64,000 bases of DNA from Desulfuromonadaceae bacterium (GTDB lineage Bacteria; Desulfobacterota; Desulfuromonadia; Geobacterales; Pseudopelobacteraceae). Below, one piece after another: positions 1 through 64,000 of the stretch. The position numbers and the translations under genes were made by a program. The notes beneath the pieces were generated by a model. It saw only the letters and a program-made list of their open reading frames with translations, did not search any database and had not been told where the DNA came from. The stretch covers positions 1 to 64,000 of the forward strand of contig JAQUIG010000002.1 in the NCBI GenBank assembly GCA_028683435.1. Reading direction: 5' to 3'. How positions within the stretch are numbered: position 1 is the stretch's first letter; each line of letters opens with the position of its first letter.

Positions 1-1
1 C

Positions 2-1162
2 ATGAAAAACCTCACCATACTCGGCTCGACAGGTTCGATCGGTGTCAGTACGCTCGAGATTGTCAGCGCCCATCCTGATCGTTTCCGCGTCGTGGCCATG
101 ACTGCCGGAAAAAATCTGGAACTGTTTATGCGGCAGATCAGGCAATTCAGACCCCGGATTGCGGTCGTTGCCTCGCATGCGGATGTTCCGCGCATGAAGG
201 AGCTCTGCTGCGGCCTTGACGTAAAGATTCTGGGTGGGATCGAAGGATTAATTGCCGCCGCAACCGCTGATGAAGCAGAGATGGTCGTGGCCGCAATTGT
301 CGGTGCCGCCGGTCTTGTCCCAACAGCCGCTGCCATCCGTGCCCGCAAGGATATCGCCCTCGCTAACAAGGAGACGCTGGTCACGGCCGGCCACCTCTTC
401 ATGGACCTGGTTGCGGAGTTCGGAGTCAGGCTTTACCCTGTTGACAGCGAGCATAGTGCCATCTTTCAATCGATTGAGGGGCACCGCAGCGATGATATAG
501 GCAAAATCATCCTGACAGCCTCAGGTGGCCCGTTTTTAAATACTCCGGCGTCTCAGTTGTCAAAAGTCACGGTGCAAGATGCCCTCAACCACCCCAACTG
601 GAACATGGGAAAAAAGATCACCATCGATTCAGCCACAATGATGAACAAGGGGCTGGAAGTGATAGAGGCGCGCTGGCTGTTCAACACCCATGTGGATAGA
701 ATCCAGGTCAATATTCACCCCCAGAGCATCGTTCACTCCATGGTTGAGTACGTCGACGGCTGCGTCATCGCCCAGCTCGGCACACCGGACATGAAAGCCC
801 CCATCGCCTATGCGTTGGCTTATCCGGAACGGATTACAACCGGCGTCAAGCCGCTCGATCTAACATCAATGTCCGGGTTGACCTTTTTCAACCCTGACCA
901 TGACAAGTTCCGCTGTCTGAAACTCGCGTATCGCGCTGCCGCGTCCGGAGAAAGTATGCCGGCCGTCATGAACGCCGCCAACGAAATAGCCGTCGCAGAG
1001 TTTCTGGAGGGACGCATCGGCTTCACCCAGATTGCCGAGGCCATTGAGCGCACGATGGATGCCCACTCTGCACACAATCTGCAATCTATCGAAGAAGTAT
1101 TGAAGGCCGACCTCTGGGGCAGAGAGTCGGCCCGTCAAATCTGCCAGGAGATGGTACACTGA
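2..1162 (+). CDS. dxr: 1-deoxy-D-xylulose 5-phosphate reductoisomerase
   Basis: This 386-residue cytosolic enzyme converts 1-deoxy-D-xylulose 5-phosphate to 2-C-methyl-D-erythritol 4-phosphate with NADPH, the first committed step of the MEP isoprenoid pathway. The N-terminus shows the NADPH-binding GSTGSIG loop (residues about 8-14). Further in are the family signatures [19 protein letters not shown] and the LTASGG segment, followed by SMVEYVDG. Length matches the usual 380-400 residues, so the gene is complete although its ATG is the second base of the window and the ribosome binding site lies outside. It ends 1 base before the rseP start, the dxr-rseP order common in proteobacteria, so co-transcription is likely. 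Confidence 0.97.
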
Positions 1163-1163
1163 T

Positions 1164-2306
1164 ATGACCGTTATTTATGCAATCATTGTTTTGGGAATTT
1201 TGATCTTTGTCCATGAATTAGGGCACTTTCTGCTGGCCAAGTTGATGGGAGTCGGTGTTGAAAAGTTTTCTCTCGGCTTCGGTCCCAAGCTGATCGGCAA
1301 GAAAATCGGCGAGACGGAATACCTGCTTTCGGCCTTCCCACTGGGCGGATACGTAAAAATGACCGGTGAGGGAGGTTACATTGAGGGTGGTGAAATCCAT
1401 AACCCCGGCGGAGTTGACACTATCCCTGCTGATGAATTGCCGCATGAAACACTCCATGAACTGTCAGACGTGGAAAAAGCCCGCTCGTTTGCCCATAAAC
1501 CTGTGCTGGCACGGATCGCTATTGTCATTGCCGGTCCTGTTTTCAACCTGCTCTTTGCCTGGCTGATCTTCATCGTACTCTTCATGGTCGGCGTCCCTAC
1601 CGTTACACCCAAAATAGGCGAAGTCCTCAAAGACAAGCCGGCTGCCAGAGCCGGCATGCAAAAAGGTGATATAATAACAGCCATCAACAACATGCCGATC
1701 TCGCGCTGGGATCAGATTGCCGAGGGAATCACTGCCAGCAAAGGAAAGGAGCTGACTCTGTCGGTAAAGCGTGAGGAGAGGGAGGTTTCCTTCACCATCA
1801 CCCCCGAACCACGCGAATCGAAAAATCTGTTCGGTGAAAAAGTCAATTTATATGCGATTGGAGTGGCTTCGGCGGGTGAAGTGGTTACCGAGTCTTTCAA
1901 CCCTTTTCAAGCCTTTATTAGAGGGAGCGAACAAACCTGGAAAGTTATTGATCTGACGTTCATGTCGCTGGTTAAAATGGTGCAGCGGGTTGTTCCTATG
2001 GACAGCGTCGGCGGCCCGATCATGATTGCTAAAATGGCCGGTGACATGGCAGAAGCAGGTGGTGCCAGCTTTCTGGCATTCATGGCGCTCCTTTCGATAA
2101 ATCTTGGGGTACTGAATCTGTTGCCGGTCCCGGTCCTTGATGGCGGGCATCTGCTGTTCTATGTCATGGAGTTGGTCTTTCGGCGCCCGGTTCCACAAAA
2201 GATTCGTGAGTATGCCCAGCAGATCGGGATGGTACTGCTGTTAGGTTTGATGGTCCTGGCTTTCTACAACGATATAGTAAGGTATTTCGTCACCCGCCAG
2301 GGGTAA
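1164..2306 (+). CDS. rseP: RIP metalloprotease RseP (site-2 protease)
   Basis: This is a 380-residue intramembrane zinc protease. The first transmembrane segment carries the HELGH zinc motif (about residues 18-22), and the last third has the second conserved motif around NLLPVPVLDGGHLL, which supplies the third metal ligand. A PDZ domain lies between (around residues 135-220, with the KPAARAGMQKGD segment). By family knowledge it cuts anti-sigma factors or other single-pass membrane proteins within the inner membrane. The gene follows dxr after a single base, so translation is probably coupled. Only one PDZ domain is clearly recognisable by eye, whereas E. coli RseP has two. Confidence 0.95.
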   Translation: MTVIYAIIVLGILIFVHELGHFLLAKLMGVGVEKFSLGFGPKLIGKKIGETEYLLSAFPLGGYVKMTGEGGYIEGGEIHNPGGVDTIPADELPHETLHELSDVEKARSFAHKPVLARIAIVIAGPVFNLLFAWLIFIVLFMVGVPTVTPKIGEVLKDKPAARAGMQKGDIITAINNMPISRWDQIAEGITASKGKELTLSVKREEREVSFTITPEPRESKNLFGEKVNLYAIGVASAGEVVTESFNPFQAFIRGSEQTWKVIDLTFMSLVKMVQRVVPMDSVGGPIMIAKMAGDMAEAGGASFLAFMALLSINLGVLNLLPVPVLDGGHLLFYVMELVFRRPVPQKIREYAQQIGMVLLLGLMVLAFYNDIVRYFVTRQG

Positions 2307-2332
2307 ATATGTAAACGCGGAGGGAGTTAAAA

Positions 2333-3379
2333 ATGTCATCAGAAGTGGAACAAATCATTATAACACCACATGACACCCGTTATCTCTTCGTTCTGCCCTT
2401 TTCAACAGACCCTGTTTTAGCCAGGCGCTTCCTTGCCCGGGATAGCAATATTGTTGGTAACATTCGCTTTGGCAAGATACTGGAGACGCTTGACAAGGTG
2501 GCCGAGAACACCGCCCTGGCCTACGTCCACAGATTTTACCCCGGCGCGAGGGTTGTCACCGCCGCCATTGACAGCATCGTCTTGAGAAATCCCGCCGATA
2601 CCAAACATGATCTCGTCTTCTCGGCCCAGATCAACCACGTGGGCAAATCGTCAATGGAGGTAGGCATCCGGATTGAGCGTCTGGGAGAGGGACCCAGCCA
2701 TCTGGCTACCTGCTACTTTACCATGGTGGCACGTTCAACTGACTGTGGTGAGGCAAAAAGTCTCGTTCTCCCCCCGCTGCAGTACCAGGAAGAAGTAGAT
2801 AAAAAACGATACCAGAAAGCGGAACAGCGACGCCAGGCATATCGGGAAAGCATTGCAAAGGCGGAAGAAATGCCGTCGCACGATGAATACCTGTTCCTCA
2901 AAAAACTGCACAAAGAGCAGGAGAATGAAGGCTTTCGCGGGGTGCATGCCGGTCGGTTGATGCTTGAATCAACCTGCAGGGCGTATCCCGAGCAGGAAAA
3001 TGTCCCCACAACCATCTTTGGTGGCTACCTGATCAGGAAGGCATATGAATTGGCGGCACTTGCCGCAGAAATGGTTGCTCCGGACAGGGCGGTTCCGTGT
3101 CAGGTTAACCGCATCAACTTCAACCAGCCTGTACTGCTGGGCGACCAGTTGAAATTCACTGCCAGAGTTGTCTACACAGGTAAAACCACCATTGCGGTAC
3201 AGAGTGACATAGAACGTTTCAGCCGTTCTGACAGCAACAAATCCCTTTCAAACTCATGTCTTTTCACGTTCCGCAATGTCGGCAGCGATATGAGCCCCCA
3301 ACCGGTACCGTTCATCTACCCCGTAACGTATGCAGAGGATGCGCGTTTTTTGAACGCCTATCGGCAACGACTCGATTAA
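2333..3379 (+). CDS. Acyl-CoA thioesterase-like protein, double hotdog
   Basis: This 348-residue protein looks like two hotdog-fold thioesterase modules in tandem. The first (about residues 20-140) contains the GNIRFGKILETLDKVAENTA helix and the second (about 205-325) contains IFGGYLIRKAYELAALAA. A charged linker rich in Lys, Glu and Arg joins them. The layout resembles the ACOT9/acyl-CoA hydrolase group, which hydrolyses acyl-CoA to free acid and CoA; the substrate cannot be read from sequence. A GGAGG ribosome binding site precedes the ATG. It sits between rseP and tsaB on the same strand with short gaps, probably within the same transcript. No signal peptide is visible. Confidence 0.75.
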   Translation: MSSEVEQIIITPHDTRYLFVLPFSTDPVLARRFLARDSNIVGNIRFGKILETLDKVAENTALAYVHRFYPGARVVTAAIDSIVLRNPADTKHDLVFSAQINHVGKSSMEVGIRIERLGEGPSHLATCYFTMVARSTDCGEAKSLVLPPLQYQEEVDKKRYQKAEQRRQAYRESIAKAEEMPSHDEYLFLKKLHKEQENEGFRGVHAGRLMLESTCRAYPEQENVPTTIFGGYLIRKAYELAALAAEMVAPDRAVPCQVNRINFNQPVLLGDQLKFTARVVYTGKTTIAVQSDIERFSRSDSNKSLSNSCLFTFRNVGSDMSPQPVPFIYPVTYAEDARFLNAYRQRLD

Positions 3380-3411
3380 ACCAGTATAAAGCGTTACGGA
3401 GCGATTGATTC

Positions 3412-4128
3412 ATGAATATCCTCGCCATAGATACTTCCACATGCCTCGCCAGTATTGCGGTCGCCATTAACGAGCAGATCGTTGCTGAATCACTGCTTAA
3501 CACCAACCGCACGCTTTCCGCCCGTCTCGTGCCTGAAATAGAGCGACTCCTGGCAACTGCTGGACTGGCTATTGCCGATATTGACCTCTTCGCCTCAACG
3601 ATTGGCCCAGGTTCATTTACCGGCGTACGTGGCGGTGTCGCGACGATTCAGGGACTGGCGCTGGCGGCAGGTAAACCATGCGCTGGATTTTCCTCCCTCG
3701 CCATGCTGTCCATGAATTTTTCTCTCTCGACAACTCTGGTCTGTCCGATGCTTGATGCCCGTAAAAGCGAACTGTATGCCGCGCTCTATGACTGCACATC
3801 CTCGTTCCCCTCCCCTTGCATCAACGACTCTGTTCTACCACCCGCTGCGCTGCTTGACCAGATTGCCGGACTGACCGGAAAACCGATTATCTTCCTCGGT
3901 GACGGCGCAGTGCGCTATCACGATCAAATTTTAGAACGACTGGGTGACCGTGCGATCTTTGCCCCCTTCCCGCTCCATACCCCCCGTTCCTCCAACGGAA
4001 TCCTGCTGGCATTACGAGCCTCCCGGCGTGGTGAATTGCTGGAGCCGGGGCAACTGCTGCCGGTCTACCTGCGTGCCTCTGACGCTGAACTGATGAAGGC
4101 AAAAACGGTCGGCACAGGCATAGCGTAA
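3412..4128 (+). CDS. tsaB: tRNA threonylcarbamoyladenosine biosynthesis protein TsaB
   Basis: This 238-residue protein belongs to the ASKHA/glycoprotease-like family. The N-terminus NILAIDTSTCLASIAV and the GPGSFTGVRGGVATIQGLA segment (about residues 66-85) are diagnostic for TsaB (YeaZ). With TsaD and TsaE it forms the complex that adds the threonylcarbamoyl group to A37 of ANN-decoding tRNAs. It lacks the zinc ligands of TsaD and is thought to be a scaffold. It lies downstream of the thioesterase gene after about 30 bases. Length fits the family (220-240 residues). Confidence 0.92.
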   Translation: MNILAIDTSTCLASIAVAINEQIVAESLLNTNRTLSARLVPEIERLLATAGLAIADIDLFASTIGPGSFTGVRGGVATIQGLALAAGKPCAGFSSLAMLSMNFSLSTTLVCPMLDARKSELYAALYDCTSSFPSPCINDSVLPPAALLDQIAGLTGKPIIFLGDGAVRYHDQILERLGDRAIFAPFPLHTPRSSNGILLALRASRRGELLEPGQLLPVYLRASDAELMKAKTVGTGIA

Positions 4129-4179
4129 TGTCGTGAGACATATCTTCACCATACCAAATCTGACAAAGAGGATACGAGT

Positions 4180-5637
4180 ATGAAACTGTTTATAACTGCT
4201 CTCGCTGCGCTGGTCCTGTTCACTACAATTCCGGTACGTGCGAACGCAGGGCCGCTCAAAATCAACGTAGCGGAATTCAATGTCAGCGGTGTTCCCAACA
4301 ATGACAGCTTGAAACAAACGCTTCAGGGGATTCTGACGTCACGCCTCAGCCCCGATCTGGTCCAGCTCGTAGAAAAACCGGATCAGGCTGAAATTCTGGT
4401 TATCGGCAGTTATGCCCAGTTCGGGAAGATGTTCAGCATGGATGTTCTCATCAAGGACAAAGGTAACAGCAGCTTAACCAAGGTTTTCGAGCAGGGGGAA
4501 GGACAGGAAGATGTTCTCCCGGCCATCGGGCGGCTCGCTCGAAAGATCGATACTGAATTGGCAAAACGCACCGTTACGACAACCTCACCGTCGCCATCTC
4601 CCGCCGCTTCACAGATACCCGGGCAGAATAACTATACTGTTCGGGACACCACCCCGGCACAGGGCGCGGCAGACAGCTGGTCAAGCGCCCCACTGAATGG
4701 AGTATTCAGCAGTATCGCAATGGGGCGTACCCATTCTTCAGGTGAGCGGGAGCTGTTCGTCGCCGGCGAACAGACCATCAGGGCGTACCTGAAGGGGAGC
4801 GAGCTGAGACTTGTTGCCGAAATCACCATTCCTGCTTCCGGAAAGATTCTCGCTATTGACACCGCCGATCTTGACAGAGACGGCTCACCGGAACTGTACG
4901 TTACCATCATAGACAGAGAAGCCGCCAGTTCGCGCGTGTATCAATTCAACGGGACGGCATTTGTGATGATTGCAGAAAAACTGCCATGGTTCTTCCGAGG
5001 TATCGGCAATGAGGTAACCTCCCGCACAATCTACGCCCAAGAGATCGAAAACGGGGTCAGCTACTACGGTGATGTTAAAGAACTGACCAAATCCAATGCC
5101 CGTTTCACAGCAATAAATCCTCTCAGGCTACCCCGCACGGCAAACATATTCAACTTCAATCGTCTGAGCGGAGTCAAAGGCAAGAACAACGTTGTCGTAT
5201 TGAATGAGGACGGATACCTCGTTATATACTCACCTGAGGGTAGTGAAGTATGGAAGAGCAGTGAAAAATTCGGCGGATCGGAAAGCTTTTTCAAAAGCGA
5301 AATACGTACCCATGCACGCTCCACCCGAGATCTCGACCGGTGGATGTTTCTCGAGCAGAGAATTATGCTGTTGAAAGAGGGAACAGTGATCGTCCCCCGC
5401 AACGAAGGTACTCTCAGCTTCGGCAATATCCGGGCTTTTGATAAATACGCCCTGTTCGCATTCGACTGGACCGGTGCGGTACTCAAAGAAAAATGGCATA
5501 CCCGCCTGTCGCCTGGCTATCTTGCCGATTATGCCGTTGACCAGACTTCAAGAGAGGTCCTGTTGCTGGAAGTAGTCAAGAAGCCAGGTTTGTTTGACAA
5601 AAGAACGACCGTAATATCAATTAACAAGATCGATTAG
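4180..5637 (+). CDS. Exported FG-GAP/VCBS-type beta-propeller protein
   Basis: This 485-residue protein has a signal peptide at residues 1-24 (LFITALAALVLFTTIPVRANA). After it, residues about 25-130 resemble the TolB-N/CsgG-like alpha-beta fold often found before propellers (a VAEFNVSGVP strand, then an AEILVIGSYAQFG strand). A low-complexity Ser/Pro/Thr linker (about 130-165) leads to a C-terminal region with FG-GAP-like calcium loops, for example DTADLDRDGSPELYVTI. It is likely periplasmic or outer-membrane associated. The specific role is unknown. A GAGGA ribosome binding site precedes the ATG, and the gene probably ends the operon that starts at dxr. Confidence 0.65.
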   Translation: MKLFITALAALVLFTTIPVRANAGPLKINVAEFNVSGVPNNDSLKQTLQGILTSRLSPDLVQLVEKPDQAEILVIGSYAQFGKMFSMDVLIKDKGNSSLTKVFEQGEGQEDVLPAIGRLARKIDTELAKRTVTTTSPSPSPAASQIPGQNNYTVRDTTPAQGAADSWSSAPLNGVFSSIAMGRTHSSGERELFVAGEQTIRAYLKGSELRLVAEITIPASGKILAIDTADLDRDGSPELYVTIIDREAASSRVYQFNGTAFVMIAEKLPWFFRGIGNEVTSRTIYAQEIENGVSYYGDVKELTKSNARFTAINPLRLPRTANIFNFNRLSGVKGKNNVVVLNEDGYLVIYSPEGSEVWKSSEKFGGSESFFKSEIRTHARSTRDLDRWMFLEQRIMLLKEGTVIVPRNEGTLSFGNIRAFDKYALFAFDWTGAVLKEKWHTRLSPGYLADYAVDQTSREVLLLEVVKKPGLFDKRTTVISINKID

Positions 5638-5896
5638 CGTGTGACACGGCTGTTGAGAGAAGGACCTGGCAACGGATCAATTGATATTCAATTCTGAATA
5701 CTGAGCAAAAATAGTGAATCAGGATTCCAGAGCATTCAGATACTTCCTGTTTGCCCGTGCTGCTGCACAACAACCAAAACCGGACAGTCCGAAAGCAATC
5801 ACACTACACCACCATGTTGTTGTATTAGATTAATTGCGCAGTCAATCTTCCCTGCTATACTTTCTCCATAATTCTGCTTCATATGGAGCGCTCACC

Positions 5897-7066
5897 ATGA
5901 ACATTCATGAGTATCAAGCCAAGGAAATTCTCAGCAGTTACGGCATCCCGATTCCCCGCGGCCTTGTGGCGCTCACCTCCGACCAGGTCGAACGCGCCGC
6001 AAAAATGATGGGGGGGCGCTGCGTCGTCAAGGCCCAGATCTATGCCGGTGGGCGTGGCAAGGCCGGTGGCACCAGACTGGTCAACCATCCGGAGGAAGCT
6101 CAGGAGTACGGCAAGGATCTTTTCGGGCGGGCACTGGTAACAAAGCAGACCGGCCCGCAGGGGCTGAAGGTGCGCCGTATTCTTGTGGAAGAAGCGGTTG
6201 AGATCGCCCGTGAATTTTATCTCTCAATCACGCTCGACCGGGAGAGCTCCCGCTACATCCTCATCACCTCGGCCGAAGGGGGGATAGACATCGAGGAGGT
6301 CGCGCTCAAAAGTCCGGAGAAGATTTTGACTCACAGCATAGATCCTTTCACCGGCCTTCGCCCCTATCAGGCACGCAAGATAGCTCTGGCGCTGGGGTTG
6401 ACCGGGACAATTTGCGAGGATTGTGTCGAGCTGATTCTCAACCTGTATCGTGCCTGCCTGGAGAAGGACTGCGCCCTGATCGAAATCAATCCGCTGGTCG
6501 TGACCAAGGCGGGGTGGCTGATGGCCATGGACGCCAAGATCACCTTTGACGACAACGCCGTCTACCGCCATCGCGAATACCCCGATATGATGGATTACTC
6601 GCAGCTCGACCCGCTGGAAATAAACGCCGCCAAGTATGACCTGGCCTACATCAAACTCTCCGGCTCGATAGGGTGCCTCGTCAACGGCGCCGGGCTGGCG
6701 ATGGCGACGCTGGATGTCCTTAAAGAGTGCGGCGGCGAACCGGCCAACTTCCTCGATGTGGGGGGCGGGGCGACCCGTGAGAAGGTAGCCGAGGCATTCA
6801 GGATCATCCTGCAGGATACTGACGTGAAGGGAATTTTCGTCAACATCTTCGGCGGCATTATGCGCTGCGACGTCATTGCACAGGGGATCATTGAGGCGGC
6901 CGGTGCCGTCGGCTGCACCCTGCCGATCGTGGTGCGCATGGACGGCAGTCATGTCGAGGAGGGGAAAAAACTGCTCCAGGAATCCGGCCTGAATGTGCAG
7001 ATCGGCAATTCGCTCGGAGATGGCGCCTCCAAAATCGTACAAATGCTTGGACAGGGGGTACAGTAA
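5897..7066 (+). CDS. sucC: Succinyl-CoA synthetase beta subunit
   Basis: This is a 389-residue ATP-grasp protein that, with SucD, interconverts succinyl-CoA and succinate with nucleotide phosphorylation in the citric acid cycle. The N-terminus [18 protein letters not shown] is the canonical SucC start. I therefore place the start at the ATG at 5897, not at an in-frame ATG 63 bases upstream that would add a non-homologous leader. The [15 protein letters not shown] nucleotide-binding segment, [10 protein letters not shown] metal-binding segment, and the C-terminal [13 protein letters not shown] and [10 protein letters not shown] motifs are all present. sucD starts 3 bases after its stop. A malate-CoA ligase role is a less likely alternative. 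Confidence 0.94.
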
Positions 7067-7069
7067 GCC

Positions 7070-7945
7070 ATGTCAATACTTGTCGATAAAAACTCCCGGA
7101 TTGTCGTCCAGGGAATTACCGGACGGAGTGGCCTGTTCCACACCGGCCAGTGCCGTGAATACGGCAGCAGCATCGTGGCAGGGGTAACTCCCGGTAAAGG
7201 CGGCATACATATCGAAGGCATTCCGGTGTTCAACACCGTTGCCGAAGCGGTCAAATATACCAAGGCCACTGTCTCGATGATCTTCGTCCCGCCACCCGGC
7301 GCCGCCGACGCCATCATGGAGGCGATCGACGCCGGCATCGATCTGGCGGTCTGCATCACCGAGGGGATCCCGATTCGTGACATGGTCCCGGTCAAGGCGG
7401 TGCTGCAGGGGAGCAAAACCCGCCTGATCGGCCCCAATTGCCCCGGCATCATTACTCCCGGAGCGTGCAAGGTCGGCATCATGCCGGGCAATATCCACAC
7501 ACCGGGAAAGATCGGGGTCGTCTCGCGCAGCGGCACCCTGACCTACGAAGCGGTCAAACAGCTGACCGACCTCGGGCTCGGCCAATCCACCGGTGTCGGT
7601 ATCGGCGGAGATCCGATCATCGGCATGAATTTCATCGACGTCCTGACCCTCTTTAATCAGGACCCTGGCACCGAAGCGGTGTTCATGATCGGCGAAATCG
7701 GCGGGGGCGCCGAAGAGGCAGCTGCAGAGTGGATCAAGAAGAACATGAAAAAGCCGGTGGCAGCCTTTATCGCCGGAGTCACCGCCCCTCCCGGCAAGCG
7801 GATGGGGCATGCAGGGGCGATCATCACCGGCGGCAAAGGAAAGGCGGAAGACAAGATCCGGGTTCTGCAGGAGTGCGGTGTGGTTGTTGCGACCAGCCCG
7901 ACCCGCATGGGGGAGGCGATGCTGGAGGCGATAAGGCTTACATAA
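7070..7945 (+). CDS. sucD: Succinyl-CoA synthetase alpha subunit
   Basis: This 291-residue CoA-binding subunit carries the catalytic histidine. The N-terminal Rossmann-type CoA-binding domain includes [14 protein letters not shown]. The [11 protein letters not shown] segment and the C-terminal [18 protein letters not shown] segment, which holds the phosphorylated His, are both intact. It is translated from an ATG 3 bases after sucC, and the two subunits form the enzyme. Its stop codon lies inside the left arm of the terminator hairpin, so the coding sequence and the transcription stop overlap. Confidence 0.95.
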
Positions 7946-7978
7946 CCACCCCCGCCACAAGCAACGGGGGTGGTTATG
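7941..7978. terminator. Bidirectional terminator between sucD and ppk
   Basis: A perfect 14-bp inverted repeat (arms 7941-7954 and 7965-7978, with a C5/G5 core) encloses a 10-base loop. It lies between the converging sucD and ppk genes and includes the sucD stop codon. T-rich stretches follow on the plus strand. Confidence 0.85.
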
Positions 7979-7980
7979 TA

Positions 7981-10422
7981 TCATTTTCCGGTTTTTTTGA
8001 TCTTCTTCTTTTTCAGATTTTCCTTAGCCTTTTTTTGGGCTCTTGCGATCAGCAGCTGATGGCTCCCCTCACCATGGCCATCGGGGGGGGTGCGTTGAAA
8101 ATAGGTGCCGTCCGGCTGCATATCCCAGGCAGAGCGCTGATCCGCGAGATGGGTTTCAAATACCGCGCGCAGCTCCCTGGTCAACTCAGGAGGCTCCACC
8201 GGACAGAGTATCTCGACCCGGGCCTCCAGATTACGTTTCATCGCGTCAGCCGAAGCGATAAAATATTCTTCGGCACCACCATTACGGAAATAGTAGATGC
8301 GGGCGTGCTCCAGAAACCTTCCAACGACACTGATCACCCGGATATTTTCGGAAAGCCCCGCTATTCCCGGCCGGAGACGACAGGTATCACGAACAATCAG
8401 GTCAACTTTGACTCCGGCCATTGAAGCCCGGTACAATCCACGCACGACATCGCCATCCTCAAGAGCGTTTATTTTGAATTGAATGACCCCGCCGCCGCCA
8501 CTCCGGTGGAGTGCGATCTCACGCTCTATTTTATCAAGCAGTGCCTTTTTCAGCATCCGCGGAGCCAGGGCAAGCTTTGAATATTTACGTTTGAGCATGA
8601 AACCGGTCGTAAGGAAATTGAACAGTTCGGTGACATCTTCGGCGAGGACCTTATCGCAGGTCAGCAGACCAACATCACTGTATAGCCGGGCGGTATCAGC
8701 ATGATAATTACCGGTACCGATGTGCAGGTAGCGCCGCAGGCCGTTATAATCCTGACGCACGACCATGATGACCTTGCAGTGGGTTTTCAGGCCGACGACA
8801 CCATAGGTAACATGCACTCCGGCCTCCTCCATCCGCTCCGCCAGACTGATGTTGGTTGCCTCGTCAAAACGGGCCTTCAGCTCGACGACAACGGCGACCT
8901 GCTTGCCGTTGTGCGCGGCGAGAATCAGGGCATCGATAATCCGGCTCTGGCGGGAGGTACGATAAAGCGTCATCTTGATCCCGCGAACCTTGGGGTCGAT
9001 CGCCGCCTCACGCAAAAAACGCTCAACCGACGTGGAAAACGATTCATAGGGATGCTGCAGCAGAATTGCCCCCGCATCACGAATGATATGAAAAATGCTG
9101 CGTGGCGTTTGCAGCTGAGGATGATCTATCGGGTGGTGCGGGGCGTCATGCAATCGTGGAAAGTCAAGCTGTGTTAATTCGAAAAGATCACGCATCGCAA
9201 GCAGTCCGGGCGCTTCAAATACGTCTGTCGCCTCATTCAACTCCAGCTCCGCCGCCAGGCGGCCGCGATGCAGCGGCTCCATGCCGGCGACGATCTCCAG
9301 CCGCACGATCGGGGCAAACTTGCGCTCCTTCAGCTCCGATTCGATCATCTCCATCAGATCGTCGGCCTCATCTTCGTCCTTTTCGGTATTAGCGTTCCTG
9401 GTTACCCTGAAAAGTTCGCACGACACAACCTCCATACCCGGAAAAAGCATATCGAGGTTATTCATCATGACCTCTTCGAGACGGATAAAATGCTCCCCCT
9501 TGCCGATTCTGATAAAGCGCGGAGTTCCGGCATCAACAGGCACCTTGATCCGCACCAGTGACCCCTGACTCGCCTTCGGGTAGCGCAGTGACACCAGCAG
9601 ATTGAGCGACAGATTGGAGATAAAGGGGAACGGATGGGCAGGATCAATTGATTGCGGCGTCAGAAGCGGAAAGATGTTCTGGTAGTAAAACTCTCTCAAC
9701 AGTTTCTTTTCTTTGGGTGTCAATTCATCATAGCGCTCGATCAGAATATTCTTTTCTTCCAGGAGACCACATATTTCACGAAATGCTTGTTCCTTGCGTG
9801 CCTCGATATCGCGAATTTCCGCATAACACTCGGTCACCTGCTGTCGTGCTGTGCGGCCATCAAGCGTCAACTCCCGCATCCCGGCCCCGATCTGCTGTTT
9901 CAGGCCGCCGATCCGTTTCATAAAGAACTCGTCCAGATTGCCACTGACGATGGCAATAAACTTGAGCCTTTCCAGCAACGGCGTGCGCTTGTCCTCCGCT
10001 TCGTGCAGCACACGGCGATTGAACGCCAGCCAGGTCAGCTCACGGTTCAAAAACCATTGACTGTCATGCAGATCAAATTCCGGGGAAGCTCCCTGAGCAG
10101 AAGCATCAACATCTACGTTGGCAGTGTCATTCCCTTTAACAGAGATCCTTTTTGAGGATTTTGCTTTGCCGCCCTTCGCCTGAGAGCTGGATTGCTTACT
10201 AGTTTTTGTGCTGACGGACTTCAACCTCGAAGCCTTCTGTTTGGCGACTTTAGGTTTTGGATTCCTGGACTTTTCGTCCAGCAATCCAGCTTCCTTTGAT
10301 CTGTCTACCTTCGGCTTGGTGATCTTTTGAGCGGCGGTGTTGATAATACCGGCAGATAGCGTACTGCTGCCGACACTATCTGTTGTTGTGGCAAGCAACG
10401 TGTTTATTTTGGGCTCTGTCAC
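7981..10422 (-). CDS. ppk: Polyphosphate kinase with basic N-terminal extension
   Basis: This 813-residue PPK1 makes polyphosphate from ATP. The start is set at the GTG at 10422, because an AAGGAG site lies 7 bases upstream of it; a longer frame to 10494 has no such site. The core begins around residue 115 with WFLNRELTWLAFNRRVLHEA, as in other PPK1 N domains. The conserved C1/C2 phospholipase-D-like domains follow, with the VELKARFDEATNI, HIGTGNYH (catalytic His region) and SADAMKRNLEARVEIL motifs. The first 110 residues are a low-complexity Lys/Ser/Ala-rich tail absent from the usual 690-720-residue enzymes. The C-terminus is also basic (KKAKENLKKKKIKK). Confidence 0.93.
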   Translation of the reverse strand: MTEPKINTLLATTTDSVGSSTLSAGIINTAAQKITKPKVDRSKEAGLLDEKSRNPKPKVAKQKASRLKSVSTKTSKQSSSQAKGGKAKSSKRISVKGNDTANVDVDASAQGASPEFDLHDSQWFLNRELTWLAFNRRVLHEAEDKRTPLLERLKFIAIVSGNLDEFFMKRIGGLKQQIGAGMRELTLDGRTARQQVTECYAEIRDIEARKEQAFREICGLLEEKNILIERYDELTPKEKKLLREFYYQNIFPLLTPQSIDPAHPFPFISNLSLNLLVSLRYPKASQGSLVRIKVPVDAGTPRFIRIGKGEHFIRLEEVMMNNLDMLFPGMEVVSCELFRVTRNANTEKDEDEADDLMEMIESELKERKFAPIVRLEIVAGMEPLHRGRLAAELELNEATDVFEAPGLLAMRDLFELTQLDFPRLHDAPHHPIDHPQLQTPRSIFHIIRDAGAILLQHPYESFSTSVERFLREAAIDPKVRGIKMTLYRTSRQSRIIDALILAAHNGKQVAVVVELKARFDEATNISLAERMEEAGVHVTYGVVGLKTHCKVIMVVRQDYNGLRRYLHIGTGNYHADTARLYSDVGLLTCDKVLAEDVTELFNFLTTGFMLKRKYSKLALAPRMLKKALLDKIEREIALHRSGGGGVIQFKINALEDGDVVRGLYRASMAGVKVDLIVRDTCRLRPGIAGLSENIRVISVVGRFLEHARIYYFRNGGAEEYFIASADAMKRNLEARVEILCPVEPPELTRELRAVFETHLADQRSAWDMQPDGTYFQRTPPDGHGEGSHQLLIARAQKKAKENLKKKKIKKTGK

Positions 10423-10905
10423 CTGAAAGCTCCTTGGTAAAGTTACGTGATATAAAATTATACTATATTTTACATTGTATACGCTCAACAGCAAACGGCT
10501 GGGGAAATATAATTTACATGTTTTTTATCGTACTGGCTGGTGACCGTGGAAATAATTGTGCCCGTGGTGGGGGTTTGCCCGGGATGTCCTTGCCAATCCG
10601 GACGAGAATGACCATGCATGGGACCAGGAAAGACCCAACTGAGAGGTAATCAGTTCAGAGATAAACAGGATCAGAATTTAAGGTCAAACAGTACCATCCA
10701 CAAATGCTGTGGATAACCTGTTGAAAGGGTAGATAACAATTATAGATTATCAAGTAATATTCAGGGGTTTTTTCGTATTGCGTACCGAATAAGCACGGCC
10801 TGTAACTACCTGTAATTTACTGTCAATAGTTATTTAACCGGTATGCTTTACTCATTAAAACAGAAGGCTGTCGATGGTGCTGAAATAAAAATCAGACATT
10901 TGACG
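10423..10905. other. Intergenic region between ppk and pfkA-like gene
   Basis: These 480 bases lie upstream of ppk and downstream of the pfk gene, both on the minus strand. No reading frame here has a convincing ribosome binding site or recognisable product. One perfect DnaA-box-like 9-mer (TGTGGATAA, 10708-10716) is present, with a weaker match in the opposite orientation a few bases away. The A+T content is higher than in neighbouring genes. The ppk promoter probably lies in this stretch. Confidence 0.4.
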
Positions 10906-12015
10906 TCAATCGCCAAAGCAGGTATGCACACTGCGTGCGCTCTCTATCCAGCAATGATCGAGCGGCACCGTCCTCCGTTTGCCGACGACATCCTTGAGCG
11001 CTACCGGCTCGACCCCATCGCCGCGGGCGGCGACCATAACGCCGAAAACACCATCATTTATGAGGTCGGCACAGGCGGTCCCGAGACGTGTGGCCAACAG
11101 GCGATCTCCCGCCGAAGGCGTCCCTCCGCGTTGCAGGTAACCCAGAATAGTGAGGCGTGATTCCAGGCCGGTCAATTCTTCCAGTTGTTGAGCCAGAAAC
11201 TGGCTGTTGCCCGGTTTGTTGTTGCTGGCCCGTTCTTCAGCCTGCCGCTTTTTTTCTTTTTTCTTCCCCCCCTTGTTCTTGCCCGCCTCATCCAACTCGG
11301 TGGCGACCTGTTGGGAAATGGCGCCTTCAGCCATGGCAACGATGCTGAACCCCTGTCCGCGGTGGCTGCGGCGCAGAATTGCCGCAGCCACTTTTTTTAC
11401 ATCATACGGTATTTCCGGGATCAAAATCACATCGGCTCCGCCGGCAATACCGGCCCCTAAAGCCAGCCAACCGGCCTTGTTTCCCATCAGTTCCAGCACG
11501 AGAATGCGATGATGGCTATGGGCCGTGCTATGCAGCCGGTCGATCGCCTCAGTGGCAATCCCGAGAGCGGTATCGTAGCCAAACGACACGTCGGTCATGG
11601 CGACATCGTTATCAATGGTCTTTGGCAGGGTAATGACGTTCAGCCCCTGCTTCATCAGGTGGTAGGCGTTTTTTTGCGTACCGCCGCCCCCCAGACAGAC
11701 CAGTGCGTCAAGATGGTGCTTGCGGTAGTTGTCAACAATTACCTCGGTCATATCCCTCAACTTGCCGGCTACCGGCATTGCATACGGCTTGTCACGGCTT
11801 GTGCCAAGAATGGTGCCTCCCAACGTAAGAATACCTGATAACGCTTCAGAATCAAGCAGTTGGGTCCGATTTTCCATCATGCCACGGAAACCGTCACGGA
11901 ACCCGATTACCTTCATGCCGTAGCGCCCCAGAAGGGCCTTGCCGATCCCCCTGATAGCCGCATTCAGTCCCGGGCTGTCGCCGCCGGACGTCAAGATGCC
12001 GATCATTTTACTCAT
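10906..12015 (-). CDS. 6-phosphofructokinase, clade with PKTIDND motif
   Basis: This 369-residue protein has the phosphofructokinase fold: [18 protein letters not shown] at the N-terminus, GGTILGTSR, and [12 protein letters not shown] around the catalytic Asp. Where E. coli ATP-PfkA has GGDGS this protein has GGGGTQ, and where PfkA has PGTIDND it has PKTIDND. It therefore combines a Gly typical of ATP users at one specificity position with a Lys seen in PPi-dependent and mixed clades at the other. Phosphoryl donor (ATP or PPi) is thus not certain. A Lys/Glu-rich low-complexity insertion (about residues 243-270) interrupts the C-terminal half. A pyrimidine-rich gap separates it from its upstream promoter region. 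Confidence 0.88.
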
Positions 12016-12254
12016 GGGTGATTAATCCTTTCTGTCGCCAGATCCACGCTGCAAACCTAAATGAATAAATTATACCCCAAGAAACGGATGTTCAACAGCA
12101 AACGTAGTAACCGTGACGATATATTTACCGTCCCGTAGCATTGGTGTGACAAAACGCACCTGCGTGACCATGAAAATCTGCCGTCCGATAGCGCACTCGA
12201 TGGGGTAACGCTATTCAGTTTTTTTTCAGCACCAAGATTCATATATAAACCTGT

Positions 12255-12282
12255 TTGACAAATAGAATTTCCCTGCTAGCAT
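12255..12282 (+). promoter_or_regulatory. Candidate sigma70-type promoter for the SPFH/AAA-Lon pair
   Basis: TTGACA (12255-12260) is followed after 16 bases by TAGCAT (12277-12282), about 95 bases before the SPFH start. The whole gap 12016-12376 between divergent genes holds no supported gene; a 61-codon minus-strand frame in it has no recognisable product. This is a match by eye only. Confidence 0.4.
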
Positions 12283-12376
12283 TTGACACACAACGCATCC
12301 GGTCCGGGTGACCGTCCCGTTGCCTGTCGGTCTGATGTTTTTGGCCTGATACTGCTGTTATTTCCGGAGGCCATCA

Positions 12377-13339
12377 ATGAGTAACGTACTGCAATCCAGC
12401 CTGCTCCACCGCGCCCGGCTGAAAGGCCTCTTCAAGAAAGCCGTTCTGGTGCTCACGGCTATCGTCCTGGTGTACGGTTGCGTAGCGATGATCTATGCCA
12501 CCAAGACCATCTACAAAATCCGTAAAAATTATGCCGTCATCCTGGAAACCCTCTCCGGGGAACGGATCGCCATCACCGATGTCGGCTGGCATATGCGCCT
12601 GCCGATCTTCACCGGCCTGGAGCTTGAAGTCCCGCTGATGAATCAGGAAATGCACCTCGGAAACAGCAGCGAACCGCAGCGGATCATGTCGAAGGGGAAT
12701 GTCGCCCTGTGGACCAGCGCCATGCTGACCTTCAGGATTCGCGACCTCAACCGCTGGGGGATTGAAAACCGTTCACCTCAAACGCTGTTACAAACTGAAT
12801 TCGACGGCATCGTCAAGGACGTGATGCAGAGTGAATCCATCAACGCGCTGATCTCCGACCGGGTGCGCATCAAAGAGCAGATCTTCCAAACCCTCAAGGA
12901 CCAACCGATTAACGAAGGGGGGTTGACCCTCGGCCAGAAGTACGGCATCGAGATCATCTCCTTCGTCCTCCGGGATACCCGCTACGGCGAAAAACTTGCC
13001 GAGGCGAGTGAAGAGAAGAAGCGCCGCGAACTGATCGCCGAAGCGGACACTTACGCTGCCGATCAGGAAGCAAGCCAGACCAGGAAACTCTACGCCGCCT
13101 ACACCGAGTCGATCCGGCAAATGCGCCAGTCGCTCGGTATAAGTAGCAATAATGAACGATATCTGCTGGATTTTCTCAATCAGCAGAAGTGGGCGACCGC
13201 GTATCAGAAAAATCAACAGGGTCAGAACACCTTTGTCCTGAACAATACCGCCTCGGCGGTTCCGGTGACTCTCCCTTCGCCCGTCGGCACTCAACCGCAA
13301 CTCCCGGTCAAACGCGATGCCGCAAACACGAAAAACTAG
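12377..13339 (+). CDS. SPFH/band-7 domain membrane protein
   Basis: This 320-residue protein has one N-terminal transmembrane segment (about residues 20-45, KAVLVLTAIVLVYGCVAMIY). An SPFH-type domain follows (about 50-210), with the pattern of HflC/stomatin proteins: GWHMRLPIF, then the VALWTSAMLTFRIRDLNRW strand, then the ALISDRVRIKEQIFQTLKD helix and GIEIISFVLRD. A Glu/Lys/Ala-rich coiled coil (about 215-260) precedes a Gln/Pro-rich tail. A GGAGG site precedes the ATG. The gene overlaps the next one by 23 bases, so the two are probably translationally coupled. By analogy with HflKC around FtsH it may scaffold or regulate the protease encoded next; this is inference. Confidence 0.8.
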   Translation: MSNVLQSSLLHRARLKGLFKKAVLVLTAIVLVYGCVAMIYATKTIYKIRKNYAVILETLSGERIAITDVGWHMRLPIFTGLELEVPLMNQEMHLGNSSEPQRIMSKGNVALWTSAMLTFRIRDLNRWGIENRSPQTLLQTEFDGIVKDVMQSESINALISDRVRIKEQIFQTLKDQPINEGGLTLGQKYGIEIISFVLRDTRYGEKLAEASEEKKRRELIAEADTYAADQEASQTRKLYAAYTESIRQMRQSLGISSNNERYLLDFLNQQKWATAYQKNQQGQNTFVLNNTASAVPVTLPSPVGTQPQLPVKRDAANTKN

Positions 13340-16300
13340 GACACCGATCTACGTCAGCCTGTCGGAAGCCCGCATCCGGCAGATCGAGAAGCTGATCGAC
13401 GGCTGGAGCAATGAAACACGCCGCTTTGTACTGCGCCGCCTGCACCAGTACAAGCCGAACCGCTCGCTGCTGCGGCGCTTTCGCCGCTGGGTGCAGCGAC
13501 TCTTCAGACCGAGACAACAGGACTTCAGGCTATTGCAGAACCCGAGCCTGCTCAATGACTGGCACCAGCGTTTTGAGGCTGCCGGCTCACAGAACGCCAC
13601 CGCCGCCTGGAATCATATCCTGTCCAGGGAACTTGACCCCCAGGAGCACCAGTACCTGACCTTCCTCCTTGAAAAGCAAACCATCGACACCTTTGTGCCG
13701 CAGTCGATTTATGACTATTTCGACCGGCTCTATCACGCCTTTATCCTCAAGGAATACAGCAATGACCCGCTGGTTCCGCGTGCGCCGCTGGTACTGGTGA
13801 TCGGCAATTCCGGCAGCGGCAAGAGCGCCACGGTCAAGCAGGCGATCGAGGCAGCATTCTTCTCCTCCGAGGTAAAACCGGTAGTCGATCTGGACGCCAA
13901 GCGGGAAGAGGTTATGGCCGATCAACCGGTCTGGCGCAGCCTGACCGAAGTAGACCCTGAACTGGCCATCCGCATCGAACACCGCCGCAAACGCGCCAGA
14001 CTGCGCTTTTTTTCGCGGCTGCCGCTCATCCGCTATTTTTTCCGCAACCGCATCAGCCAGGCACTTTCCACTGTCGACGAAGATGGGGTGCCGGTCGATT
14101 ACGGCGTTATCACGCCGAATGACTATCAGACCGCCTGGGCCGGAGAACCGGGCAACTACTTGCGCAAGGCGATGGGAGACCCGCACCAGATGACGATCCG
14201 TCACCTGGAAGAAGCACATTCTGCCTTCGGTCGCCCCGACGAACGCAGCACCATAAAGAACCAGCAGGCAACCCTGATTGATGCCGCAAACATCATCCTC
14301 GATGAGATAGCCTACGGTCGTCGCGACTGCATCATCATCGCCACCACCGACCAGCCGGAACAGTTCGATCCGGCGATCTACCGACGTTTCATGGAGCGCG
14401 GGCTGATCATCGATGTCAACGACATTTGGGATGACCCGGCCAACCTGCGCGAGGTGGTCAGCCTGGAACTGCGCCGTAACAACCAGCCGAGAGATCCGCT
14501 GTCCGGGCCGCCGCATCTCTCGGAGGAGGAGCTCGGCATTGCGGTGCAGAAACTCTACCCGATCTTTCGCCAGCGCAGCCTGCGTATCACCCCCTCTTAT
14601 GTCCGGCGGCTAATCGCCGCACTGATCGAGATCAAGGGGCATTTTTGTGCCGAGCACCTCGACGACCAGCTCGTGATCCGCGACGCCCTCAAGGCGGTGG
14701 CGCGCAATGCCTATGGTTCGCTCTACAATAAGGTGGTCGGGGGACTGGATAGAAGCGTCGAGTGGAGTGAATATATCGGCACCATCAAGAATGATTTCTC
14801 CGAGATGGCCAACAACGCCCTGTTCTACAACATCAGCGAGGAAAAGGGTGTAGTGCTGGCCGGTCCACCCGGCTCGGGAAAGACCTTTTTGGTGCGCGCC
14901 TGGCTGGGGGATAACCATGACGTACAGGACATTTCGGCCAACCTCGCGGATCTGACCGATGTGAACAGCCCCCTCGAAGGGATGATCGCGAACCTGGAGC
15001 GGATTTACGATATCGCCAAAATGATCTCACCGGCGATCGTCTTCTTCGACGAAGGGGACGCCGTCGCCCCGCGGCGCTCGCCGCAAGGGGGAAGCCCCTA
15101 TGACAAGATCACCAACAAGTTTCTCTCGATCATCGATGGCGAGTCCCCGCTGAACCGGGTATTTACCGTGCTGACTACCAACCGGCTCGACATCATCGAC
15201 CCGGCGTTGATCCGCTCCAAACGACTGAAGGTTCTCAACGTCACCGGCCATCTGCGCGATGAGGACCGCTCGCGTATCATCGTCCAGGCGCTTGAAGGAA
15301 TCCCGCTGGCCAACGAACTGACGACCGGTGAGATCGCCCGCCAAAGCAATTCCATCTGCGAAACCCCGGCTGATTACAGTGCGTTTGCCGAGAAGGTCCG
15401 CTCCCTGCGCACCACCGAGATGGAGGTAATCCAGAAACTGCTCAGCATCAACACTGCCGACAGCAAAGAAAAAATCCGCTTTGTCCGTTTCAACTACAAG
15501 ATTATGCTCGGCCTGCTGGAGGGGATGCTGCCGAACAGTGCCCTGACCCAGAAGGCCCGTCAAGGGGAAGAGCGGATGCTCGACCGGCTGGATGATATTC
15601 TCGCCCTTTTTTCCGGGATCAAAACCGACACGGACTTTCCGCTCACCCGCTGGCACCTGCAGAACGCCCGCCAGCAGCTGGCCGGCAGTCCGCAGCGCAA
15701 GGGAAAGCAGCAGCTCGATGAATTTCTGGAAACCGAACTCTCCAAAGAACCACAGGTCGGCTTCGTCGTCGGAGTCGGCGCCAACGACACGAGCGGTGTC
15801 CTGCTGCCGATCGCCTCGACGCTGGTCTACCGGATATACCCGGAGAAGATCGTTGTCACCGGTGCCGTCTCGACCAGTTCCGCCCCCGGCGCGGAACTGG
15901 ATCTGGCCGTACAGATGACCCACCAGAGTTCCCGCGAAGCCCTAACCCTGGTCGAAAGCTACCTGCAGTCGCTGCTGCCACGGGTCAACATGTCGCGCCT
16001 GCTGGGCGAGTTCCTCAACGGCTATTCGATTCACCACCAGCTGCTCTCCGCCTCCTATAGCGTTGGCGGACCCTCGGCCGGCTTCGCCTTGGCAATCAAC
16101 ACCCTCTCGGTGCTGGTCAATCTGCCGGTACTGAATGATTTCGGCATTACCGGCGCTCCCTGGATCAAGGGTGCTCACAAAGGGGAGATCGGCGCATCGG
16201 TCATCATCGGCGGACACCGCAAAAAGACCGAGAAAGTCCTGCAGTATCTTCAACGGATGTATATGCCGGTGCAGAACTACCTTGACCTTGAACCGGAGGC

Positions 16301-16631
16301 GTTAGAATCTTACCGGCTGCTAGGTAAAGACGTCCTACCCGTCAGCAGCTTCTCCTCACTGGTCCCGGAGGTCTTTTACTTCGGAGAAAACCACCTGCAG
16401 CTTCTGCAGGATTTCTGCAAACGACGTATCGACATCGAGCTGACTCCAGCTTCACAGCCGGTCCCCCTGGCAACCAAAGAGGAGATGATCACACAAGCCG
16501 CCGGATTGCGCATGATGGCCGAAGCGAATATCCGCCAGCGGCTGCTGGCGATCCAGAACCATATGAACAGGCAGGATTCAAGCTACGACAGTATGGATCT
16601 GATTTATGCGATCATCGAAGAGCCTGTTTGA
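13317..16631 (+). CDS. Tandem AAA ATPase with C-terminal Lon-type protease domain
   Basis: This 1104-residue protein has two AAA modules. The first has a Walker A at about residues 162-170 (GNSGSGKS) and an ATTDQPEQFDPAIYRRFMERG sensor/arginine-finger region. The second has a Walker A at about 515-523 (AGPPGSGKT), Walker B VFFDEGDA near 575, and a second region of homology around TTNRLDIIDPALIRSKRL. The C-terminal third resembles the Lon (S16) protease domain: GGPSAGFALA contains the probable nucleophile Ser920, and IIGGHRKKTEKV aligns its Lys (about 970) with the Lon catalytic lysine. The Lon N-domain is absent and the AAA modules are closer to Cdc48/FtsH type than to Lon. The start overlaps the SPFH gene by 23 bases. 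Confidence 0.78.
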   Translation: MPQTRKTRTPIYVSLSEARIRQIEKLIDGWSNETRRFVLRRLHQYKPNRSLLRRFRRWVQRLFRPRQQDFRLLQNPSLLNDWHQRFEAAGSQNATAAWNHILSRELDPQEHQYLTFLLEKQTIDTFVPQSIYDYFDRLYHAFILKEYSNDPLVPRAPLVLVIGNSGSGKSATVKQAIEAAFFSSEVKPVVDLDAKREEVMADQPVWRSLTEVDPELAIRIEHRRKRARLRFFSRLPLIRYFFRNRISQALSTVDEDGVPVDYGVITPNDYQTAWAGEPGNYLRKAMGDPHQMTIRHLEEAHSAFGRPDERSTIKNQQATLIDAANIILDEIAYGRRDCIIIATTDQPEQFDPAIYRRFMERGLIIDVNDIWDDPANLREVVSLELRRNNQPRDPLSGPPHLSEEELGIAVQKLYPIFRQRSLRITPSYVRRLIAALIEIKGHFCAEHLDDQLVIRDALKAVARNAYGSLYNKVVGGLDRSVEWSEYIGTIKNDFSEMANNALFYNISEEKGVVLAGPPGSGKTFLVRAWLGDNHDVQDISANLADLTDVNSPLEGMIANLERIYDIAKMISPAIVFFDEGDAVAPRRSPQGGSPYDKITNKFLSIIDGESPLNRVFTVLTTNRLDIIDPALIRSKRLKVLNVTGHLRDEDRSRIIVQALEGIPLANELTTGEIARQSNSICETPADYSAFAEKVRSLRTTEMEVIQKLLSINTADSKEKIRFVRFNYKIMLGLLEGMLPNSALTQKARQGEERMLDRLDDILALFSGIKTDTDFPLTRWHLQNARQQLAGSPQRKGKQQLDEFLETELSKEPQVGFVVGVGANDTSGVLLPIASTLVYRIYPEKIVVTGAVSTSSAPGAELDLAVQMTHQSSREALTLVESYLQSLLPRVNMSRLLGEFLNGYSIHHQLLSASYSVGGPSAGFALAINTLSVLVNLPVLNDFGITGAPWIKGAHKGEIGASVIIGGHRKKTEKVLQYLQRMYMPVQNYLDLEPEALESYRLLGKDVLPVSSFSSLVPEVFYFGENHLQLLQDFCKRRIDIELTPASQPVPLATKEEMITQAAGLRMMAEANIRQRLLAIQNHMNRQDSSYDSMDLIYAIIEEPV

Positions 16632-16733
16632 GGGGCCTGCAATACGGGGTGGGGGATGAGGCGCAGAGGCGACCGGAGGGAATTTGCACTGTACTTGATG
16701 AAAAATTGGCTCTATCTATTCGGTCCGAACTTA

Positions 16734-16783
16734 CAGAACTAAAGCGGGGGAGGCCGTATCCGGCCTCCCCCGCTTTAGTTCTG
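16734..16783. repeat. 23-bp perfect inverted repeat between convergent genes
   Basis: Arms at 16734-16756 and 16761-16783 pair perfectly around a four-base TATC loop, with a G/C-rich core and A/T-rich base. It lies between the converging AAA-Lon gene and the HesB-like selenoprotein gene, so it probably ends both transcripts. Neither side carries a clear T-run, so a factor-independent mechanism is not assured. Confidence 0.7.
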
Positions 16784-16804
16784 ACTCTGTCTGTATATGC
16801 ATAC

Positions 16805-17092
16805 CTAAGAGCAGGACGAACCATACTCCTGAGAAATGATAAAACCTTCCCCGGAACCGGAGTTGACAAAATCTATCATCTGCCCATCGAGATAGGCTTC
16901 AAGCTTTTTTTCGGCAAGCAGCTCAACACCGTTCAGATTCAACCTGTTATCATTTTCATCCGGCTCATCCAGAGCCAGCCCCAAACGGGGACCGCCTCAA
17001 CCAAAGCCTTCAAACACCACCCGCAGCATCTTGCCGGGGTTCTGGGCCAGAATAGGCTCCAGAGCTGTCTTGGCTGCATCAGTAATTTTCAT
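16805..17092 (-). CDS. HesB/IscA-like selenoprotein (UGA read as selenocysteine)
   Basis: This 95-residue frame is interrupted by one in-frame TGA at codon 32 (16997-16999), within GFG-Sec-GGPRLGLALDEP. The Sec aligns with the first conserved Cys of HesB/IscA proteins, which bind iron or Fe-S clusters. It matches the known family of HesB-like selenoproteins found in Geobacter and relatives. The C-terminus, GEGFIISQEYGSSCS, keeps one Cys near the end. An AAGGAG site sits 7 bases before the ATG at 17092. A SECIS-like hairpin follows the TGA, and selA, selB and tRNA-Sec are all in this window. Standard gene callers would miss or truncate this gene. The role in Fe-S metabolism is inferred from the family. 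Confidence 0.93.
16960..16978 (-). promoter_or_regulatory. Bacterial SECIS element of the HesB-like selenoprotein
   Basis: In the mRNA, 18 bases after the UGA, CUGGCUC pairs with GAGCCGG (7 bp, one U-G pair) around the loop UGGAU. The spacing and a G within the first two loop bases fit the bacterial SECIS rules for SelB binding. Confidence 0.85.
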
Positions 17093-17276
17093 AGCAACAC
17101 TCCTTTTAAAGTATATGTAATGCTATATATATCAAAACAGACGTATAATTACCAGACATTTTTGGGCGTCCCCGTGACCATGTTTGTTTACCCACCAACC
17201 CAGGCGGAACAAACTTCACGGTGCAGGACTTAAACAAAATTGCCTCACTGCCGCACTCCGTGGTACATTTATACCC

Positions 17277-19283
17277 ATGAAAAGACTTAATCCTCCACAG
17301 CAACACGCCGTCAATACGGTCGACGGGGCACTACTGATCCTGGCCGGGGCCGGTTCCGGCAAGACTCAGGTGATCACCACCCGAATTGTTCATTTTTTAA
17401 AAGATCTGCACGTCCCGGCCGAGAACATCCTGGCGGTGACCTTTACCAACAAGGCCGCCCGCGAGATGAACGAAAGGGTGCTCGGCATGGCCGGATCCAT
17501 CGCCAAAGGGATAGTTATCTCTACCTTCCATTCACTCGGCGTCCGTATTCTGAGACGCGACATCCGGGCACTCGGTTTCAAGCCGAATTTCTCGATCTAT
17601 TCTACCTCCGACCAGGCTGGCGTCATTCGACAGGCGACCCGTGAACGTGACATAGACCCCAAGAAGATTGATCCCGACCGGATTCTCTGGAAAATATCGG
17701 GGCTAAAAAACCGCCTGATCGGACCGAAGGAGTTCACCCCGGACAGAAACGATCCGCTGGAGATTGCAACTGCCGCCGTATACCCCCGCTACCAGGAGCT
17801 GCTGAAGGGTTTCAACGCCATCGACTTCGATGACATCATCATGCTTTCGGTACGCCTGCTGCAGAGCACCCCGGCCATTCTCAGCCACTGGCAGGAGCGC
17901 TTTCGCTACATCATGGTGGACGAATATCAGGATACCAACGCTTCCCAATACCTGCTGATTTCACTGCTGGCGCAAAAACATGGCAACATCTGTGTCGTCG
18001 GCGACGACGACCAGTCGATCTACGGCTGGCGCGGCGCAGAAGTGCAGAATATCCTTAACTTCGCCCAGGATCATCCCGGCTGCGTGACCATCAAACTGGA
18101 ACAGAACTACCGCTCCACCGGGGCGATCCTCGATGCCGCCAACAGCGTCATCAGGAACAATGCGGTCCGTACCGACAAGGCGCTCTGGACATCAGGCGGT
18201 AAAGGGCGTGAGATTGACCTGATCGTGGCGGGGAGCGAGGAGGAGGAAGCGGCGCTGGTGGTGGAGCAGATCATGCTGGAGCAGTACCGGGAAAAGCTGC
18301 GCTGGGCCGATCTTGCCATCCTGTACCGCTCCAATGCCCAGAGCCGGGCCTTCGAGGAAAAGCTGCGCCTGGAACGCATTCCCTATGTCGTCATTGGCGG
18401 GCAGCAGTTCTACGAGCGCAAAGAGGTCAAGGATGCTATCGCGTACCTCAAGGTGATCGACAACCCGAGCGATGAAGCATCATTGCTGCGCATCATCAAC
18501 TTTCCCCGCCGGGGAATCGGCGATACGACGCTGATAAAGCTGAACCAGTGGTCGATGAACCATGATGTGCCGCTGTTTGAAACGTTGGGGCGGGCGGGCG
18601 AAATCGAAGAAATTTCCCCATCGTGCCGAAAAACAGTCCTCGGCTTTCACGCCATGATGACAGAGGTCATTGCCGGATTCAGCAATATCAATATGGGGGC
18701 GCAGGTCAACACCCTCTTCAACCGTTTGAGGATCGAGGACGAGCTGTATCGCACCCTGAACGACGCCAAACAGTCTCGCAAGCGGATCGAAAATATCGAG
18801 CAGGTGGTCAACTCGCTGGCGGCTTACGAAGAACAAACCCCACGGGCCAATCTGTCTGCCTTTCTGGAGCGGATCTCGCTGATGGATGAGGACAAACCAT
18901 CCGAGGATGGCAAGGAGCACGGCACCAACGCCGTCACCCTTATGTCGCTCCACTCCAGCAAGGGGCTCGAATTCAGCCACGTCTGGCTGGTCGGGGCGGA
19001 GGAAAATCTGCTACCGCACAAGCGCTCGATCGAAGAAGATCCGACCGTCGCCGAAGAGCGTCGTCTCTGTTACGTCGGCATCACGCGGGCGAGAAAATAT
19101 CTGACGATCTCGCGCTGCCAGACCCGCCGCAAGTACGGTGCGGTGGAGGGGCAGAAGCCGAGCCGTTTTCTGGCCGAGATCCCGGAGCATCTGCTCAATG
19201 GCGCTGGTGGGGGAGCCGAGGATGATACGGCGGCGCCGGTCGATCTGGCTGAGGATTTTTTTGCGCGGATGCTCGGGGAATAA
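17277..19283 (+). CDS. UvrD/Rep-family 3'-5' DNA helicase
   Basis: This 668-residue superfamily 1A helicase unwinds DNA in replication or repair. The start is placed at the ATG at 17277 ([14 protein letters not shown]), the canonical beginning of motif Q; an upstream in-frame ATG would add 31 unrelated residues. Motifs in order: GAGSGKT (I), [14 protein letters not shown] (Ia), VDEYQDTN (II), [13 protein letters not shown] (III), QNYRST (IV), [12 protein letters not shown] (V) and [10 protein letters not shown] (VI). The C-terminus stops about 60 residues after motif VI and lacks the longer UvrD/PcrA tail, so it is closer in length to Rep (about 670 residues). The next gene starts 26 bases later. 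Confidence 0.92.
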
Positions 19284-19309
19284 GGGACACCGCATCACCT
19301 GGAGGAGTT

Positions 19310-21415
19310 ATGTCACACACATCGCAAAATACCGGCGCCTACGTCGCCTCCCTGATGGAAATCGACAAGAGCACCCTCCCGGCCGACGGCGGTGAGCGCT
19401 TCAACCGCCTGATTTTCGCCCGCTCCCCCTACCTGCTGCAGCATGCCGAAAATCCTGTCAAATGGTATGAATGGGGAGCAGCAGCCTTCGATCGAGCCCG
19501 GAGCGAGAGCCTGCCGATCCTGCTCTCGATCGGCTACGCCACCTGCCACTGGTGCCACGTCATGGCTCATGAATCTTTCGAGGACCCGGAGGTGGCCGCG
19601 CTGCTGGACCGCCATTTCGTCTGCATCAAGGTCGATCGGGAAGAACGCCCCGATATCGATGATTTTTATATGGCCGTTGCGCAGATGATGACCGGTAGTG
19701 GAGGCTGGCCGCTTACTATCTTCATGACCCCGGATAAACGCCCGTTCATGGCGGCAACCTACCTCCCCAAACGGGGGCGAGGAGGGATGAGCGGCCTGAT
19801 GGAACTGCTGGCCAACATCGCAACGCTCTGGCAACAGCGACCTGAAATGATCGAAAAAAACTGCCAAGGGGTCATGACGGCCCTGGAAGATGCTCGGCAG
19901 CATCAGGGAAACGAAAGCAGACCGGATATCACGGCCGTTACCGAAAAGGCGTTGCAGCTGTTGAAAAGAATATATGACCCGAAGAACGGCGGTTTTGGGA
20001 GCGCCCCCAAATTTCCGATGCCAATCTACCTGAGCTGGCTGGTCGCACAAGGGGAGAAGGATAATCAGCAGGCGCTGGAGATGTCACTCCACACCCTGCG
20101 GCAGATGAGATCCGGCGGCATCTGGGATCACCTCGGCGGCGGTCTGCATCGTTATGCGGTTGACAGCACCTGGCTGGTGCCACACTTCGAAAAGATGCTC
20201 TACGATCAGGCGATGCTGACCCTGGTAACGACGGAAGCCTTTCTGGGCACCGGAGAACAGCTCTACCGCACTATGACAGAAGAAATAATCGCCTTTGTCG
20301 GGCGGGAAATGCAATCAGCAGAAGGCGCCTTCTGCTCGGCTCTCGATGCCGATTCGGAAGGGGTTGAAGGAAAATTTTATCTGTGGGACAAGAATGAAAT
20401 AGATGACTGCCTCGGTTCAGAGTCCGAGCTGTTCTGTCGCTTCTACGCGGTGACGGCTGACGGGAACTTTGAAGGGAAGAACATCCTTACCGCTCCGCTC
20501 GCTCTGGAAGAATTTTGCCGCCTGCAAAGACTGGACCTTAGTGCCAGTGGTGAACTGCTGGAGCGGTGCCGCACAAAACTTCTGGAGCGGCGCGAAATGC
20601 GCATCCGCCCCCTCCGGGACGACAAGATCATCACCTACTGGAACGGCCTGATGATAGGGGCACTCACCACCGCCGGGGTTGCCTGCAACAGCCCGGAGTA
20701 CATCACCAGCGCCGTCCGGGCGGCCGACTTCATTCTCCGTTCCCTCCGCCGCGCCGATGGCCGACTGCTGCGCAGCTATCTGAACGGGGCAGCGGATGTC
20801 CCCGCCTTTCTGGATGATTACGCCTTTTTAGCCGGAGGCCTCGTGGACCTGTACGAAGCGACTCTTGACCGTAACTGGCTGACTGAGGCGGTAAACCTTG
20901 CGGAAGAGCTGCTGCAACTCTTCCGGCATCCTGACTCTGGTGAATTTACCCTGACCGGCCACGATGCCGAGCAGATGCCAGCCCGTGTATCGTCCGATCA
21001 TGACGGCGTCACGCCATCAGCCCTGTCCCGCACCGCCCATCTGCTGTATCGGCTGGCATGGATCGACGACAGACCGGAGCTGCTTGATTCTGCTCGCATA
21101 GCGCTGGCCGGAATCGGCGGTGAAATGAGAGACAACCCGCTCGGACATCTGGGTGCGCTGCAGGTTCTCTCGCTATTGGACAGTGAGCCGACAATTGCAA
21201 CATTCAACGGCAAGACCGACACCCATGAAGCATTCGCACTGAACGTCGCGCTGCATCATGCCCCAATCAGAAACCTGATTGTCCGGAGTGAGGGACGACC
21301 GGCTCCCCTCTCACTCTCTCTCTGCCTGCAGGGTACCTGTTACCCCGCCGTTTCCACCACCGACGAACTGGAGCGACTTCTTAAAGGCAAATCCCCCTCA
21401 ATCCCCCTTTCATAA
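19310..21415 (+). CDS. Thioredoxin-domain (DUF255) YyaL-like protein
   Basis: This 701-residue protein belongs to the YyaL/SSP411 family. The N-terminal thioredoxin-like domain carries [19 protein letters not shown] and the CHWCHVM motif (about residues 79-85). An (alpha/alpha)6-barrel like that of N-acylglucosamine 2-epimerase follows, with [22 protein letters not shown] and [13 protein letters not shown]. Function is not established in bacteria. The ATG follows a GGAGG site. The last eleven or so residues (GKSPSIPLS and stop) are encoded by the left arm of a palindromic repeat, so the natural C-terminus has probably been altered by its insertion. Confidence 0.88.
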
Positions 21416-21466
21416 AGGGGGAGGCTTTATGTCCCCCCTTTATAGAAAGGGGGGTTAGGGGGGATT
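21389..21466. repeat. Palindromic C/G-tract repeat element
   Basis: An imperfect inverted repeat runs from AAATCCCCCTCAATCCCCC (21389 on) to its near-complement ending GGGGGGATTT at 21466. Each half itself contains a small CCCCCTTT..AAAGGGGG stem. The left half lies inside the 3' end of the YyaL-like gene and supplies its stop codon. C/G-tract palindromes of this kind recur in Geobacter genomes. It could serve as a transcription stop. Confidence 0.8.
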
Positions 21467-21557
21467 TGATTTGAATTGTGATTTGCCAGCGGCTCGTCGC
21501 TTATGATATAGCTTCTAACACCTATTTCACCTTGCACCATCAGGAGCTTACGAACTT

Positions 21558-21890
21558 ATGCTGACCGGAAAACAGAAACGACACCTGCGAGCCCTCGGGC
21601 ACAAACTGAAACCCCTTATCCAGATCGGTAAAAAAGAGATTGAAGCCGCTTTGATTGCCGAGACTGCCGTTGCCCTTGACCATCATGAATTGGTCAAGGT
21701 GAAACTTTTAGAGAGCTGCATGCTGGATAAGCATGAAGCCTCGGAGACCCTGGCCGAAGCCTGCCAGGCCGAGGTTGCCCAGATCCTGGGAAAGACCTTC
21801 CTCCTCTACCGTGCCGCTAAAACCCCTGCCATCATTCTTCCTAAAGCTGACGCACCCATAAAACCGTCCACAGCGTCAACAGCGGCATGA
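21558..21890 (+). CDS. yhbY: YhbY-family RNA-binding (CRM domain) protein
   Basis: This 110-residue protein has the CRM fold: MLTGKQKRHLRALGHKL at the N-terminus, then PLIQIGKKEIEAALIAE containing the IGK loop, then HHELVKVKLLE. YhbY proteins associate with the large ribosomal subunit and are implicated in its assembly. The Thr/Ala/Pro-rich C-terminal tail (about residues 97-110) is extra. Its stop overlaps the gph start by four bases (ATGA), so the two are translationally coupled. Confidence 0.9.
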   Translation: MLTGKQKRHLRALGHKLKPLIQIGKKEIEAALIAETAVALDHHELVKVKLLESCMLDKHEASETLAEACQAEVAQILGKTFLLYRAAKTPAIILPKADAPIKPSTASTAA

Positions 21891-22540
21891 TCATCCGGGC
21901 CGTTTTATTTGACCTTGACGGCACCCTGGTCGATTCGCTGGAAGATCTGACCGATGCCGTCAACCATATCAGGAGCGCCTACTCTCAGTCGCCGCTGACG
22001 GCAGAAGCTGTACGTCTGAAAGTCGGCAAAGGCTCGCGCAACTTGGTACGGCAGGTATTGCCTGACGTTACAGGCTCCGATATAGACCATGCCCTCGGCA
22101 TGTTTTTAGAATTCAACAGGGAGCATATCGCCGATAAAAGCCGCCTCTATCCCGGAATTCAGGAATTACTCCAAAAGTTTGCAGCCCGTAACATCAAGAT
22201 GGCGATCATTTCGAATAAGAATGAGGATCTGAGCTCGCTGATACTGCAGACTCTCGGTATTAACGACCTGTTTGAAAGCGTTTGCGGCGGAGACACATAC
22301 CCGGAAAGAAAACCGTCTCCCCTCCCCCTGCTGAGAGTGGCCGAAAGTCTGGGGATTGCACCGCACGAATGTGTAATGGTTGGTGACAGCATCAACGATA
22401 TTCAGGCGGGGAAACAGGCCAATATCGCCTCAATTGCCTGCACCTGGGGATATGGAAGCAGAGCTGAGCTGAGCGAAGCGGGATTTTTTGCAAGTTCTCC
22501 GGAGGAGTTGTTTGCAGCAGTCACCGGGGGAGCACGGTAA
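21887..22540 (+). CDS. gph: Phosphoglycolate phosphatase-like HAD hydrolase
   Basis: This 217-residue HAD-superfamily phosphatase has motif I FDLDGTLVDS (nucleophile Asp10), motif II IISNKN, and motif III/IV around KPSPLPLL and MVGDSINDI. The helical cap (about residues 18-85) is of the Gph/PGP type. Removal of phosphate from 2-phosphoglycolate, a by-product of DNA repair, is the likely reaction, but related sugar phosphatases look alike. It overlaps yhbY by four bases, and the AOR gene begins directly after its stop. Confidence 0.85.
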   Translation: MIIRAVLFDLDGTLVDSLEDLTDAVNHIRSAYSQSPLTAEAVRLKVGKGSRNLVRQVLPDVTGSDIDHALGMFLEFNREHIADKSRLYPGIQELLQKFAARNIKMAIISNKNEDLSSLILQTLGINDLFESVCGGDTYPERKPSPLPLLRVAESLGIAPHECVMVGDSINDIQAGKQANIASIACTWGYGSRAELSEAGFFASSPEELFAAVTGGAR

Positions 22541-24286
22541 TTGCCTATGAACGGGTGGAACGGCACGATACTTCGGGTTGACCTGACAGCCGGAACCTCA
22601 TACCGGGAAGAAGTCCCACCCCTGCTCCTTGAAGAGTACCTGGGGGGCCGCGGCCTCGGTGTACGCCTGATGCGCGACCATTACCATCTCGACCCGTCAG
22701 ATCCCGCCATGCCGCTGATCTTTGCCGTCGGGCCGTTATGCGGCACACCAGCCCCGGCTTCCGCCCTTCTTTCCGTTGTGTCGCGATCGCCGTTGACCGG
22801 AACGATCTTCGATTGTTCCGCCGGCGGAAGCTTTGCCTGGCAACTGAAGGGGGCCGGTCTGGATGCACTTTTCATCACCGGAAGGAGTTCGTCACCGGTC
22901 ATACTAACGGTAGCACCCGGTGCGGTTGAAATCCTTCCAGCCCTCCCGCTGTGGGGATGTGACATCCCGACAACCGTTGCAGCGCTCGAAGAGCGGGGGA
23001 GCGTAGCCGCGATCGGTCCGGCTGGCGAGAATGGCGTCCTCTTTGCAAACATCATGATGGGGGAAGGAAATTCAGTCGGTCGCGGCGGACTGGGCGCTGT
23101 CATGGGGAGTAAAAACCTTAAAGCGGTGACGGTGAGCGGAGTGGGCAAAACCGGCATCGCCGATCCGGCGCTGTTTGAAAAAGCCCGCCAGGATATCATG
23201 CGCCTTTTCAAGGCCTCCCCGCTTATCTTCGGCCCTCTTGGCCTTTCAGAATTCGGCACCCCGATGCTGGTTGATCTGATAGCCGGTCTCCGCATGGCCC
23301 CGACCGAGAACTTCCGCAAAACCTGTTTCGAACATTCTGCCAACTATTCCGCCCCGGCCATTAAAAATATCTACAGAGCAAAGAAGGAAGGCTGCTGCGA
23401 CTGTCCGATCCAGTGTAAAAAAACCTCCGAAAGCGGCAATCCTCTTCCGGAATATGAAACTATTGCCGGTTTCGGCGCGCTTAACAATATAGATTCCCTA
23501 CAGACGATTATTACCGCGAATGACCTCTGCAACAAACTGGGCATGGACAGCATCACAGCGGCAGCCACCCTTTCGGCCTGGGGAGAAATCAAGGGTGCCT
23601 TTCCAAGCGCCGGAGAGATACCCGGACTACTGAACGACATAGCCCTCCGGCAGCGGGATGGCGAAACCCTCTCACTCGGTTCACGCCGCCTCGCAGAAAA
23701 GCTGGGGCGACCGGAACTCTCCATGAGTGTCAAATCACTGGAACTGCCCGGTTATGACCCGCGCGGAGCGTACGGCATGGCGCTGTCGTACTGCACAAGT
23801 AACCGGGGCGGCTGTCATCTGAGCGCGTATCCGGTTTCCCACGAGATCCTCCGCAAGCCGGTGCCGACCGACCGTTTTTCATTCTCCGGCAAGGCCCGCA
23901 TCATCAGCATCGCCGAAGAGACCAACGCCGCCGTAGATTCATTGGCTGCCTGCCGATTTGCCTTGTTCGGCGCCAGCCTTGAAGAGTATGCAGAACTGTT
24001 GACCGCAGTCACCGGAGTGGCCTATTCGCCGCAGCGCCTGTCAGCTATTGGGCGGCGGATAGTGCTGACCGAACGTTTTTACAACTGTGCAAACGGCTTT
24101 TCCCGCACCGACGACATTCTGCCGGAGCGCTTTTTCACCGAATCTGGCAGCAGCGGAGACGGTATCAATATCCCTCCGATTGGCAGGACGCGCTTTGAGG
24201 AGGAGCTCGATAAGTATTACCATATCCGCAGCCTGAACCGTGATGGATGTTTCGATGACAAAAATTTTATGGGGGGGCAGCCGTGA
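22541..24286 (+). CDS. Aldehyde:ferredoxin oxidoreductase (tungsten/molybdenum pterin)
   Basis: This AOR-family enzyme (581 residues from the TTG at 22541, or 579 from the ATG at 22547) oxidises aldehydes to acids with ferredoxin as acceptor. TTG is preferred because the GGGGGAG site is correctly spaced from it, although ATG two codons later gives the same domain. The N domain has WNGTILRVDLTAG and EYLGGRGLGVRL, and pterin-binding loops include NSVGRGGLGAVMGSK. The Fe4S4 ligands are CDCPIQC (about residues 287-293) plus a later Cys in DSLAACRF. It directly follows gph with no gap. No partner ferredoxin gene or pterin-synthesis gene is adjacent. Confidence 0.9.
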   Translation: MPMNGWNGTILRVDLTAGTSYREEVPPLLLEEYLGGRGLGVRLMRDHYHLDPSDPAMPLIFAVGPLCGTPAPASALLSVVSRSPLTGTIFDCSAGGSFAWQLKGAGLDALFITGRSSSPVILTVAPGAVEILPALPLWGCDIPTTVAALEERGSVAAIGPAGENGVLFANIMMGEGNSVGRGGLGAVMGSKNLKAVTVSGVGKTGIADPALFEKARQDIMRLFKASPLIFGPLGLSEFGTPMLVDLIAGLRMAPTENFRKTCFEHSANYSAPAIKNIYRAKKEGCCDCPIQCKKTSESGNPLPEYETIAGFGALNNIDSLQTIITANDLCNKLGMDSITAAATLSAWGEIKGAFPSAGEIPGLLNDIALRQRDGETLSLGSRRLAEKLGRPELSMSVKSLELPGYDPRGAYGMALSYCTSNRGGCHLSAYPVSHEILRKPVPTDRFSFSGKARIISIAEETNAAVDSLAACRFALFGASLEEYAELLTAVTGVAYSPQRLSAIGRRIVLTERFYNCANGFSRTDDILPERFFTESGSSGDGINIPPIGRTRFEEELDKYYHIRSLNRDGCFDDKNFMGGQP

Positions 24287-24408
24287 ACTATTAACCCGAA
24301 TATTTCAGGCACTTTCCAATCTTCATCTGGAGTGCACCATGTAAACGGCGCGGCAGGGAAATCCCTGTCGCGCCGACCTGTGAACGGATAGAGGAGAGAC
24401 GAAGCAAC

Positions 24409-24723
24409 TTACCCCGGATCTTTTTCCAAACCCTTGCGGACGGCATAGAAATAGTTGACCAGTTGTTCCTGTTCATCCTTTTTTAGCTTTACCTGAAACT
24501 GCTTGTGCATAATATCAATAACAATAATCCATTCATCGCGGGTCTTGCGACCTGCCTCCGGATTTGCCACCGAGTCATGACAGCTGGTGCAGCGTTTTTT
24601 TGCCAGCTGGTAACCTTTCTGCAAATCAACCGTTACCTTTTTAGTCTCAGCGGCACCTACTGCCGCCGGAGCAAGCAGTGCAACGGAAAGCACTGACGCC
24701 AACACCTTGTTAAGTGCATGCAT
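24409..24723 (-). CDS. Exported monoheme c-type cytochrome
   Basis: This 104-residue protein has a signal peptide (about residues 1-24, ending AVGAAE) and one CxxCH heme site, CTSCH (about 45-49). A candidate axial Met lies in DIMHKQFQVKL, which is a class I-like small cytochrome layout. It should act in the periplasm as an electron carrier. An AGGAGG site precedes its ATG. It is the last gene of the minus-strand cluster that begins with the Tat-exported MBL protein, 46 bases after the gene before it. Confidence 0.85.
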   Translation of the reverse strand: MHALNKVLASVLSVALLAPAAVGAAETKKVTVDLQKGYQLAKKRCTSCHDSVANPEAGRKTRDEWIIVIDIMHKQFQVKLKKDEQEQLVNYFYAVRKGLEKDPG

Positions 24724-24769
24724 GGTTTATCCTCCTTGTAGTGTTGTTGTATGTAAAATTATCAGGGTT

Positions 24770-25498
24770 TTAGTGACAGCAGCAGCACCCGGTTCCCTCT
24801 GCCGCTACCGGTGTTCTGGCGGCCAAGGCCGACCAGCTGCGCGAAGCTGCATCGCAGGTCGCGCTGATAGAGAATTGTTCCGGGGCAAGATAATGAGGCA
24901 GGAACTGCTCGCAGCCGGCTTCGCTGCAGATGGCAGCGGCCCGTCCATTCTCTCCCCAAGTGAAAGGTCCCGATGGTGAATACTGTGCCGCATACGCCTT
25001 CATCCCGACCAGTCTATCGAACAGTTGTATGCCAGGGTTTCCGGCCGAATCCAGCCGGGTCCCTTCAAAAAGGAAAAACAGACTATCGCCTTCGACCGGG
25101 CAATGGAGTTCAAAGGTGCCGACAACAAACAGTTCGCTACCCGCTATTGTCGCAAGCGCCTCCCATGTCGGAGTACCGGTCTGGTCAAAGGAGGCACTCT
25201 GCAACAAAGCTCCTTCCTCGTTGCCCAGGGATCCTGTGCAGTCTGCAGGTGGAAAGTATCTTATTACCCCCACAGCACCCTGATAGCTGCGACTGTCTGT
25301 GCTGAAACTGGCACCGCTCCTCAGCTCCAGCATGAAGGCACCGGGAGTATCGTCAAGCCATATATACCAGGATGGCAGGCCGGTCCAGACCTGACTGAGA
25401 TGCCGTATGCCTAATTCATGCCGTATCTCAGGGGCAGCGTAGGAACAGAAGATAAAACAGGCGTCAATTTTTTCCCTGATCGCATCAAGTGGGTTCAT
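24770..25498 (-). CDS. Unknown protein with CCCCH C-terminus
   Basis: This 242-residue protein I do not recognise. I start it at the ATG at 25498 (MNPLDAIREK), which overlaps the preceding gene by 14 bases and has a GGGA site upstream; a longer frame to 25591 would run deep into that gene. It has no signal peptide or membrane segment. It ends GTGCCCCH, four consecutive cysteines and a histidine, plus an earlier ICSEAGCEQF pair, suggesting metal binding. Segments such as WYIWLDDTPGAFMLELR and GSELFVVGTFELHC suggest a beta-rich fold. Its place between a polytopic membrane protein and a cytochrome suggests a shared pathway. Confidence 0.7.
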   Translation of the reverse strand: MNPLDAIREKIDACFIFCSYAAPEIRHELGIRHLSQVWTGLPSWYIWLDDTPGAFMLELRSGASFSTDSRSYQGAVGVIRYFPPADCTGSLGNEEGALLQSASFDQTGTPTWEALATIAGSELFVVGTFELHCPVEGDSLFFLFEGTRLDSAGNPGIQLFDRLVGMKAYAAQYSPSGPFTWGENGRAAAICSEAGCEQFLPHYLAPEQFSISATCDAASRSWSALAARTPVAAEGTGCCCCH

Positions 25499-25772
25499 TG
25501 TCTTTATCCCGTTGTCGCTGCAAAGTGACCATATCCCTGACAATTTCCAGTTTTTCGCGTCCTTCAACCGGAATCCCGGCAGCTCGGGCACTTTCGATCA
25601 GCAGGTCCTCAGGATAGGCCATGGTCATGGAGTAACTGGTTTCGTAGGAAGAAAAAAAATCCTGTTTTTCCCAGCTGGGCATCACGTCATCAACGGCCAG
25701 ACTCCCCTTGACGGTTCCCGTAACGGCGCCCAGACTACGACATGCACCTATCCAGGCATCCTGAAGGCTCAT
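25485..25772 (-). CDS. Small protein of unknown function
   Basis: This 95-residue protein starts at the ATG at 25772, which overlaps the stop of the membrane-protein gene in an ATGA arrangement. It contains MSLQDAWIGACRSLGAVTG, then a central acidic/aromatic stretch (DVMPSWEKQDFFSSYETSYS) and a helical end (IPVEGREKLEIVRDMVTLQR). No signal peptide or known motif is visible. Tight coupling on both sides argues that it is real and works with its neighbours. Confidence 0.72.
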   Translation of the reverse strand: MSLQDAWIGACRSLGAVTGTVKGSLAVDDVMPSWEKQDFFSSYETSYSMTMAYPEDLLIESARAAGIPVEGREKLEIVRDMVTLQRQRDKDNEPT

Positions 25773-26980
25773 GCTTTCTCCCGTATCGGAACGGTATTGA
25801 AAAAATAACGATGTATCAGGATGAAGCTTATCATGAAGAAACTCCAGCAGAGCGGCGTATCCTCCGGCTGGGCGATCCCTTGTACCGTTCCCAGGAAGAG
25901 AGGACCGGCAGCGTAGTAGAACCACATCAACAAGGTGGCTAGTACGGCTACGGCCACGGTTCTGACCAGGATCCTGACCATAAGATTTGCACCGTTGAAC
26001 AGATTGCCGAGATAGATGGATACCACATATGTGGCCAGAATCAGGAAACCGGCCATTTCCGCGGCGTGCAGATAGCGGAAATAAGGGGCATCCAGGTATT
26101 GACCGCCTAAAAACGGTGCACCCCAGTACAGGTCCATCCCCTTCTTCATAACAAACATCATAACAAAACCGGCGACAACGGAGCCGAAAAAGGTAAACAG
26201 TCCCCCAAACAGTGACCCCTCTTCACTGGACAGTATCCGCCACGGATAACTTTCCCAAAGTGATTCCGACATGATCAGTATGGCGGCGGTACAAACCACC
26301 CACCCCAGATGATAGTAAGCACTGCCGGTTTCTGCCAGCGACTCCCACCATGGGGCAACTGCTACCAGTTTCTGCGGAGGAGAAAACAGGTAACCTACGT
26401 GGGGATGAAATAACACTGCATAGGCTATTACTGAAAAAAAGGATACCGTCATCAGGCGTGAAAAACCGACCGTTCCCAGACTGTCACCTTTCCATGGCCA
26501 CCCCCTGAAGCTGGTTTTCCAGCCGACCGCGATCCAGATGTAGGTGGCAAACAGGTAGATCAAGGCTGTTGACGAGTTTTCACGGGCATTGAATATTTCA
26601 GTGCCGGTTTCGCCGGTAGCCACAATGGCTGAAGGGCTGAAGTAGGTAATGCCGAATCTACCGATCAGGTTGTGGAACAAGCCGAACATGACTGCCCAGG
26701 TCAAAAGCAATGTGATCGCCGTCAGTAATAATCCCTGCAGCGAAGATAACTTTTCACCGCTCTTGCGCCGCAGAGGCCACCCATCAAAAAGGTCGTTTAC
26801 GGTAATCACCATGGCGAGCAGTATCACGACCATGGAGAAACCATACATTGGTGTGTACAACCTCATGATCCCTTTGGGATTGAAGAACAGAAACCATGCC
26901 CCGATATTGAGTGCAAACAGCCCTATGAAAGTGGCAATGCCAAGCAAATAGTTTGTTTTTTGTGACGGCTGTACAGCCAT
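25769..26980 (-). CDS. Polytopic inner-membrane protein of unknown family
   Basis: This 403-residue protein begins at the ATG at 26980, chosen because AAGGAGG precedes it; another in-frame ATG lies 24 bases upstream. It has roughly eleven or twelve hydrophobic helices spread over its length (for example IATFIGLFALNIGAWFLFF and VVILLAMVITVNDLF). Several His, Glu and Trp residues lie in or near the helices (FHNLIGRFG, YLHAAEMAGF), compatible with metal or cofactor binding, but I do not recognise the family. It sits between the Tat-exported MBL protein (43 bases upstream) and the 95-residue protein (4-base overlap). Confidence 0.75.
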   Translation of the reverse strand: MAVQPSQKTNYLLGIATFIGLFALNIGAWFLFFNPKGIMRLYTPMYGFSMVVILLAMVITVNDLFDGWPLRRKSGEKLSSLQGLLLTAITLLLTWAVMFGLFHNLIGRFGITYFSPSAIVATGETGTEIFNARENSSTALIYLFATYIWIAVGWKTSFRGWPWKGDSLGTVGFSRLMTVSFFSVIAYAVLFHPHVGYLFSPPQKLVAVAPWWESLAETGSAYYHLGWVVCTAAILIMSESLWESYPWRILSSEEGSLFGGLFTFFGSVVAGFVMMFVMKKGMDLYWGAPFLGGQYLDAPYFRYLHAAEMAGFLILATYVVSIYLGNLFNGANLMVRILVRTVAVAVLATLLMWFYYAAGPLFLGTVQGIAQPEDTPLCWSFFMISFILIHRYFFNTVPIREKA

Positions 26981-27023
26981 ACCCGAATCCTCCTTGATCA
27001 GCACAATGATCAGTTAAAAAGCA

Positions 27024-28082
27024 TTAGAATACGACCGTGTCTCCGTTGGTCAGGAAGACATGATTACTTTTAGCAACGGACGAAACCCGCTTGTATGAGC
27101 GAAACTTATCGGTGCCCTTGACGACCGGCAGACCCGCTGCAGCAGCCTTTTCCGCAAATAACCAGCCGGTACAGTGATTGCAGCCGAGTTTTTCAGGCTT
27201 GAACGCCTTCAACCCCTTGATGACGTCATCAAATTTGGGATCCCATGTCTCAAACAGTGTCATATGCAGACCGCCATAGCTGCCGTATACGTCGTCACCC
27301 TTGGCGAAGTTATTGCGGGCAAAACTGTAGAGAGAGAGAACACCGGGATGGCAGCAACCGGTCACGGTGACAATCCCTTTACCTTTGACATTGAAGTACA
27401 GCACATTCTCTCCCCGAACACGCAGGATGATCGGCACATCAAACATCTTAAGCGCGACGCCCGGCATGAGTTTAACGACTTTGCTCGCATCACACTCCAC
27501 CAGTTTTCCCTTATGGGGCACACTGTTGCTGCAGCCCGCCTTTTCGAATTTACCCCCCTTGAGCAGCTTCATATCCTCAGGGTAGTGAGTGTTGGGGGCA
27601 TAAATCGTAATATTCGGATTATGTTTGAGGGTAGATTCTATCCCCCAAAAATGATCCAGATGCCAGTGGGTCAGCACCATCGTGTCGATTTCCTTATTCT
27701 TCAGCATCTTGTCGATACCATGCATCTTGAAGACATAATCCATCCACGGGTTACTCCAGCCGGTATCCATCAGAAGTTTTTTCTTGCTGCCATCCAGCTG
27801 TTCGATCTCCAGCAGTGCGGCGTAGCCTCCGGCATTATTCTTGTCCCAGGCAATGTCGTACTGGTTGGCCATGGTGCCGCCGCCAGCCATGATATCCTTC
27901 TTGAAGATGTCATTATTGAACCAGCTGGTCTCGGAGATAACCGTTACCTTCAGACTCTTGATCTCACCAATATCCTCTTTTTTAGCGGCATAACTTTGTT
28001 TTGGCAAGCCGATTGAGATTCCACCCGCAGCCAGTGCTGCACCACCCATCCCTGTAACCTTTAAAAATTCCCGTCTGTCCAT
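27024..28082 (-). CDS. Tat-exported metallo-beta-lactamase-fold hydrolase
   Basis: This 352-residue protein starts at the ATG at 28082 behind a GAGGAG site; an in-frame start further upstream would bury the signal. The N-terminus MDRREFLKVTGMGGAALAAG is a twin-arginine signal, so a folded, metal-loaded enzyme is exported. The MBL zinc motif THWHLDHFWG (about residues 140-149) is intact, followed by TGCCHPG and GLHMTLF, which could supply further ligands. The arrangement resembles the DHPS-like/ferredoxin-MBL subfamily, whose substrates vary. It opens the five-gene minus-strand cluster. Confidence 0.85.
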   Translation of the reverse strand: MDRREFLKVTGMGGAALAAGGISIGLPKQSYAAKKEDIGEIKSLKVTVISETSWFNNDIFKKDIMAGGGTMANQYDIAWDKNNAGGYAALLEIEQLDGSKKKLLMDTGWSNPWMDYVFKMHGIDKMLKNKEIDTMVLTHWHLDHFWGIESTLKHNPNITIYAPNTHYPEDMKLLKGGKFEKAGCSNSVPHKGKLVECDASKVVKLMPGVALKMFDVPIILRVRGENVLYFNVKGKGIVTVTGCCHPGVLSLYSFARNNFAKGDDVYGSYGGLHMTLFETWDPKFDDVIKGLKAFKPEKLGCNHCTGWLFAEKAAAAGLPVVKGTDKFRSYKRVSSVAKSNHVFLTNGDTVVF

Positions 28083-28418
28083 ACCATTCTCCTCTCTTTT
28101 TAAGATTTTTGAAAAATGCATGAAATAAACACTGTTATTTGTGTATACGCCGCACATATATTGAAGTCAATATATATTTTAACGCACTAGAAAACCCCCA
28201 ACTACAGCGGCATTTGACTCCCTTGGAAGGGATCTCCTGTACGTGCATAATGATTATTTAAGGCTTAATGGCACAATTACTTTAAAGACATTGTTTTATG
28301 CAATCGTGAAGCCTATCCGTATCAACCAATAATTTCGATTTGCCGTATCTGCTGTAAAATTCAAAATCTCATGTTATAGTGCGCTGCACGATTGAAATCA
28401 GCCAAAATGGAAGGTACG
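28083..28418. other. Divergent intergenic region, MBL cluster and yraN
   Basis: These 336 A/T-rich bases separate the two divergent transcripts and must hold both promoters. I see no gene, RNA or strong repeat; no promoter match is good enough to call. Confidence 0.4.
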
Positions 28419-28841
28419 ATGAGTATCTTTACCCGTCTCACCTCGCAGACTCCTCCCGCTCCCCAAGCCACCGGCAATAAAGGCACCGGAGAACTGGGCG
28501 AGGAAGTGGCAGCAAATTTCATGATCGCGCGCGGCTACCGAATCCTGGAGCGGAACTTCCGTTGCAAGGGGGGTGAAGTTGACATTATCGCCCGTGATCC
28601 GGGGGACAAAAGCCTCGTCTTTATCGAGGTAAAAGCCCGCCGGGGTCTTTCCTACGGTGTGCCGCAACTCGCAGTAACCCCATTTAAACAGCGCCAGATT
28701 TCCAAAGCGGCGTTGACCTGGCTCTCGAAAAACCGGCTGCATGACACCAATGCACGGTTTGACGTAATTGCCATTCTGTTGCATACTGACGGCCTGCATG
28801 CAATTGATCACATCAAAAATGCCTTCGACCTGGCTTATTAG
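28419..28841 (+). CDS. yraN: YraN (UPF0102) family nuclease-fold protein
   Basis: This 140-residue protein has the UPF0102 core: GTGELGEEVAANFMIARGYRILERNF, then GEVDIIARD and LVFIEVKARR, which make a PD-(D/E)xK-like Glu/Asp/ExK constellation. The ATG at 28419 is preceded by GGAAGG; in-frame ATGs at 28392 and 28407 would add 9 or 4 residues and cannot be excluded. The cellular role is unknown. It stands alone, followed by a strong hairpin. Confidence 0.88.
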   Translation: MSIFTRLTSQTPPAPQATGNKGTGELGEEVAANFMIARGYRILERNFRCKGGEVDIIARDPGDKSLVFIEVKARRGLSYGVPQLAVTPFKQRQISKAALTWLSKNRLHDTNARFDVIAILLHTDGLHAIDHIKNAFDLAY

Positions 28842-28848
28842 TAAGATA

Positions 28849-28887
28849 GAAATTATTTTCTGCGCTTTTTAGGCAGAAAATAATTTC
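28849..28887. terminator. A/T-rich hairpin after yraN
   Basis: Perfect 15-bp arms (28849-28863 and 28873-28887) enclose a nine-base loop containing a T-run. It lies just after the yraN stop and before the nitrilase gene, so it may stop or attenuate read-through into that operon. Confidence 0.65.
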
Positions 28888-28930
28888 GTTAACGCACTTG
28901 TCCTGTTTATCAGGGCTAAAAGGAGTCGCC

Positions 28931-29779
28931 ATGGATTACACCGCTGTTCTGGCTCAAATAAAACCGAAACTCGGTTGCGTTGCCGACAATCTGACAATGG
29001 TTAAAGGAGAGATCGCAAAAGCGAAGGAAGCCGGAGCCGACCTGATTGTTTTTCCTGAACTGGCGCTGTCCGGCTATTTCCTGAAAGACCTCGTCCCCGA
29101 AGTGGCGCTACGAATCGACTCTCCCGAAATCAGCGCCCTGATCGAGCTTTCCACAGGGATATCCATCGCCATCGGCTTTGTCGAAGAGACCGATGACTAT
29201 CACTTCTTTAACTCGGCCCTGTACCTTGAAGACGGTAAAATTCGCCATCTGCACCGCAAAGTATATCTCCCGACCTACGGCCTGTTTGATGAGCAGCGTT
29301 ATCTGGCACGCGGCGGGTCGTTTCGTGCGTTCGATACAAAGTTTGGCCGTTTTGGCATATTGATCTGCGAGGACATGTGGCACCTGTCAGCCTCCTATAT
29401 TCTCGCCATGGATGGTGCCACAACACTAATTTGCCTTTCTAGCAGTCCGGCTCGCGGCATTAATGGTGATTCAATCGGTTCAGCCTCGGCCTGGCAGAAA
29501 CTGGTCTCAACCACAGCCCTGTTTCTCAACTGCCGGGTTCTCTACAGCAATCGGGTCGGCTTTGAGGATGGTGTCAACTTCTGGGGTGGTTCGGAGTATA
29601 TCGCACCATCTGGTGAATCAATCGTGCGCGGATCGCTGCTGGAGGAGGATTTCATCACCGCCAGGGTAAATGAAGGGGCACTCCGCCGGGAACGTATCTT
29701 TTCACCGATGATCCGCGACGAGAATCTGTTTGTGACGATGCAGGAACTTGGGCGCATCGCCAACGAGAGGGGACGATGA
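28931..29779 (+). CDS. Nitrilase-family amidohydrolase, probable glutaminase partner of NadE
   Basis: This 282-residue carbon-nitrogen hydrolase has the Glu-Lys-Cys triad: Glu in FPELALSGY, Lys in [14 protein letters not shown], and Cys in LICEDMWH. The start is the ATG at 28931 behind AGGAG; the reading frame is open further upstream but unsupported. It overlaps the nadE start by four bases. In glutamine-dependent NAD synthetases this domain is fused to the synthetase and releases ammonia from glutamine. Here the two are separate coupled genes, so it is probably the glutaminase subunit. A general amidase role is the alternative. Confidence 0.85.
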
Positions 29780-30600
29780 TGGGCGGATTACACGCCAACG
29801 CAGAATTATTAAGAAAACTTCTTGTCGGCTTCGTACGCGATGAAGTCCGAAAGGTCGGCATCAGCACAGTAGTGTTGGGACTTTCGGGTGGGATTGACTC
29901 GGCTCTGGTTGCTTTCATCGCCGCCGAAGCGCTTGGCCCCGAGAATGTCCACGCCATCTGCATGCCCTACAGTACCAGCAATCCTGAGAGCGAGGCACAC
30001 GCCAGACTGGTGGCGTTGTCGTGCGGGATCAACTTTTCGGTACTGCCGATAACGGCAATGGTGGACGCTTATTTCGGCATGTTCCCCGATGCGGATAATA
30101 TGCGACGCGGCAACAAAATGGCCCGCGAACGGATGACGATTCTTTTTGATCATTCGGCGCTGCTGCACGCCCTGGTGCTTGGCACCAGTAATAAAACGGA
30201 ACTGCTGCTGGGGTACGGCACCCTCTACGGAGACATGGCTTCGGCTCTGAACCCTATCGGTGATATCTACAAAAGCCAGGTATGGCAACTATCTGCTGCA
30301 ATGGGGGTTCCGGCTGCGGTGATCGAGAAGCAGCCGTCAGCAGATCTCTGGGCCGGACAGACTGATGAAGAGGAGTTGGGGTTCTCGTATCGTCAGGCAG
30401 ATGAGCTCCTCTATCAGATGGTGGACCAGCGACTTACGAAGCCGGAACTGGTTGCCGCAGGTTTTGACCGCGAGTTTGTCGAGACTATCTATTCAAAGAT
30501 CCAAAGCTCTCATTTCAAACGGCGCCTTCCGATCATTGCCAAGGTTTCAAACCGTACGATTGACCGCGATTTCAGATATGCGAGGGACTGGGGAAAATGA
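29776..30600 (+). CDS. nadE: NAD synthetase
   Basis: This 274-residue enzyme amidates deamido-NAD to NAD at the expense of ATP. The PP-loop [12 protein letters not shown] (about residues 34-45) and the [20 protein letters not shown] segment are diagnostic. The C-terminal [19 protein letters not shown] matches the substrate-binding lid. Length equals that of the synthetase domain alone, so ammonia must come from solution or from the upstream nitrilase-family protein. Its stop overlaps the SUI1 gene by four bases. Confidence 0.94.
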
Positions 30601-30935
30601 CAAACTGGGCCGACAATATCCCTGCCTTTTCAACAGAATCGGCGCGGACCAAGCAGAACAATCCCGCACACAAAACGGCGGTGGTTCAACGGAGTGACGG
30701 CATCGTGCGCGTGCGACGTGAAGTCAAAGGGCGGGGGGGCGGCACGGTGATTGTCATCAGCGGCATCCCTCTGCCACCTCCCCAGATCAAGGAGTTGGCA
30801 GGAGTTCTCAAAAAAAAGTGCGGTTGCGGCGGGACGGTCAAAGAAGGTGTTATTGAAATTCAGGGTGATCACCGGGAGACCTTGTCAGCAGAATTACAGG
30901 CTCGCGGCTTTAAAGTAAAACTGGCAGGAGGATAG
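30597..30935 (+). CDS. SUI1/YciH-family translation factor
   Basis: This 112-residue protein has the SUI1 fold in its C-terminal 75 residues: [37 protein letters not shown] and [26 protein letters not shown]. Bacterial YciH is related to eukaryotic eIF1 and can influence initiation fidelity. The N-terminal 35 residues are basic and probably flexible. It is the third gene of the nitrilase-nadE-SUI1 unit, each overlapping the next by four bases. Confidence 0.9.
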
Positions 30936-30973
30936 CGAAACAGAGATAAATACCATCATTACTCAATAATTTC

Positions 30974-31002
30974 TTGACCTATCAATCATTATCACCTATC
31001 TT
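30974..31002 (+). promoter_or_regulatory. Candidate promoter for tRNA-Leu
   Basis: TTGACC (30974-30979) and TATCTT (30997-31002) are separated by 17 bases, about 64 bases upstream of the tRNA. Identified by eye. Confidence 0.45.
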
Positions 31003-31065
31003 TGTAAATCTTTTTATTCAAGTAAACAATGACCATGATCAATCGCTTCATGGTTCAAGACAGAT

Positions 31066-31150
31066 GCGAGAGTGGCGGAATTGGCAGACGCACCAGACTT
31101 AGGATCTGGCACCGTAAGGTATAGGAGTTCAAGTCTCCTCTCTCGCACCA
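31066..31150 (+). tRNA. tRNA-Leu (anticodon UAG)
   Basis: This is an 85-base cloverleaf with acceptor arms GCGAGAG and CTCTCGC, encoded CCA and a long variable arm. The anticodon stem CCAGA/TCTGG frames the loop CTTAGGA, giving anticodon UAG. It lies 76 bases upstream of tig and may share its transcript. Confidence 0.97.
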
Positions 31151-31225
31151 TCCAGTTTATCGATGTTTGTTCCGATTCACTTCACATGCAAACATTACAT
31201 TTCACTATAGAAGAGGACAGCTACC

Positions 31226-32536
31226 ATGCAGGTTCACGTCGAAGACATCAGCTCGGTTCAAAAAAAGATTACTATCGAAATCCCCGCTGAACGGGTTAAC
31301 AAAGAGATTGAAAAAGCGTACTCAGCAATCCAGAAAAAAGCGAAGATACAGGGGTTCCGTCCCGGTAAGGCACCGATGCAGCTTATCAAACGTACTTACA
31401 GTGATGCGATGCGCGACGATGTCATGCGCCGTCTGTATCAGGATACTCTCTACAAGGCAATGGATGAGCACAAGGTTGAGCCGATTGATTCCCCCACCAT
31501 AGAGAGCGACATACTCGAAGCGGGTGTCCCGTTTAAATACAGTGCGCTTTTTGAAGTAATGCCGCAGATATTGTTAAATGAATATACCGGACTGACGGTA
31601 AACAAAGAAATCTATGTTGCCAAGCCGGAAAGCATCGATGGTGAACTGAAACGTATGCAGGAAAACATGGCGCAGCTCATTCCGCTTGACGAAGATGCAG
31701 CCGTTGAAAACGGACATACCGTATCTGTTGATTATTCAGTTGCAGTAGAGGGTTCACCTGAGGAAAACAGCGGCGCACAGTCTGCAGAGGTTGAAATTGG
31801 ATCAAGCAAGTTGATCCCAGGCTTTGAAGAGCAATTAATCGGGCTGAAAGCGGGCGATTCCAAAGAATTCACCCTTGACCTCCCGGCCAACGGTGACGAC
31901 GCTGAAGCTACCGGAAAGAAAGGTATATTTTCGGTAACCGTAAAAGAGATCAAACGCAAGGAACTTCCCGAACTTGACGATGATTTCGCCCAGCAGTTCG
32001 GCGATTATGACACCTTGGAAGCTTTACGCACCAAAATGATTGAGTATCATAAAGAACATGAAAAAGAGCGCATCGAAAACGAATTAAAAGAGCGGGTTAT
32101 TCAGGCCCTGATCGCGAAAAATCCGCTGGATGTCCCTGAATCAATGGTAAAACGTCAACTTGACCATATGTTCGAAAATCTCAAAAACCGCCTTAAGAGC
32201 CAACAAATGTCACTCGAAATGATGGGACTTGATGCAGAAGGTTTCCGTGCACGCTTTCGTGACGATGCCATTGACAAGGTCAAAGGTGGTTTACTGTTGA
32301 TGGCGTTAGTGGAAAAAGAAAATGTTTCCGTATCTGATGAGGATTTAAGCGCACACTACGAAAAAATCGCCGCCGGAAATGCGGAAATGCTCGGCCGCAT
32401 CAAGGAGTATTATTCAGCCAATGAGAATGCAAAGCATTCTATCATCTCGGAAATAAAAGAGGACAAGGCCATTTCTTATCTGATTGATCATGCCGTTGTC
32501 ACCGAAGTTGACGCAGAGCAACTTAAAACAGCCTAA
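31226..32536 (+). CDS. tig: Trigger factor
   Basis: This 436-residue ribosome-bound chaperone and peptidyl-prolyl isomerase has the N-terminal ribosome-binding domain ([20 protein letters not shown]; the signature [14 protein letters not shown] near residues 45-58). A central FKBP-type domain (about 155-245) and a long helical C-terminal chaperone domain with [24 protein letters not shown] follow. Length matches the family. An AGAGGA site lies before the ATG. It heads the tig-clpP-clpX unit. Confidence 0.96.
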
Positions 32537-32547
32537 GGAGAAATACC

Positions 32548-33147
32548 ATGTATATCCCAATGGTTGTAGAACAGAGCGGCAGGGGTGAGCGAGCATATGA
32601 CATCTATTCTCGCCTGCTTAAAGAGCGGATCATTTTTCTTGGTGGGCCCATTGACGATACTGTAGCCAATCTTATCATCGCGCAGTTGCTGTTTCTTGAG
32701 GCTGAAGATCCGGACAAGGATATCCATCTGTATATCAACTCACCGGGAGGCGTTGTCACCGCTGGGATGGCTATTTTTGACACCATGCGCTATATCAAAG
32801 CTCCCGTGTCGACTATTTGCGTCGGGCAGGCGGCTTCAATGGGAGCAATACTGTTAACAGCCGGAGAAAAAGGGAAACGCTTCAGCCTCAGCCACTCGAG
32901 GATCATGATTCATCAGCCTCTGGGAGGTTTCCAGGGTCAGGCGACTGACATCAGTATTCACGCCAGGGAAATCCTGCGGATGAAAGATGAATTGAACGGG
33001 ATTCTTGCCGAACTATCGGGACAGCAAAAAGAGAAAGTTGAAGCGGATACTGAACGAGACTTCTTTATGTCTGGCGAAGATGCAAAAGAGTATGGTTTGA
33101 TAGACGCTATTTTTACGCGTAAACCGCTCACTGGAGACACATTATGA
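32548..33147 (+). CDS. clpP: ATP-dependent Clp protease proteolytic subunit
   Basis: This 199-residue serine protease has catalytic Ser in GQAASMGA (about residue 98), His in MIHQPLGG (about 123) and Asp in ERDFFMS (about 172). The N-terminus [28 protein letters not shown] is typical. It assembles as a tetradecamer capped by ClpX, encoded next with a four-base overlap. Confidence 0.97.
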
Positions 33148-34400
33148 GTCGTAGCAGCACAGTGCAGGAACACCTTACCTGCTCTTTCTGCGGAAAAAGT
33201 CAGGAAGATGTAAAAAAGCTTATTGCCGGACCGACCGTTTATATCTGCGATGAATGCATTGAACTCTGTAATGACATCATTGCCGAAGAGATAAAACTGG
33301 AAGAGACAACCGGACCGGACCTGAAAAAACTTCCCAAGCCTCGTGAAATAAAAGACATTCTGGATGAATATGTTATTGGCCAGGAAATGGCCAAGAAAGT
33401 CCTCTCTGTTGCTGTATACAATCATTACAAACGAATCGAAAGCGGCGGTAAGCCGGGTGATGTTGAAATGCAGAAAAGTAATATTCTGCTGTTAGGCCCT
33501 ACCGGTTCCGGAAAGACACTCCTTGCTCAGACCCTGGCCCGCATTCTTAAAGTACCTTTTGCAATGGCGGATGCGACCAATCTCACCGAAGCAGGGTATG
33601 TTGGTGAAGATGTCGAAAACATCATCCTCACACTGTTGCAGGCGGCAGACTATGATGTGGAACGTGCCCAGAAAGGAATCGTCTACATTGATGAGATTGA
33701 TAAAATAGCCCGCAAGTCCGATTCACCTTCGATCACCCGTGACGTTTCGGGTGAAGGGGTCCAGCAGGCGCTCCTCAAGATCATTGAAGGCACGGTAGCC
33801 AGTATTCCGCCGAAAGGCGGCAGAAAACATCCACAGCAGGAGTTCATGAAAGTAGATACCACAAATATCCTGTTTATTTGCGGTGGTGCCTTTGCTGGAC
33901 TGGAAACTGTTATACAGCAGCGCATCGGGAAAAAATCGCTCGGTTTTGGAGCTGACATCAAGAAACGCGAAGAGAAAAAACTCGGCGAGCTTCTGAAGAG
34001 CCTTACTCCGGAAGACCTCCTTAAGTATGGATATATCCCCGAGTTCATCGGCCGCCTCCCCATGCTGGCCACTCTGACTGAGCTGGATGAAGAGGCATTG
34101 GTACAGATACTGAAAGAGCCGAAGAATTCTTTAGTAAAACAATATCAGAAACTTTTTGATCTTGAGAAGGTACGCCTGAAATTTACTGACGGCTCATTGG
34201 TCGCCATCGCAAAAGAGGCGCTGAAACGGAATACCGGAGCACGCGGATTACGTGCAATTCTCGAAAACTCGATGCTCGATATAATGTATGATATCCCGTC
34301 ACAACCGAATGTGCAGGAAGTCGTCATCAATGAAGATGTAATATATCGTAAGGAAAAACCGATAGTTGTTTATGAGCAGGAATTAAAAGAGGCTGCCTGA
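33144..34400 (+). CDS. clpX: Clp protease ATPase subunit ClpX
   Basis: This 418-residue AAA+ unfoldase carries an N-terminal zinc-binding domain ([11 protein letters not shown] then CDECIELC), Walker A GPTGSGKT (about residues 115-122) and Walker [11 protein letters not shown]. Sensor and pore segments are as in other ClpX, and [11 protein letters not shown] precedes the C-terminal domain. It feeds substrates to ClpP. It begins within the last bases of clpP. Confidence 0.97.
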
Positions 34401-34522
34401 TTTCGCCTTTAAATCAGATCGTTAGACAGATTTTATCTGTTAAAACGTCACGATTCACTCACATATATTATTAACAAGATGTTTAACTGCCCAGAATAAG
34501 CGCTTTCGCGAGAAAAAAACAC

Positions 34523-34550
34523 TTGACACAATTCAAGAACATCTGATAAA
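34523..34550 (+). promoter_or_regulatory. Candidate promoter for the HU gene
   Basis: TTGACA (34523-34528) is followed after 16 bases by GATAAA (34545-34550), about 45 bases before the HU start. It lies in an A/T-rich stretch. Confidence 0.5.
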
Positions 34551-34595
34551 CAGTGGCTCGCTTTGTATTTAATAATCATTTTTTGGAGGTGTACC

Positions 34596-34895
34596 GTGAC
34601 AAAAGCAGAATTGATCAGTTCGGTAGCAGAGCTGTCCGGCCTGAAAAAAGTAGAAGCTGAAAAGGCTGTTTCCGCATTTATCGCCAGCGTAACTACTGCT
34701 CTGAAAAGCGGAGACAAGCTGAGTCTTGTCGGTTTCGGTACATTCTCCACAGCTAAGCGTGCAGCCCGCAAAGGTCAGAATCCTCAGACAGGCAAAAAGA
34801 TTGATATTCCTGCAGCGACTGTTCCCAAGTTTAAACCAGGTAAAACACTGAAGGAAGCCGTTAATGTTGTTGTAGCAGCGAAGAAAAAGAAGTAG
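34596..34895 (+). CDS. hup: DNA-binding protein HU
   Basis: This 99-residue HU/IHF-fold protein starts at the GTG at 34596 behind a GGAGGT site; the frame is open upstream but MTKAELISSVAELSG is the canonical N-terminus. The DNA-binding arm GFGTFSTAKRAARKGQNPQTGKKI is intact, and the C-terminus is Lys-rich (AAKKKK). It compacts and bends DNA without strong sequence preference. Two tRNA genes follow directly and may be read from the same promoter. Confidence 0.95.
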   Translation: MTKAELISSVAELSGLKKVEAEKAVSAFIASVTTALKSGDKLSLVGFGTFSTAKRAARKGQNPQTGKKIDIPAATVPKFKPGKTLKEAVNVVVAAKKKK

Positions 34896-34914
34896 TTTCT
34901 TGTAGAGTTGCCGA

Positions 34915-34991
34915 GGGGTTGTAGCTCAGTTGGTTAGAGTGCCAGCCTGTCACGCTGGAAGTCGCGGGTTCGAGCCCCGTCAACCCCGCCA
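34915..34991 (+). tRNA. tRNA-Asp (anticodon GUC)
   Basis: This is a 77-base cloverleaf with acceptor arms GGGGTTG/CAACCCC and encoded CCA. The anticodon stem CCAGC/GCTGG frames CTGTCAC, giving anticodon GUC. Confidence 0.97.
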
Positions 34992-34999
34992 TAAAATAA

Positions 35000-35075
35000 G
35001 GGCGAATAGCTCAGCTGGGAGAGCGCCAGCCTTACAAGCTGGATGTCACAGGTTCGATCCCTGTTTCGCCCACCA
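35000..35075 (+). tRNA. tRNA-Val (anticodon UAC)
   Basis: This is a 76-base cloverleaf with acceptor arms GGGCGAA/TTCGCCC and encoded CCA. The anticodon stem CCAGC/GCTGG frames CTTACAA, giving anticodon UAC. It is 8 bases downstream of tRNA-Asp. Confidence 0.97.
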
Positions 35076-35079
35076 TTAA

Positions 35080-35113
35080 AACAGCCACTTAGAATAGCTT
35101 CTAAGTGGCTGTT
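35080..35113 (+). terminator. Hairpin after the tRNA-Asp/tRNA-Val pair
   Basis: Perfect 15-bp arms (35080-35094, 35099-35113) with loop TAGC start four bases after the tRNA-Val CCA. No clear T-run follows. The AGCCACTTAG stem is shared with the hairpin at 59892-59939 near another tRNA. Confidence 0.65.
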
Positions 35114-35155
35114 CCACGTTTAAGATCGGCAGGTTGAATTATATCCGGAGGCTTA

Positions 35156-35842
35156 ATGATTTTGACCGGTACCATTGTAAATGTTGCGGCAATCGGCTCA
35201 GGTGCTCTGATAGGACGCTATGCAGGACGATTTGTCCCAAGCAGAATACGGAAAACTGTTATGGTCGGATTGGGGTTAGCGGTACTTTTAATCGGTTTGC
35301 AATTGGCACTAAAGAGCAGGCATCCGATGATTGTTATTGGCAGCTTGATAATCGGCAGCGCACTCGGCGAACTGCTCCAGATTGAGGCGCGCCTGGAATC
35401 TTTTGGGATCTGGTTACAAGGACGATTTGTTGGAGTCGGCAATATTGCCGAGGGATTCGTGGCATCCAGTCTGCTGTTCTGCGTAGGAGCAATGGCCATC
35501 ATGGGTGCGCTTCAGGATGGCCTGAACGGCGTTCCAACCATCCTTTATGCCAAGGCGGCCCTGGACGGAGTAGCATCCATTGCATTGGCATCGACACTTG
35601 GCATCGGTGTACTCTTCTCTGCGCTTCCTGTGGCAATTTACCAGGGAGGCATTACTATTATGGCGGAGTCTGCCAAACCACTGCTGACAGAAACAGTTAT
35701 ACTGGAGATGAATGCGGTGGGGGGATTGCTGATTACAGCTATTAGTCTCGATTTGATCGGAATCAAGCGCCTGCCGGTCGGAAATATGCTGCCATCGGTT
35801 TTTGCGGCGGCAGGACTCGTCTGGATGTTTGGCCTCGCTTAA
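35156..35842 (+). CDS. DUF554 (YqgA-like) membrane protein
   Basis: This 228-residue protein has about seven hydrophobic segments and matches the DUF554 pattern: GTIVNVAAIGSGALIGRYAG at the N-terminus, VMVGLGLAVLLIGLQLAL, FCVGAMAIMGALQDGLNG and an E/GG pair in EMNAVGGLLITAISLDLIGIK. Transport has been proposed for this family but not shown. A CCGGAGG site precedes the ATG. It is a single gene, read after the tRNA hairpin. Confidence 0.85.
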   Translation: MILTGTIVNVAAIGSGALIGRYAGRFVPSRIRKTVMVGLGLAVLLIGLQLALKSRHPMIVIGSLIIGSALGELLQIEARLESFGIWLQGRFVGVGNIAEGFVASSLLFCVGAMAIMGALQDGLNGVPTILYAKAALDGVASIALASTLGIGVLFSALPVAIYQGGITIMAESAKPLLTETVILEMNAVGGLLITAISLDLIGIKRLPVGNMLPSVFAAAGLVWMFGLA

Positions 35843-35987
35843 ATTGCTGCCAAGAAGACTACTCTAACAAATATACGGCGCCGGCAGGGCCTGGCACAAT
35901 AAAGCCTGTCCTGGATGCAGTACCGGAAGTGCCTGTATTAACAGGATTGATGCATAAGCAATATTTTCAGTACAAGAGGAGCAGGAG

Positions 35988-36365
35988 ATGGGACTTTTTA
36001 CGGTGGCAGCTAAAAGCTCAGGTTCGCTGGAAAACAGGAAATTCCATACCGATTATGGTCAACTGCTTGTAGATGGCGAGATCATTGAGACCGGTTTTGT
36101 TGTTGTCCGGGATACATTTCTTTTCACCAACAAGCGATTGATCATCATCGATATCCAGGGCATTTCAGGACAACAGATCGAGTATCTTTCAATACCATAC
36201 GGCAACATAACAAGATTCAGCGTACAGACGGGTGGAAGTTTTGATCTTAATGCGGAGTTAAAGCTGTGGATCGGTAGCGACACAATTCCGCTGGAAAAAA
36301 AGTTTAATAAGGACCTGAGTATCTATGAAGTGCAGAAGGTGTTGGCAAGTCATATTCTGAAATAA
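35988..36365 (+). CDS. Bacterial PH-domain protein (DUF1696-like)
   Basis: This 125-residue protein has a single bacterial pleckstrin-homology-like domain: RDTFLFTNKRLIIIDIQGISGQQIEYLSIPYGNITRFSVQTGG in the middle and a C-terminal helix ending VQKVLASHILK. No signal or membrane segment is visible. Function is unknown. A GAGGAGCAGGAG stretch precedes the ATG. Confidence 0.8.
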   Translation: MGLFTVAAKSSGSLENRKFHTDYGQLLVDGEIIETGFVVVRDTFLFTNKRLIIIDIQGISGQQIEYLSIPYGNITRFSVQTGGSFDLNAELKLWIGSDTIPLEKKFNKDLSIYEVQKVLASHILK

Positions 36366-36435
36366 CGAATACATCTTACCTCACTCATAAAAACTCCGGT
36401 CAGTACATTCTAGTCGCAGGGCTGGAAGATCAGTT

Positions 36436-37359
36436 TCAAGAGATGCCGGCGCACAGGAATGGCTGAATTTCAAATACGGCAACAACACAGCGAATGAATT
36501 CCTTTACGGCCGGGTCGTTTATCCGCCCATTGTTGGTGATCGCCGTTCGCTGACGTACATGGATAAAACCGGGAACGTGATGTACACGCAAAAGCCCATC
36601 CGAAATCTGTTTTGCCGCAATACTTCGTGAAACAAAGGCAATCCCCCCCCCGTTTACAATTGTCTCCAGGGTCAAACGCAGGTCATCCAGCACCATGGAC
36701 CTGCTGAAGTCCTCAATCTTGTGCCCGCCCTGTGCTAAATTGCATTCCAGTAGATTCCGGGAAGTGCAGCCGACCTTGCGGGCGATCAGACAGTGGCTGA
36801 GCAGCTGCTGGATATCTACCTCCGGTTCCGGCAGGCCCAAAACCGGTGAACTGATAAAAACCAGTTCATCCTGGGGTAGTTCTGTGGCATGAAACCCCGG
36901 AATTTTGAGCTGTTCGCAATGTTCCACCACCGCCAGATCAAACTCATTCTCCAACAGCTCCTTAATTGTCTGATCAATGGAATGAAACATGAAATTCAGA
37001 TCAATATTATGGACATGATGCAGCATGCACTGTTCAATCACTCGGGGCAGGTATGCGACCCCAAAGGTTGGCGTACAGCAGATGGACAAGCGCGATTTTT
37101 GTCCCTGGTGTTTCAGTTCATTGGCCAGTTTGGCCTCAATTTTCAATATCTGTTCAGCCCTCCGAACCACGATAGTGCCCGCTTCAGTTAACACAAGGGC
37201 TGGACCGGACCGGTCAAGCAGCGGTCGATCATAGTGTTCCTCAAGATACTTAATACGCTGGGATATGGCTGACTGGGTCACACACAGCTCAGTTGCAGCA
37301 CGAGAAAAACTCCCAACCTGAGCGGTGACCTGCAGTGTTTTCAGATACTCTGTTCTCAT
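36436..37359 (-). CDS. LysR-family transcriptional regulator
   Basis: This 307-residue regulator has an N-terminal winged helix (MRTEYLKTLQVTAQVGSFSRAATELCVTQSAISQRIKYLEEHY) and a substrate-binding-like effector domain (residues about 90-300). It is divergent from the decaheme cytochrome/porin operon across a 650-base gap and is its most likely local regulator by LysR convention. The effector cannot be deduced. Confidence 0.9.
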   Translation of the reverse strand: MRTEYLKTLQVTAQVGSFSRAATELCVTQSAISQRIKYLEEHYDRPLLDRSGPALVLTEAGTIVVRRAEQILKIEAKLANELKHQGQKSRLSICCTPTFGVAYLPRVIEQCMLHHVHNIDLNFMFHSIDQTIKELLENEFDLAVVEHCEQLKIPGFHATELPQDELVFISSPVLGLPEPEVDIQQLLSHCLIARKVGCTSRNLLECNLAQGGHKIEDFSRSMVLDDLRLTLETIVNGGGIAFVSRSIAAKQISDGLLRVHHVPGFIHVRQRTAITNNGRINDPAVKEFIRCVVAVFEIQPFLCAGIS

Positions 37360-38010
37360 TCAAATATCCCTATATGTATATAGAATATATAAGTATTGCT
37401 AATACGTCTATTAAATTGATTGGTTTTTACTTTTACATTTCTTCGAGTACTATGCCTGCCGGTAGAATACATTGTCAAGATTGTTCGCCACCAAAAAGCA
37501 CCTTCAAACTGTTTCAGTGGGGATAAACCTGGTGCATATGTCCATAAAAAAGCACGTTAAGTTCTTAATCCTGCCATGCCTGCTGTTACAATTACAGTTA
37601 GGAACAGCACTGTGCCGCCACCACCCCTGCCATTCTTTGTATAAGCAAAAAAACAACTTCCATCAGGCATACAGCAAACATCCCATTATCACGAGGCTGA
37701 CCGCTAAACAGACTCGTCCTCAGGTCATCTTATCGGACTCACCACCTGCAGCAAAAACTTTCGACCTTACTGCATCCTATATGGTCGCCATTCGGGCGCA
37801 TCCAGTCCAACACTCAGCATGGCATTATCAACCTTCTGCTTCATGTCCGACACGCGCATCACCCGTATAAAACAGAGCGCTCATAGAATTTACTCCGAAT
37901 GTTTTATTTGTTGCGGGATTATCCAGATACAAGCAAGTCATGAATCCGCTGAATATATTAAAGGTTTGACAGATAAAAATGCAGTTATCACCAGTTTGAA
38001 AGGAGAACAC
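37360..38010 (+). other. Long leader between LysR gene and cytochrome operon; one doubtful small ORF
   Basis: This stretch of 651 bases holds the divergent promoters. One plus-strand frame (ATG 37538 or GTG 37532 to 37870) would encode about 110 residues with a signal-like start (KFLILPCLLLQLQLGTALC), but the rest is low in recognisable pattern and its upstream GGGGA site fits only the GTG. I do not call it a gene. No riboswitch consensus was recognised by eye. The cytochrome frame is open from 37819, but the true start is at 38011. Confidence 0.35.
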
Positions 38011-39099
38011 ATGCGACACACATTGTCCGGCACAAAAGTAGTGCAACTGTTATTGCTCTGCGTACTTATGGCTGTTGTCGGGGCCTGTGCCACCGGCGCC
38101 GTCAGGGAGCGAATGTTGACCCTACCGACTATTGACGGCGCTAGCAACGTAGGAAATGCGAGCTGCGCCGCCTGCCACGAAGAAATAATGGCTCCCTTTG
38201 CCAAAACGGTCCATGGCCGACTGGCAGACTTTGAGGTCATGGGGGGCGAAAAAGGATGCGAATCCTGTCACGGCCCCGGCAGCCTGCATGCAGCAGAAGG
38301 TGATGCAGCCAAGATCCACTCGTTTGGCAAACTGGCTCCAGACCAGGCCTCGGCCATCTGCCTCAAATGCCACAGTGCCGACTCACTTATGGAATGGCAC
38401 GGGAACGAGCACGCCCTTAATGACGTAGCCTGCACCGACTGCCACAAGATCCATCAGGGCGCAAAACCGGTCAAGAAGAGCCTCAAGATGTCCGAACCGG
38501 ATCTCTGCTACAGCTGTCATCAGGAATACCAGGCCAAGGCGAACTTCCCTTCCCATCATCCGATCAAAGAGGGAAAAATGGTCTGCAGCAGTTGCCACGC
38601 AGTGCATGGCTCGACCGGTAAGGGACTGCTGAAAACAGATGAGCGCCCCAACGACCTCTGCTACAACTGCCACGCCCGCCACCAGGGACCATTCGTCTTC
38701 GAACATAGCCCGGTCCAGGAGGATTGCAGCATCTGTCATGACCCGCACGGTACCGTGGCCAACAACCTCCTCAAGCAGAGTGAGCCGTTCCTCTGCCTGC
38801 AGTGCCACGAAAGCCACTTCCATGCCACCAGAACCGGATCAAGCACTAATCCGGGCACTACCGCCTTTGACGGCACCGCGCTAAACGGTGCCACAGCGAC
38901 TGGGCTCCCCACCGCAAGCAACAGTGTCGGTTACACCAATACCCACGGCACCGACGCCTGGGCCCAGGCCTTCGGCACCAAGTGTACCGTCTGCCACACA
39001 AAAGTTCACGGCAGCGACCTTCCATCCCAGACAGCGCCTTCCGTCAGCACGGATGGCACACGCGGATGGCCGGACGGCGCCAAGGGATTGACCCGCTAA
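38011..39099 (+). CDS. Decaheme c-type cytochrome lipoprotein, MtrA/DmsE family
   Basis: This 362-residue protein has an N-terminal hydrophobic signal ending VVGAC, a lipobox, so it is predicted to be lipid-anchored. Ten CxxCH sites follow: CAACH, CESCH, CLKCH, CTDCH, CYSCH, CSSCH, CYNCH, CSICH, CLQCH and CTVCH. This matches the MtrA/DmsE group that sits inside an MtrB-type barrel and moves electrons across the outer membrane. The start at 38011 has an AAGGAG site, while the open frame upstream has none. The C-terminal 80 residues before the last heme are Thr/Ala/Gly-rich. The barrel gene starts 30 bases downstream; no MtrC-type surface cytochrome is present. Confidence 0.9.
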   Translation: MRHTLSGTKVVQLLLLCVLMAVVGACATGAVRERMLTLPTIDGASNVGNASCAACHEEIMAPFAKTVHGRLADFEVMGGEKGCESCHGPGSLHAAEGDAAKIHSFGKLAPDQASAICLKCHSADSLMEWHGNEHALNDVACTDCHKIHQGAKPVKKSLKMSEPDLCYSCHQEYQAKANFPSHHPIKEGKMVCSSCHAVHGSTGKGLLKTDERPNDLCYNCHARHQGPFVFEHSPVQEDCSICHDPHGTVANNLLKQSEPFLCLQCHESHFHATRTGSSTNPGTTAFDGTALNGATATGLPTASNSVGYTNTHGTDAWAQAFGTKCTVCHTKVHGSDLPSQTAPSVSTDGTRGWPDGAKGLTR

Positions 39100-39129
39100 A
39101 ACTCAAATTATCCAAGAAGGAGGAGCTTT

Positions 39130-41520
39130 ATGATAAAACATAGAACATGGCTGACCGGTATTGCAGTATGTGCCCTACTGGTCCCCTTGTCTGCAGCAGC
39201 AGCCGACGGCGACAAATCGTACTCGGCCACCCTGGAGGCAGGTGCGGCAGCCATCAATACTAATGATGACATCAAGAAGGTCAACGAGTACTCGGTACTG
39301 CGCACCCAAAACGGGGTCAACCCCTACGGCAAGGCGGACCTGAATATTCACCAGAGCGGCCTGGTTTTTGACGGAAGCGTCCGCTACATGGATCCGGTGG
39401 ATCAGGACCATAGCGCCAACCTGGATGTAAAGCGGGTGTTCAGGACCGATTTCAGCTATTCGGTCCTGCAGCATTGGTTGGACCACGACAAGATGCAGTA
39501 CCTTGATGCAGCGGTGCCACCGCCTTCCAGCTATACTGGGACAGCTGCCAACCCCTTGCCGCTGACGCCTCAAAATGTGCCGGCGTTCTGGTATAACCCG
39601 AATCCAGGCACACTGACCTCTGCATATGGTGGTTCCTCGGCAACGGCACCAGCGGGATACACGGCCCAGCAGATCGGCCGCGCCTCGGTATTCGGAGAGG
39701 ACCTTACTCCGGATGCGGTGTTCAAGATAAAGCGTACCGAGTGGACCAGCAAGAGTGATCTCACCATTCCACAACTCCCCAACCTGACCTTCCACTTCAA
39801 GTATCGCAATGAAGACCGGAAAGGTATGGAGCAGTCCATCGGCATGAGCAAGTGCAGTTCCTGCCACGTGACCGGGCAGTCCAGGAACGTCGACGAAAAC
39901 ACTCGCGACATCACGACCGGAGTTACCGGCAGGTTCGGCCTGCTGACTCTCGATTACTCCTTCATGAATCGGGAGTTCAGGGAAAACGCCGCTACGCCGA
40001 CCAGATATTACGATCCGGCGCTTTCACCCGGTGCTGGAGTTCCGGCAACCTATAATAATAATCCAACTGGCTATGCCTTTTTCGATAACCGCCTTTTGTA
40101 CGATTATCGTGATGGACTGTTGCGTTATGACGAAACTCCTGATTCAAAAAAGGACAGCCATATTATCAAGGCCAAGATGGATCTGCCCGGATCCACTTCA
40201 CTCATGGGTAGCTATGTCAGATCAACCGTTGACAGCGGCAAGACCGGAGAGCCAGGCAACTTCAGCTTTAACGGCAACAACGGGGTTACGCTGCATACCA
40301 CTTACGATGCGTATGGCGGTAAACTGACAAGCACCTTCGGAAAAAACCTGACCATCAACCTGCGCGGTCGTGCAGAGCGCCTCAAAAATGACGATGTAGA
40401 CATAAACTTTTCGACTATTGCAAACTCAGGGACACCGACAGGTAACAATTTTATTCCTGCGCCCGATTCTCTGGCAACCAGATATTCTTCACTATCGAGG
40501 GATACCGTCACCGCGGGGATTGATGCAGCCTATCGAATGGCGCTGAGGACGACCCTGCGGTTGGGGTATGACTTCCAACTGCTGGATCGCGAAGATGAGC
40601 ATTTGGGCACCACGAAGACACAAACCGTCAAGGCAAGCATAAACACCAGGGCAACCAAGACCTTGTCAGGACGGGCTACCGTCACCTACAAGGTGATAGA
40701 CGACCCCTACCACAACCCCAATGCGGCGTTGACCGCGTTGACCACCAACACGTTCGGCTCAACTGTCGGTAACGGGGCAACCTACGGCATTTCGCTTTAT
40801 GACGAACGTACCGCCAACCTGACCAATCAGCCCGAAAAAGTTGTTGACGGTGTTTTATCCGGCACTTGGTCCCCTTCACCACGCTATTCGGTCACCGCCA
40901 TGTATCGTGTAAAACGGGAGGAAAACAGCCTCAACAGCTCCTCCTGGGACCAGACGACCCATAGTCCCGGTCTCACCGCCTGGTATGCGCCCGGCAACAA
41001 AGTCAATATAACCCTTTCGTACAACTACCTAAACCAGAGTTCGGGAACAGCCTTTTGCCAAGGATGGTACGATGGCTGAGCTGGCGTAATTCCATCGAGC
41101 CAGTTTGGCTCGACATGCGGCGACTCTAAATTTGAAACTCAAGCACACACCGTAACCGTTACAACAGATGTTACTCCAACAGAAAAAATGAAGCTCTATG
41201 CCAATGTGATGTTCAGTGACGTCACCTCGAAGATCACCGAATTCAATCCGGTAGCCATGGTGACAACTGATGCAGTTATCAATGCACTCTACAACATCAG
41301 TAACCTGGCTTTGTATCCGGAATACTCAGCGATTCACTATCGCCAGGCTGACGTAAACCTCGGCTGCACCTACAACTTTACCCCTGCGCTCTACACCACG
41401 GCGCAGTTAGGTTACCAGGTGTTCGGCGATATCTACACCAGCAGCAGCAATATCCACCCTTACGGCGACCAAACCGGTTCGGTCTGGTCCGGTGCGCTCG
41501 GGATGGGGTACAAATTCTGA
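39130..41520 (+). CDS. MtrB/PioB-type outer-membrane barrel, candidate selenoprotein
   Basis: The frame encodes 796 residues if the TGA at 41077-41079 is read as selenocysteine 650; otherwise it stops at 649. Residues 1-24 are a signal peptide (ending LSAAAADG). Repeated amphipathic strands and the terminal GMGYKF fit an outer-membrane beta-barrel, and pairing with an upstream decaheme protein fits the MtrB/PioB family. The 146 residues after the TGA have no stop, keep barrel-strand character, and end in the canonical aromatic residue. Cys643, Sec650 and Cys663 cluster in FCQGWYDG-Sec-AGV...STCGD. A CxxCH site lies at residues 242-246. A SECIS-like hairpin follows at 41095-41113. A nonsense mutation is the alternative. 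Confidence 0.78.
41095..41113 (+). promoter_or_regulatory. Putative bacterial SECIS element in the porin mRNA
   Basis: Fifteen bases after the in-frame UGA (41077-41079), UCGAGCC pairs perfectly with GGCUCGA (7 bp) around the loop AGUUU. The stem length, the loop distance (23 bases from the UGA) and a G in the first two loop bases agree with the HesB-like element in this window and with bacterial SECIS rules. Confidence 0.75.
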
Positions 41521-41592
41521 CAGGTAACCGGATTATCTGCAGTACAATGAAGAAGTATTTTCAGCAGGCATCACAATACTTCTTATAGTAGT

Positions 41593-41625
41593 AATACTGG
41601 GCGGACAAATTGTCCGCCCAGTATT
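41593..41625 (+). terminator. Rho-independent terminator of the cytochrome/porin operon
   Basis: Perfect 15-bp arms (41593-41607, 41611-41625) with a three-base loop, followed by TTGTATAAAA. It lies 70 bases after the porin stop and 190 bases before selA, whose ATG at 41814 must have its own promoter in the remaining gap. Confidence 0.8.
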
Positions 41626-41813
41626 TTGTATAAAAGCTTCTGTTTTGCGGCACAAACAAGAGCGTGTCAGATTTTCATAGCATAGTCCCATCAAGGATGA
41701 ACGGTAACAACCAATGAGTTAGCCACCCTCCCCTGTGTGACCTGCAGCAGATTTTCCTCATCAGTATTGCATTGTGTGATAATATTCTGACACTTCTTAC
41801 CAAGGAGCAGCGG

Positions 41814-43202
41814 ATGGATTTGATACGAAGTATTCCCAAGGTCGATAAAATACTGACCGAACCGGTCTGTCAGCGCCTATTGAAAGATCACCCGCGACCG
41901 GTGGTTCTGGCAGCGGTGCGACAGGTTCTGGATGAGTTGAGGAAAGCAACACTGGCCGGCAGAGTACAAGCGGCAGATCTCACCCCAACTGCCGTCTGCG
42001 CCGGCATTGAACGATGCCTGGCCGCCGGTGAAGCATTCAGTCTGCGCCGGGTGGTGAACGGCACCGGCGTGGTGATTCATACCAATCTGGGGCGTTCATC
42101 TCTGGCTCCCAGGCTGCGTGAGCATCTCGCCGACATTGCGTTTGGCTATTCAACCCTGGAATATGACCTGGCTGCCGGTGAACGGGGTACCCGCTATGCC
42201 CATGTGGAACAGCTGATCTGCCGGCTTACCGGTGCTGAAGCTGCCTTGGTGGTGAACAACAACGCAGCGGCGGTACTTCTTGTCCTCTCGGCCATGGGCG
42301 CCGGACGCGAGGTGGTTGTTTCGCGTGGCGAACTGGTGGAGATCGGAGGCGCCTTCCGGATTCCCGACGTCATGAAACTGGGGGGGGCGTTGCTGCGTGA
42401 AGTGGGGACGACCAACCGGACCCATCTGCGTGATTACCGGGGCGCCATAACCGACCAGACAGCCATGCTGCTAAAAGTGCATTGCAGTAACTTCGCGGTC
42501 ATCGGCTTTACGGCTGAGGTGACTGTCTCTGAACTGGTCGCACTGGGGAAGGAGTGCGGTGTTCCGGTTGTTGCGGATATCGGGAGTGGTAATCTGGTAG
42601 ACTGGCAAGGTGTGGCGGGCATGAATGAACCACGGGTACAGGAGTATCTTGCCGCCGGTGTGGATCTGGTTACCTTCAGTGGCGACAAGCTTTTGGGAGG
42701 CCCTCAGGCAGGAATCATCGCCGGGCGCGCTGCGGTGATAAACCCGCTGAAAAAGCACCAGTTGCTGCGGGCACTGCGGGTGGATAAACTTACTCTGGCA
42801 GCGTTAGAGGGGACACTGCGGCTGTACCGCGACGAACAGCTGGCCTGGGCAGAAATCCCGACCTTGCGGCTGTTGCGTATGACGGCAGCTGAACTGAAAA
42901 AAAAGGGGCAACAGGCGCTGCGCCGCCTGCGCCGGCAGCTGCCGGATTCAATTACCGCGGAGCTTGTTACAGGGTTTTCCCAAGTCGGCGGCGGTGCCCT
43001 GCCGCTGGCCGAACTGCCGACATGGCTCCTGGCCATCCGATCCGCAGAACATTCAACGCGTGAACTTGAAGAGGGATTACGCCGACAGCCGGTGCCGGTG
43101 ATCGGACGAATTGCCCATGGTGATTTTCTTCTCGACCTGCGGACAGTAGCCGACGATGACTGGCCGGCCGTGGTTGACGCTCTGCGCGCAGTTAGTGTCT
43201 GA
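41814..43202 (+). CDS. selA: L-seryl-tRNA(Sec) selenium transferase
   Basis: This 462-residue PLP enzyme converts Ser-tRNA(Sec) to Sec-tRNA(Sec) using selenophosphate. The PLP lysine lies in TFSGDKLLGGPQAGII (about residue 290), and VVNGTGVVIHTNLGRSSLAP is a family signature. The start is the ATG at 41814 behind AAGGAG, and the N-terminal domain begins MDLIRSIPKVDKIL. It converges on selB, from which it is separated by a bidirectional hairpin. The putative selenoprotein porin lies just upstream. Confidence 0.96.
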   Translation: MDLIRSIPKVDKILTEPVCQRLLKDHPRPVVLAAVRQVLDELRKATLAGRVQAADLTPTAVCAGIERCLAAGEAFSLRRVVNGTGVVIHTNLGRSSLAPRLREHLADIAFGYSTLEYDLAAGERGTRYAHVEQLICRLTGAEAALVVNNNAAAVLLVLSAMGAGREVVVSRGELVEIGGAFRIPDVMKLGGALLREVGTTNRTHLRDYRGAITDQTAMLLKVHCSNFAVIGFTAEVTVSELVALGKECGVPVVADIGSGNLVDWQGVAGMNEPRVQEYLAAGVDLVTFSGDKLLGGPQAGIIAGRAAVINPLKKHQLLRALRVDKLTLAALEGTLRLYRDEQLAWAEIPTLRLLRMTAAELKKKGQQALRRLRRQLPDSITAELVTGFSQVGGGALPLAELPTWLLAIRSAEHSTRELEEGLRRQPVPVIGRIAHGDFLLDLRTVADDDWPAVVDALRAVSV

Positions 43203-43228
43203 CTGCGCCGCAAGGGGTATTCCTCTGT

Positions 43229-43267
43229 TAAAAATGCTCCACAGTTTTTACTGATGGAGCATTTTTA
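43229..43267. terminator. Bidirectional terminator between selA and selB
   Basis: Perfect 13-bp arms (43229-43241, 43255-43267) with a 13-base loop, A-run at the left base and T-run at the right base. This suits termination in both directions for the converging genes. Confidence 0.85.
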
Positions 43268-43277
43268 CGTTGGACCA

Positions 43278-45188
43278 TTATTTTCTGCGCAGGATCCGCT
43301 TATCACCCAACCGTATGGTCACCTTCTTTGAATCAAAATACTCAAGTACCGGGATCATGAACTTTCGTGACAGGCCGCTTATTTCACGAAATTCGGCAGG
43401 CGATATTTCACCTTTTTCCAGCAGATAATTGGTCAGGATTTCTTCCATTCTTGCGAGTGGTTCCGGCCGATAGAATATGTCGCTCTTTACCCTGACCGCT
43501 TCTCCTGCGCTCGCAAGCAGCGCAAGGTGCTCTACGGCCTGCTTTTCGGGAATCTGCAGTAACTTGCAGATATCATTTAAAAAAGGAGGTTCGTTTCCCC
43601 CCTTTTCGAGCTCAAGCCGGATACGCTGACGGATATCTGTCTCGGCTGTTTCGCCGCCTGCTTTGCGGCCGACCAGCCGAACATATTCCCGCTCAGCAAT
43701 GACTCTCCCCTCCTTTTCAAGGGCTGCCAGACAAGGGGTGAAAAAGCGCCCGTCGCTTCTTGTCGGGATCTTTGTCTTTAACTCCTCCTTGCTGATCCCC
43801 TCTTTGAGTGGATTCTGTGCGAAGTAGCTGTTCATCACCTCAACCAGCAGATCGCACAACGCAGAGAATGATTCACGGCTGAGGTACTTTTTGGGATCCC
43901 GCACAACCTGTACTATTTCTCCTGTCGCCAGCAGATTTGCCAGAGCTGCTTCAAGCCTTCTGGATAAAATACCGCTCCGGGATATAATCTCGGTGTGGGT
44001 GATCCCCGAAAGAAGACTTCCTGACACCATACCGGCAACAATCCCGCTCTCGGTACCGGCAGACAGGTTCCGAAGCAGTTTCAACGCCTCAAGGGAGCGC
44101 CTCCTGCGGCCTGGAGGTGAAGGGTCAAGGATTCTGCCGCCGGCAACGGTAGCAGAAGGGGATGACGTACGGAGAACAAAAGGATCCCCGTTAAGTAGCA
44201 GTACGGGACGTGCAAGCCGCAACTGGGCATACGCGCTTTCACCCGGGGCAAGAGCGGTTCTGTCAAACAGTATCACCGTGGCAGCAACTTCATAGGTAGA
44301 CGAGTGGAGCCGCAACCCCGAACGGTGCTTCAAACTGCGCGGGGCCGAGGCAAGATGATTCAGGTACACATCAACGATCCTGGTTGTGCGATAGATCCCT
44401 TTAGGGACAACAACGTCACCGCGCCGAACCTGGTAATGATCGACACCCTGCAGATTAAGAGCCAGCCGTGAGCCGGCCTCACCCGTTTCAACCTTCGCGC
44501 CATGTGCCTGTATGCCGCGTATCCTGCAGGGTAGCGCAGACGGCAGAATCTCTGCTTCATCCCCCAGCGAAACCGTACCCGACAGGAGTGTGCCGGTTAC
44601 AACCGTACCGAAGCCAGCGAGAGTAAAAACCCTGTCCACAGGTAAGCGATAAGGCCCCTCGCTCCGTTTTGGCTCCAGACCACAGGCGATCAGGCCGAGT
44701 TCATTTCTCAGTAGTTCAATACCGCTACCGGTTTTGGAGGAAACAGGTATGACAGGGGCTTCTTCGAGGAAACTGCCGGCCAGGAATTCGCGTACCTCCT
44801 CAACAACAAGATCCAGCCAGTCCGGATCAACCAGGTCGCTCTTGGTCAGGGCTACCAGTCCCTTTCTTACGCCGAGAAGTTGACATATTTCCAGATGCTC
44901 ACGTGTCTGCGGCATCACACCTTCGTCTGCGGCAATCACCAGCATAACCAGGTCCATCCCGCCTACCCCTGCGACCATGGTCCGTACGAACCTTTCATGA
45001 CCAGGAACATCTACAATTCCGAAATGTATTCCGCCAGGGAGGTCAAGACCGGCAAAGCCAAGTTCTATGGTGATGCCGCGGGCTTTTTCCTCAGGGAGGC
45101 AGTCAGTATCAATGCCTGTCAATGATTTTACAAGAGAGGTCTTGCCGTGATCTATATGGCCTGCAGTGCCGAGAATGAGGTTTTTCAT
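43278..45188 (-). CDS. selB: Selenocysteine-specific elongation factor
   Basis: This 636-residue factor delivers Sec-tRNA(Sec) to UGA codons marked by a SECIS hairpin. The GTPase domain has [31 protein letters not shown] and a TKSD motif. EF-Tu-like domains II and III follow, and the C-terminal third is made of winged helices (for example [23 protein letters not shown]) that bind the SECIS. Length matches the family (610-640). The copy of the tRNA-Sec 3' end lies 50 bases upstream of its start, consistent with an ancestral selC-selB unit. Confidence 0.95.
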
Positions 45189-45237
45189 GGGATTCGCCGG
45201 ATATGACAGCCGCAGCTGCGTAGTCGTGGAGGTTTAA

Positions 45238-45258
45238 TGGCGGAAGCACATGGGAGTC
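45238..45258. repeat. Copy of the tRNA-Sec 3' end (distal att-like repeat)
   Basis: TGGCGGAAGCACATGGGA at 45238-45255 is identical to 59435-59452 inside tRNA-Sec, in the same orientation. The next three bases match 2 of 3. Sequence then diverges, so only the 3' end of the tRNA gene is present here, just upstream of selB. Confidence 0.9.
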
Positions 45259-45858
45259 AAAAAACCATGTATCTACCTGTTTTTATATCATTATATAAAG
45301 AATTTTAGTGCTTGTCACACTCATACTTACACCTAAAAGTTTCTGCCTATCATGTATTACGCCATGACTTTCGGCTGCAATATACTGGAGCAGTGATACA
45401 TTCCAACAGTAAATAAGCCGGGGCACCCTGTCAAGGCTTTCCTGCACGCAAGTTTACCGCCGAAGTCATTTTCCCTCACTTCGTCATTTGAAATATTGAC
45501 GTTTAACCCCAATTCGGAAGTGGCATAGAATATGTCTGTTTATATAATGAGGTTTTATTACTTGACTTTATTGAATACGGTGATAGATTGGGCAGCATTT
45601 ATGAAATAATTAATGTAATTCTTCATTAAACGCCAACATTTCTGCAAAAAGTGGAAGGGACAGAATGCTGCATATCTATGTATAAAAATGGCCGGGCTGC
45701 CACAGAACGATTCAGGCAGTCTCGGCTTTTCTTTATTTTAGTTCCCATGCCCGAAACATGATGTTGGTACTTAATGGTTTGGGATCTATCCCTATCTCTA
45801 TCCCTGGTCATGACAGCAGTGTCATTAACACTGGCTATTAAAGAAGAGGGCGTGACCG
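45259..45858 (+). other. A/T-rich gap with terminator-like hairpin upstream of the cyclase
   Basis: This 600-base stretch holds no supported gene. A hairpin at 45691-45726 (CTGCC/GGCAG and GCCG/CGGC stems around an interior bulge) is followed by TTTTCTTTATTTT, as in a rho-independent terminator. It could be the end of a small transcript, a leader attenuator, or a remnant of the insertion junction. A TTGACT box lies upstream at about 45562, but no clear partner -10 box is seen. No integrase gene is visible here. Confidence 0.4.
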
Positions 45859-48072
45859 ATGAAAAAACAGGCCCTGCGGATCGGGATCGGCCTTGCTGTT
45901 CTGACACTGTTTCTGCTGCACGGGATCGGGTGGCTGCAGCTTGCGCTGGTTCAAAAGCTGGAGCTCTGGAGCTATGACCATCGCCTGTTGCAATCCATGG
46001 CGGGTGGTGTGGACGACCGGATCGTCATCGTAGATATCGATGAGAAGTCATTGGCCGAGGTGGGGCGCTGGCCTTGGAGCCGCAACAAAGTGGCCCGAAT
46101 GGTGGATCAACTCTTTGACCACTATGGCGTGGCTGCCGTAGGATTTGACGTGGTCTTTGCCGAGCCGGACACCAGCTCCGGTCTAAAGGAGCTGGAGACG
46201 CTGGCCCGTGGCCCGCTTAGTATGGATGACGGATTTAAAAAAGTAGTAAATCAACACCGGGGCCGACTTGATTACGATGCCCTGCTCGCCTCACGCTTCA
46301 AGGGACGTCCGCTGGTGTTGGGATACTATTTTGCCAATGAGGTCGGCGGTAAAAGCCGTACTTCCGGTCTGCTGCCGCCGCCGGTATTGACCAGAGATGC
46401 ATTTAGTGGGGGCACTGCCACCATCCCGATCAAGACTGGGTATGGTGCCAACATTCCGGTACTGCAGCGTGCAGCCAGGATAGGGGGACATTTTAACCCT
46501 GACCCTGACAATGATGGTGTTACCCGCCGGGTGCCGATGCTGCAACAGTACCAGGGTAACTACTACGAATCACTCTCGCTTGCACTACTGCGGGCCATGT
46601 TTGGTCAGCCTGAAATCGTACCCGGTTTCCCAGCGGGAAAGGCCGCCATGCTGGAGTGGCTGCAGGTGGCTGATCTGCGGATTCCGGTTGATAGTTCCGC
46701 CACGGCCCTGATCCCGTATCGCGGCTATCAACGGAGCTTCCAGTATATTTCAGCCGCCGATATTCTGCACGGTACGGCTCCGAAAAAGATCATGGAAGGA
46801 GCGATTGTACTCGTGGGGACCACCGCCCCCGGGCTGATGGATTTGCGCTCCACGCCGGTCTCGGCGGTTTACGCCGGGGTAGAGATCCATGCCAACATGA
46901 TCGCCGGTATTTTAGACAACAACATCAAGCATGCCCCGGCCTACGCCCAGGGGGCTGAACTGGCCAGTCTGATTGTGGGGGGGATGCTCCTGGTCTTGCT
47001 GCTGCCGTTTTTAGGGCCGCTCTGGTCTCTGGCCCTCACCGTTTCCCTGCTGACGGTTGCCGGGGTCATCAACTATTTGGCCTGGCGCTCCGGCCTGGTA
47101 CTGCCGCTTGCGTCACAGATGCTGATGTTTCCCACCCTGTACGCCTTCAACGCCAGTTACGGATTTCTGGTTGAATCCCGCACCAAACGTCAGATCACCG
47201 GCCTGTTCGGCCAATATGTACCGCCTCATATCGTCGGCACCATGAGCAAGGATCCGGCACGCTTCACCATGGAGGCTGAAGAGCGCGAGATGACGGTCCT
47301 TTTTACCGATGTGGTCGGTTTTACCTCCATTTCAGAGGCGTTGAGCCCCAAAGAATTGGCCCTGTTTATGAACGAGTACCTGACCGCCATGACCGCCATT
47401 ATCTATGAACATGGCGGTACCGTGGACAAGTATATCGGCGATGCGATCATGGCTTTCTGGGGGGCTCCGCTGCATGACCCTGACCATGCCCTGCATGCGG
47501 TGCAGGCCGCTCTTGCCATGCGTAAACGGATGGTGACCCTGCAGCAGGAAATGACAGAACAGGGTTTCCCTAAAATTAAAATCGGCATCGGCATCAACAG
47601 CGGCCAGATGCGGGTCGGCAACATGGGTTCCCGCTTTCGCGTGGCCTACACCGTTATGGGGGATGCCGTCAACCTCTCCTCCCGCCTGGAAGCGCTGACC
47701 CGCCAATACGACACCTGGATTATCGCTGGTCAGCAAACGCAAAAAACAGTACCCGGCTACATCTGGCGAGAACTCGATCTGGTGCGGGTCAAGGGTAAGA
47801 ATGAACCGGTTTACATCTATGAACCATGCGGGACAGAGATAACGCTTGTAAAACAGCATACAAATGATATAACGATGTTTAATAATATGGTAGCAGCCTA
47901 TCGTAGTCAGGAATGGGATGCTGCCGAAACAATGCTGCAGGAGTTGATTGACCACAAACCGGAACAGCAGCTGTATCAGCTGTATCAGCTCTATCTCGCC
48001 CGTATCCTGCAGTACCGCAATGACCCGCCACCCCCGGAATGGGATGGCGTCTGCACGTTTACTACAAAATAA
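45859..48072 (+). CDS. CHASE2-domain class III adenylate/guanylate cyclase
   Basis: This 737-residue membrane protein has an N-terminal helix (about residues 7-28), then an extracytoplasmic CHASE2 sensor domain (about 35-360), then three transmembrane segments (about 370-435). A class III cyclase domain follows (about 480-660) with FTDVVGFTSISE, YIGDAIMAFWGAP and MGDAVNLSSRLEAL, and a helical tail. Asp in FTDVVGF and GDAIM match metal-binding positions. It should make cAMP or cGMP in response to a periplasmic signal. It starts 12 bases before the TpsB gene ends the gap, so it heads the secretion operon. Confidence 0.88.
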   Translation: MKKQALRIGIGLAVLTLFLLHGIGWLQLALVQKLELWSYDHRLLQSMAGGVDDRIVIVDIDEKSLAEVGRWPWSRNKVARMVDQLFDHYGVAAVGFDVVFAEPDTSSGLKELETLARGPLSMDDGFKKVVNQHRGRLDYDALLASRFKGRPLVLGYYFANEVGGKSRTSGLLPPPVLTRDAFSGGTATIPIKTGYGANIPVLQRAARIGGHFNPDPDNDGVTRRVPMLQQYQGNYYESLSLALLRAMFGQPEIVPGFPAGKAAMLEWLQVADLRIPVDSSATALIPYRGYQRSFQYISAADILHGTAPKKIMEGAIVLVGTTAPGLMDLRSTPVSAVYAGVEIHANMIAGILDNNIKHAPAYAQGAELASLIVGGMLLVLLLPFLGPLWSLALTVSLLTVAGVINYLAWRSGLVLPLASQMLMFPTLYAFNASYGFLVESRTKRQITGLFGQYVPPHIVGTMSKDPARFTMEAEEREMTVLFTDVVGFTSISEALSPKELALFMNEYLTAMTAIIYEHGGTVDKYIGDAIMAFWGAPLHDPDHALHAVQAALAMRKRMVTLQQEMTEQGFPKIKIGIGINSGQMRVGNMGSRFRVAYTVMGDAVNLSSRLEALTRQYDTWIIAGQQTQKTVPGYIWRELDLVRVKGKNEPVYIYEPCGTEITLVKQHTNDITMFNNMVAAYRSQEWDAAETMLQELIDHKPEQQLYQLYQLYLARILQYRNDPPPPEWDGVCTFTTK

Positions 48073-48084
48073 GACGAGGTTTTC

Positions 48085-49662
48085 ATGAATAAGTTTCTGT
48101 TTTGGGTTGCTGCCGGGCTATTGCTCTGCACCACACCTGTGCGGGCTGAAGAGGGCGTGGTGCCCAGGTTTGACATCCAACAGATCAACCTGGAAGGCAA
48201 CAGCATCCTGCCCTCCTCGGAAGTCGCCACCATTCTTGGCAGATACACCGGTCCACAAAAGGATTTTGGCACCCTGCAGGAAGCGATTGATGAACTGGAA
48301 GCCGCCTACCGCAAGTGGGGCTACACGATGGTCACCGTGCTGCTTCCGGAACAGGAACTTGAACAGGGCACGGTGACCATCAACGTGCTGGAACCGGTAG
48401 TGAAGGAGATTACGGTTGACGGCAACCAACACTACAGCCGAGAAAATATTCTGCATGCCCTCCCCACCCTCAAGGTCGGAGTACCTCCCAGAGTCACCGC
48501 CATTTCTGAAAATTTGCGGGCGGCCAATGAAAACCCCGGGCGCAAGTTGACCCTGCAGTTCAAAAGCGATGAAAAAGAGACCGACCTGACCGCGCAGGTC
48601 AAGGTCGCAGACCAGAAACCGTGGCGGGTTTCCCTGGGTGGCGATAACACCGGCAGCGACTTGACCGGCAAATACCGCACTAGCCTTGGCTTTCAACACT
48701 CCAACCTGTTTGACCTCGACCATGTCATTGCCCTTCAGTACATCACCTCCCCAGACCATTTTGAAAAGGTACAAATCTTCAGCGGCTCCTACAGGATACC
48801 GCTTTACAATTGGGGTGATACGTTGGATCTGTTCGGCGCCTATTCTGCTGTGGACAGCGGTACCACCCAGATTTCCGGCACTAACATCGCCGTAAGCGGT
48901 AAAGGGATAATCTCCGGGTTCCGCTACAACATGACGCTGCCGAGAGCCGATAAATATGAGCAGAAGTTGATCGGCGGCGTGGACTATCGCCTTTACGATA
49001 ACACAGCCGATGTGTTGGGAACCAATGTGGCCAGAGATGTGCTGGCCCATCCCTTAAGCCTGTCATACGGCGGGGTATGGACGATCGAAACCGTGACGCT
49101 GGATGGCTCCGTCGGGCTGCTTTACAACATTCCATGGGGCGGTTTGGGGCAAAAAGACGACTTTGAGGCGGCACGGGGTGGCGCCACCGCCAACTACCTG
49201 ATCGCCCGTTATGGCCTCAACGCCCTGGCGCGCCCCGGTGCCGACTGGATGCTGCACTTTTCGGCCGCCGGTCAATACAGTAACGACCGCCTCATTCCGG
49301 GCGAACAGTTCGGTCTGGGGGGATCAACCTCCATCCGTGGCTATGAAGAGCGGGAAGAATCGTGGGATGACGGCTTTAGCAGCACGGCTGAAATCTACTC
49401 GCCCGACCTGGCTCGCCTGATGGCCTACAGCAAGGCGCAGCTGCGGCTGGTAGCTTTTTATGATGGCGGCTACGGTTATAACCGTAGTCCGATAGCCGGC
49501 GAGTTGAGCAGCCACTCCTTAAACGGAGTCGGCACCGGAGTCCGATTGGCGGTGGGGGAACACCTGAACTTCTCCCTGGATTGGGGTCACGCGCTGGATA
49601 ATTCAACCACCACCAAAAGCGGCACCAACCGGATTTATTTCAAGGCAAGTCTGAGTTACTAA
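48085..49662 (+). CDS. Two-partner secretion outer-membrane transporter (TpsB/FhaC family)
   Basis: This 525-residue protein has a signal peptide (about residues 1-21), two POTRA domains (about 30-180, with FDIQQINLEGNSILPSSEV and VKEITVDGNQHYSRENIL) and a C-terminal barrel of the Omp85/TpsB type. The conserved loop LGGSTSIRGYEERE corresponds to the VRGY/F motif. It ends in an aromatic-rich strand (IYFKASLSY). It should secrete the TpsA protein encoded 16 bases downstream. It follows the cyclase gene by 12 bases. Confidence 0.9.
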   Translation: MNKFLFWVAAGLLLCTTPVRAEEGVVPRFDIQQINLEGNSILPSSEVATILGRYTGPQKDFGTLQEAIDELEAAYRKWGYTMVTVLLPEQELEQGTVTINVLEPVVKEITVDGNQHYSRENILHALPTLKVGVPPRVTAISENLRAANENPGRKLTLQFKSDEKETDLTAQVKVADQKPWRVSLGGDNTGSDLTGKYRTSLGFQHSNLFDLDHVIALQYITSPDHFEKVQIFSGSYRIPLYNWGDTLDLFGAYSAVDSGTTQISGTNIAVSGKGIISGFRYNMTLPRADKYEQKLIGGVDYRLYDNTADVLGTNVARDVLAHPLSLSYGGVWTIETVTLDGSVGLLYNIPWGGLGQKDDFEAARGGATANYLIARYGLNALARPGADWMLHFSAAGQYSNDRLIPGEQFGLGGSTSIRGYEEREESWDDGFSSTAEIYSPDLARLMAYSKAQLRLVAFYDGGYGYNRSPIAGELSSHSLNGVGTGVRLAVGEHLNFSLDWGHALDNSTTTKSGTNRIYFKASLSY

Positions 49663-49678
49663 GAGAAGGGGCACCATC

Positions 49679-52600
49679 ATGATTGAATCCTATCGTTTGA
49701 TCTGGAGTTCCACAAAGGATATCTGGATTGTTGTTGCCGAAAAAGTTGCCTCCAAAGGTGGCCCAAGAGCGGTAACAGTTACGCTTTCAGCAGCGCTGCT
49801 GCTGGCGGCTGGCAGTGCCTCCGCCCTCCCGAGCGGTTCCCAGGTGATGAACGGTACGGCCGGGATAACCACCAGCGGCAGCAGCATGACGATCACCAAC
49901 TCGGCGGGTGCCATCATTAACTGGCAGGGGTTCTCCATCGCCAACGGTGAAACCACCCGCTTCATCCAGCCATCCGCGCTGAGCGCCGTGCTCAACCGGG
50001 TCACCGGCGGCGACCCTTCCAAAATTCTCGGCACCCTGCAATCAAACGGGAAAGTACTGCTGATCAACCCCAGCGGCATCATCTTCGGAGCGGGAGCCAG
50101 GGTAGATGTCAATGGCCTGATTGCCTCCACCCTCGATATTACCAACCAGGACTTCCTGGCCGGAAAGATGAAATTCACCGCCGGAGCAGCAGCCGGGAAA
50201 GTCGAAAACCAGGGCGTTATCACCACGCCATCAGGCGGTACAGTCTACCTGATTGCTGCAGATGTGAATAACAGCGGCGTAATTACCGCACCCAACGGCG
50301 ATGTGCTGCTGGCTGCCGGCAAGGAAGTGCTGCTGGTGGACAGTGCCAACCCCGAAATAGCTATGGTGGTCAGCGCCCCGGAAGGGGAGACGATCAACCT
50401 CGGCACCATCGTCGCCGATGCCGGGCGGGTCGGGATGTACGGCAGCATCGTGCGCCAGAAGGGGCGGATCAGCGCCGACAGTGCGGTGCAGGAAGGAGGA
50501 AAGATCTTCCTGAGAGCCACAAAGTCGATTGAACTTGCAGACACCAGTGTCACCAGCGCAGATGGCGCAAATGGCGGCACCATCATTGCCAAGACCGAGG
50601 AAAACGGCGAAATAAGCGGCACGTTGACCGCCAGGGGAATGCTCTCTGCCCAGGGGGATGGAAGCAGTGGTAGCGGCGGCTTTATTGAAACATCGGCGGC
50701 AAAGGTAAACCTTAATGGAGTCAACATAAAGACAAACGGCGGTAGCTGGCTTATTGACCCTGTTGATTTTGTAATTGCCTCATCAAATGGCGATACGACC
50801 GGAACACTTATTAGCAGCACACTAGAAGGTGGAACTGACGTAACAATTTTGTCGTCAACTGGCGCAACGGGAGTAAACGGCGACATTCTAGTCAATGAGG
50901 ATATCGCATGGGCAACACCCAACAAGCTGTCGCTCATAGCTGATGGTGGTATTGTATTTAATGCAAATATAACCGCACAAGACCCCGGTAGCGCCTTGTC
51001 CTTGACAGCCGCAACGACAGTTTCCCAGGGAGCCCGCTTTATCATTGTCGGCAACCTTGCGTTGAAGGGCACGGCCAATTATTTACTGGACTACATGCTT
51101 AATGACATCAAGACAGTGGCTTCGAACACCACTGGCTCTGTAAATATTAATAACGGCGCTGCTCTCGCAGTTGGTTCTGCTGACGGTGTAGACGGCATAA
51201 CAGGTGGTACGGCAGTAACACTTGTATCAGGCGGTTCGCTTGCGCTTAACAAAAACATAGCTGCCAGTGGAGTGGTAACACTTAGCAGTGGCGATTTCTT
51301 GAATATCATACAGGATGCGAATGCCAGCATCACCGCTAATAGCCTCAATATATTATCCGGTGGCGCGGTCTCTTTGCCGGGACTTAATCAGGTTACCACC
51401 ATTGCGGCCAACCTCACCAGCAGTGAGTCACCTTTCACTTTTGAAGGCACCGGCGGATTTTCGATCGGTGCTGTAGGGGGAACAACCGGAGTAAGTACAA
51501 ACGGTGGAATAATAGCAATTCGAAACAACTCTACTGGTGCCATTACCATTGATGAGAGTGTTGCTGCGGGTTTTGATGCAGGCTCAAACGATGTGACAAT
51601 AGGCGTGGCATCGGGAGCTGGAACAGCTACCGTTGCGACAGGGAAAACAATTAATGGCCGCGACGTTCAAGTATATACCTCTGGCGGGAACATCACGATC
51701 AATGGTGCCGTAACTGGCACTACGAGTGCAAACATTCATGCCGGAACCGGAGCAATCAGCACCGGTACAACAGGACTCATTACCGCCCCGACCATTACTC
51801 TTCAGAACGATCCTGTCCCAAGTGGCGATATCGGCGCTTCAGGTACGCCATTCAAAACCAGCTCTCCCAATGCCGACATCTATATAGGCGCTTTTACCAC
51901 CTACGGCCCAAGCGCCGTATACCTGAATCATACCGGTGATGCTACAGTTATCGAAGCGAACCTGAGCACAAACTCACTCTTCTCCTTTCTGTCAAGCGGA
52001 AACCTGACCGTTCCCACCATCGATACAGGCACCGCTGATCTGACGCTGGAAAGCACCGGTAGCGCGCTGGCATCCACTGGAAATCTGTCAGGTAATGCTA
52101 TTAACATGACGGCCGCAGCGGATTTTTCACCAGCCGGACATATCAGCGCCACTACCAACCTGACGATTGACCTCACCGGTGCTGGCTCAAAGTTTACCAG
52201 GGCAGACAATATAAATGTTGGTGGTACTATCAGCACTACAATCAAAGCCGATAAAATGGACAACTCCGCAACCGGCAGTCTGGGTGCCGCAGGCTCAACC
52301 GTAACGCTGCTGCCCAAGACCAGCGGACAGATCATCACACTCGGCTCCGATAATACAGACGCAGATCTGAACCTTACAACCAACGAATTGAACACGATTA
52401 TCGCCAATACCCTGCGAATAGGCGATAACTATAGCGGAGTTTTAAATATAGGTGCCGCCATAGCACCAACCAACATTACCAATCTGGTGCTAGGAAGCGG
52501 CAGCACCGTGAGTCAAGATCCGGCAGGAACGATCAGCGTTGCCAATCTTGGTGTTAAATCTCTCGGGTCAGCTGACCTCTCCACCGCTACAAATTTAGTG

Positions 52601-55552
52601 ACCGGCAACATTGCCGCAGGACTTGGTGATACCACCAATAAAAACAGCAATTTTAAATTCAAGAATAGTGGCACTGTCAATGTAGGCACAGTCGATGAAA
52701 TTAGCGGTATCTCCGCACAACTGGATGCCTTCGGTTACGATTCTGCCACTCCAAATGGCGTCATATCGCTAACTTCAACAACCGGTGGTGCTATTACCCA
52801 GTCATCTGGTGCGCTGCTTGCCGCTAAAGCGGTGCAAGCCAGCGGCACATCCGTAACCCTGACCGAGAGCAATCCAACCGAAGTTATCAGTGGAGCGGCC
52901 ACGAGTGGAAATTTCAGTTACAGAAGTGCCAATACCATTTCTCTTGATACCGTTGATTCTGTTGCAGGTCTGACAAAAACCGGTTCTGGTCAGGTAATTC
53001 TCAACTCGGCTTCCGGCATAAGCCAGAAGACGGGTATAGCGATAACCGCTTCCGGTGGCTCCTTGGAGTTGATGGCCAAAGCTCCTGTAACACTTACGAC
53101 GGCAACAAACAATGTTAGCAGCCTATCGGCAACTCTTACCGGTAGCAGTTCACTTGACTACACAAACAGTACTGATTTACTTGTAACCGGTGTAAGCACA
53201 GCCGATCAGCCGGTAATTATTAATACCAATTCGGGTACTATGTCCGTGACGGGCAATATTTCAGCCGGCACGAGCTATGTCGCATTAAAAACGCCGGCAA
53301 ACTTAAGTATAACAGGCGGTGGAGTCCCCGTTTCGGTATCCGGGCAAGCAGTCAAACTTGAAGCTGCTGATTTAAGCATGAGTTACGGCGGTTCTGGTGC
53401 TTCAGTGAACGCCACAGATATTAATATTGCTGCCGACACTTTTACTACTTCCGGTGCTGTTGAACTTATTGCATCTAGCGGTATTTCGATCCAGACCCTT
53501 ACAGATGAACGGGCAATTACTGTTGGTGATGGAGCCAACGGAACAGGTCTTCTTCTGTTGAATGATGTCTCTGGAGTGATATTTCAGACACCAAAACTTC
53601 GCATCGGGAATGAAGATACTACAGGTACATATGGTGCTTTTTCCGGGGATATTACGGTGGGTGGATCCGGTATCAATAAGCCTGGTTTGCAATTGGGATT
53701 AACTACGGCTGGCATTATTACCCAGAATGCCGGCGTTCCAATTACGGTTGACTCACTGCTGCTGATATCTGGTTCCGGTAACGACATTCTGCTGAATGGC
53801 GCAACTAATATGGTGCATACGATGGCTGCACAGTCAGGCGGAAATATTTCATTCACCAATGGTCAGTCACTTACAATTGGCAGTATCACAGGAGGGAATC
53901 CTGCAGTTACCGTTGATGCAATAAAAACACCTGGTGGAAGTGTGGCGCTTACTACCACAGTAGGAGATATCACGGTCAATGCTCCCGGTATAGATGCCTG
54001 TTATGGGATGAGTTCCGGGTGTACCTCTACGGTAACCATGGATGCAGCTGGCTCTATTTACACCCCGCTGATCCGAGTTGGCTCCTATGTGAGCCTTTAT
54101 GCCGGTGGGAATGTGGTTGATACAGACAGCTCACTTAATAATATTGTGTCGTACGATGGTAATCAGTCAAATGTTAGCTTGTATTATAACGTAAATGGAA
54201 CTATTGAGCTTGATGCATGGGGTATACAACAGGCAGCAGAAGTTTATGCAGCAGTCGACAATGTGCGTTGGTCACAGCCTGCCCCCCCTCCCCCACCGCC
54301 TCCACCTGCACCGACAATTGACCAATGTATTGCCAATCCGGCCCTAAGCGGCTGCAGCACGGTGCTTCCGAGCTTGGCAACATGTACTTCTACTCCTGCA
54401 ACGCCCGGCTGTGCGGTAGTGTTGCCTTCTTTAGCCACCTGTACTGCAAACCCCGCTACTGCCGGATGTACAGTCGTATTGCCGAGCTTGGCTACTTGTA
54501 CGGTGACCCCTGCGCTACCAGGCTGTACGGCTGTACTGCCGACCTTGACGGCCTGTACGTCAACGCCATCGCTCCCCGGCTGCTCAGCCGTGTTACCAAG
54601 TTTGACAAGCTGCATCACGACACCGTCACTTCCTGGCTGTAGTGTTGTACTGCCGACCTTGGCTACCTGCACATCTACTCCGACAGCTCCGGGTTGCTCT
54701 GTTGTACTGCCAAACTTGACAAGCTGCATCACGACACCGTCACTACCTGGTTGTAGTGTTATACTGCCGACCTTAACGGCCTGTATGGCAACGCCATCGC
54801 TCCCCGGTTGCTCCGTTGTGTTACCGAGTTTGACAAGCTGCATCACGACACCGTTATTTCCTGGTTGTAATGTTGTACTGCCGACCTTGACGGCCTGCAC
54901 GGTAACGCCATCACTGTCCGGTTGCTCCGTAGTGCTGCCTTCTCTAGCCGTCTGTACCGCCACTCCGTCGGCATCTGGATGCAGTGTTGTCTTGCCGTCT
55001 CTGGCTACCTGCACCACTGCACCAACAACAGCAGGCTGCAGCGTTGTGCTGCCGACTCTTACCGCCTGCACTTCTGCTCCTGCCACGCCCGGCTGTTCGG
55101 TGGTACTGCCTTCTTTAGCCACCTGCACCGCCACTCCGTCGGCACCTGGCTGCAGCGTTGTCTTGCCGTCACTTGTTACCTGCACCGTTACACCAACAGC
55201 AGCGGGCTGTAGCGCCGTGCTGCCGACTCTTACCACCTGTGCGACCGATCCAACCGCACCCGGCTGTTCGGTGGTACTGCCGCCACAAGAACAGCAAGTT
55301 CTGATCGGCGGTCCCGGCGAGGGAATTAACCTCATTACACAGATCCTTACCAGCCCGATTGCGCCGGGACGTCTGCAACTGATAGGCTTGTCACCGGCGG
55401 CGCTACCTCCTGCCGGGGGCAATGGTGCGGGCAGTGGCGGCAGTGACAACAATGACGAGAATCAGAGGGATGAAAAAAGCGGAAACAACACGCAGGGTAG
55501 CGGCTCGCCTGCAGGAGATACTCATGACACACCAAAGAACTATTGCAATTAG
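49679..55552 (+). CDS. Filamentous-hemagglutinin-type TpsA exoprotein with Cys repeats
   Basis: This 1957-residue protein starts with an extended signal peptide (about residues 1-50, basic N-region, then VTVTLSAALLLAAGSASA). The TPS domain follows, with NWQGFSIANGETTRFIQP and INPSGIIFGAGARVDVNGLIAS, which match the conserved TpsA secretion motifs. A long Ser/Thr/Gly-rich region (about 280-1520) has the look of a right-handed beta-helix. A proline tract leads to seventeen 19-residue repeats with two Cys each, and a charged tail closes the protein. It should be exported by the neighbouring TpsB. The FecR-domain gene starts 29 bases before its end. Confidence 0.88.
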   Translation: MIESYRLIWSSTKDIWIVVAEKVASKGGPRAVTVTLSAALLLAAGSASALPSGSQVMNGTAGITTSGSSMTITNSAGAIINWQGFSIANGETTRFIQPSALSAVLNRVTGGDPSKILGTLQSNGKVLLINPSGIIFGAGARVDVNGLIASTLDITNQDFLAGKMKFTAGAAAGKVENQGVITTPSGGTVYLIAADVNNSGVITAPNGDVLLAAGKEVLLVDSANPEIAMVVSAPEGETINLGTIVADAGRVGMYGSIVRQKGRISADSAVQEGGKIFLRATKSIELADTSVTSADGANGGTIIAKTEENGEISGTLTARGMLSAQGDGSSGSGGFIETSAAKVNLNGVNIKTNGGSWLIDPVDFVIASSNGDTTGTLISSTLEGGTDVTILSSTGATGVNGDILVNEDIAWATPNKLSLIADGGIVFNANITAQDPGSALSLTAATTVSQGARFIIVGNLALKGTANYLLDYMLNDIKTVASNTTGSVNINNGAALAVGSADGVDGITGGTAVTLVSGGSLALNKNIAASGVVTLSSGDFLNIIQDANASITANSLNILSGGAVSLPGLNQVTTIAANLTSSESPFTFEGTGGFSIGAVGGTTGVSTNGGIIAIRNNSTGAITIDESVAAGFDAGSNDVTIGVASGAGTATVATGKTINGRDVQVYTSGGNITINGAVTGTTSANIHAGTGAISTGTTGLITAPTITLQNDPVPSGDIGASGTPFKTSSPNADIYIGAFTTYGPSAVYLNHTGDATVIEANLSTNSLFSFLSSGNLTVPTIDTGTADLTLESTGSALASTGNLSGNAINMTAAADFSPAGHISATTNLTIDLTGAGSKFTRADNINVGGTISTTIKADKMDNSATGSLGAAGSTVTLLPKTSGQIITLGSDNTDADLNLTTNELNTIIANTLRIGDNYSGVLNIGAAIAPTNITNLVLGSGSTVSQDPAGTISVANLGVKSLGSADLSTATNLVTGNIAAGLGDTTNKNSNFKFKNSGTVNVGTVDEISGISAQLDAFGYDSATPNGVISLTSTTGGAITQSSGALLAAKAVQASGTSVTLTESNPTEVISGAATSGNFSYRSANTISLDTVDSVAGLTKTGSGQVILNSASGISQKTGIAITASGGSLELMAKAPVTLTTATNNVSSLSATLTGSSSLDYTNSTDLLVTGVSTADQPVIINTNSGTMSVTGNISAGTSYVALKTPANLSITGGGVPVSVSGQAVKLEAADLSMSYGGSGASVNATDINIAADTFTTSGAVELIASSGISIQTLTDERAITVGDGANGTGLLLLNDVSGVIFQTPKLRIGNEDTTGTYGAFSGDITVGGSGINKPGLQLGLTTAGIITQNAGVPITVDSLLLISGSGNDILLNGATNMVHTMAAQSGGNISFTNGQSLTIGSITGGNPAVTVDAIKTPGGSVALTTTVGDITVNAPGIDACYGMSSGCTSTVTMDAAGSIYTPLIRVGSYVSLYAGGNVVDTDSSLNNIVSYDGNQSNVSLYYNVNGTIELDAWGIQQAAEVYAAVDNVRWSQPAPPPPPPPPAPTIDQCIANPALSGCSTVLPSLATCTSTPATPGCAVVLPSLATCTANPATAGCTVVLPSLATCTVTPALPGCTAVLPTLTACTSTPSLPGCSAVLPSLTSCITTPSLPGCSVVLPTLATCTSTPTAPGCSVVLPNLTSCITTPSLPGCSVILPTLTACMATPSLPGCSVVLPSLTSCITTPLFPGCNVVLPTLTACTVTPSLSGCSVVLPSLAVCTATPSASGCSVVLPSLATCTTAPTTAGCSVVLPTLTACTSAPATPGCSVVLPSLATCTATPSAPGCSVVLPSLVTCTVTPTAAGCSAVLPTLTTCATDPTAPGCSVVLPPQEQQVLIGGPGEGINLITQILTSPIAPGRLQLIGLSPAALPPAGGNGAGSGGSDNNDENQRDEKSGNNTQGSGSPAGDTHDTPKNYCN
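54326..55294 (+). repeat. Seventeen tandem 57-bp units coding for Cys-paired repeats
   Basis: The frame from 54326 repeats every 57 bases, encoding C-x3-P-x3-GC-x2-VLP-x-L-x2 units 17 times, with 34 cysteines; the final unit is partly diverged. Units 6, 8 and 10 are nearly identical to each other and alternate with a second type, so a 114-bp double unit was probably duplicated recently. The preceding sequence encodes a proline-rich linker (54280-54315). Confidence 0.9.
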
Positions 55553-56348
55553 TCTGCTGATAACCTGTCTGCTGCTCTGGGCCACGATGGCTCTGGCAGC
55601 ACCGGCAGCCACCGTAACTCACCTCTCCGGCCCACTTGTGGCCCAAACAGTCAGCGGCACCACAAAATCCCTTTCGATCGGATCAAAGATTGAAGCGGGT
55701 GACACGGTGGAGACTGCCCGACGGACCTATGCCAGCCTAAAGTTTACCGACGGCAGCCTGGTGACCTTGAAACCGAACACACGCTTCAAGGTTGAGGTGT
55801 ACGCCTATGACAAGGCCAAACCAAAGGACGATGCCGGTTCCTACAGCCTGATAAAGGGAGGATTGCGAACTATTACCGGGCAGATTGGTAAACGGGGGAA
55901 TCAGGATAGCTACCAGATGAAGACACCGACTGCTACTATCGGTATCCGGGGTACGATCTATGTAGCAGAATATGTTTCACCGGAGAAGACAGCAGAAGGT
56001 AATCCAATGCCGCCTATGCTGGCACTTGCTGATACAGCAGTGATCTCAGATGCGGCTCCCTTTATGGTTGCAGACGCTGGAGGTGGCCCGCCAGCATCTG
56101 ATGAAAGAAATCCTGGGTTGTATGTTCAAGTGCTTGATGGACTGATCCACGTCAGCAACGGGGGAGGCTCGCAGAATTTTGCGGCGGGTCAGTTTGGTTA
56201 TACTCCGAGTTTCCGGCAACCACCGATTATTTTGCCTTCTAACCCGGGGATGCAATTTACACCCCCACCGTCATTCGGGAGTAGTGTCGGTGGAGGGGGG
56301 CAAGGGGCCGGACCGTCAGGTGGTGGGGCAGACTGTCAGGTCCGCTAG
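55524..56348 (+). CDS. FecR-domain exported protein
   Basis: This 274-residue protein starts at the ATG at 55524 behind AGGAGA; the frame is open upstream inside tpsA but unsupported. A signal peptide (about residues 1-25, ending MALAAPA) precedes a FecR-like beta domain: [43 protein letters not shown] and KTPTATIGIRGTIY. The C-terminal 100 residues are Gly/Pro-rich. No FecI sigma factor or TonB receptor lies nearby. In this setting the domain probably belongs to the cell-surface TPS/cyclase system and not to iron signalling. Confidence 0.82.
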   Translation: MTHQRTIAISLLITCLLLWATMALAAPAATVTHLSGPLVAQTVSGTTKSLSIGSKIEAGDTVETARRTYASLKFTDGSLVTLKPNTRFKVEVYAYDKAKPKDDAGSYSLIKGGLRTITGQIGKRGNQDSYQMKTPTATIGIRGTIYVAEYVSPEKTAEGNPMPPMLALADTAVISDAAPFMVADAGGGPPASDERNPGLYVQVLDGLIHVSNGGGSQNFAAGQFGYTPSFRQPPIILPSNPGMQFTPPPSFGSSVGGGGQGAGPSGGGADCQVR

Positions 56349-56422
56349 CTGGTTCCCGTCGTATCAGTACAGACACGTCGTAAGCGGTACAGACAGTTAA
56401 AATGTATTCAAAGAGGTGATGA

Positions 56423-57910
56423 GTGACTACAGATGGAATTCGCGTCAGGGTACTGGGCGACTACGGCCCTTTCTCCTCCATGGGAAAGAGTATCGGCTAT
56501 GAGGTGAGCATCGGTGGCAGCAGTTTTCTGGTCGATTGCGGTTCACCCCTGTTTCAGCAGATTGGCGGACATGGGCTCAAGAACATCCGGGGATTAATCA
56601 TTACCCATTGTCATGACGACCATAAACGCTGGTTTACCGACCTGTCTCTCTTCAACAGGTATGCCCCCGACATCCAGCACAAACTCCCCGTTTTTACCTC
56701 GGAAGCGATAAACGAAGGGCTTCTGGTCTCCTCCGGTCCAGCGCTCAATTCCAGCCTCAGTGACGATTCCAAGATGGTTGTTGATCTTGCCTATGACGAT
56801 TATATCGACTTTCGGATGCTCGGTCCCCGGGCAAAGTTCCGGATTGTACGGCAGGACAGCGGTGCTGGCGGATCTCTGCTTGCTGTCGTGGACGCACAGG
56901 GGACGACCGTCGGTCCCGAGCGGGCCAAAATTATCATCAATACCAAAAATGGTACCCCGCGGCTACTGTTCAAAGATCCGGAGTATCATGAATGGATCGA
57001 ACCGGAGCAGTTTTATCCCTTTTCATCTACGACCTTCTACGAAGAGGACCAGAATATCTATCACGGCCCAACCGGTTATACGATTGAAGCGATCAACGCG
57101 CCGGTCTGGCATGGTGTGCCGGGTATCGGTTTGAGATTTAAGACCGCCACCGAATCACTGGTGTTCAGTGGCGATACCGCCCACGACATTGAGTTGTGGC
57201 AGGCACTTCACACCGAGAAGCGCGCGCAACGGCTGAATTGCCCACGCAGCGAGTTTGAAGCGACCCCCGTCATATACGGCGATATCAACGATTTTATCGA
57301 GCGGGTCTGGGGTAGCGAGCGTTACCATGAAGCGCTTGCCGCTTTTGACGATGCGGTTGTCATTCATGATATTGCTACTCGCAAAAGCGTTGTTCATACC
57401 GATTACCGCCGTCTGGAGCATACGGTGCTGAAAAAAGAGCGCACCATTCTCACCCACAGTCCGAACACGATGACCTCAGAGTGGCCGCTGAGCAAGGCTG
57501 AAAAAACATTTCTGATTCAAGGGGACACATTCAGCGAGGTGGTCGGCGAGGAGCTGTTTCCCATGGATGCCGCAGTTTATCACAAGCAGGCAGGGAGATA
57601 TTACGTCGGCTACAGGAACCGGAATGGCAGCACTACGGTGTATGAAAACGAGGGGATTCTTAATCTTGGTGGAGAATGGTGCTGGGAAAATGGCACCGAA
57701 CTTTACACGGTAGATCTCTATGAGGATGTTGGGGGAAAATATCTTCCGAAGCTGGGGGATAGTGATATTTCCAGCTATGTGGAGCGTGCGGACGGAAGGG
57801 TCGAACGGGTTACATACCACAAAGATGGTTCTCTGGGGACGGTGGTGGAAAGCCTGCGTGGAAGGTTGCTCGTCGGGTGCGCCGCCACTTCAGATGCGGG
57901 CGGATTGTAA
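56423..57910 (+). CDS. Metallo-beta-lactamase-fold hydrolase with C-terminal extension
   Basis: This 495-residue protein starts at a GTG behind an AGAGGTGATGA stretch. The MBL fold is in the N-terminal two thirds: FLVDCGSPLFQQIGG, THCHDDHKRWFTDL (HxHxDH, about residues 59-68), VFSGDTAHDIELW and VIHDIATRK. The C-terminal 130 residues are beta-rich and of unknown type. No signal peptide is visible. Substrate is unknown. It lies in the island between the FecR gene and the HD-GYP gene. Confidence 0.75.
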   Translation: MTTDGIRVRVLGDYGPFSSMGKSIGYEVSIGGSSFLVDCGSPLFQQIGGHGLKNIRGLIITHCHDDHKRWFTDLSLFNRYAPDIQHKLPVFTSEAINEGLLVSSGPALNSSLSDDSKMVVDLAYDDYIDFRMLGPRAKFRIVRQDSGAGGSLLAVVDAQGTTVGPERAKIIINTKNGTPRLLFKDPEYHEWIEPEQFYPFSSTTFYEEDQNIYHGPTGYTIEAINAPVWHGVPGIGLRFKTATESLVFSGDTAHDIELWQALHTEKRAQRLNCPRSEFEATPVIYGDINDFIERVWGSERYHEALAAFDDAVVIHDIATRKSVVHTDYRRLEHTVLKKERTILTHSPNTMTSEWPLSKAEKTFLIQGDTFSEVVGEELFPMDAAVYHKQAGRYYVGYRNRNGSTTVYENEGILNLGGEWCWENGTELYTVDLYEDVGGKYLPKLGDSDISSYVERADGRVERVTYHKDGSLGTVVESLRGRLLVGCAATSDAGGL

Positions 57911-58035
57911 ATTTGGTATGTGGTCATAGACTGCTGGCTTAGAATGGCAGGTCATCTAGCTTTTCAAGACATCTATTTGATACTTAACTGCAAATAATGT
58001 AGTATGCGTAGCCAGTATCCGTCAAAGGGGGCATT

Positions 58036-59286
58036 ATGGGGTACCAGGAAGAAAAGCTACGAAAGATAATAAATTTCGGGTATGAAATCTCACAAATCAA
58101 AGACATAGATCTTCTCTTAGAGATGATTCTGCGCGAAGCACGCGGCTTTACTAACTGCGATGCCGGCTCGATCTACGTGCGAGAGGGAGAACAGCTGATC
58201 TTTCGCTATGCCCAGAACGATACCATGTTACGACAACTTCTGCCGGGCAGAAAACTCCCCTACTCTTCGTTCAGCGTTCCGATCAGCAATACTTCAATTG
58301 CCGGATATGTCGCTGCTAACGGCTCCATCCTAAACATTTCAGATGTATATGAGATCGGCACCTATTACCCGTTCTCATTTAACCGTTCATATGATGATAG
58401 TACCGGATACCGGACCTGTTCCATGCTGACCATACCGCTGCAAAACTTCCGCGGCGATGTAATCGGTATCCTGCAGCTGATTAACGCAATGGACCGTCAG
58501 GGTGAGACTATCCCCTTTGCAACTGATGACGAAGAAATCATCCTACACTTTGCCAACAATGCAGCAAATGCTATCGAGCGGGCCAAGATGACCCGCGAAA
58601 TCATTCTCCGCATGAACAAGATGGCTGAACTGCGTGATCCAAAAGAAACCGGACCACATGTCAATCGGGTCGCCGCCTATTCGGTCGCACTCTATGAAGC
58701 CTGGGCCTTTAAAAAAGAGCTACCGCAAGCGGAAATTGATCGAAATCGCGATGTGCTTCGCATGTCTGCCATGCTGCACGACGTGGGAAAAGTTGCCATT
58801 TCCGACAATATCCTCAAAAAGCCGGGACGCTTTACAACAGAGGAATTCCAAGTCATGAAGTTGCACACCCTTTTCGGCGCCAACCTGTTTGCTGATATAT
58901 ATTCTGAATTTGACGAGTCAGCAGCCATTGTAGCGATCAGCCACCATGAACATTGGGACGGCAACGGCTACCCCGGCCATATCGACCCGCTGACACAGAA
59001 AGCGCTGCCGGGTTTTGAAAAGGAAGGCGGCTTGGCCATGGGGAAGCGAGGAGAAGAAATACCTTTTTGGGGAAGGATCGTGGCGCTGGCAGATGTCTAT
59101 GATGCTCTTTCCTGCAGGAGGTGTTACAAAGAGGCTTGGGAAGAAACCAAAGTATTGGATACTATTCGTTGTGAGGCGGGCAAACAATTCGACCCTGAGT
59201 TGGTAGAGATCTTTCTGGATAATATTGACACATTCCGCCAGATAGAGACGCTCTATCCGGACCATGCAGAGGAGGTTTTACCCTGA
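58036..59286 (+). CDS. GAF and HD-GYP domain phosphodiesterase
   Basis: This 416-residue protein has a GAF sensor domain (about residues 15-190), then an HD-GYP domain (about 195-400). The HD pair is in AMLHDVGKVAISDNIL, and the GYP segment is SHHEHWDGNGYPGHID. HD-GYP proteins hydrolyse cyclic di-GMP, so it is probably a soluble signalling enzyme. A GGGG site precedes the ATG. Its relation to the neighbouring cyclase and secretion genes is not shown by the sequence. Confidence 0.87.
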   Translation: MGYQEEKLRKIINFGYEISQIKDIDLLLEMILREARGFTNCDAGSIYVREGEQLIFRYAQNDTMLRQLLPGRKLPYSSFSVPISNTSIAGYVAANGSILNISDVYEIGTYYPFSFNRSYDDSTGYRTCSMLTIPLQNFRGDVIGILQLINAMDRQGETIPFATDDEEIILHFANNAANAIERAKMTREIILRMNKMAELRDPKETGPHVNRVAAYSVALYEAWAFKKELPQAEIDRNRDVLRMSAMLHDVGKVAISDNILKKPGRFTTEEFQVMKLHTLFGANLFADIYSEFDESAAIVAISHHEHWDGNGYPGHIDPLTQKALPGFEKEGGLAMGKRGEEIPFWGRIVALADVYDALSCRRCYKEAWEETKVLDTIRCEAGKQFDPELVEIFLDNIDTFRQIETLYPDHAEEVLP

Positions 59287-59380
59287 TACTGCTTTCTGGT
59301 TAACACGGAGCACGGAGAAACCAATAACTTACAAGATAAATAAGGTCTTAATTGCTAAATTCAACAATAGCTAATAAAAA

Positions 59381-59402
59381 AAGCCCATATTTCTATGGGC
59401 TT
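59381..59402 (-). terminator. Terminator downstream of tRNA-Sec
   Basis: Arms AAGCCCATA (59381-59389) and TATGGGCTT (59394-59402) form a 9-bp stem with loop TTTC. On the minus strand it is followed by a T-run, as expected for ending the tRNA-Sec transcript. Confidence 0.8.
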
Positions 59403-59434
59403 AAAAATTGTGCCGGATGGCATGAGATTGTTAG

Positions 59435-59532
59435 TGGCGGAAGCACATGGGAATCGAACCCACCGGGGAGATTTCTCATCCCCCCCACCGGTTTTGAAGA
59501 CCGGGCGGCCCACCAGCGGCCGAAGTGCTTCC
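59435..59532 (-). tRNA. selC: tRNA-Sec (anticodon UCA)
   Basis: This is a 98-base tRNA with an 8-bp acceptor stem (GGAAGCAC/GTGCTTCC), a long variable arm and encoded CCA. The anticodon stem frames CTTCAAA, giving UCA, which reads UGA. It is the tRNA used by SelA and SelB. Its 3' end is duplicated near selB at 45238. Confidence 0.96.
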
Positions 59533-59684
59533 ACTAGAAATGAAGACTACCTGAATTTTATATCTCCATTTTAACCGGAATACAAGAGCAAAGGCCAGGA
59601 TAGCAAAAGTGGTGACACTCTTGACATTATCATATTCATATATTACGGTGAAAAGGTTATGATATTAAATCAAAGAGGTGGAAA

Positions 59685-59864
59685 ATGACTGAAATTCTGA
59701 TTATGTTAGCAATAGTTGTCGCCTGGTTTGTGTTGCAAAAATTTATCTTGCCGGCTATTGGGGTTAGCACATGAATGTCAAACTCTTGTGACCTCGGGGA
59801 CCGAGGTACAAAGAAAAAAAACTCAAAGATGAGTAATGGCAAGCAAAATAAGCCCAAACCATGA
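59685..59864 (+). CDS. Small single-pass membrane protein, candidate selenoprotein
   Basis: This 59-residue frame contains an in-frame TGA at 59772-59774 (codon 30), read here as selenocysteine. A GAGGTGG site precedes the ATG at 59685. One transmembrane segment (about residues 4-27, ILIMLAIVVAWFVLQKFILP) is followed immediately by GVST-Sec-MSNSC, so Sec30 and Cys35 are close together just past the membrane. A Lys-rich tail follows, which by the positive-inside rule suggests the Sec/Cys pair faces the cytoplasm. A SECIS-like hairpin begins 16 bases after the TGA. It lies 150 bases from tRNA-Sec. Without readthrough the product is 29 residues. I do not recognise a function. Confidence 0.78.
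59791..59807 (+). promoter_or_regulatory. Putative bacterial SECIS element of the small selenoprotein
   Basis: ACCUCGG (59791-59797) pairs with CCGAGGU (59801-59807) around GGA; a 6-bp form has the loop GGGAC. The loop is 23-24 bases from the UGA, with G in its first positions, as in the other two SECIS-like elements of this window. Confidence 0.75.
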
Positions 59865-59891
59865 ATTAAGCTTCTGATATAAATATGGCAC

Positions 59892-59939
59892 AATAAAAAG
59901 CAGCCACTTAGGTAAAAACCTAAGTGGCTGCTTTTTATT
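59892..59939. terminator. 22-bp hairpin, probable original tRNA-Pro terminator
   Basis: Perfect 22-bp arms (59892-59913, 59918-59939) with loop AAAA and a T-run on both strands. It directly adjoins the displaced tRNA-Pro repeat and could once have ended the tRNA-Pro transcript; it also ends the plus-strand selenoprotein transcript. It shares its AGCCACTTAG stem with 35080-35113. Confidence 0.8.
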
Positions 59940-59942
59940 GGC

Positions 59943-59979
59943 TGCGACAAGATTTGAACTTGCGACCACTAGACCTCCA
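59943..59979. repeat. Copy of the tRNA-Pro 3' end (distal att-like repeat)
   Basis: 59943-59975 is identical (33 bases) to 62316-62348 within tRNA-Pro, and 36 of 37 bases match when extended to 59979/62352. Both copies have the same orientation. Confidence 0.93.
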
Positions 59980-60220
59980 TTATTAGGCACGTGCTTTTAT
60001 TTTCAATTCCACCCAGCGACACCATAACCCGCATTTCAAGTGCTATGGCTATTACATTCTCATGGGCTTTAATTCGCCTTTCGAGCAGCTTGTCCCAAAG
60101 ACGCTGATCATACTCACGTTGCTTGATGAGCCAGGTTGTCAGGAAAGTGATAGACCCCCCTCCAATAGCACCGAGCAATCCAAAAATAGCACTTGCATTT
60201 TTGTTGATGAATTCAATCAA
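59969..60220 (-). pseudogene. Truncated small membrane protein
   Basis: This 83-residue frame has one N-terminal transmembrane helix (ASAIFGLLGAIGGGSITFLTTWL) followed by a basic helix (LIKQREYDQRLWDKLLERRIKAHENVIAIALEMRV). The last residues and stop fall inside the tRNA-Pro-derived repeat, so the gene has lost its natural 3' end, probably at integration. Function is unknown. Confidence 0.6.
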
Positions 60221-60634
60221 GGTTTTTCCTTTCTACCTTTATGCGATAACGCAAGGCTGACAGGCCGGTTTAGGCGTTTTTCGTGTTCTCTGCTTCAAAC
60301 TGTTTCCTTTGAGCATCATTCTCTGTCTGGCGATCTCAGCTTCATAAGAACCTTCCCTCTTGTTATTGGTACAACGTGGTAACGCACACCGGCTCGGCGG
60401 GGGCTTTTTCCCGCTGACCGGTGCTGCCGTTAGTTGGAACTTCGGTTTTTCTCTGTGCATTTCCGTAAAAGATGACTCTGAGGCAGGAACTCTAGCCGAC
60501 GCGTACTTTTTTGATGCGGCTGCTTGATCTTATAGTTAGGCAGGTTTCAATGAAATGAGAGTTTTGGGGCATATCAGGTGGTATTTGTTCCGAATTTATT
60601 GCCTGCTAATTTACTCTCTGGCTGGGCTTTCCAG
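60221..60634. other. Gap in the tRNA-Pro insertion with a multi-stem hairpin
   Basis: No supported gene lies in these 414 bases. An imperfect hairpin spans 60381-60433, made of TAACG/CGTTA, CACCGG/CCGGTG and GCGGG/CCCGC stems with small bulges and a T-rich loop. It could be a structured RNA, a terminator or a recombination site. Confidence 0.45.
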
Positions 60635-61159
60635 CTATGGAAGGATTTCTACGGTAGTACCTTTGGGAACCAGTCTGAAAATCTCTTCAATTTCAGCATT
60701 GTTGACTGCTATGCAGCCGGCCGTCCAGTCTCTTTTGGTTTGATAAAATTCATAGGATTCTTCGCCGTTCGGTAGGCCATGAATCATAATGTCGCCGCCA
60801 GGCGACACTCCTCTTGCTTTTGATTGGGCTTTATCTTCAGTATTTGGATAGGATATATGCAATGCCTGGTGATAGCTGCTTTTAAGGTTTTTCCTGTCTA
60901 TCGTATAGACTCCTTCCGGCGTCCGGTCGTCGCCTTTCTCTGTCTTCTTACCGGTTGGTTTCATGCCAAGTGAGATTTCATAGGATTTTATAGGCGTGTT
61001 ATTGTTCAACAGTGTCAGGCGGCGCTTGTTTTTCTCAATGAGTACTTTGTCAACCGTTGCTTTCATTGGCATAGGTTGTTTTATGAGGCTGGCCTTTGAG
61101 GAAAGCGCAACAGCAGGAAAAATAACGATAAGCATAGTAATGATAATCAATCTATTCAT
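60635..61159 (-). CDS. L,D-transpeptidase (YkuD family)
   Basis: This 174-residue protein starts at the ATG at 61159 behind AAGGAC. A signal peptide (about residues 1-20) precedes a YkuD domain with IMIHGLPNG and RDWTAGCIAVNNAEIEEIF; the Cys in TAGCIAV is the probable nucleophile. Such enzymes make L,D-crosslinks in peptidoglycan or attach proteins to it. It is divergent from a second, distinct transpeptidase in the same small insertion. Confidence 0.85.
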   Translation of the reverse strand: MNRLIIITMLIVIFPAVALSSKASLIKQPMPMKATVDKVLIEKNKRRLTLLNNNTPIKSYEISLGMKPTGKKTEKGDDRTPEGVYTIDRKNLKSSYHQALHISYPNTEDKAQSKARGVSPGGDIMIHGLPNGEESYEFYQTKRDWTAGCIAVNNAEIEEIFRLVPKGTTVEILP

Positions 61160-61405
61160 GTGTCCTTCTTTTGACCAAGCAGGAATCATATTGTGCGTCA
61201 CTTTATATTCAAAATAGGTTGAGTATTGCTGAACTTTTTAAAAAATACTATATATTTGATAAAAGAAAATCTTACAGTTTTTTTATACGCTCGAATTGTA
61301 ATTATAAAAAAGGGTCATGACTAGAACAACACATTAATAATATGTTATCATGACAGTGGTAGCAAGAGGTCATATGTACGAGTCTTTGAGGAGGGACTTT
61401 GGCAG

Positions 61406-62062
61406 ATGCCCATTCAGAATATAATCAGTGCAAAAAAAAATTCCATATGTATCCTGGCGTTAATTCTCATTCTATTGTTGTCCCATTCATTTGTAGAATG
61501 TGCGCCGCCTGAAAATATAGTCATTCGCTATGAAGTCTTGGTTGAATCGAGCCAACTTAGAACTGTCATAATTGATGACGGAAATAGATCAATAGAAAGC
61601 GTGATTCCTGCGGTAACACCGGAAGAAGATTCAATGGTTCCATTCGACATAGAAGTATCGATCGCCTCGGTTCGTGTGAATCCTCCTTGGAAACCAACTC
61701 CTGAGATGCTTGAAGATCCTGATGAAAGATTAGTCATGAAGCCTTTTAAGGGAGGAGAACCCGACAACCCTATTGGGAGAATAGCACTTTATCCAACATT
61801 TACCGATCCAAAGTTTAAATATATAAGAATTCATGAAGCACCGGAATTGCCGCAAAGAATACTTTCACGGGATGAGAACGGAAATCTGAGGGGGTATCGG
61901 GAGTCGCATGGATGCGTTGGAATTTTTTTCAGTGATGCGAGGGAAGTAGTATCACATTTGACTGGGTTGGAAAAGGATGTAATTGATAAATTAATATATT
62001 CCCATAAAAGTAAATATCTGCCGTTGAAATACCAGGCAACCATCATATTTTTAAAGGAATGA
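61406..62062 (+). CDS. Second L,D-transpeptidase-like (YkuD) protein
   Basis: This 218-residue protein has a signal-like N-terminus (ICILALILILLLSHSFVEC, about residues 15-33). Later residues match the YkuD core: NPIGRIALYPTFTDPKFKYIRIHEAPE and GYRESHGCVGIFFSDAREV, with the SHGC nucleophile motif and the upstream His in RIHEAP. It differs clearly from the divergent transpeptidase. Its stop overlaps the recombinase remnant by four bases. Confidence 0.75.
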   Translation: MPIQNIISAKKNSICILALILILLLSHSFVECAPPENIVIRYEVLVESSQLRTVIIDDGNRSIESVIPAVTPEEDSMVPFDIEVSIASVRVNPPWKPTPEMLEDPDERLVMKPFKGGEPDNPIGRIALYPTFTDPKFKYIRIHEAPELPQRILSRDENGNLRGYRESHGCVGIFFSDAREVVSHLTGLEKDVIDKLIYSHKSKYLPLKYQATIIFLKE

Positions 62063-62250
62063 GCATAGTCCGGGGAGAAGTGACCGAGATCACGTTTGAG
62101 TTGGAACAATCCAGGCAGGAAAATGATGAGAGTATCGATAGAGCTGCCCGTTTACTCGAACTCGCGCAAAAGGCCGCCAGTCTTTACTCTGCACAGATTC
62201 CGGCAGAAAAACTCAAGTTGCTTAATTCACTATACTCGAACTCCGTCTAA
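62059..62250 (+). pseudogene. C-terminal remnant of a serine recombinase
   Basis: This 63-residue frame resembles the C-terminal end of large serine recombinases (LLELAQKAASLYSAQIPAEKLKLLNSLYSNSV). The catalytic N-terminal domain is missing. It sits next to the tRNA-Pro att-like repeat, consistent with a decayed integrase of the insertion. The family assignment is by eye. Confidence 0.6.
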
Positions 62251-62271
62251 TTTTGTCTAATTTTTAACAAA

Positions 62272-62303
62272 AAAGGGCTTACAGGAAAACCCGCAAGCCC
62301 TTT
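62272..62303 (-). terminator. Terminator downstream of tRNA-Pro
   Basis: AAAGGGCTT (62272-62280) and AAGCCCTTT (62295-62303) form a 9-bp stem. On the minus strand it is followed by a T-run, five bases after the tRNA end. Confidence 0.8.
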
Positions 62304-62308
62304 GTTTA

Positions 62309-62385
62309 TGGTCGGTGCGACAAGATTTGAACTTGCGACCACTAGACCCCCAGTCTAGTGCGCTACCAGGCTGCGCTACGCACCG
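62309..62385 (-). tRNA. tRNA-Pro (anticodon GGG)
   Basis: This is a 77-base cloverleaf with acceptor arms CGGTGCG/CGCACCG and encoded CCA. The anticodon stem CTAGA/TCTAG frames CTGGGGG, giving GGG. Its 3' half (62316-62352) is duplicated at 59943-59979. Confidence 0.97.
62316..62352. repeat. att-like repeat inside tRNA-Pro (proximal copy)
   Basis: This segment of tRNA-Pro, from the acceptor end into the anticodon arm, is repeated at 59943-59979 with one mismatch in 37. Confidence 0.93.
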
Positions 62386-62396
62386 TTAAAACTCAG

Positions 62397-62750
62397 TTAC
62401 AATAGATCTCGTAAAATCTTCAGCTCACTTCGAACTGTTTTTAAGATGTTGCTATATTCTGTTGCAGTCAAGCTATCTAAATCATCATCTGTTTTAATCA
62501 GTTTGCCTTTTGTAGTGATACGTTTTTTTACACCTTCTATGGTAAATTTTTCTTCGTATAAGAGATGCTTGACCTGTAAAACAAGATCAACTTCGTTTTT
62601 TGAATAAAGCCGCTGACCGGAACCACTTTTAGCCGGTTTGAGAAAGGAGAATTCGGACTCCCAAAACCTTAATACAGATGTTTTTACACCGGCGACTTCG
62701 GCTACTTCGCCGATTTTATAGTACATTTTTTCAGTTAATGTTGAAGCCAT
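62397..62750 (-). CDS. MerR-family transcriptional regulator
   Basis: This roughly 117-residue protein has the MerR winged helix KIGEVAEVAGVKTSVLRFWESEF and RLYSKNEVDLVLQVKHLL, then a helical dimerisation region. I start at the ATG at 62750 (MASTLTEK); an in-frame GTG at 62768 or ATG at 62726 are alternatives. It follows ihfA by 24 bases on the same strand, a common pheT-ihfA-merR arrangement. The effector is unknown. Confidence 0.85.
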   Translation of the reverse strand: MASTLTEKMYYKIGEVAEVAGVKTSVLRFWESEFSFLKPAKSGSGQRLYSKNEVDLVLQVKHLLYEEKFTIEGVKKRITTKGKLIKTDDDLDSLTATEYSNILKTVRSELKILRDLL

Positions 62751-62774
62751 GACAGAATAAGCCTGCACTACAAC

Positions 62775-63059
62775 TTATTTAACCTCTGCGTTAATTGCAT
62801 TTTTCAAGACCTGACTTGGCTTGAACGTCAGGATTCTACGGGCATTAATTGTTATGGTTTCACCGGTTTGCGGATTGCGACCGCGGCGATCGGCCTTCTG
62901 TTTTACAACAAAATTACCAAAACCGGCAATCTTGATTTTTTCACCTGATTCCAGCGTTAACTTAAGAAGTCCAAAGACTGTTTCCACCATCTCGGCTGAT
63001 TCTTTTTTTGAAAAGCCTATCCTCTGGTGAATGCGTTCGACTATGTCTGCTTTTGTCAT
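62775..63059 (-). CDS. ihfA: Integration host factor alpha subunit
   Basis: This 94-residue HU/IHF-fold protein begins MTKADIVERIHQRIGFSKKESAEMVETVF and has the DNA-binding arm GFGNFVVKQKADRRGRNPQTGETI. It follows pheT on the same strand, the position usual for ihfA. IHF bends DNA at specific sites and helps site-specific recombination and transcription. Confidence 0.92.
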   Translation of the reverse strand: MTKADIVERIHQRIGFSKKESAEMVETVFGLLKLTLESGEKIKIAGFGNFVVKQKADRRGRNPQTGETITINARRILTFKPSQVLKNAINAEVK

Positions 63060-63142
63060 ATTTACCTCAATATTTACCAGTTAATGCACTGAATCAAAAG
63101 GAGAAATTTTATAGCACAGGGACATCTATTACGCAATAAATT

Positions 63143-64000
63143 TTATCGTACCGTTACCTTTAATTTATCGATCAGATTAGTAACAATTTTTTTATGAAGT
63201 GAAGCGATCTCCTCTTCAGCAAGTGTACGCTCAAAGGACCTGTATCTGATACGCACTGCAATGCTTTTATATCCATCAGGGACACCTTTTCCGCGATAAA
63301 CATCAAAGATTTGAACGTGCTCAATCTCTTTTGATTTTTCTGCTCTGATGCATTCCAAGATCTTGACCGCTGCCAACTCTTCAGGAATCAGCATCGCAAT
63401 ATCGCGGGCGCTGTCAGGAAACCTGGATGGTGCCAAAATAGTTTTTTTAGTTCGCGATAGTTTCACAAGTTTTTCAAAATTAAGCTCGAAACAAAAAACC
63501 GGCTTTTCAATTTCAAAGTTCTTTTGGACAAGGGGATGAAGCTCCCCTACAGAACCTACCTGCTCTCGACCAGCAAAGACCCTGCACGACTTACCGGGAT
63601 GGTAGTACGGGTCCGTGTTTTCAACGACCCATGACACCCCACCGATGTCAAGAACATCAAGAACCGTTTCAACGATACCTTTTGCATCAAAGAAATCAAC
63701 CGGCTCATTGGGGCGGCTCCAACCGTCACCGTCCCTTGAACCTGTTATGGCCCCCACTATACAAAGGGGTTCACGCGGCATATCTTCACCGTCACCGGGA
63801 AAATAGACCCGCCTCATTTCAAAGAGCTTCAGATCAAGCGAGCGGAAGTTCATGTTTTTTGCCGTGGTTTCCAGAAGGCCGGGCAACAGTGTCGTCCGCA
63901 TTACCGACTGTTCATCAACCAGCGGATTGGCGAGCTTAATGGCAATACGGCGCGGATCATCATCGTTCAGCAGCAGCTTGCCCGCAGCGTCAGGTGCGGT
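63143..64000 (-). CDS. pheT: Phenylalanyl-tRNA synthetase beta subunit, 5' end outside window
   Basis: The visible 285 residues are the C-terminal part of PheT; the frame stays open to the right edge, so the gene is cut by the window and not truncated in nature. Seen are NDDDPRRIAIKLANPLVDEQSVMRTTLLPGLL, the core domain, and the C-terminal anticodon-binding fold (SRFPDSARDIAMLIPEE). It couples to PheS to charge tRNA-Phe. ihfA follows on the same strand. Confidence 0.94.
   Translation of the reverse strand, partial: TAPDAAGKLLLNDDDPRRIAIKLANPLVDEQSVMRTTLLPGLLETTAKNMNFRSLDLKLFEMRRVYFPGDGEDMPREPLCIVGAITGSRDGDGWSRPNEPVDFFDAKGIVETVLDVLDIGGVSWVVENTDPYYHPGKSCRVFAGREQVGSVGELHPLVQKNFEIEKPVFCFELNFEKLVKLSRTKKTILAPSRFPDSARDIAMLIPEELAAVKILECIRAEKSKEIEHVQIFDVYRGKGVPDGYKSIAVRIRYRSFERTLAEEEIASLHKKIVTNLIDKLKVTVR

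Follow-up and report, generated by a model that had tools for sequence, protein, structure and literature searches.

Comparative sequence analysis predicts with near certainty that a single in-frame TGA (41077..41079, + strand) in an outer-membrane barrel gene (39130..41520, + strand) is decoded as selenocysteine (Sec) at residue 650. This gene lies in the window, a 64,000-nucleotide stretch of contig JAQUIG010000002.1 from a Desulfuromonadaceae bacterium (GCA_028683435.1). Sec decoding is favored because the TGA is conserved among homologs, other homologs carry an aligned Cys, the downstream frame is conserved, a hairpin behind the TGA covaries, and tRNA-Sec or SelA is present in 73 of the 75 carrier genomes. 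The encoded protein is an MtrB-type barrel of the GSU2204 family that very likely serves as a conduit associated with a decaheme cytochrome. Taken as a whole, the observations are probably best explained by a Sec-decoded MtrB-type barrel that is paired with the decaheme cytochrome and that bears an outward-facing, redox-active or metal-contacting selenolate.

The barrel open reading frame (ORF) opens with the ATG at 39130 and runs for 649 codons before reaching the TGA, which is codon 650. Behind it the frame continues for 146 codons (41080..41517, + strand), ends with the residues YKF, and is closed by a TGA at 41518-41520, such that read-through yields 796 residues. These 146 codons specify the last five predicted barrel strands and the C-terminal Phe. 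The original prediction, which was made from the DNA sequence alone, had noted the interruption and the continued frame up to the terminal Phe, and both are borne out. Likewise, the residues flanking the TGA (FCQGWYDG-U-AGV) and Cys663, located 13 residues further on, are as it described.

Protein databases represent this family almost exclusively in truncated form. A search of 5.8 billion predicted proteins, from which the best 7993 candidates were scored, matched at least 96 proteins, the window's own included. Among the matches from these best candidates, 94 of the 96 have as their last residue the Gly that aligns with the codon preceding the TGA, including sequences with as little as 28% identity (P0097); P0088 and P0092 terminate well before the site. 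When the region from residue 590 to 796 was used as the query, 21 protein hits were obtained, all of them within the part up to residue 649 and none past it.

Genomic DNA was read directly at the site. Under a scoring rule that accepts loci with a Gly followed by a stop or a Cys, such that Gly649 and the Sec or Cys at position 650 are chosen rather than found, 85 loci comprise 77 with TGA and eight with TGC or TGT, and none with TAA or TAG. Some of these 85 loci are still close relatives, and the 77 TGA loci represent 67 distinct 40-mers behind the TGA. The alignment of homologs at this position, proposed at the outset as a check for Cys or TGA, supports the selenoprotein reading. Profile matches were present in 107 of 107 loci, 91 of which were scored at the site, and 85 remained after six same-gene duplicates were removed. 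The 16 unscored loci comprise five truncated by a contig end ahead of the site (L008 and its duplicate L022, L009, L064, and L097), one with a match that runs no further than profile position 603 (L101), six more distant barrels in which the match does not extend as far as the site (L004, L080, L081, L083, L085, and L086), and four in which the site region is covered but holds neither Sec nor Cys (L077, L082, L084, and L087). Together with L127, these last four make up five lower-scoring relatives that carry neither residue at the site. Two genome searches gave matches in 106 of 277 genomes and in 68 of 395, respectively, with a large share of the matches being weak and to other barrels, and the codon was read only at retrieved loci; a scan of genome contigs yielded two loci only. 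The GSU2204 family is patchy in its distribution, given that 35 of 36 congeners besides the window's own genome had no match in a protein search of 58 genomes.

A few loci depart from the intact pattern. Three of the 77 TGA loci (L019, L046, and L063) carry one further in-frame TAG or TAA upstream, and a fourth, L078, is fragmentary, its upstream part being out of frame. This broken fragment still keeps the TGA and the hairpin, and it lies about 2 kb from L127, a full-length relative (776 amino acids, one CXXCH, neither Sec nor Cys), on one contig of genome G288. Among the eight Cys loci, L079 (genome G321) is interrupted by a single in-frame TGA located 90 codons ahead of the site, at a position where its relatives have Arg; either a broken gene copy or an error in the sequence is the likely cause.

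The Cys genes are relatives of a Desulfuromonas acetoxidans gene (P0102). The alignment of this protein and its close relatives is gap-free around the site, and P0102 passes the NF041027 family model with 431 bits; the Cys forms P0102 and P0109 have no Pfam match. Each of the eight Cys loci is found in a genome with an additional TGA copy. In a quick maximum-likelihood tree of 81 members, rooted at the midpoint and subject to a long-branch warning, Cys and Sec forms are separated by a single change (SH-aLRT 100). Both this tree and the conservation counts given below use the 81 of 85 loci that have at least 400 residues before the site.

Codon substitution patterns indicate that the frame behind the TGA is under purifying selection at the protein level. 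Across 217 unsaturated pairs of TGA loci with 60-97% identity in this region, the median dN/dS behind the TGA is 0.13 and the highest value is 0.36, compared with 0.17 for the 300 codons before the TGA in the same analysis. The window's own gene gives values of 0.13 against L007 and 0.20 against L002. Moreover, a terminal Phe is present in 81 of the 84 loci where the end of the frame is in view, the exceptions being L075, L076, and L078.

A SECIS-like hairpin with a 7-bp stem and the loop AGUUU (41095..41113, + strand; TCGAGCC-AGTTT-GGCTCGA) begins 15 nt behind the TGA, that is, at the 16th base, as originally predicted. In bacteria, a SECIS element is a hairpin that closely follows the UGA and has a G among the first two bases of its loop, as does the hairpin behind the barrel's TGA. 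When codons were recoded synonymously with the amino acids held fixed, codons 2-14 behind the TGA gave a mean z of -2.26, with 55 of the 77 TGA loci at p≤0.05. Seven other segments up to codon 103 gave mean z values from -0.4 to +0.6, with 0 to 11 loci at p≤0.05, and the Cys loci at the equivalent place gave a z of 0.11, with one of eight at p≤0.05. Consistent with a fixed position, 59 of the 77 TGA loci have a stem of 5 bp or longer closing a 5-nt loop at an offset of exactly 22 nt from the TGA; at other offsets from 8 to 279 such a hairpin never occurs in more than five loci, except at the neighboring offset 21 (six loci). The fifth base pair, examined in the 67 unique sequences, is CG in 34, GC in 14, AT in 10, TA in four, and something else in five, so that both sides change, whereas the two outermost stem pairs are weaker (paired in 41 and 46 of the 67 unique sequences). 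These patterns indicate that the hairpin is covarying and under selection at the RNA level in the TGA loci.

The hairpin is significant across the 77 TGA loci, and that of the window taken alone is only suggestive. Its z is -1.76, with 12 of 200 shuffles equally stable, in a control that ignores relatedness; synonymous recoding, which runs gene by gene, gives p values of 0.06 and, in an overlapping segment, 0.12. By a looser count, six of the eight Cys loci also have a 6-bp stem, without sign of selection. No Rfam match to the hairpin was found up to an E value of 10. Two loci, L023 and L024, contain roughly ten additional residues shortly behind the Sec. The L023 hairpin still places its loop 23 nt behind the TGA even though the protein sequence over the hairpin differs, and in L024 the predicted fold is shifted. 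The window also holds a HesB/IscA-like selenoprotein candidate (16808-17092, - strand; GFGUGGPRLGLAL) that scores above the Pfam PF01521 cut-off and below the NCBIfam cut-offs. Its 7-bp hairpin with the 5-nt loop UGGAU lies 18 nt after the UGA, and hence the claim that its spacing equals that of the barrel hairpin does not hold.

Machinery for Sec incorporation is encoded in the window itself. It includes selA (41814..43202, + strand; TIGR00474, 608 bits versus a cut-off of 267.9; ORF 41772-43202 with its first ATG at 41814), selB (43278..45188, - strand; TIGR00475, 355 bits versus 242), and a tRNA-Sec (59439..59532, - strand; RF01852, 79.6 bits versus 47; tca anticodon by ARAGORN) about 18 kb beyond the barrel. 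The original prediction had both selA and selB starting shortly downstream of the barrel gene. This is correct for selA, which starts about 0.3 kb downstream, but selB is on the opposite strand and starts about 3.7 kb from the end of the barrel gene, with its 3′ end alone lying about 1.8 kb away. Next to the tRNA-Sec gene, a small ORF (59685-59858, + strand) with a hydrophobic start contains an in-frame TGA (GVSTUMSNSC) followed by a stable 7-bp hairpin; it has no Pfam or NCBIfam match, and might be either a tiny membrane selenoprotein or a chance occurrence.

A tRNA-Sec match exceeding the family cut-off was obtained in 63 of the 75 genomes that carry a TGA copy; three of these matches are borderline (48-50 bits). 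A repeat tRNA search of the 15 carrier genomes without a strong match gave borderline matches only (48-50 bits, in four genomes), and 13 of these 15 have SelA over its cut-off. The remaining two, which are drafts estimated to be 84% and 81% complete, yielded neither a strong tRNA-Sec match nor SelA. In the window and in L006, selA and selB follow the barrel gene at short distance, and the Cys-type copy in L120 (genome G591) has a selB-like gene (31% identical) immediately before its cytochrome gene, reminiscent of the arrangement in the window. No match to either gene was obtained in the other 20 neighborhoods, several of which are cut by contig ends. With sel genes near the cytochrome-barrel pair only in these three places, we dropped the idea of a direct operon link between selA/selB and the barrel, and their proximity is probably local.

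The predicted fold of the barrel matches that of MtrB (6R2Q_B) over its length, through residue 796. PF11854 (MtrB_PioB) matches residues 46-520 with 39.2 bits (gathering cut-off 23), which together with the fold supports the initial assignment as an MtrB-type barrel, though the score for the MtrB/PioB subfamily model TIGR03509 is far below its cut-off (22.8 bits versus 240.05). A search for sequence relatives in the PDB returned one chance-level hit only (E 0.097). The 796-residue product is predicted to form a complete 26-strand barrel like that of solved MtrB, and a stop at residue 649 would leave a barrel without its last five predicted strands, or about the last fifth of the protein.

The C-termini of such barrels are periplasmic, which permits the sides of the membrane to be assigned by counting strands. 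By this rule, the loop carrying Sec650 (residues 645-661), the loop carrying the barrel's single CXXCH heme c motif (residues 240-246, with the motif at residues 242-246; 39853..39867, + strand), and an HxxxH motif (His115 and His119; 39472..39486, + strand) at the end of predicted strand 104-118 are all located at the extracellular end in both models that were built. Sides were read from strand alternation back from the C-terminus rather than from coordinates, the Sec loop (over residues 644-663) and the CXXCH loop are of low confidence, and only about ten of the 71 alignment rows behind the window's model reach past the TGA. We conclude that Sec650 is likely positioned at the extracellular end of the barrel. 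Of the 26 strands, 14 separate the Sec loop from the CXXCH loop, which puts the two on roughly opposite walls, so that they need not meet. In the alignment of 81 members, all of which have Sec or Cys at position 650 by selection, the only Cys and His residues invariant in 81 of 81 are His115, Cys242, Cys245, and His246; His119 is present in 70 and Cys643 in 64.

A decaheme c-type cytochrome gene of the GSU2203 family (38008..39099, + strand; ten CXXCH motifs; NF041028, 457 bits versus a cut-off of 325) lies immediately upstream of the barrel. Its longest ORF starts at 37819, and the Met at 38008 gives, by eye, a lipoprotein-like signal ending in VVGAC. Further upstream is a divergent LysR-type regulator gene (36436..37359, - strand) that matches NF041036, the 'multiheme cytochrome-associated LysR family' (393 bits versus 210). 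Among the 23 neighborhoods compared, two (L005 and L006) are contigs from genomes in which the gene had also been read at another place, and three represent Cys-type or other second copies. The barrel has the decaheme cytochrome as its upstream neighbor in 23 of 23, one CXXCH occurs per barrel ORF in 23 of 23, and a divergent LysR match is present in 10 of 23. In the window, no second multiheme or MtrC-like gene is seen beside the cytochrome-barrel pair. A TIGR03507 search of the window's own genome for MtrC gave no match, and no control genome exceeded that cut-off either.

Before function can be considered, the possibility that the TGA is not decoded as Sec must be weighed. A true stop, a sequencing error or a pseudogene, such that the protein ends at residue 649 or has some other residue at 650, is extremely improbable. 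Most database proteins do end there, but gene callers end proteins at any TGA. Against a stop are the 77 TGA loci with no TAA or TAG counterparts, the purifying selection behind the codon, the nearly universal terminal Phe, and the five strands that the barrel would lose, and an error would not recur in 77 loci. Recurrence of the TGA, the dN/dS behind it, and the match to the MtrB fold rule out a true stop or a sequencing error. Reading of the TGA as another amino acid is likewise unlikely because of the Cys counterpart and the hairpin.

By analogy with MtrA and MtrB, the barrel likely surrounds the decaheme cytochrome, which would pass through it and conduct electrons across the outer membrane. 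If Sec is inserted, the mouth of the barrel would add an eleventh heme c, through the single CXXCH, and a selenolate as an outward-facing redox or metal-contacting site. This Sec/heme mouth could partly stand in for the extracellular cytochrome MtrC. An outward redox or metal role is favored because Sec is the sole chalcogen held here and because no extracellular cytochrome gene is seen beside the window's pair, and we tentatively suggest, at somewhat less than even odds, that Sec650 is the outward redox site of the conduit. Against this role stand the 14-strand separation of the Sec and CXXCH loops and the distant relatives L077, L087, and L127, in which CXXCH is retained with neither Sec nor Cys at the site. 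In a bolder form, which we consider rather unlikely, the barrel wall would itself be a redox enzyme with Sec650 and the eleventh heme as its terminal site, and would constitute a two-gene conduit without MtrC across much of the phylum.

Other roles for an inserted Sec can be proposed. Its function could be protective or structural, through peroxide scavenging or a selenenyl-sulfide with a nearby Cys, off the electron path. Cys643, seven residues before the Sec, is common, and Cys663 or a near equivalent occurs in many members, making a selenenyl-sulfide possible in part of the family. However, Cys643 is missing in 17 of 81 members, and the later Cys to which the original prediction drew attention, although present in the window, is absent from whole clades. 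Given that neither Cys is invariant, a family-wide selenenyl-sulfide is out, and the window's protein has no CxxU or UxxC motif, leaving this role doubtful overall. Sec650 might instead bind and reduce metals or metalloids at the surface (e.g. selenite, tellurite, or a soluble metal) with electrons from the decaheme cytochrome. We regard this as unlikely, even though the predicted outer placement and the lack of a second multiheme gene alongside the window's pair are consistent with it. GSU2203 and GSU2204 transcripts in Geobacter are increased 1.5- to 2.7-fold with hematite or magnetite (PMC4070692), which is also in its favor, but the transcript table in that report spans many cytochromes at once. 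Finally, Sec650 could be an axial ligand that generates a selenolate-ligated c-type heme at the mouth of the barrel. The four invariant residues and Sec650 are all predicted at the outer end, but His115 alone would do as the second ligand of the CXXCH heme, and the two loops are about opposite by strand count. In addition, distant relatives keep one CXXCH with neither Sec nor Cys at the site (L077, L087, and L127) or without alignment there (L080 and L083), and the heme motif therefore does not require Sec. Such ligation is quite improbable.

With the proposed outward-facing selenolate, selenium would sit where a likely electron wire opens to the outside. Cells generally reserve Sec, a costly residue, for catalysis. 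In these likely conduit barrels, the loci scored across the window's phylum retain it at one position, with the exception of one Cys clade and a few distantly related loci, and this position has no invariant Cys nearby. Because database proteins are truncated at the Sec, structure predictions, fusions, and knockouts built on them could mislead. The natural Cys paralogs, which share their genomes with TGA copies, offer a ready comparison for determining what selenium adds at the cell surface.

The original prediction supposed, with reservation, that Sec was undescribed in this porin family. This is not the case, as NF041027 is named 'GSU2204 family CXXCH-containing (seleno)protein', and the family is listed as a predicted selenoprotein in tables of PMC9312934 (2022) and PMC13188914 (2026). 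The window's gene scores 644.4 bits against this model (cut-off 350) over residues 12-649 and profile positions 2-580 of 580; the model thus ends at the residue before the TGA. A Sec motif, a function, a Cys homolog, a SECIS test, and a structure are all absent from the table passages of these two papers. The latter table cites Zhang and Gladyshev 2008 (PMC2398784), in whose main text a term search found no MtrB, PioB, cytochrome, or outer membrane, and one unrelated mention of Geobacter. In Desulfobacterota, mtrAB are reported to be clustered, with mtrC in varying places (PMC12133095), and the term 'selenocysteine' is absent from the main text of that paper. Similarly, a term search of a study of G. 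sulfurreducens conduit mutants (PMC6148476) found neither 'GSU22' nor 'mtrB', and no functional study of a GSU2204-family barrel was found in the one library of literature searched. The family is therefore already catalogued, and what is added here is the Cys comparison, the SECIS test, the placement in the barrel, and the invariant residues His115, Cys242, Cys245, and His246.

As a member of the NF041027 family, the window's gene shares the CXXCH motif and the NF041028-family neighbor, with no difference of substance. Its product has a predicted fold in common with MtrB of the Shewanella MtrCAB complex (6R2Q chain B) at 13% identity, but is distinguished by the CXXCH, the HxxxH, and the likely Sec, and no MtrC-like gene is seen beside it. 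ExtKL (GSU2937-GSU2936) is another predicted Geobacter selenoprotein with a conserved in-frame TGA in an electron-transfer cluster (PMC1914089, PMC5877670), though it is a five-heme cytochrome rather than a barrel. ExtI of G. sulfurreducens is also an outer-membrane channel protein in a cytochrome cluster, where it adjoins a predicted selenoprotein gene, but no significant homology to MtrB is reported for it (PMC5877670), and in the parts consulted it is not described as a selenoprotein itself.
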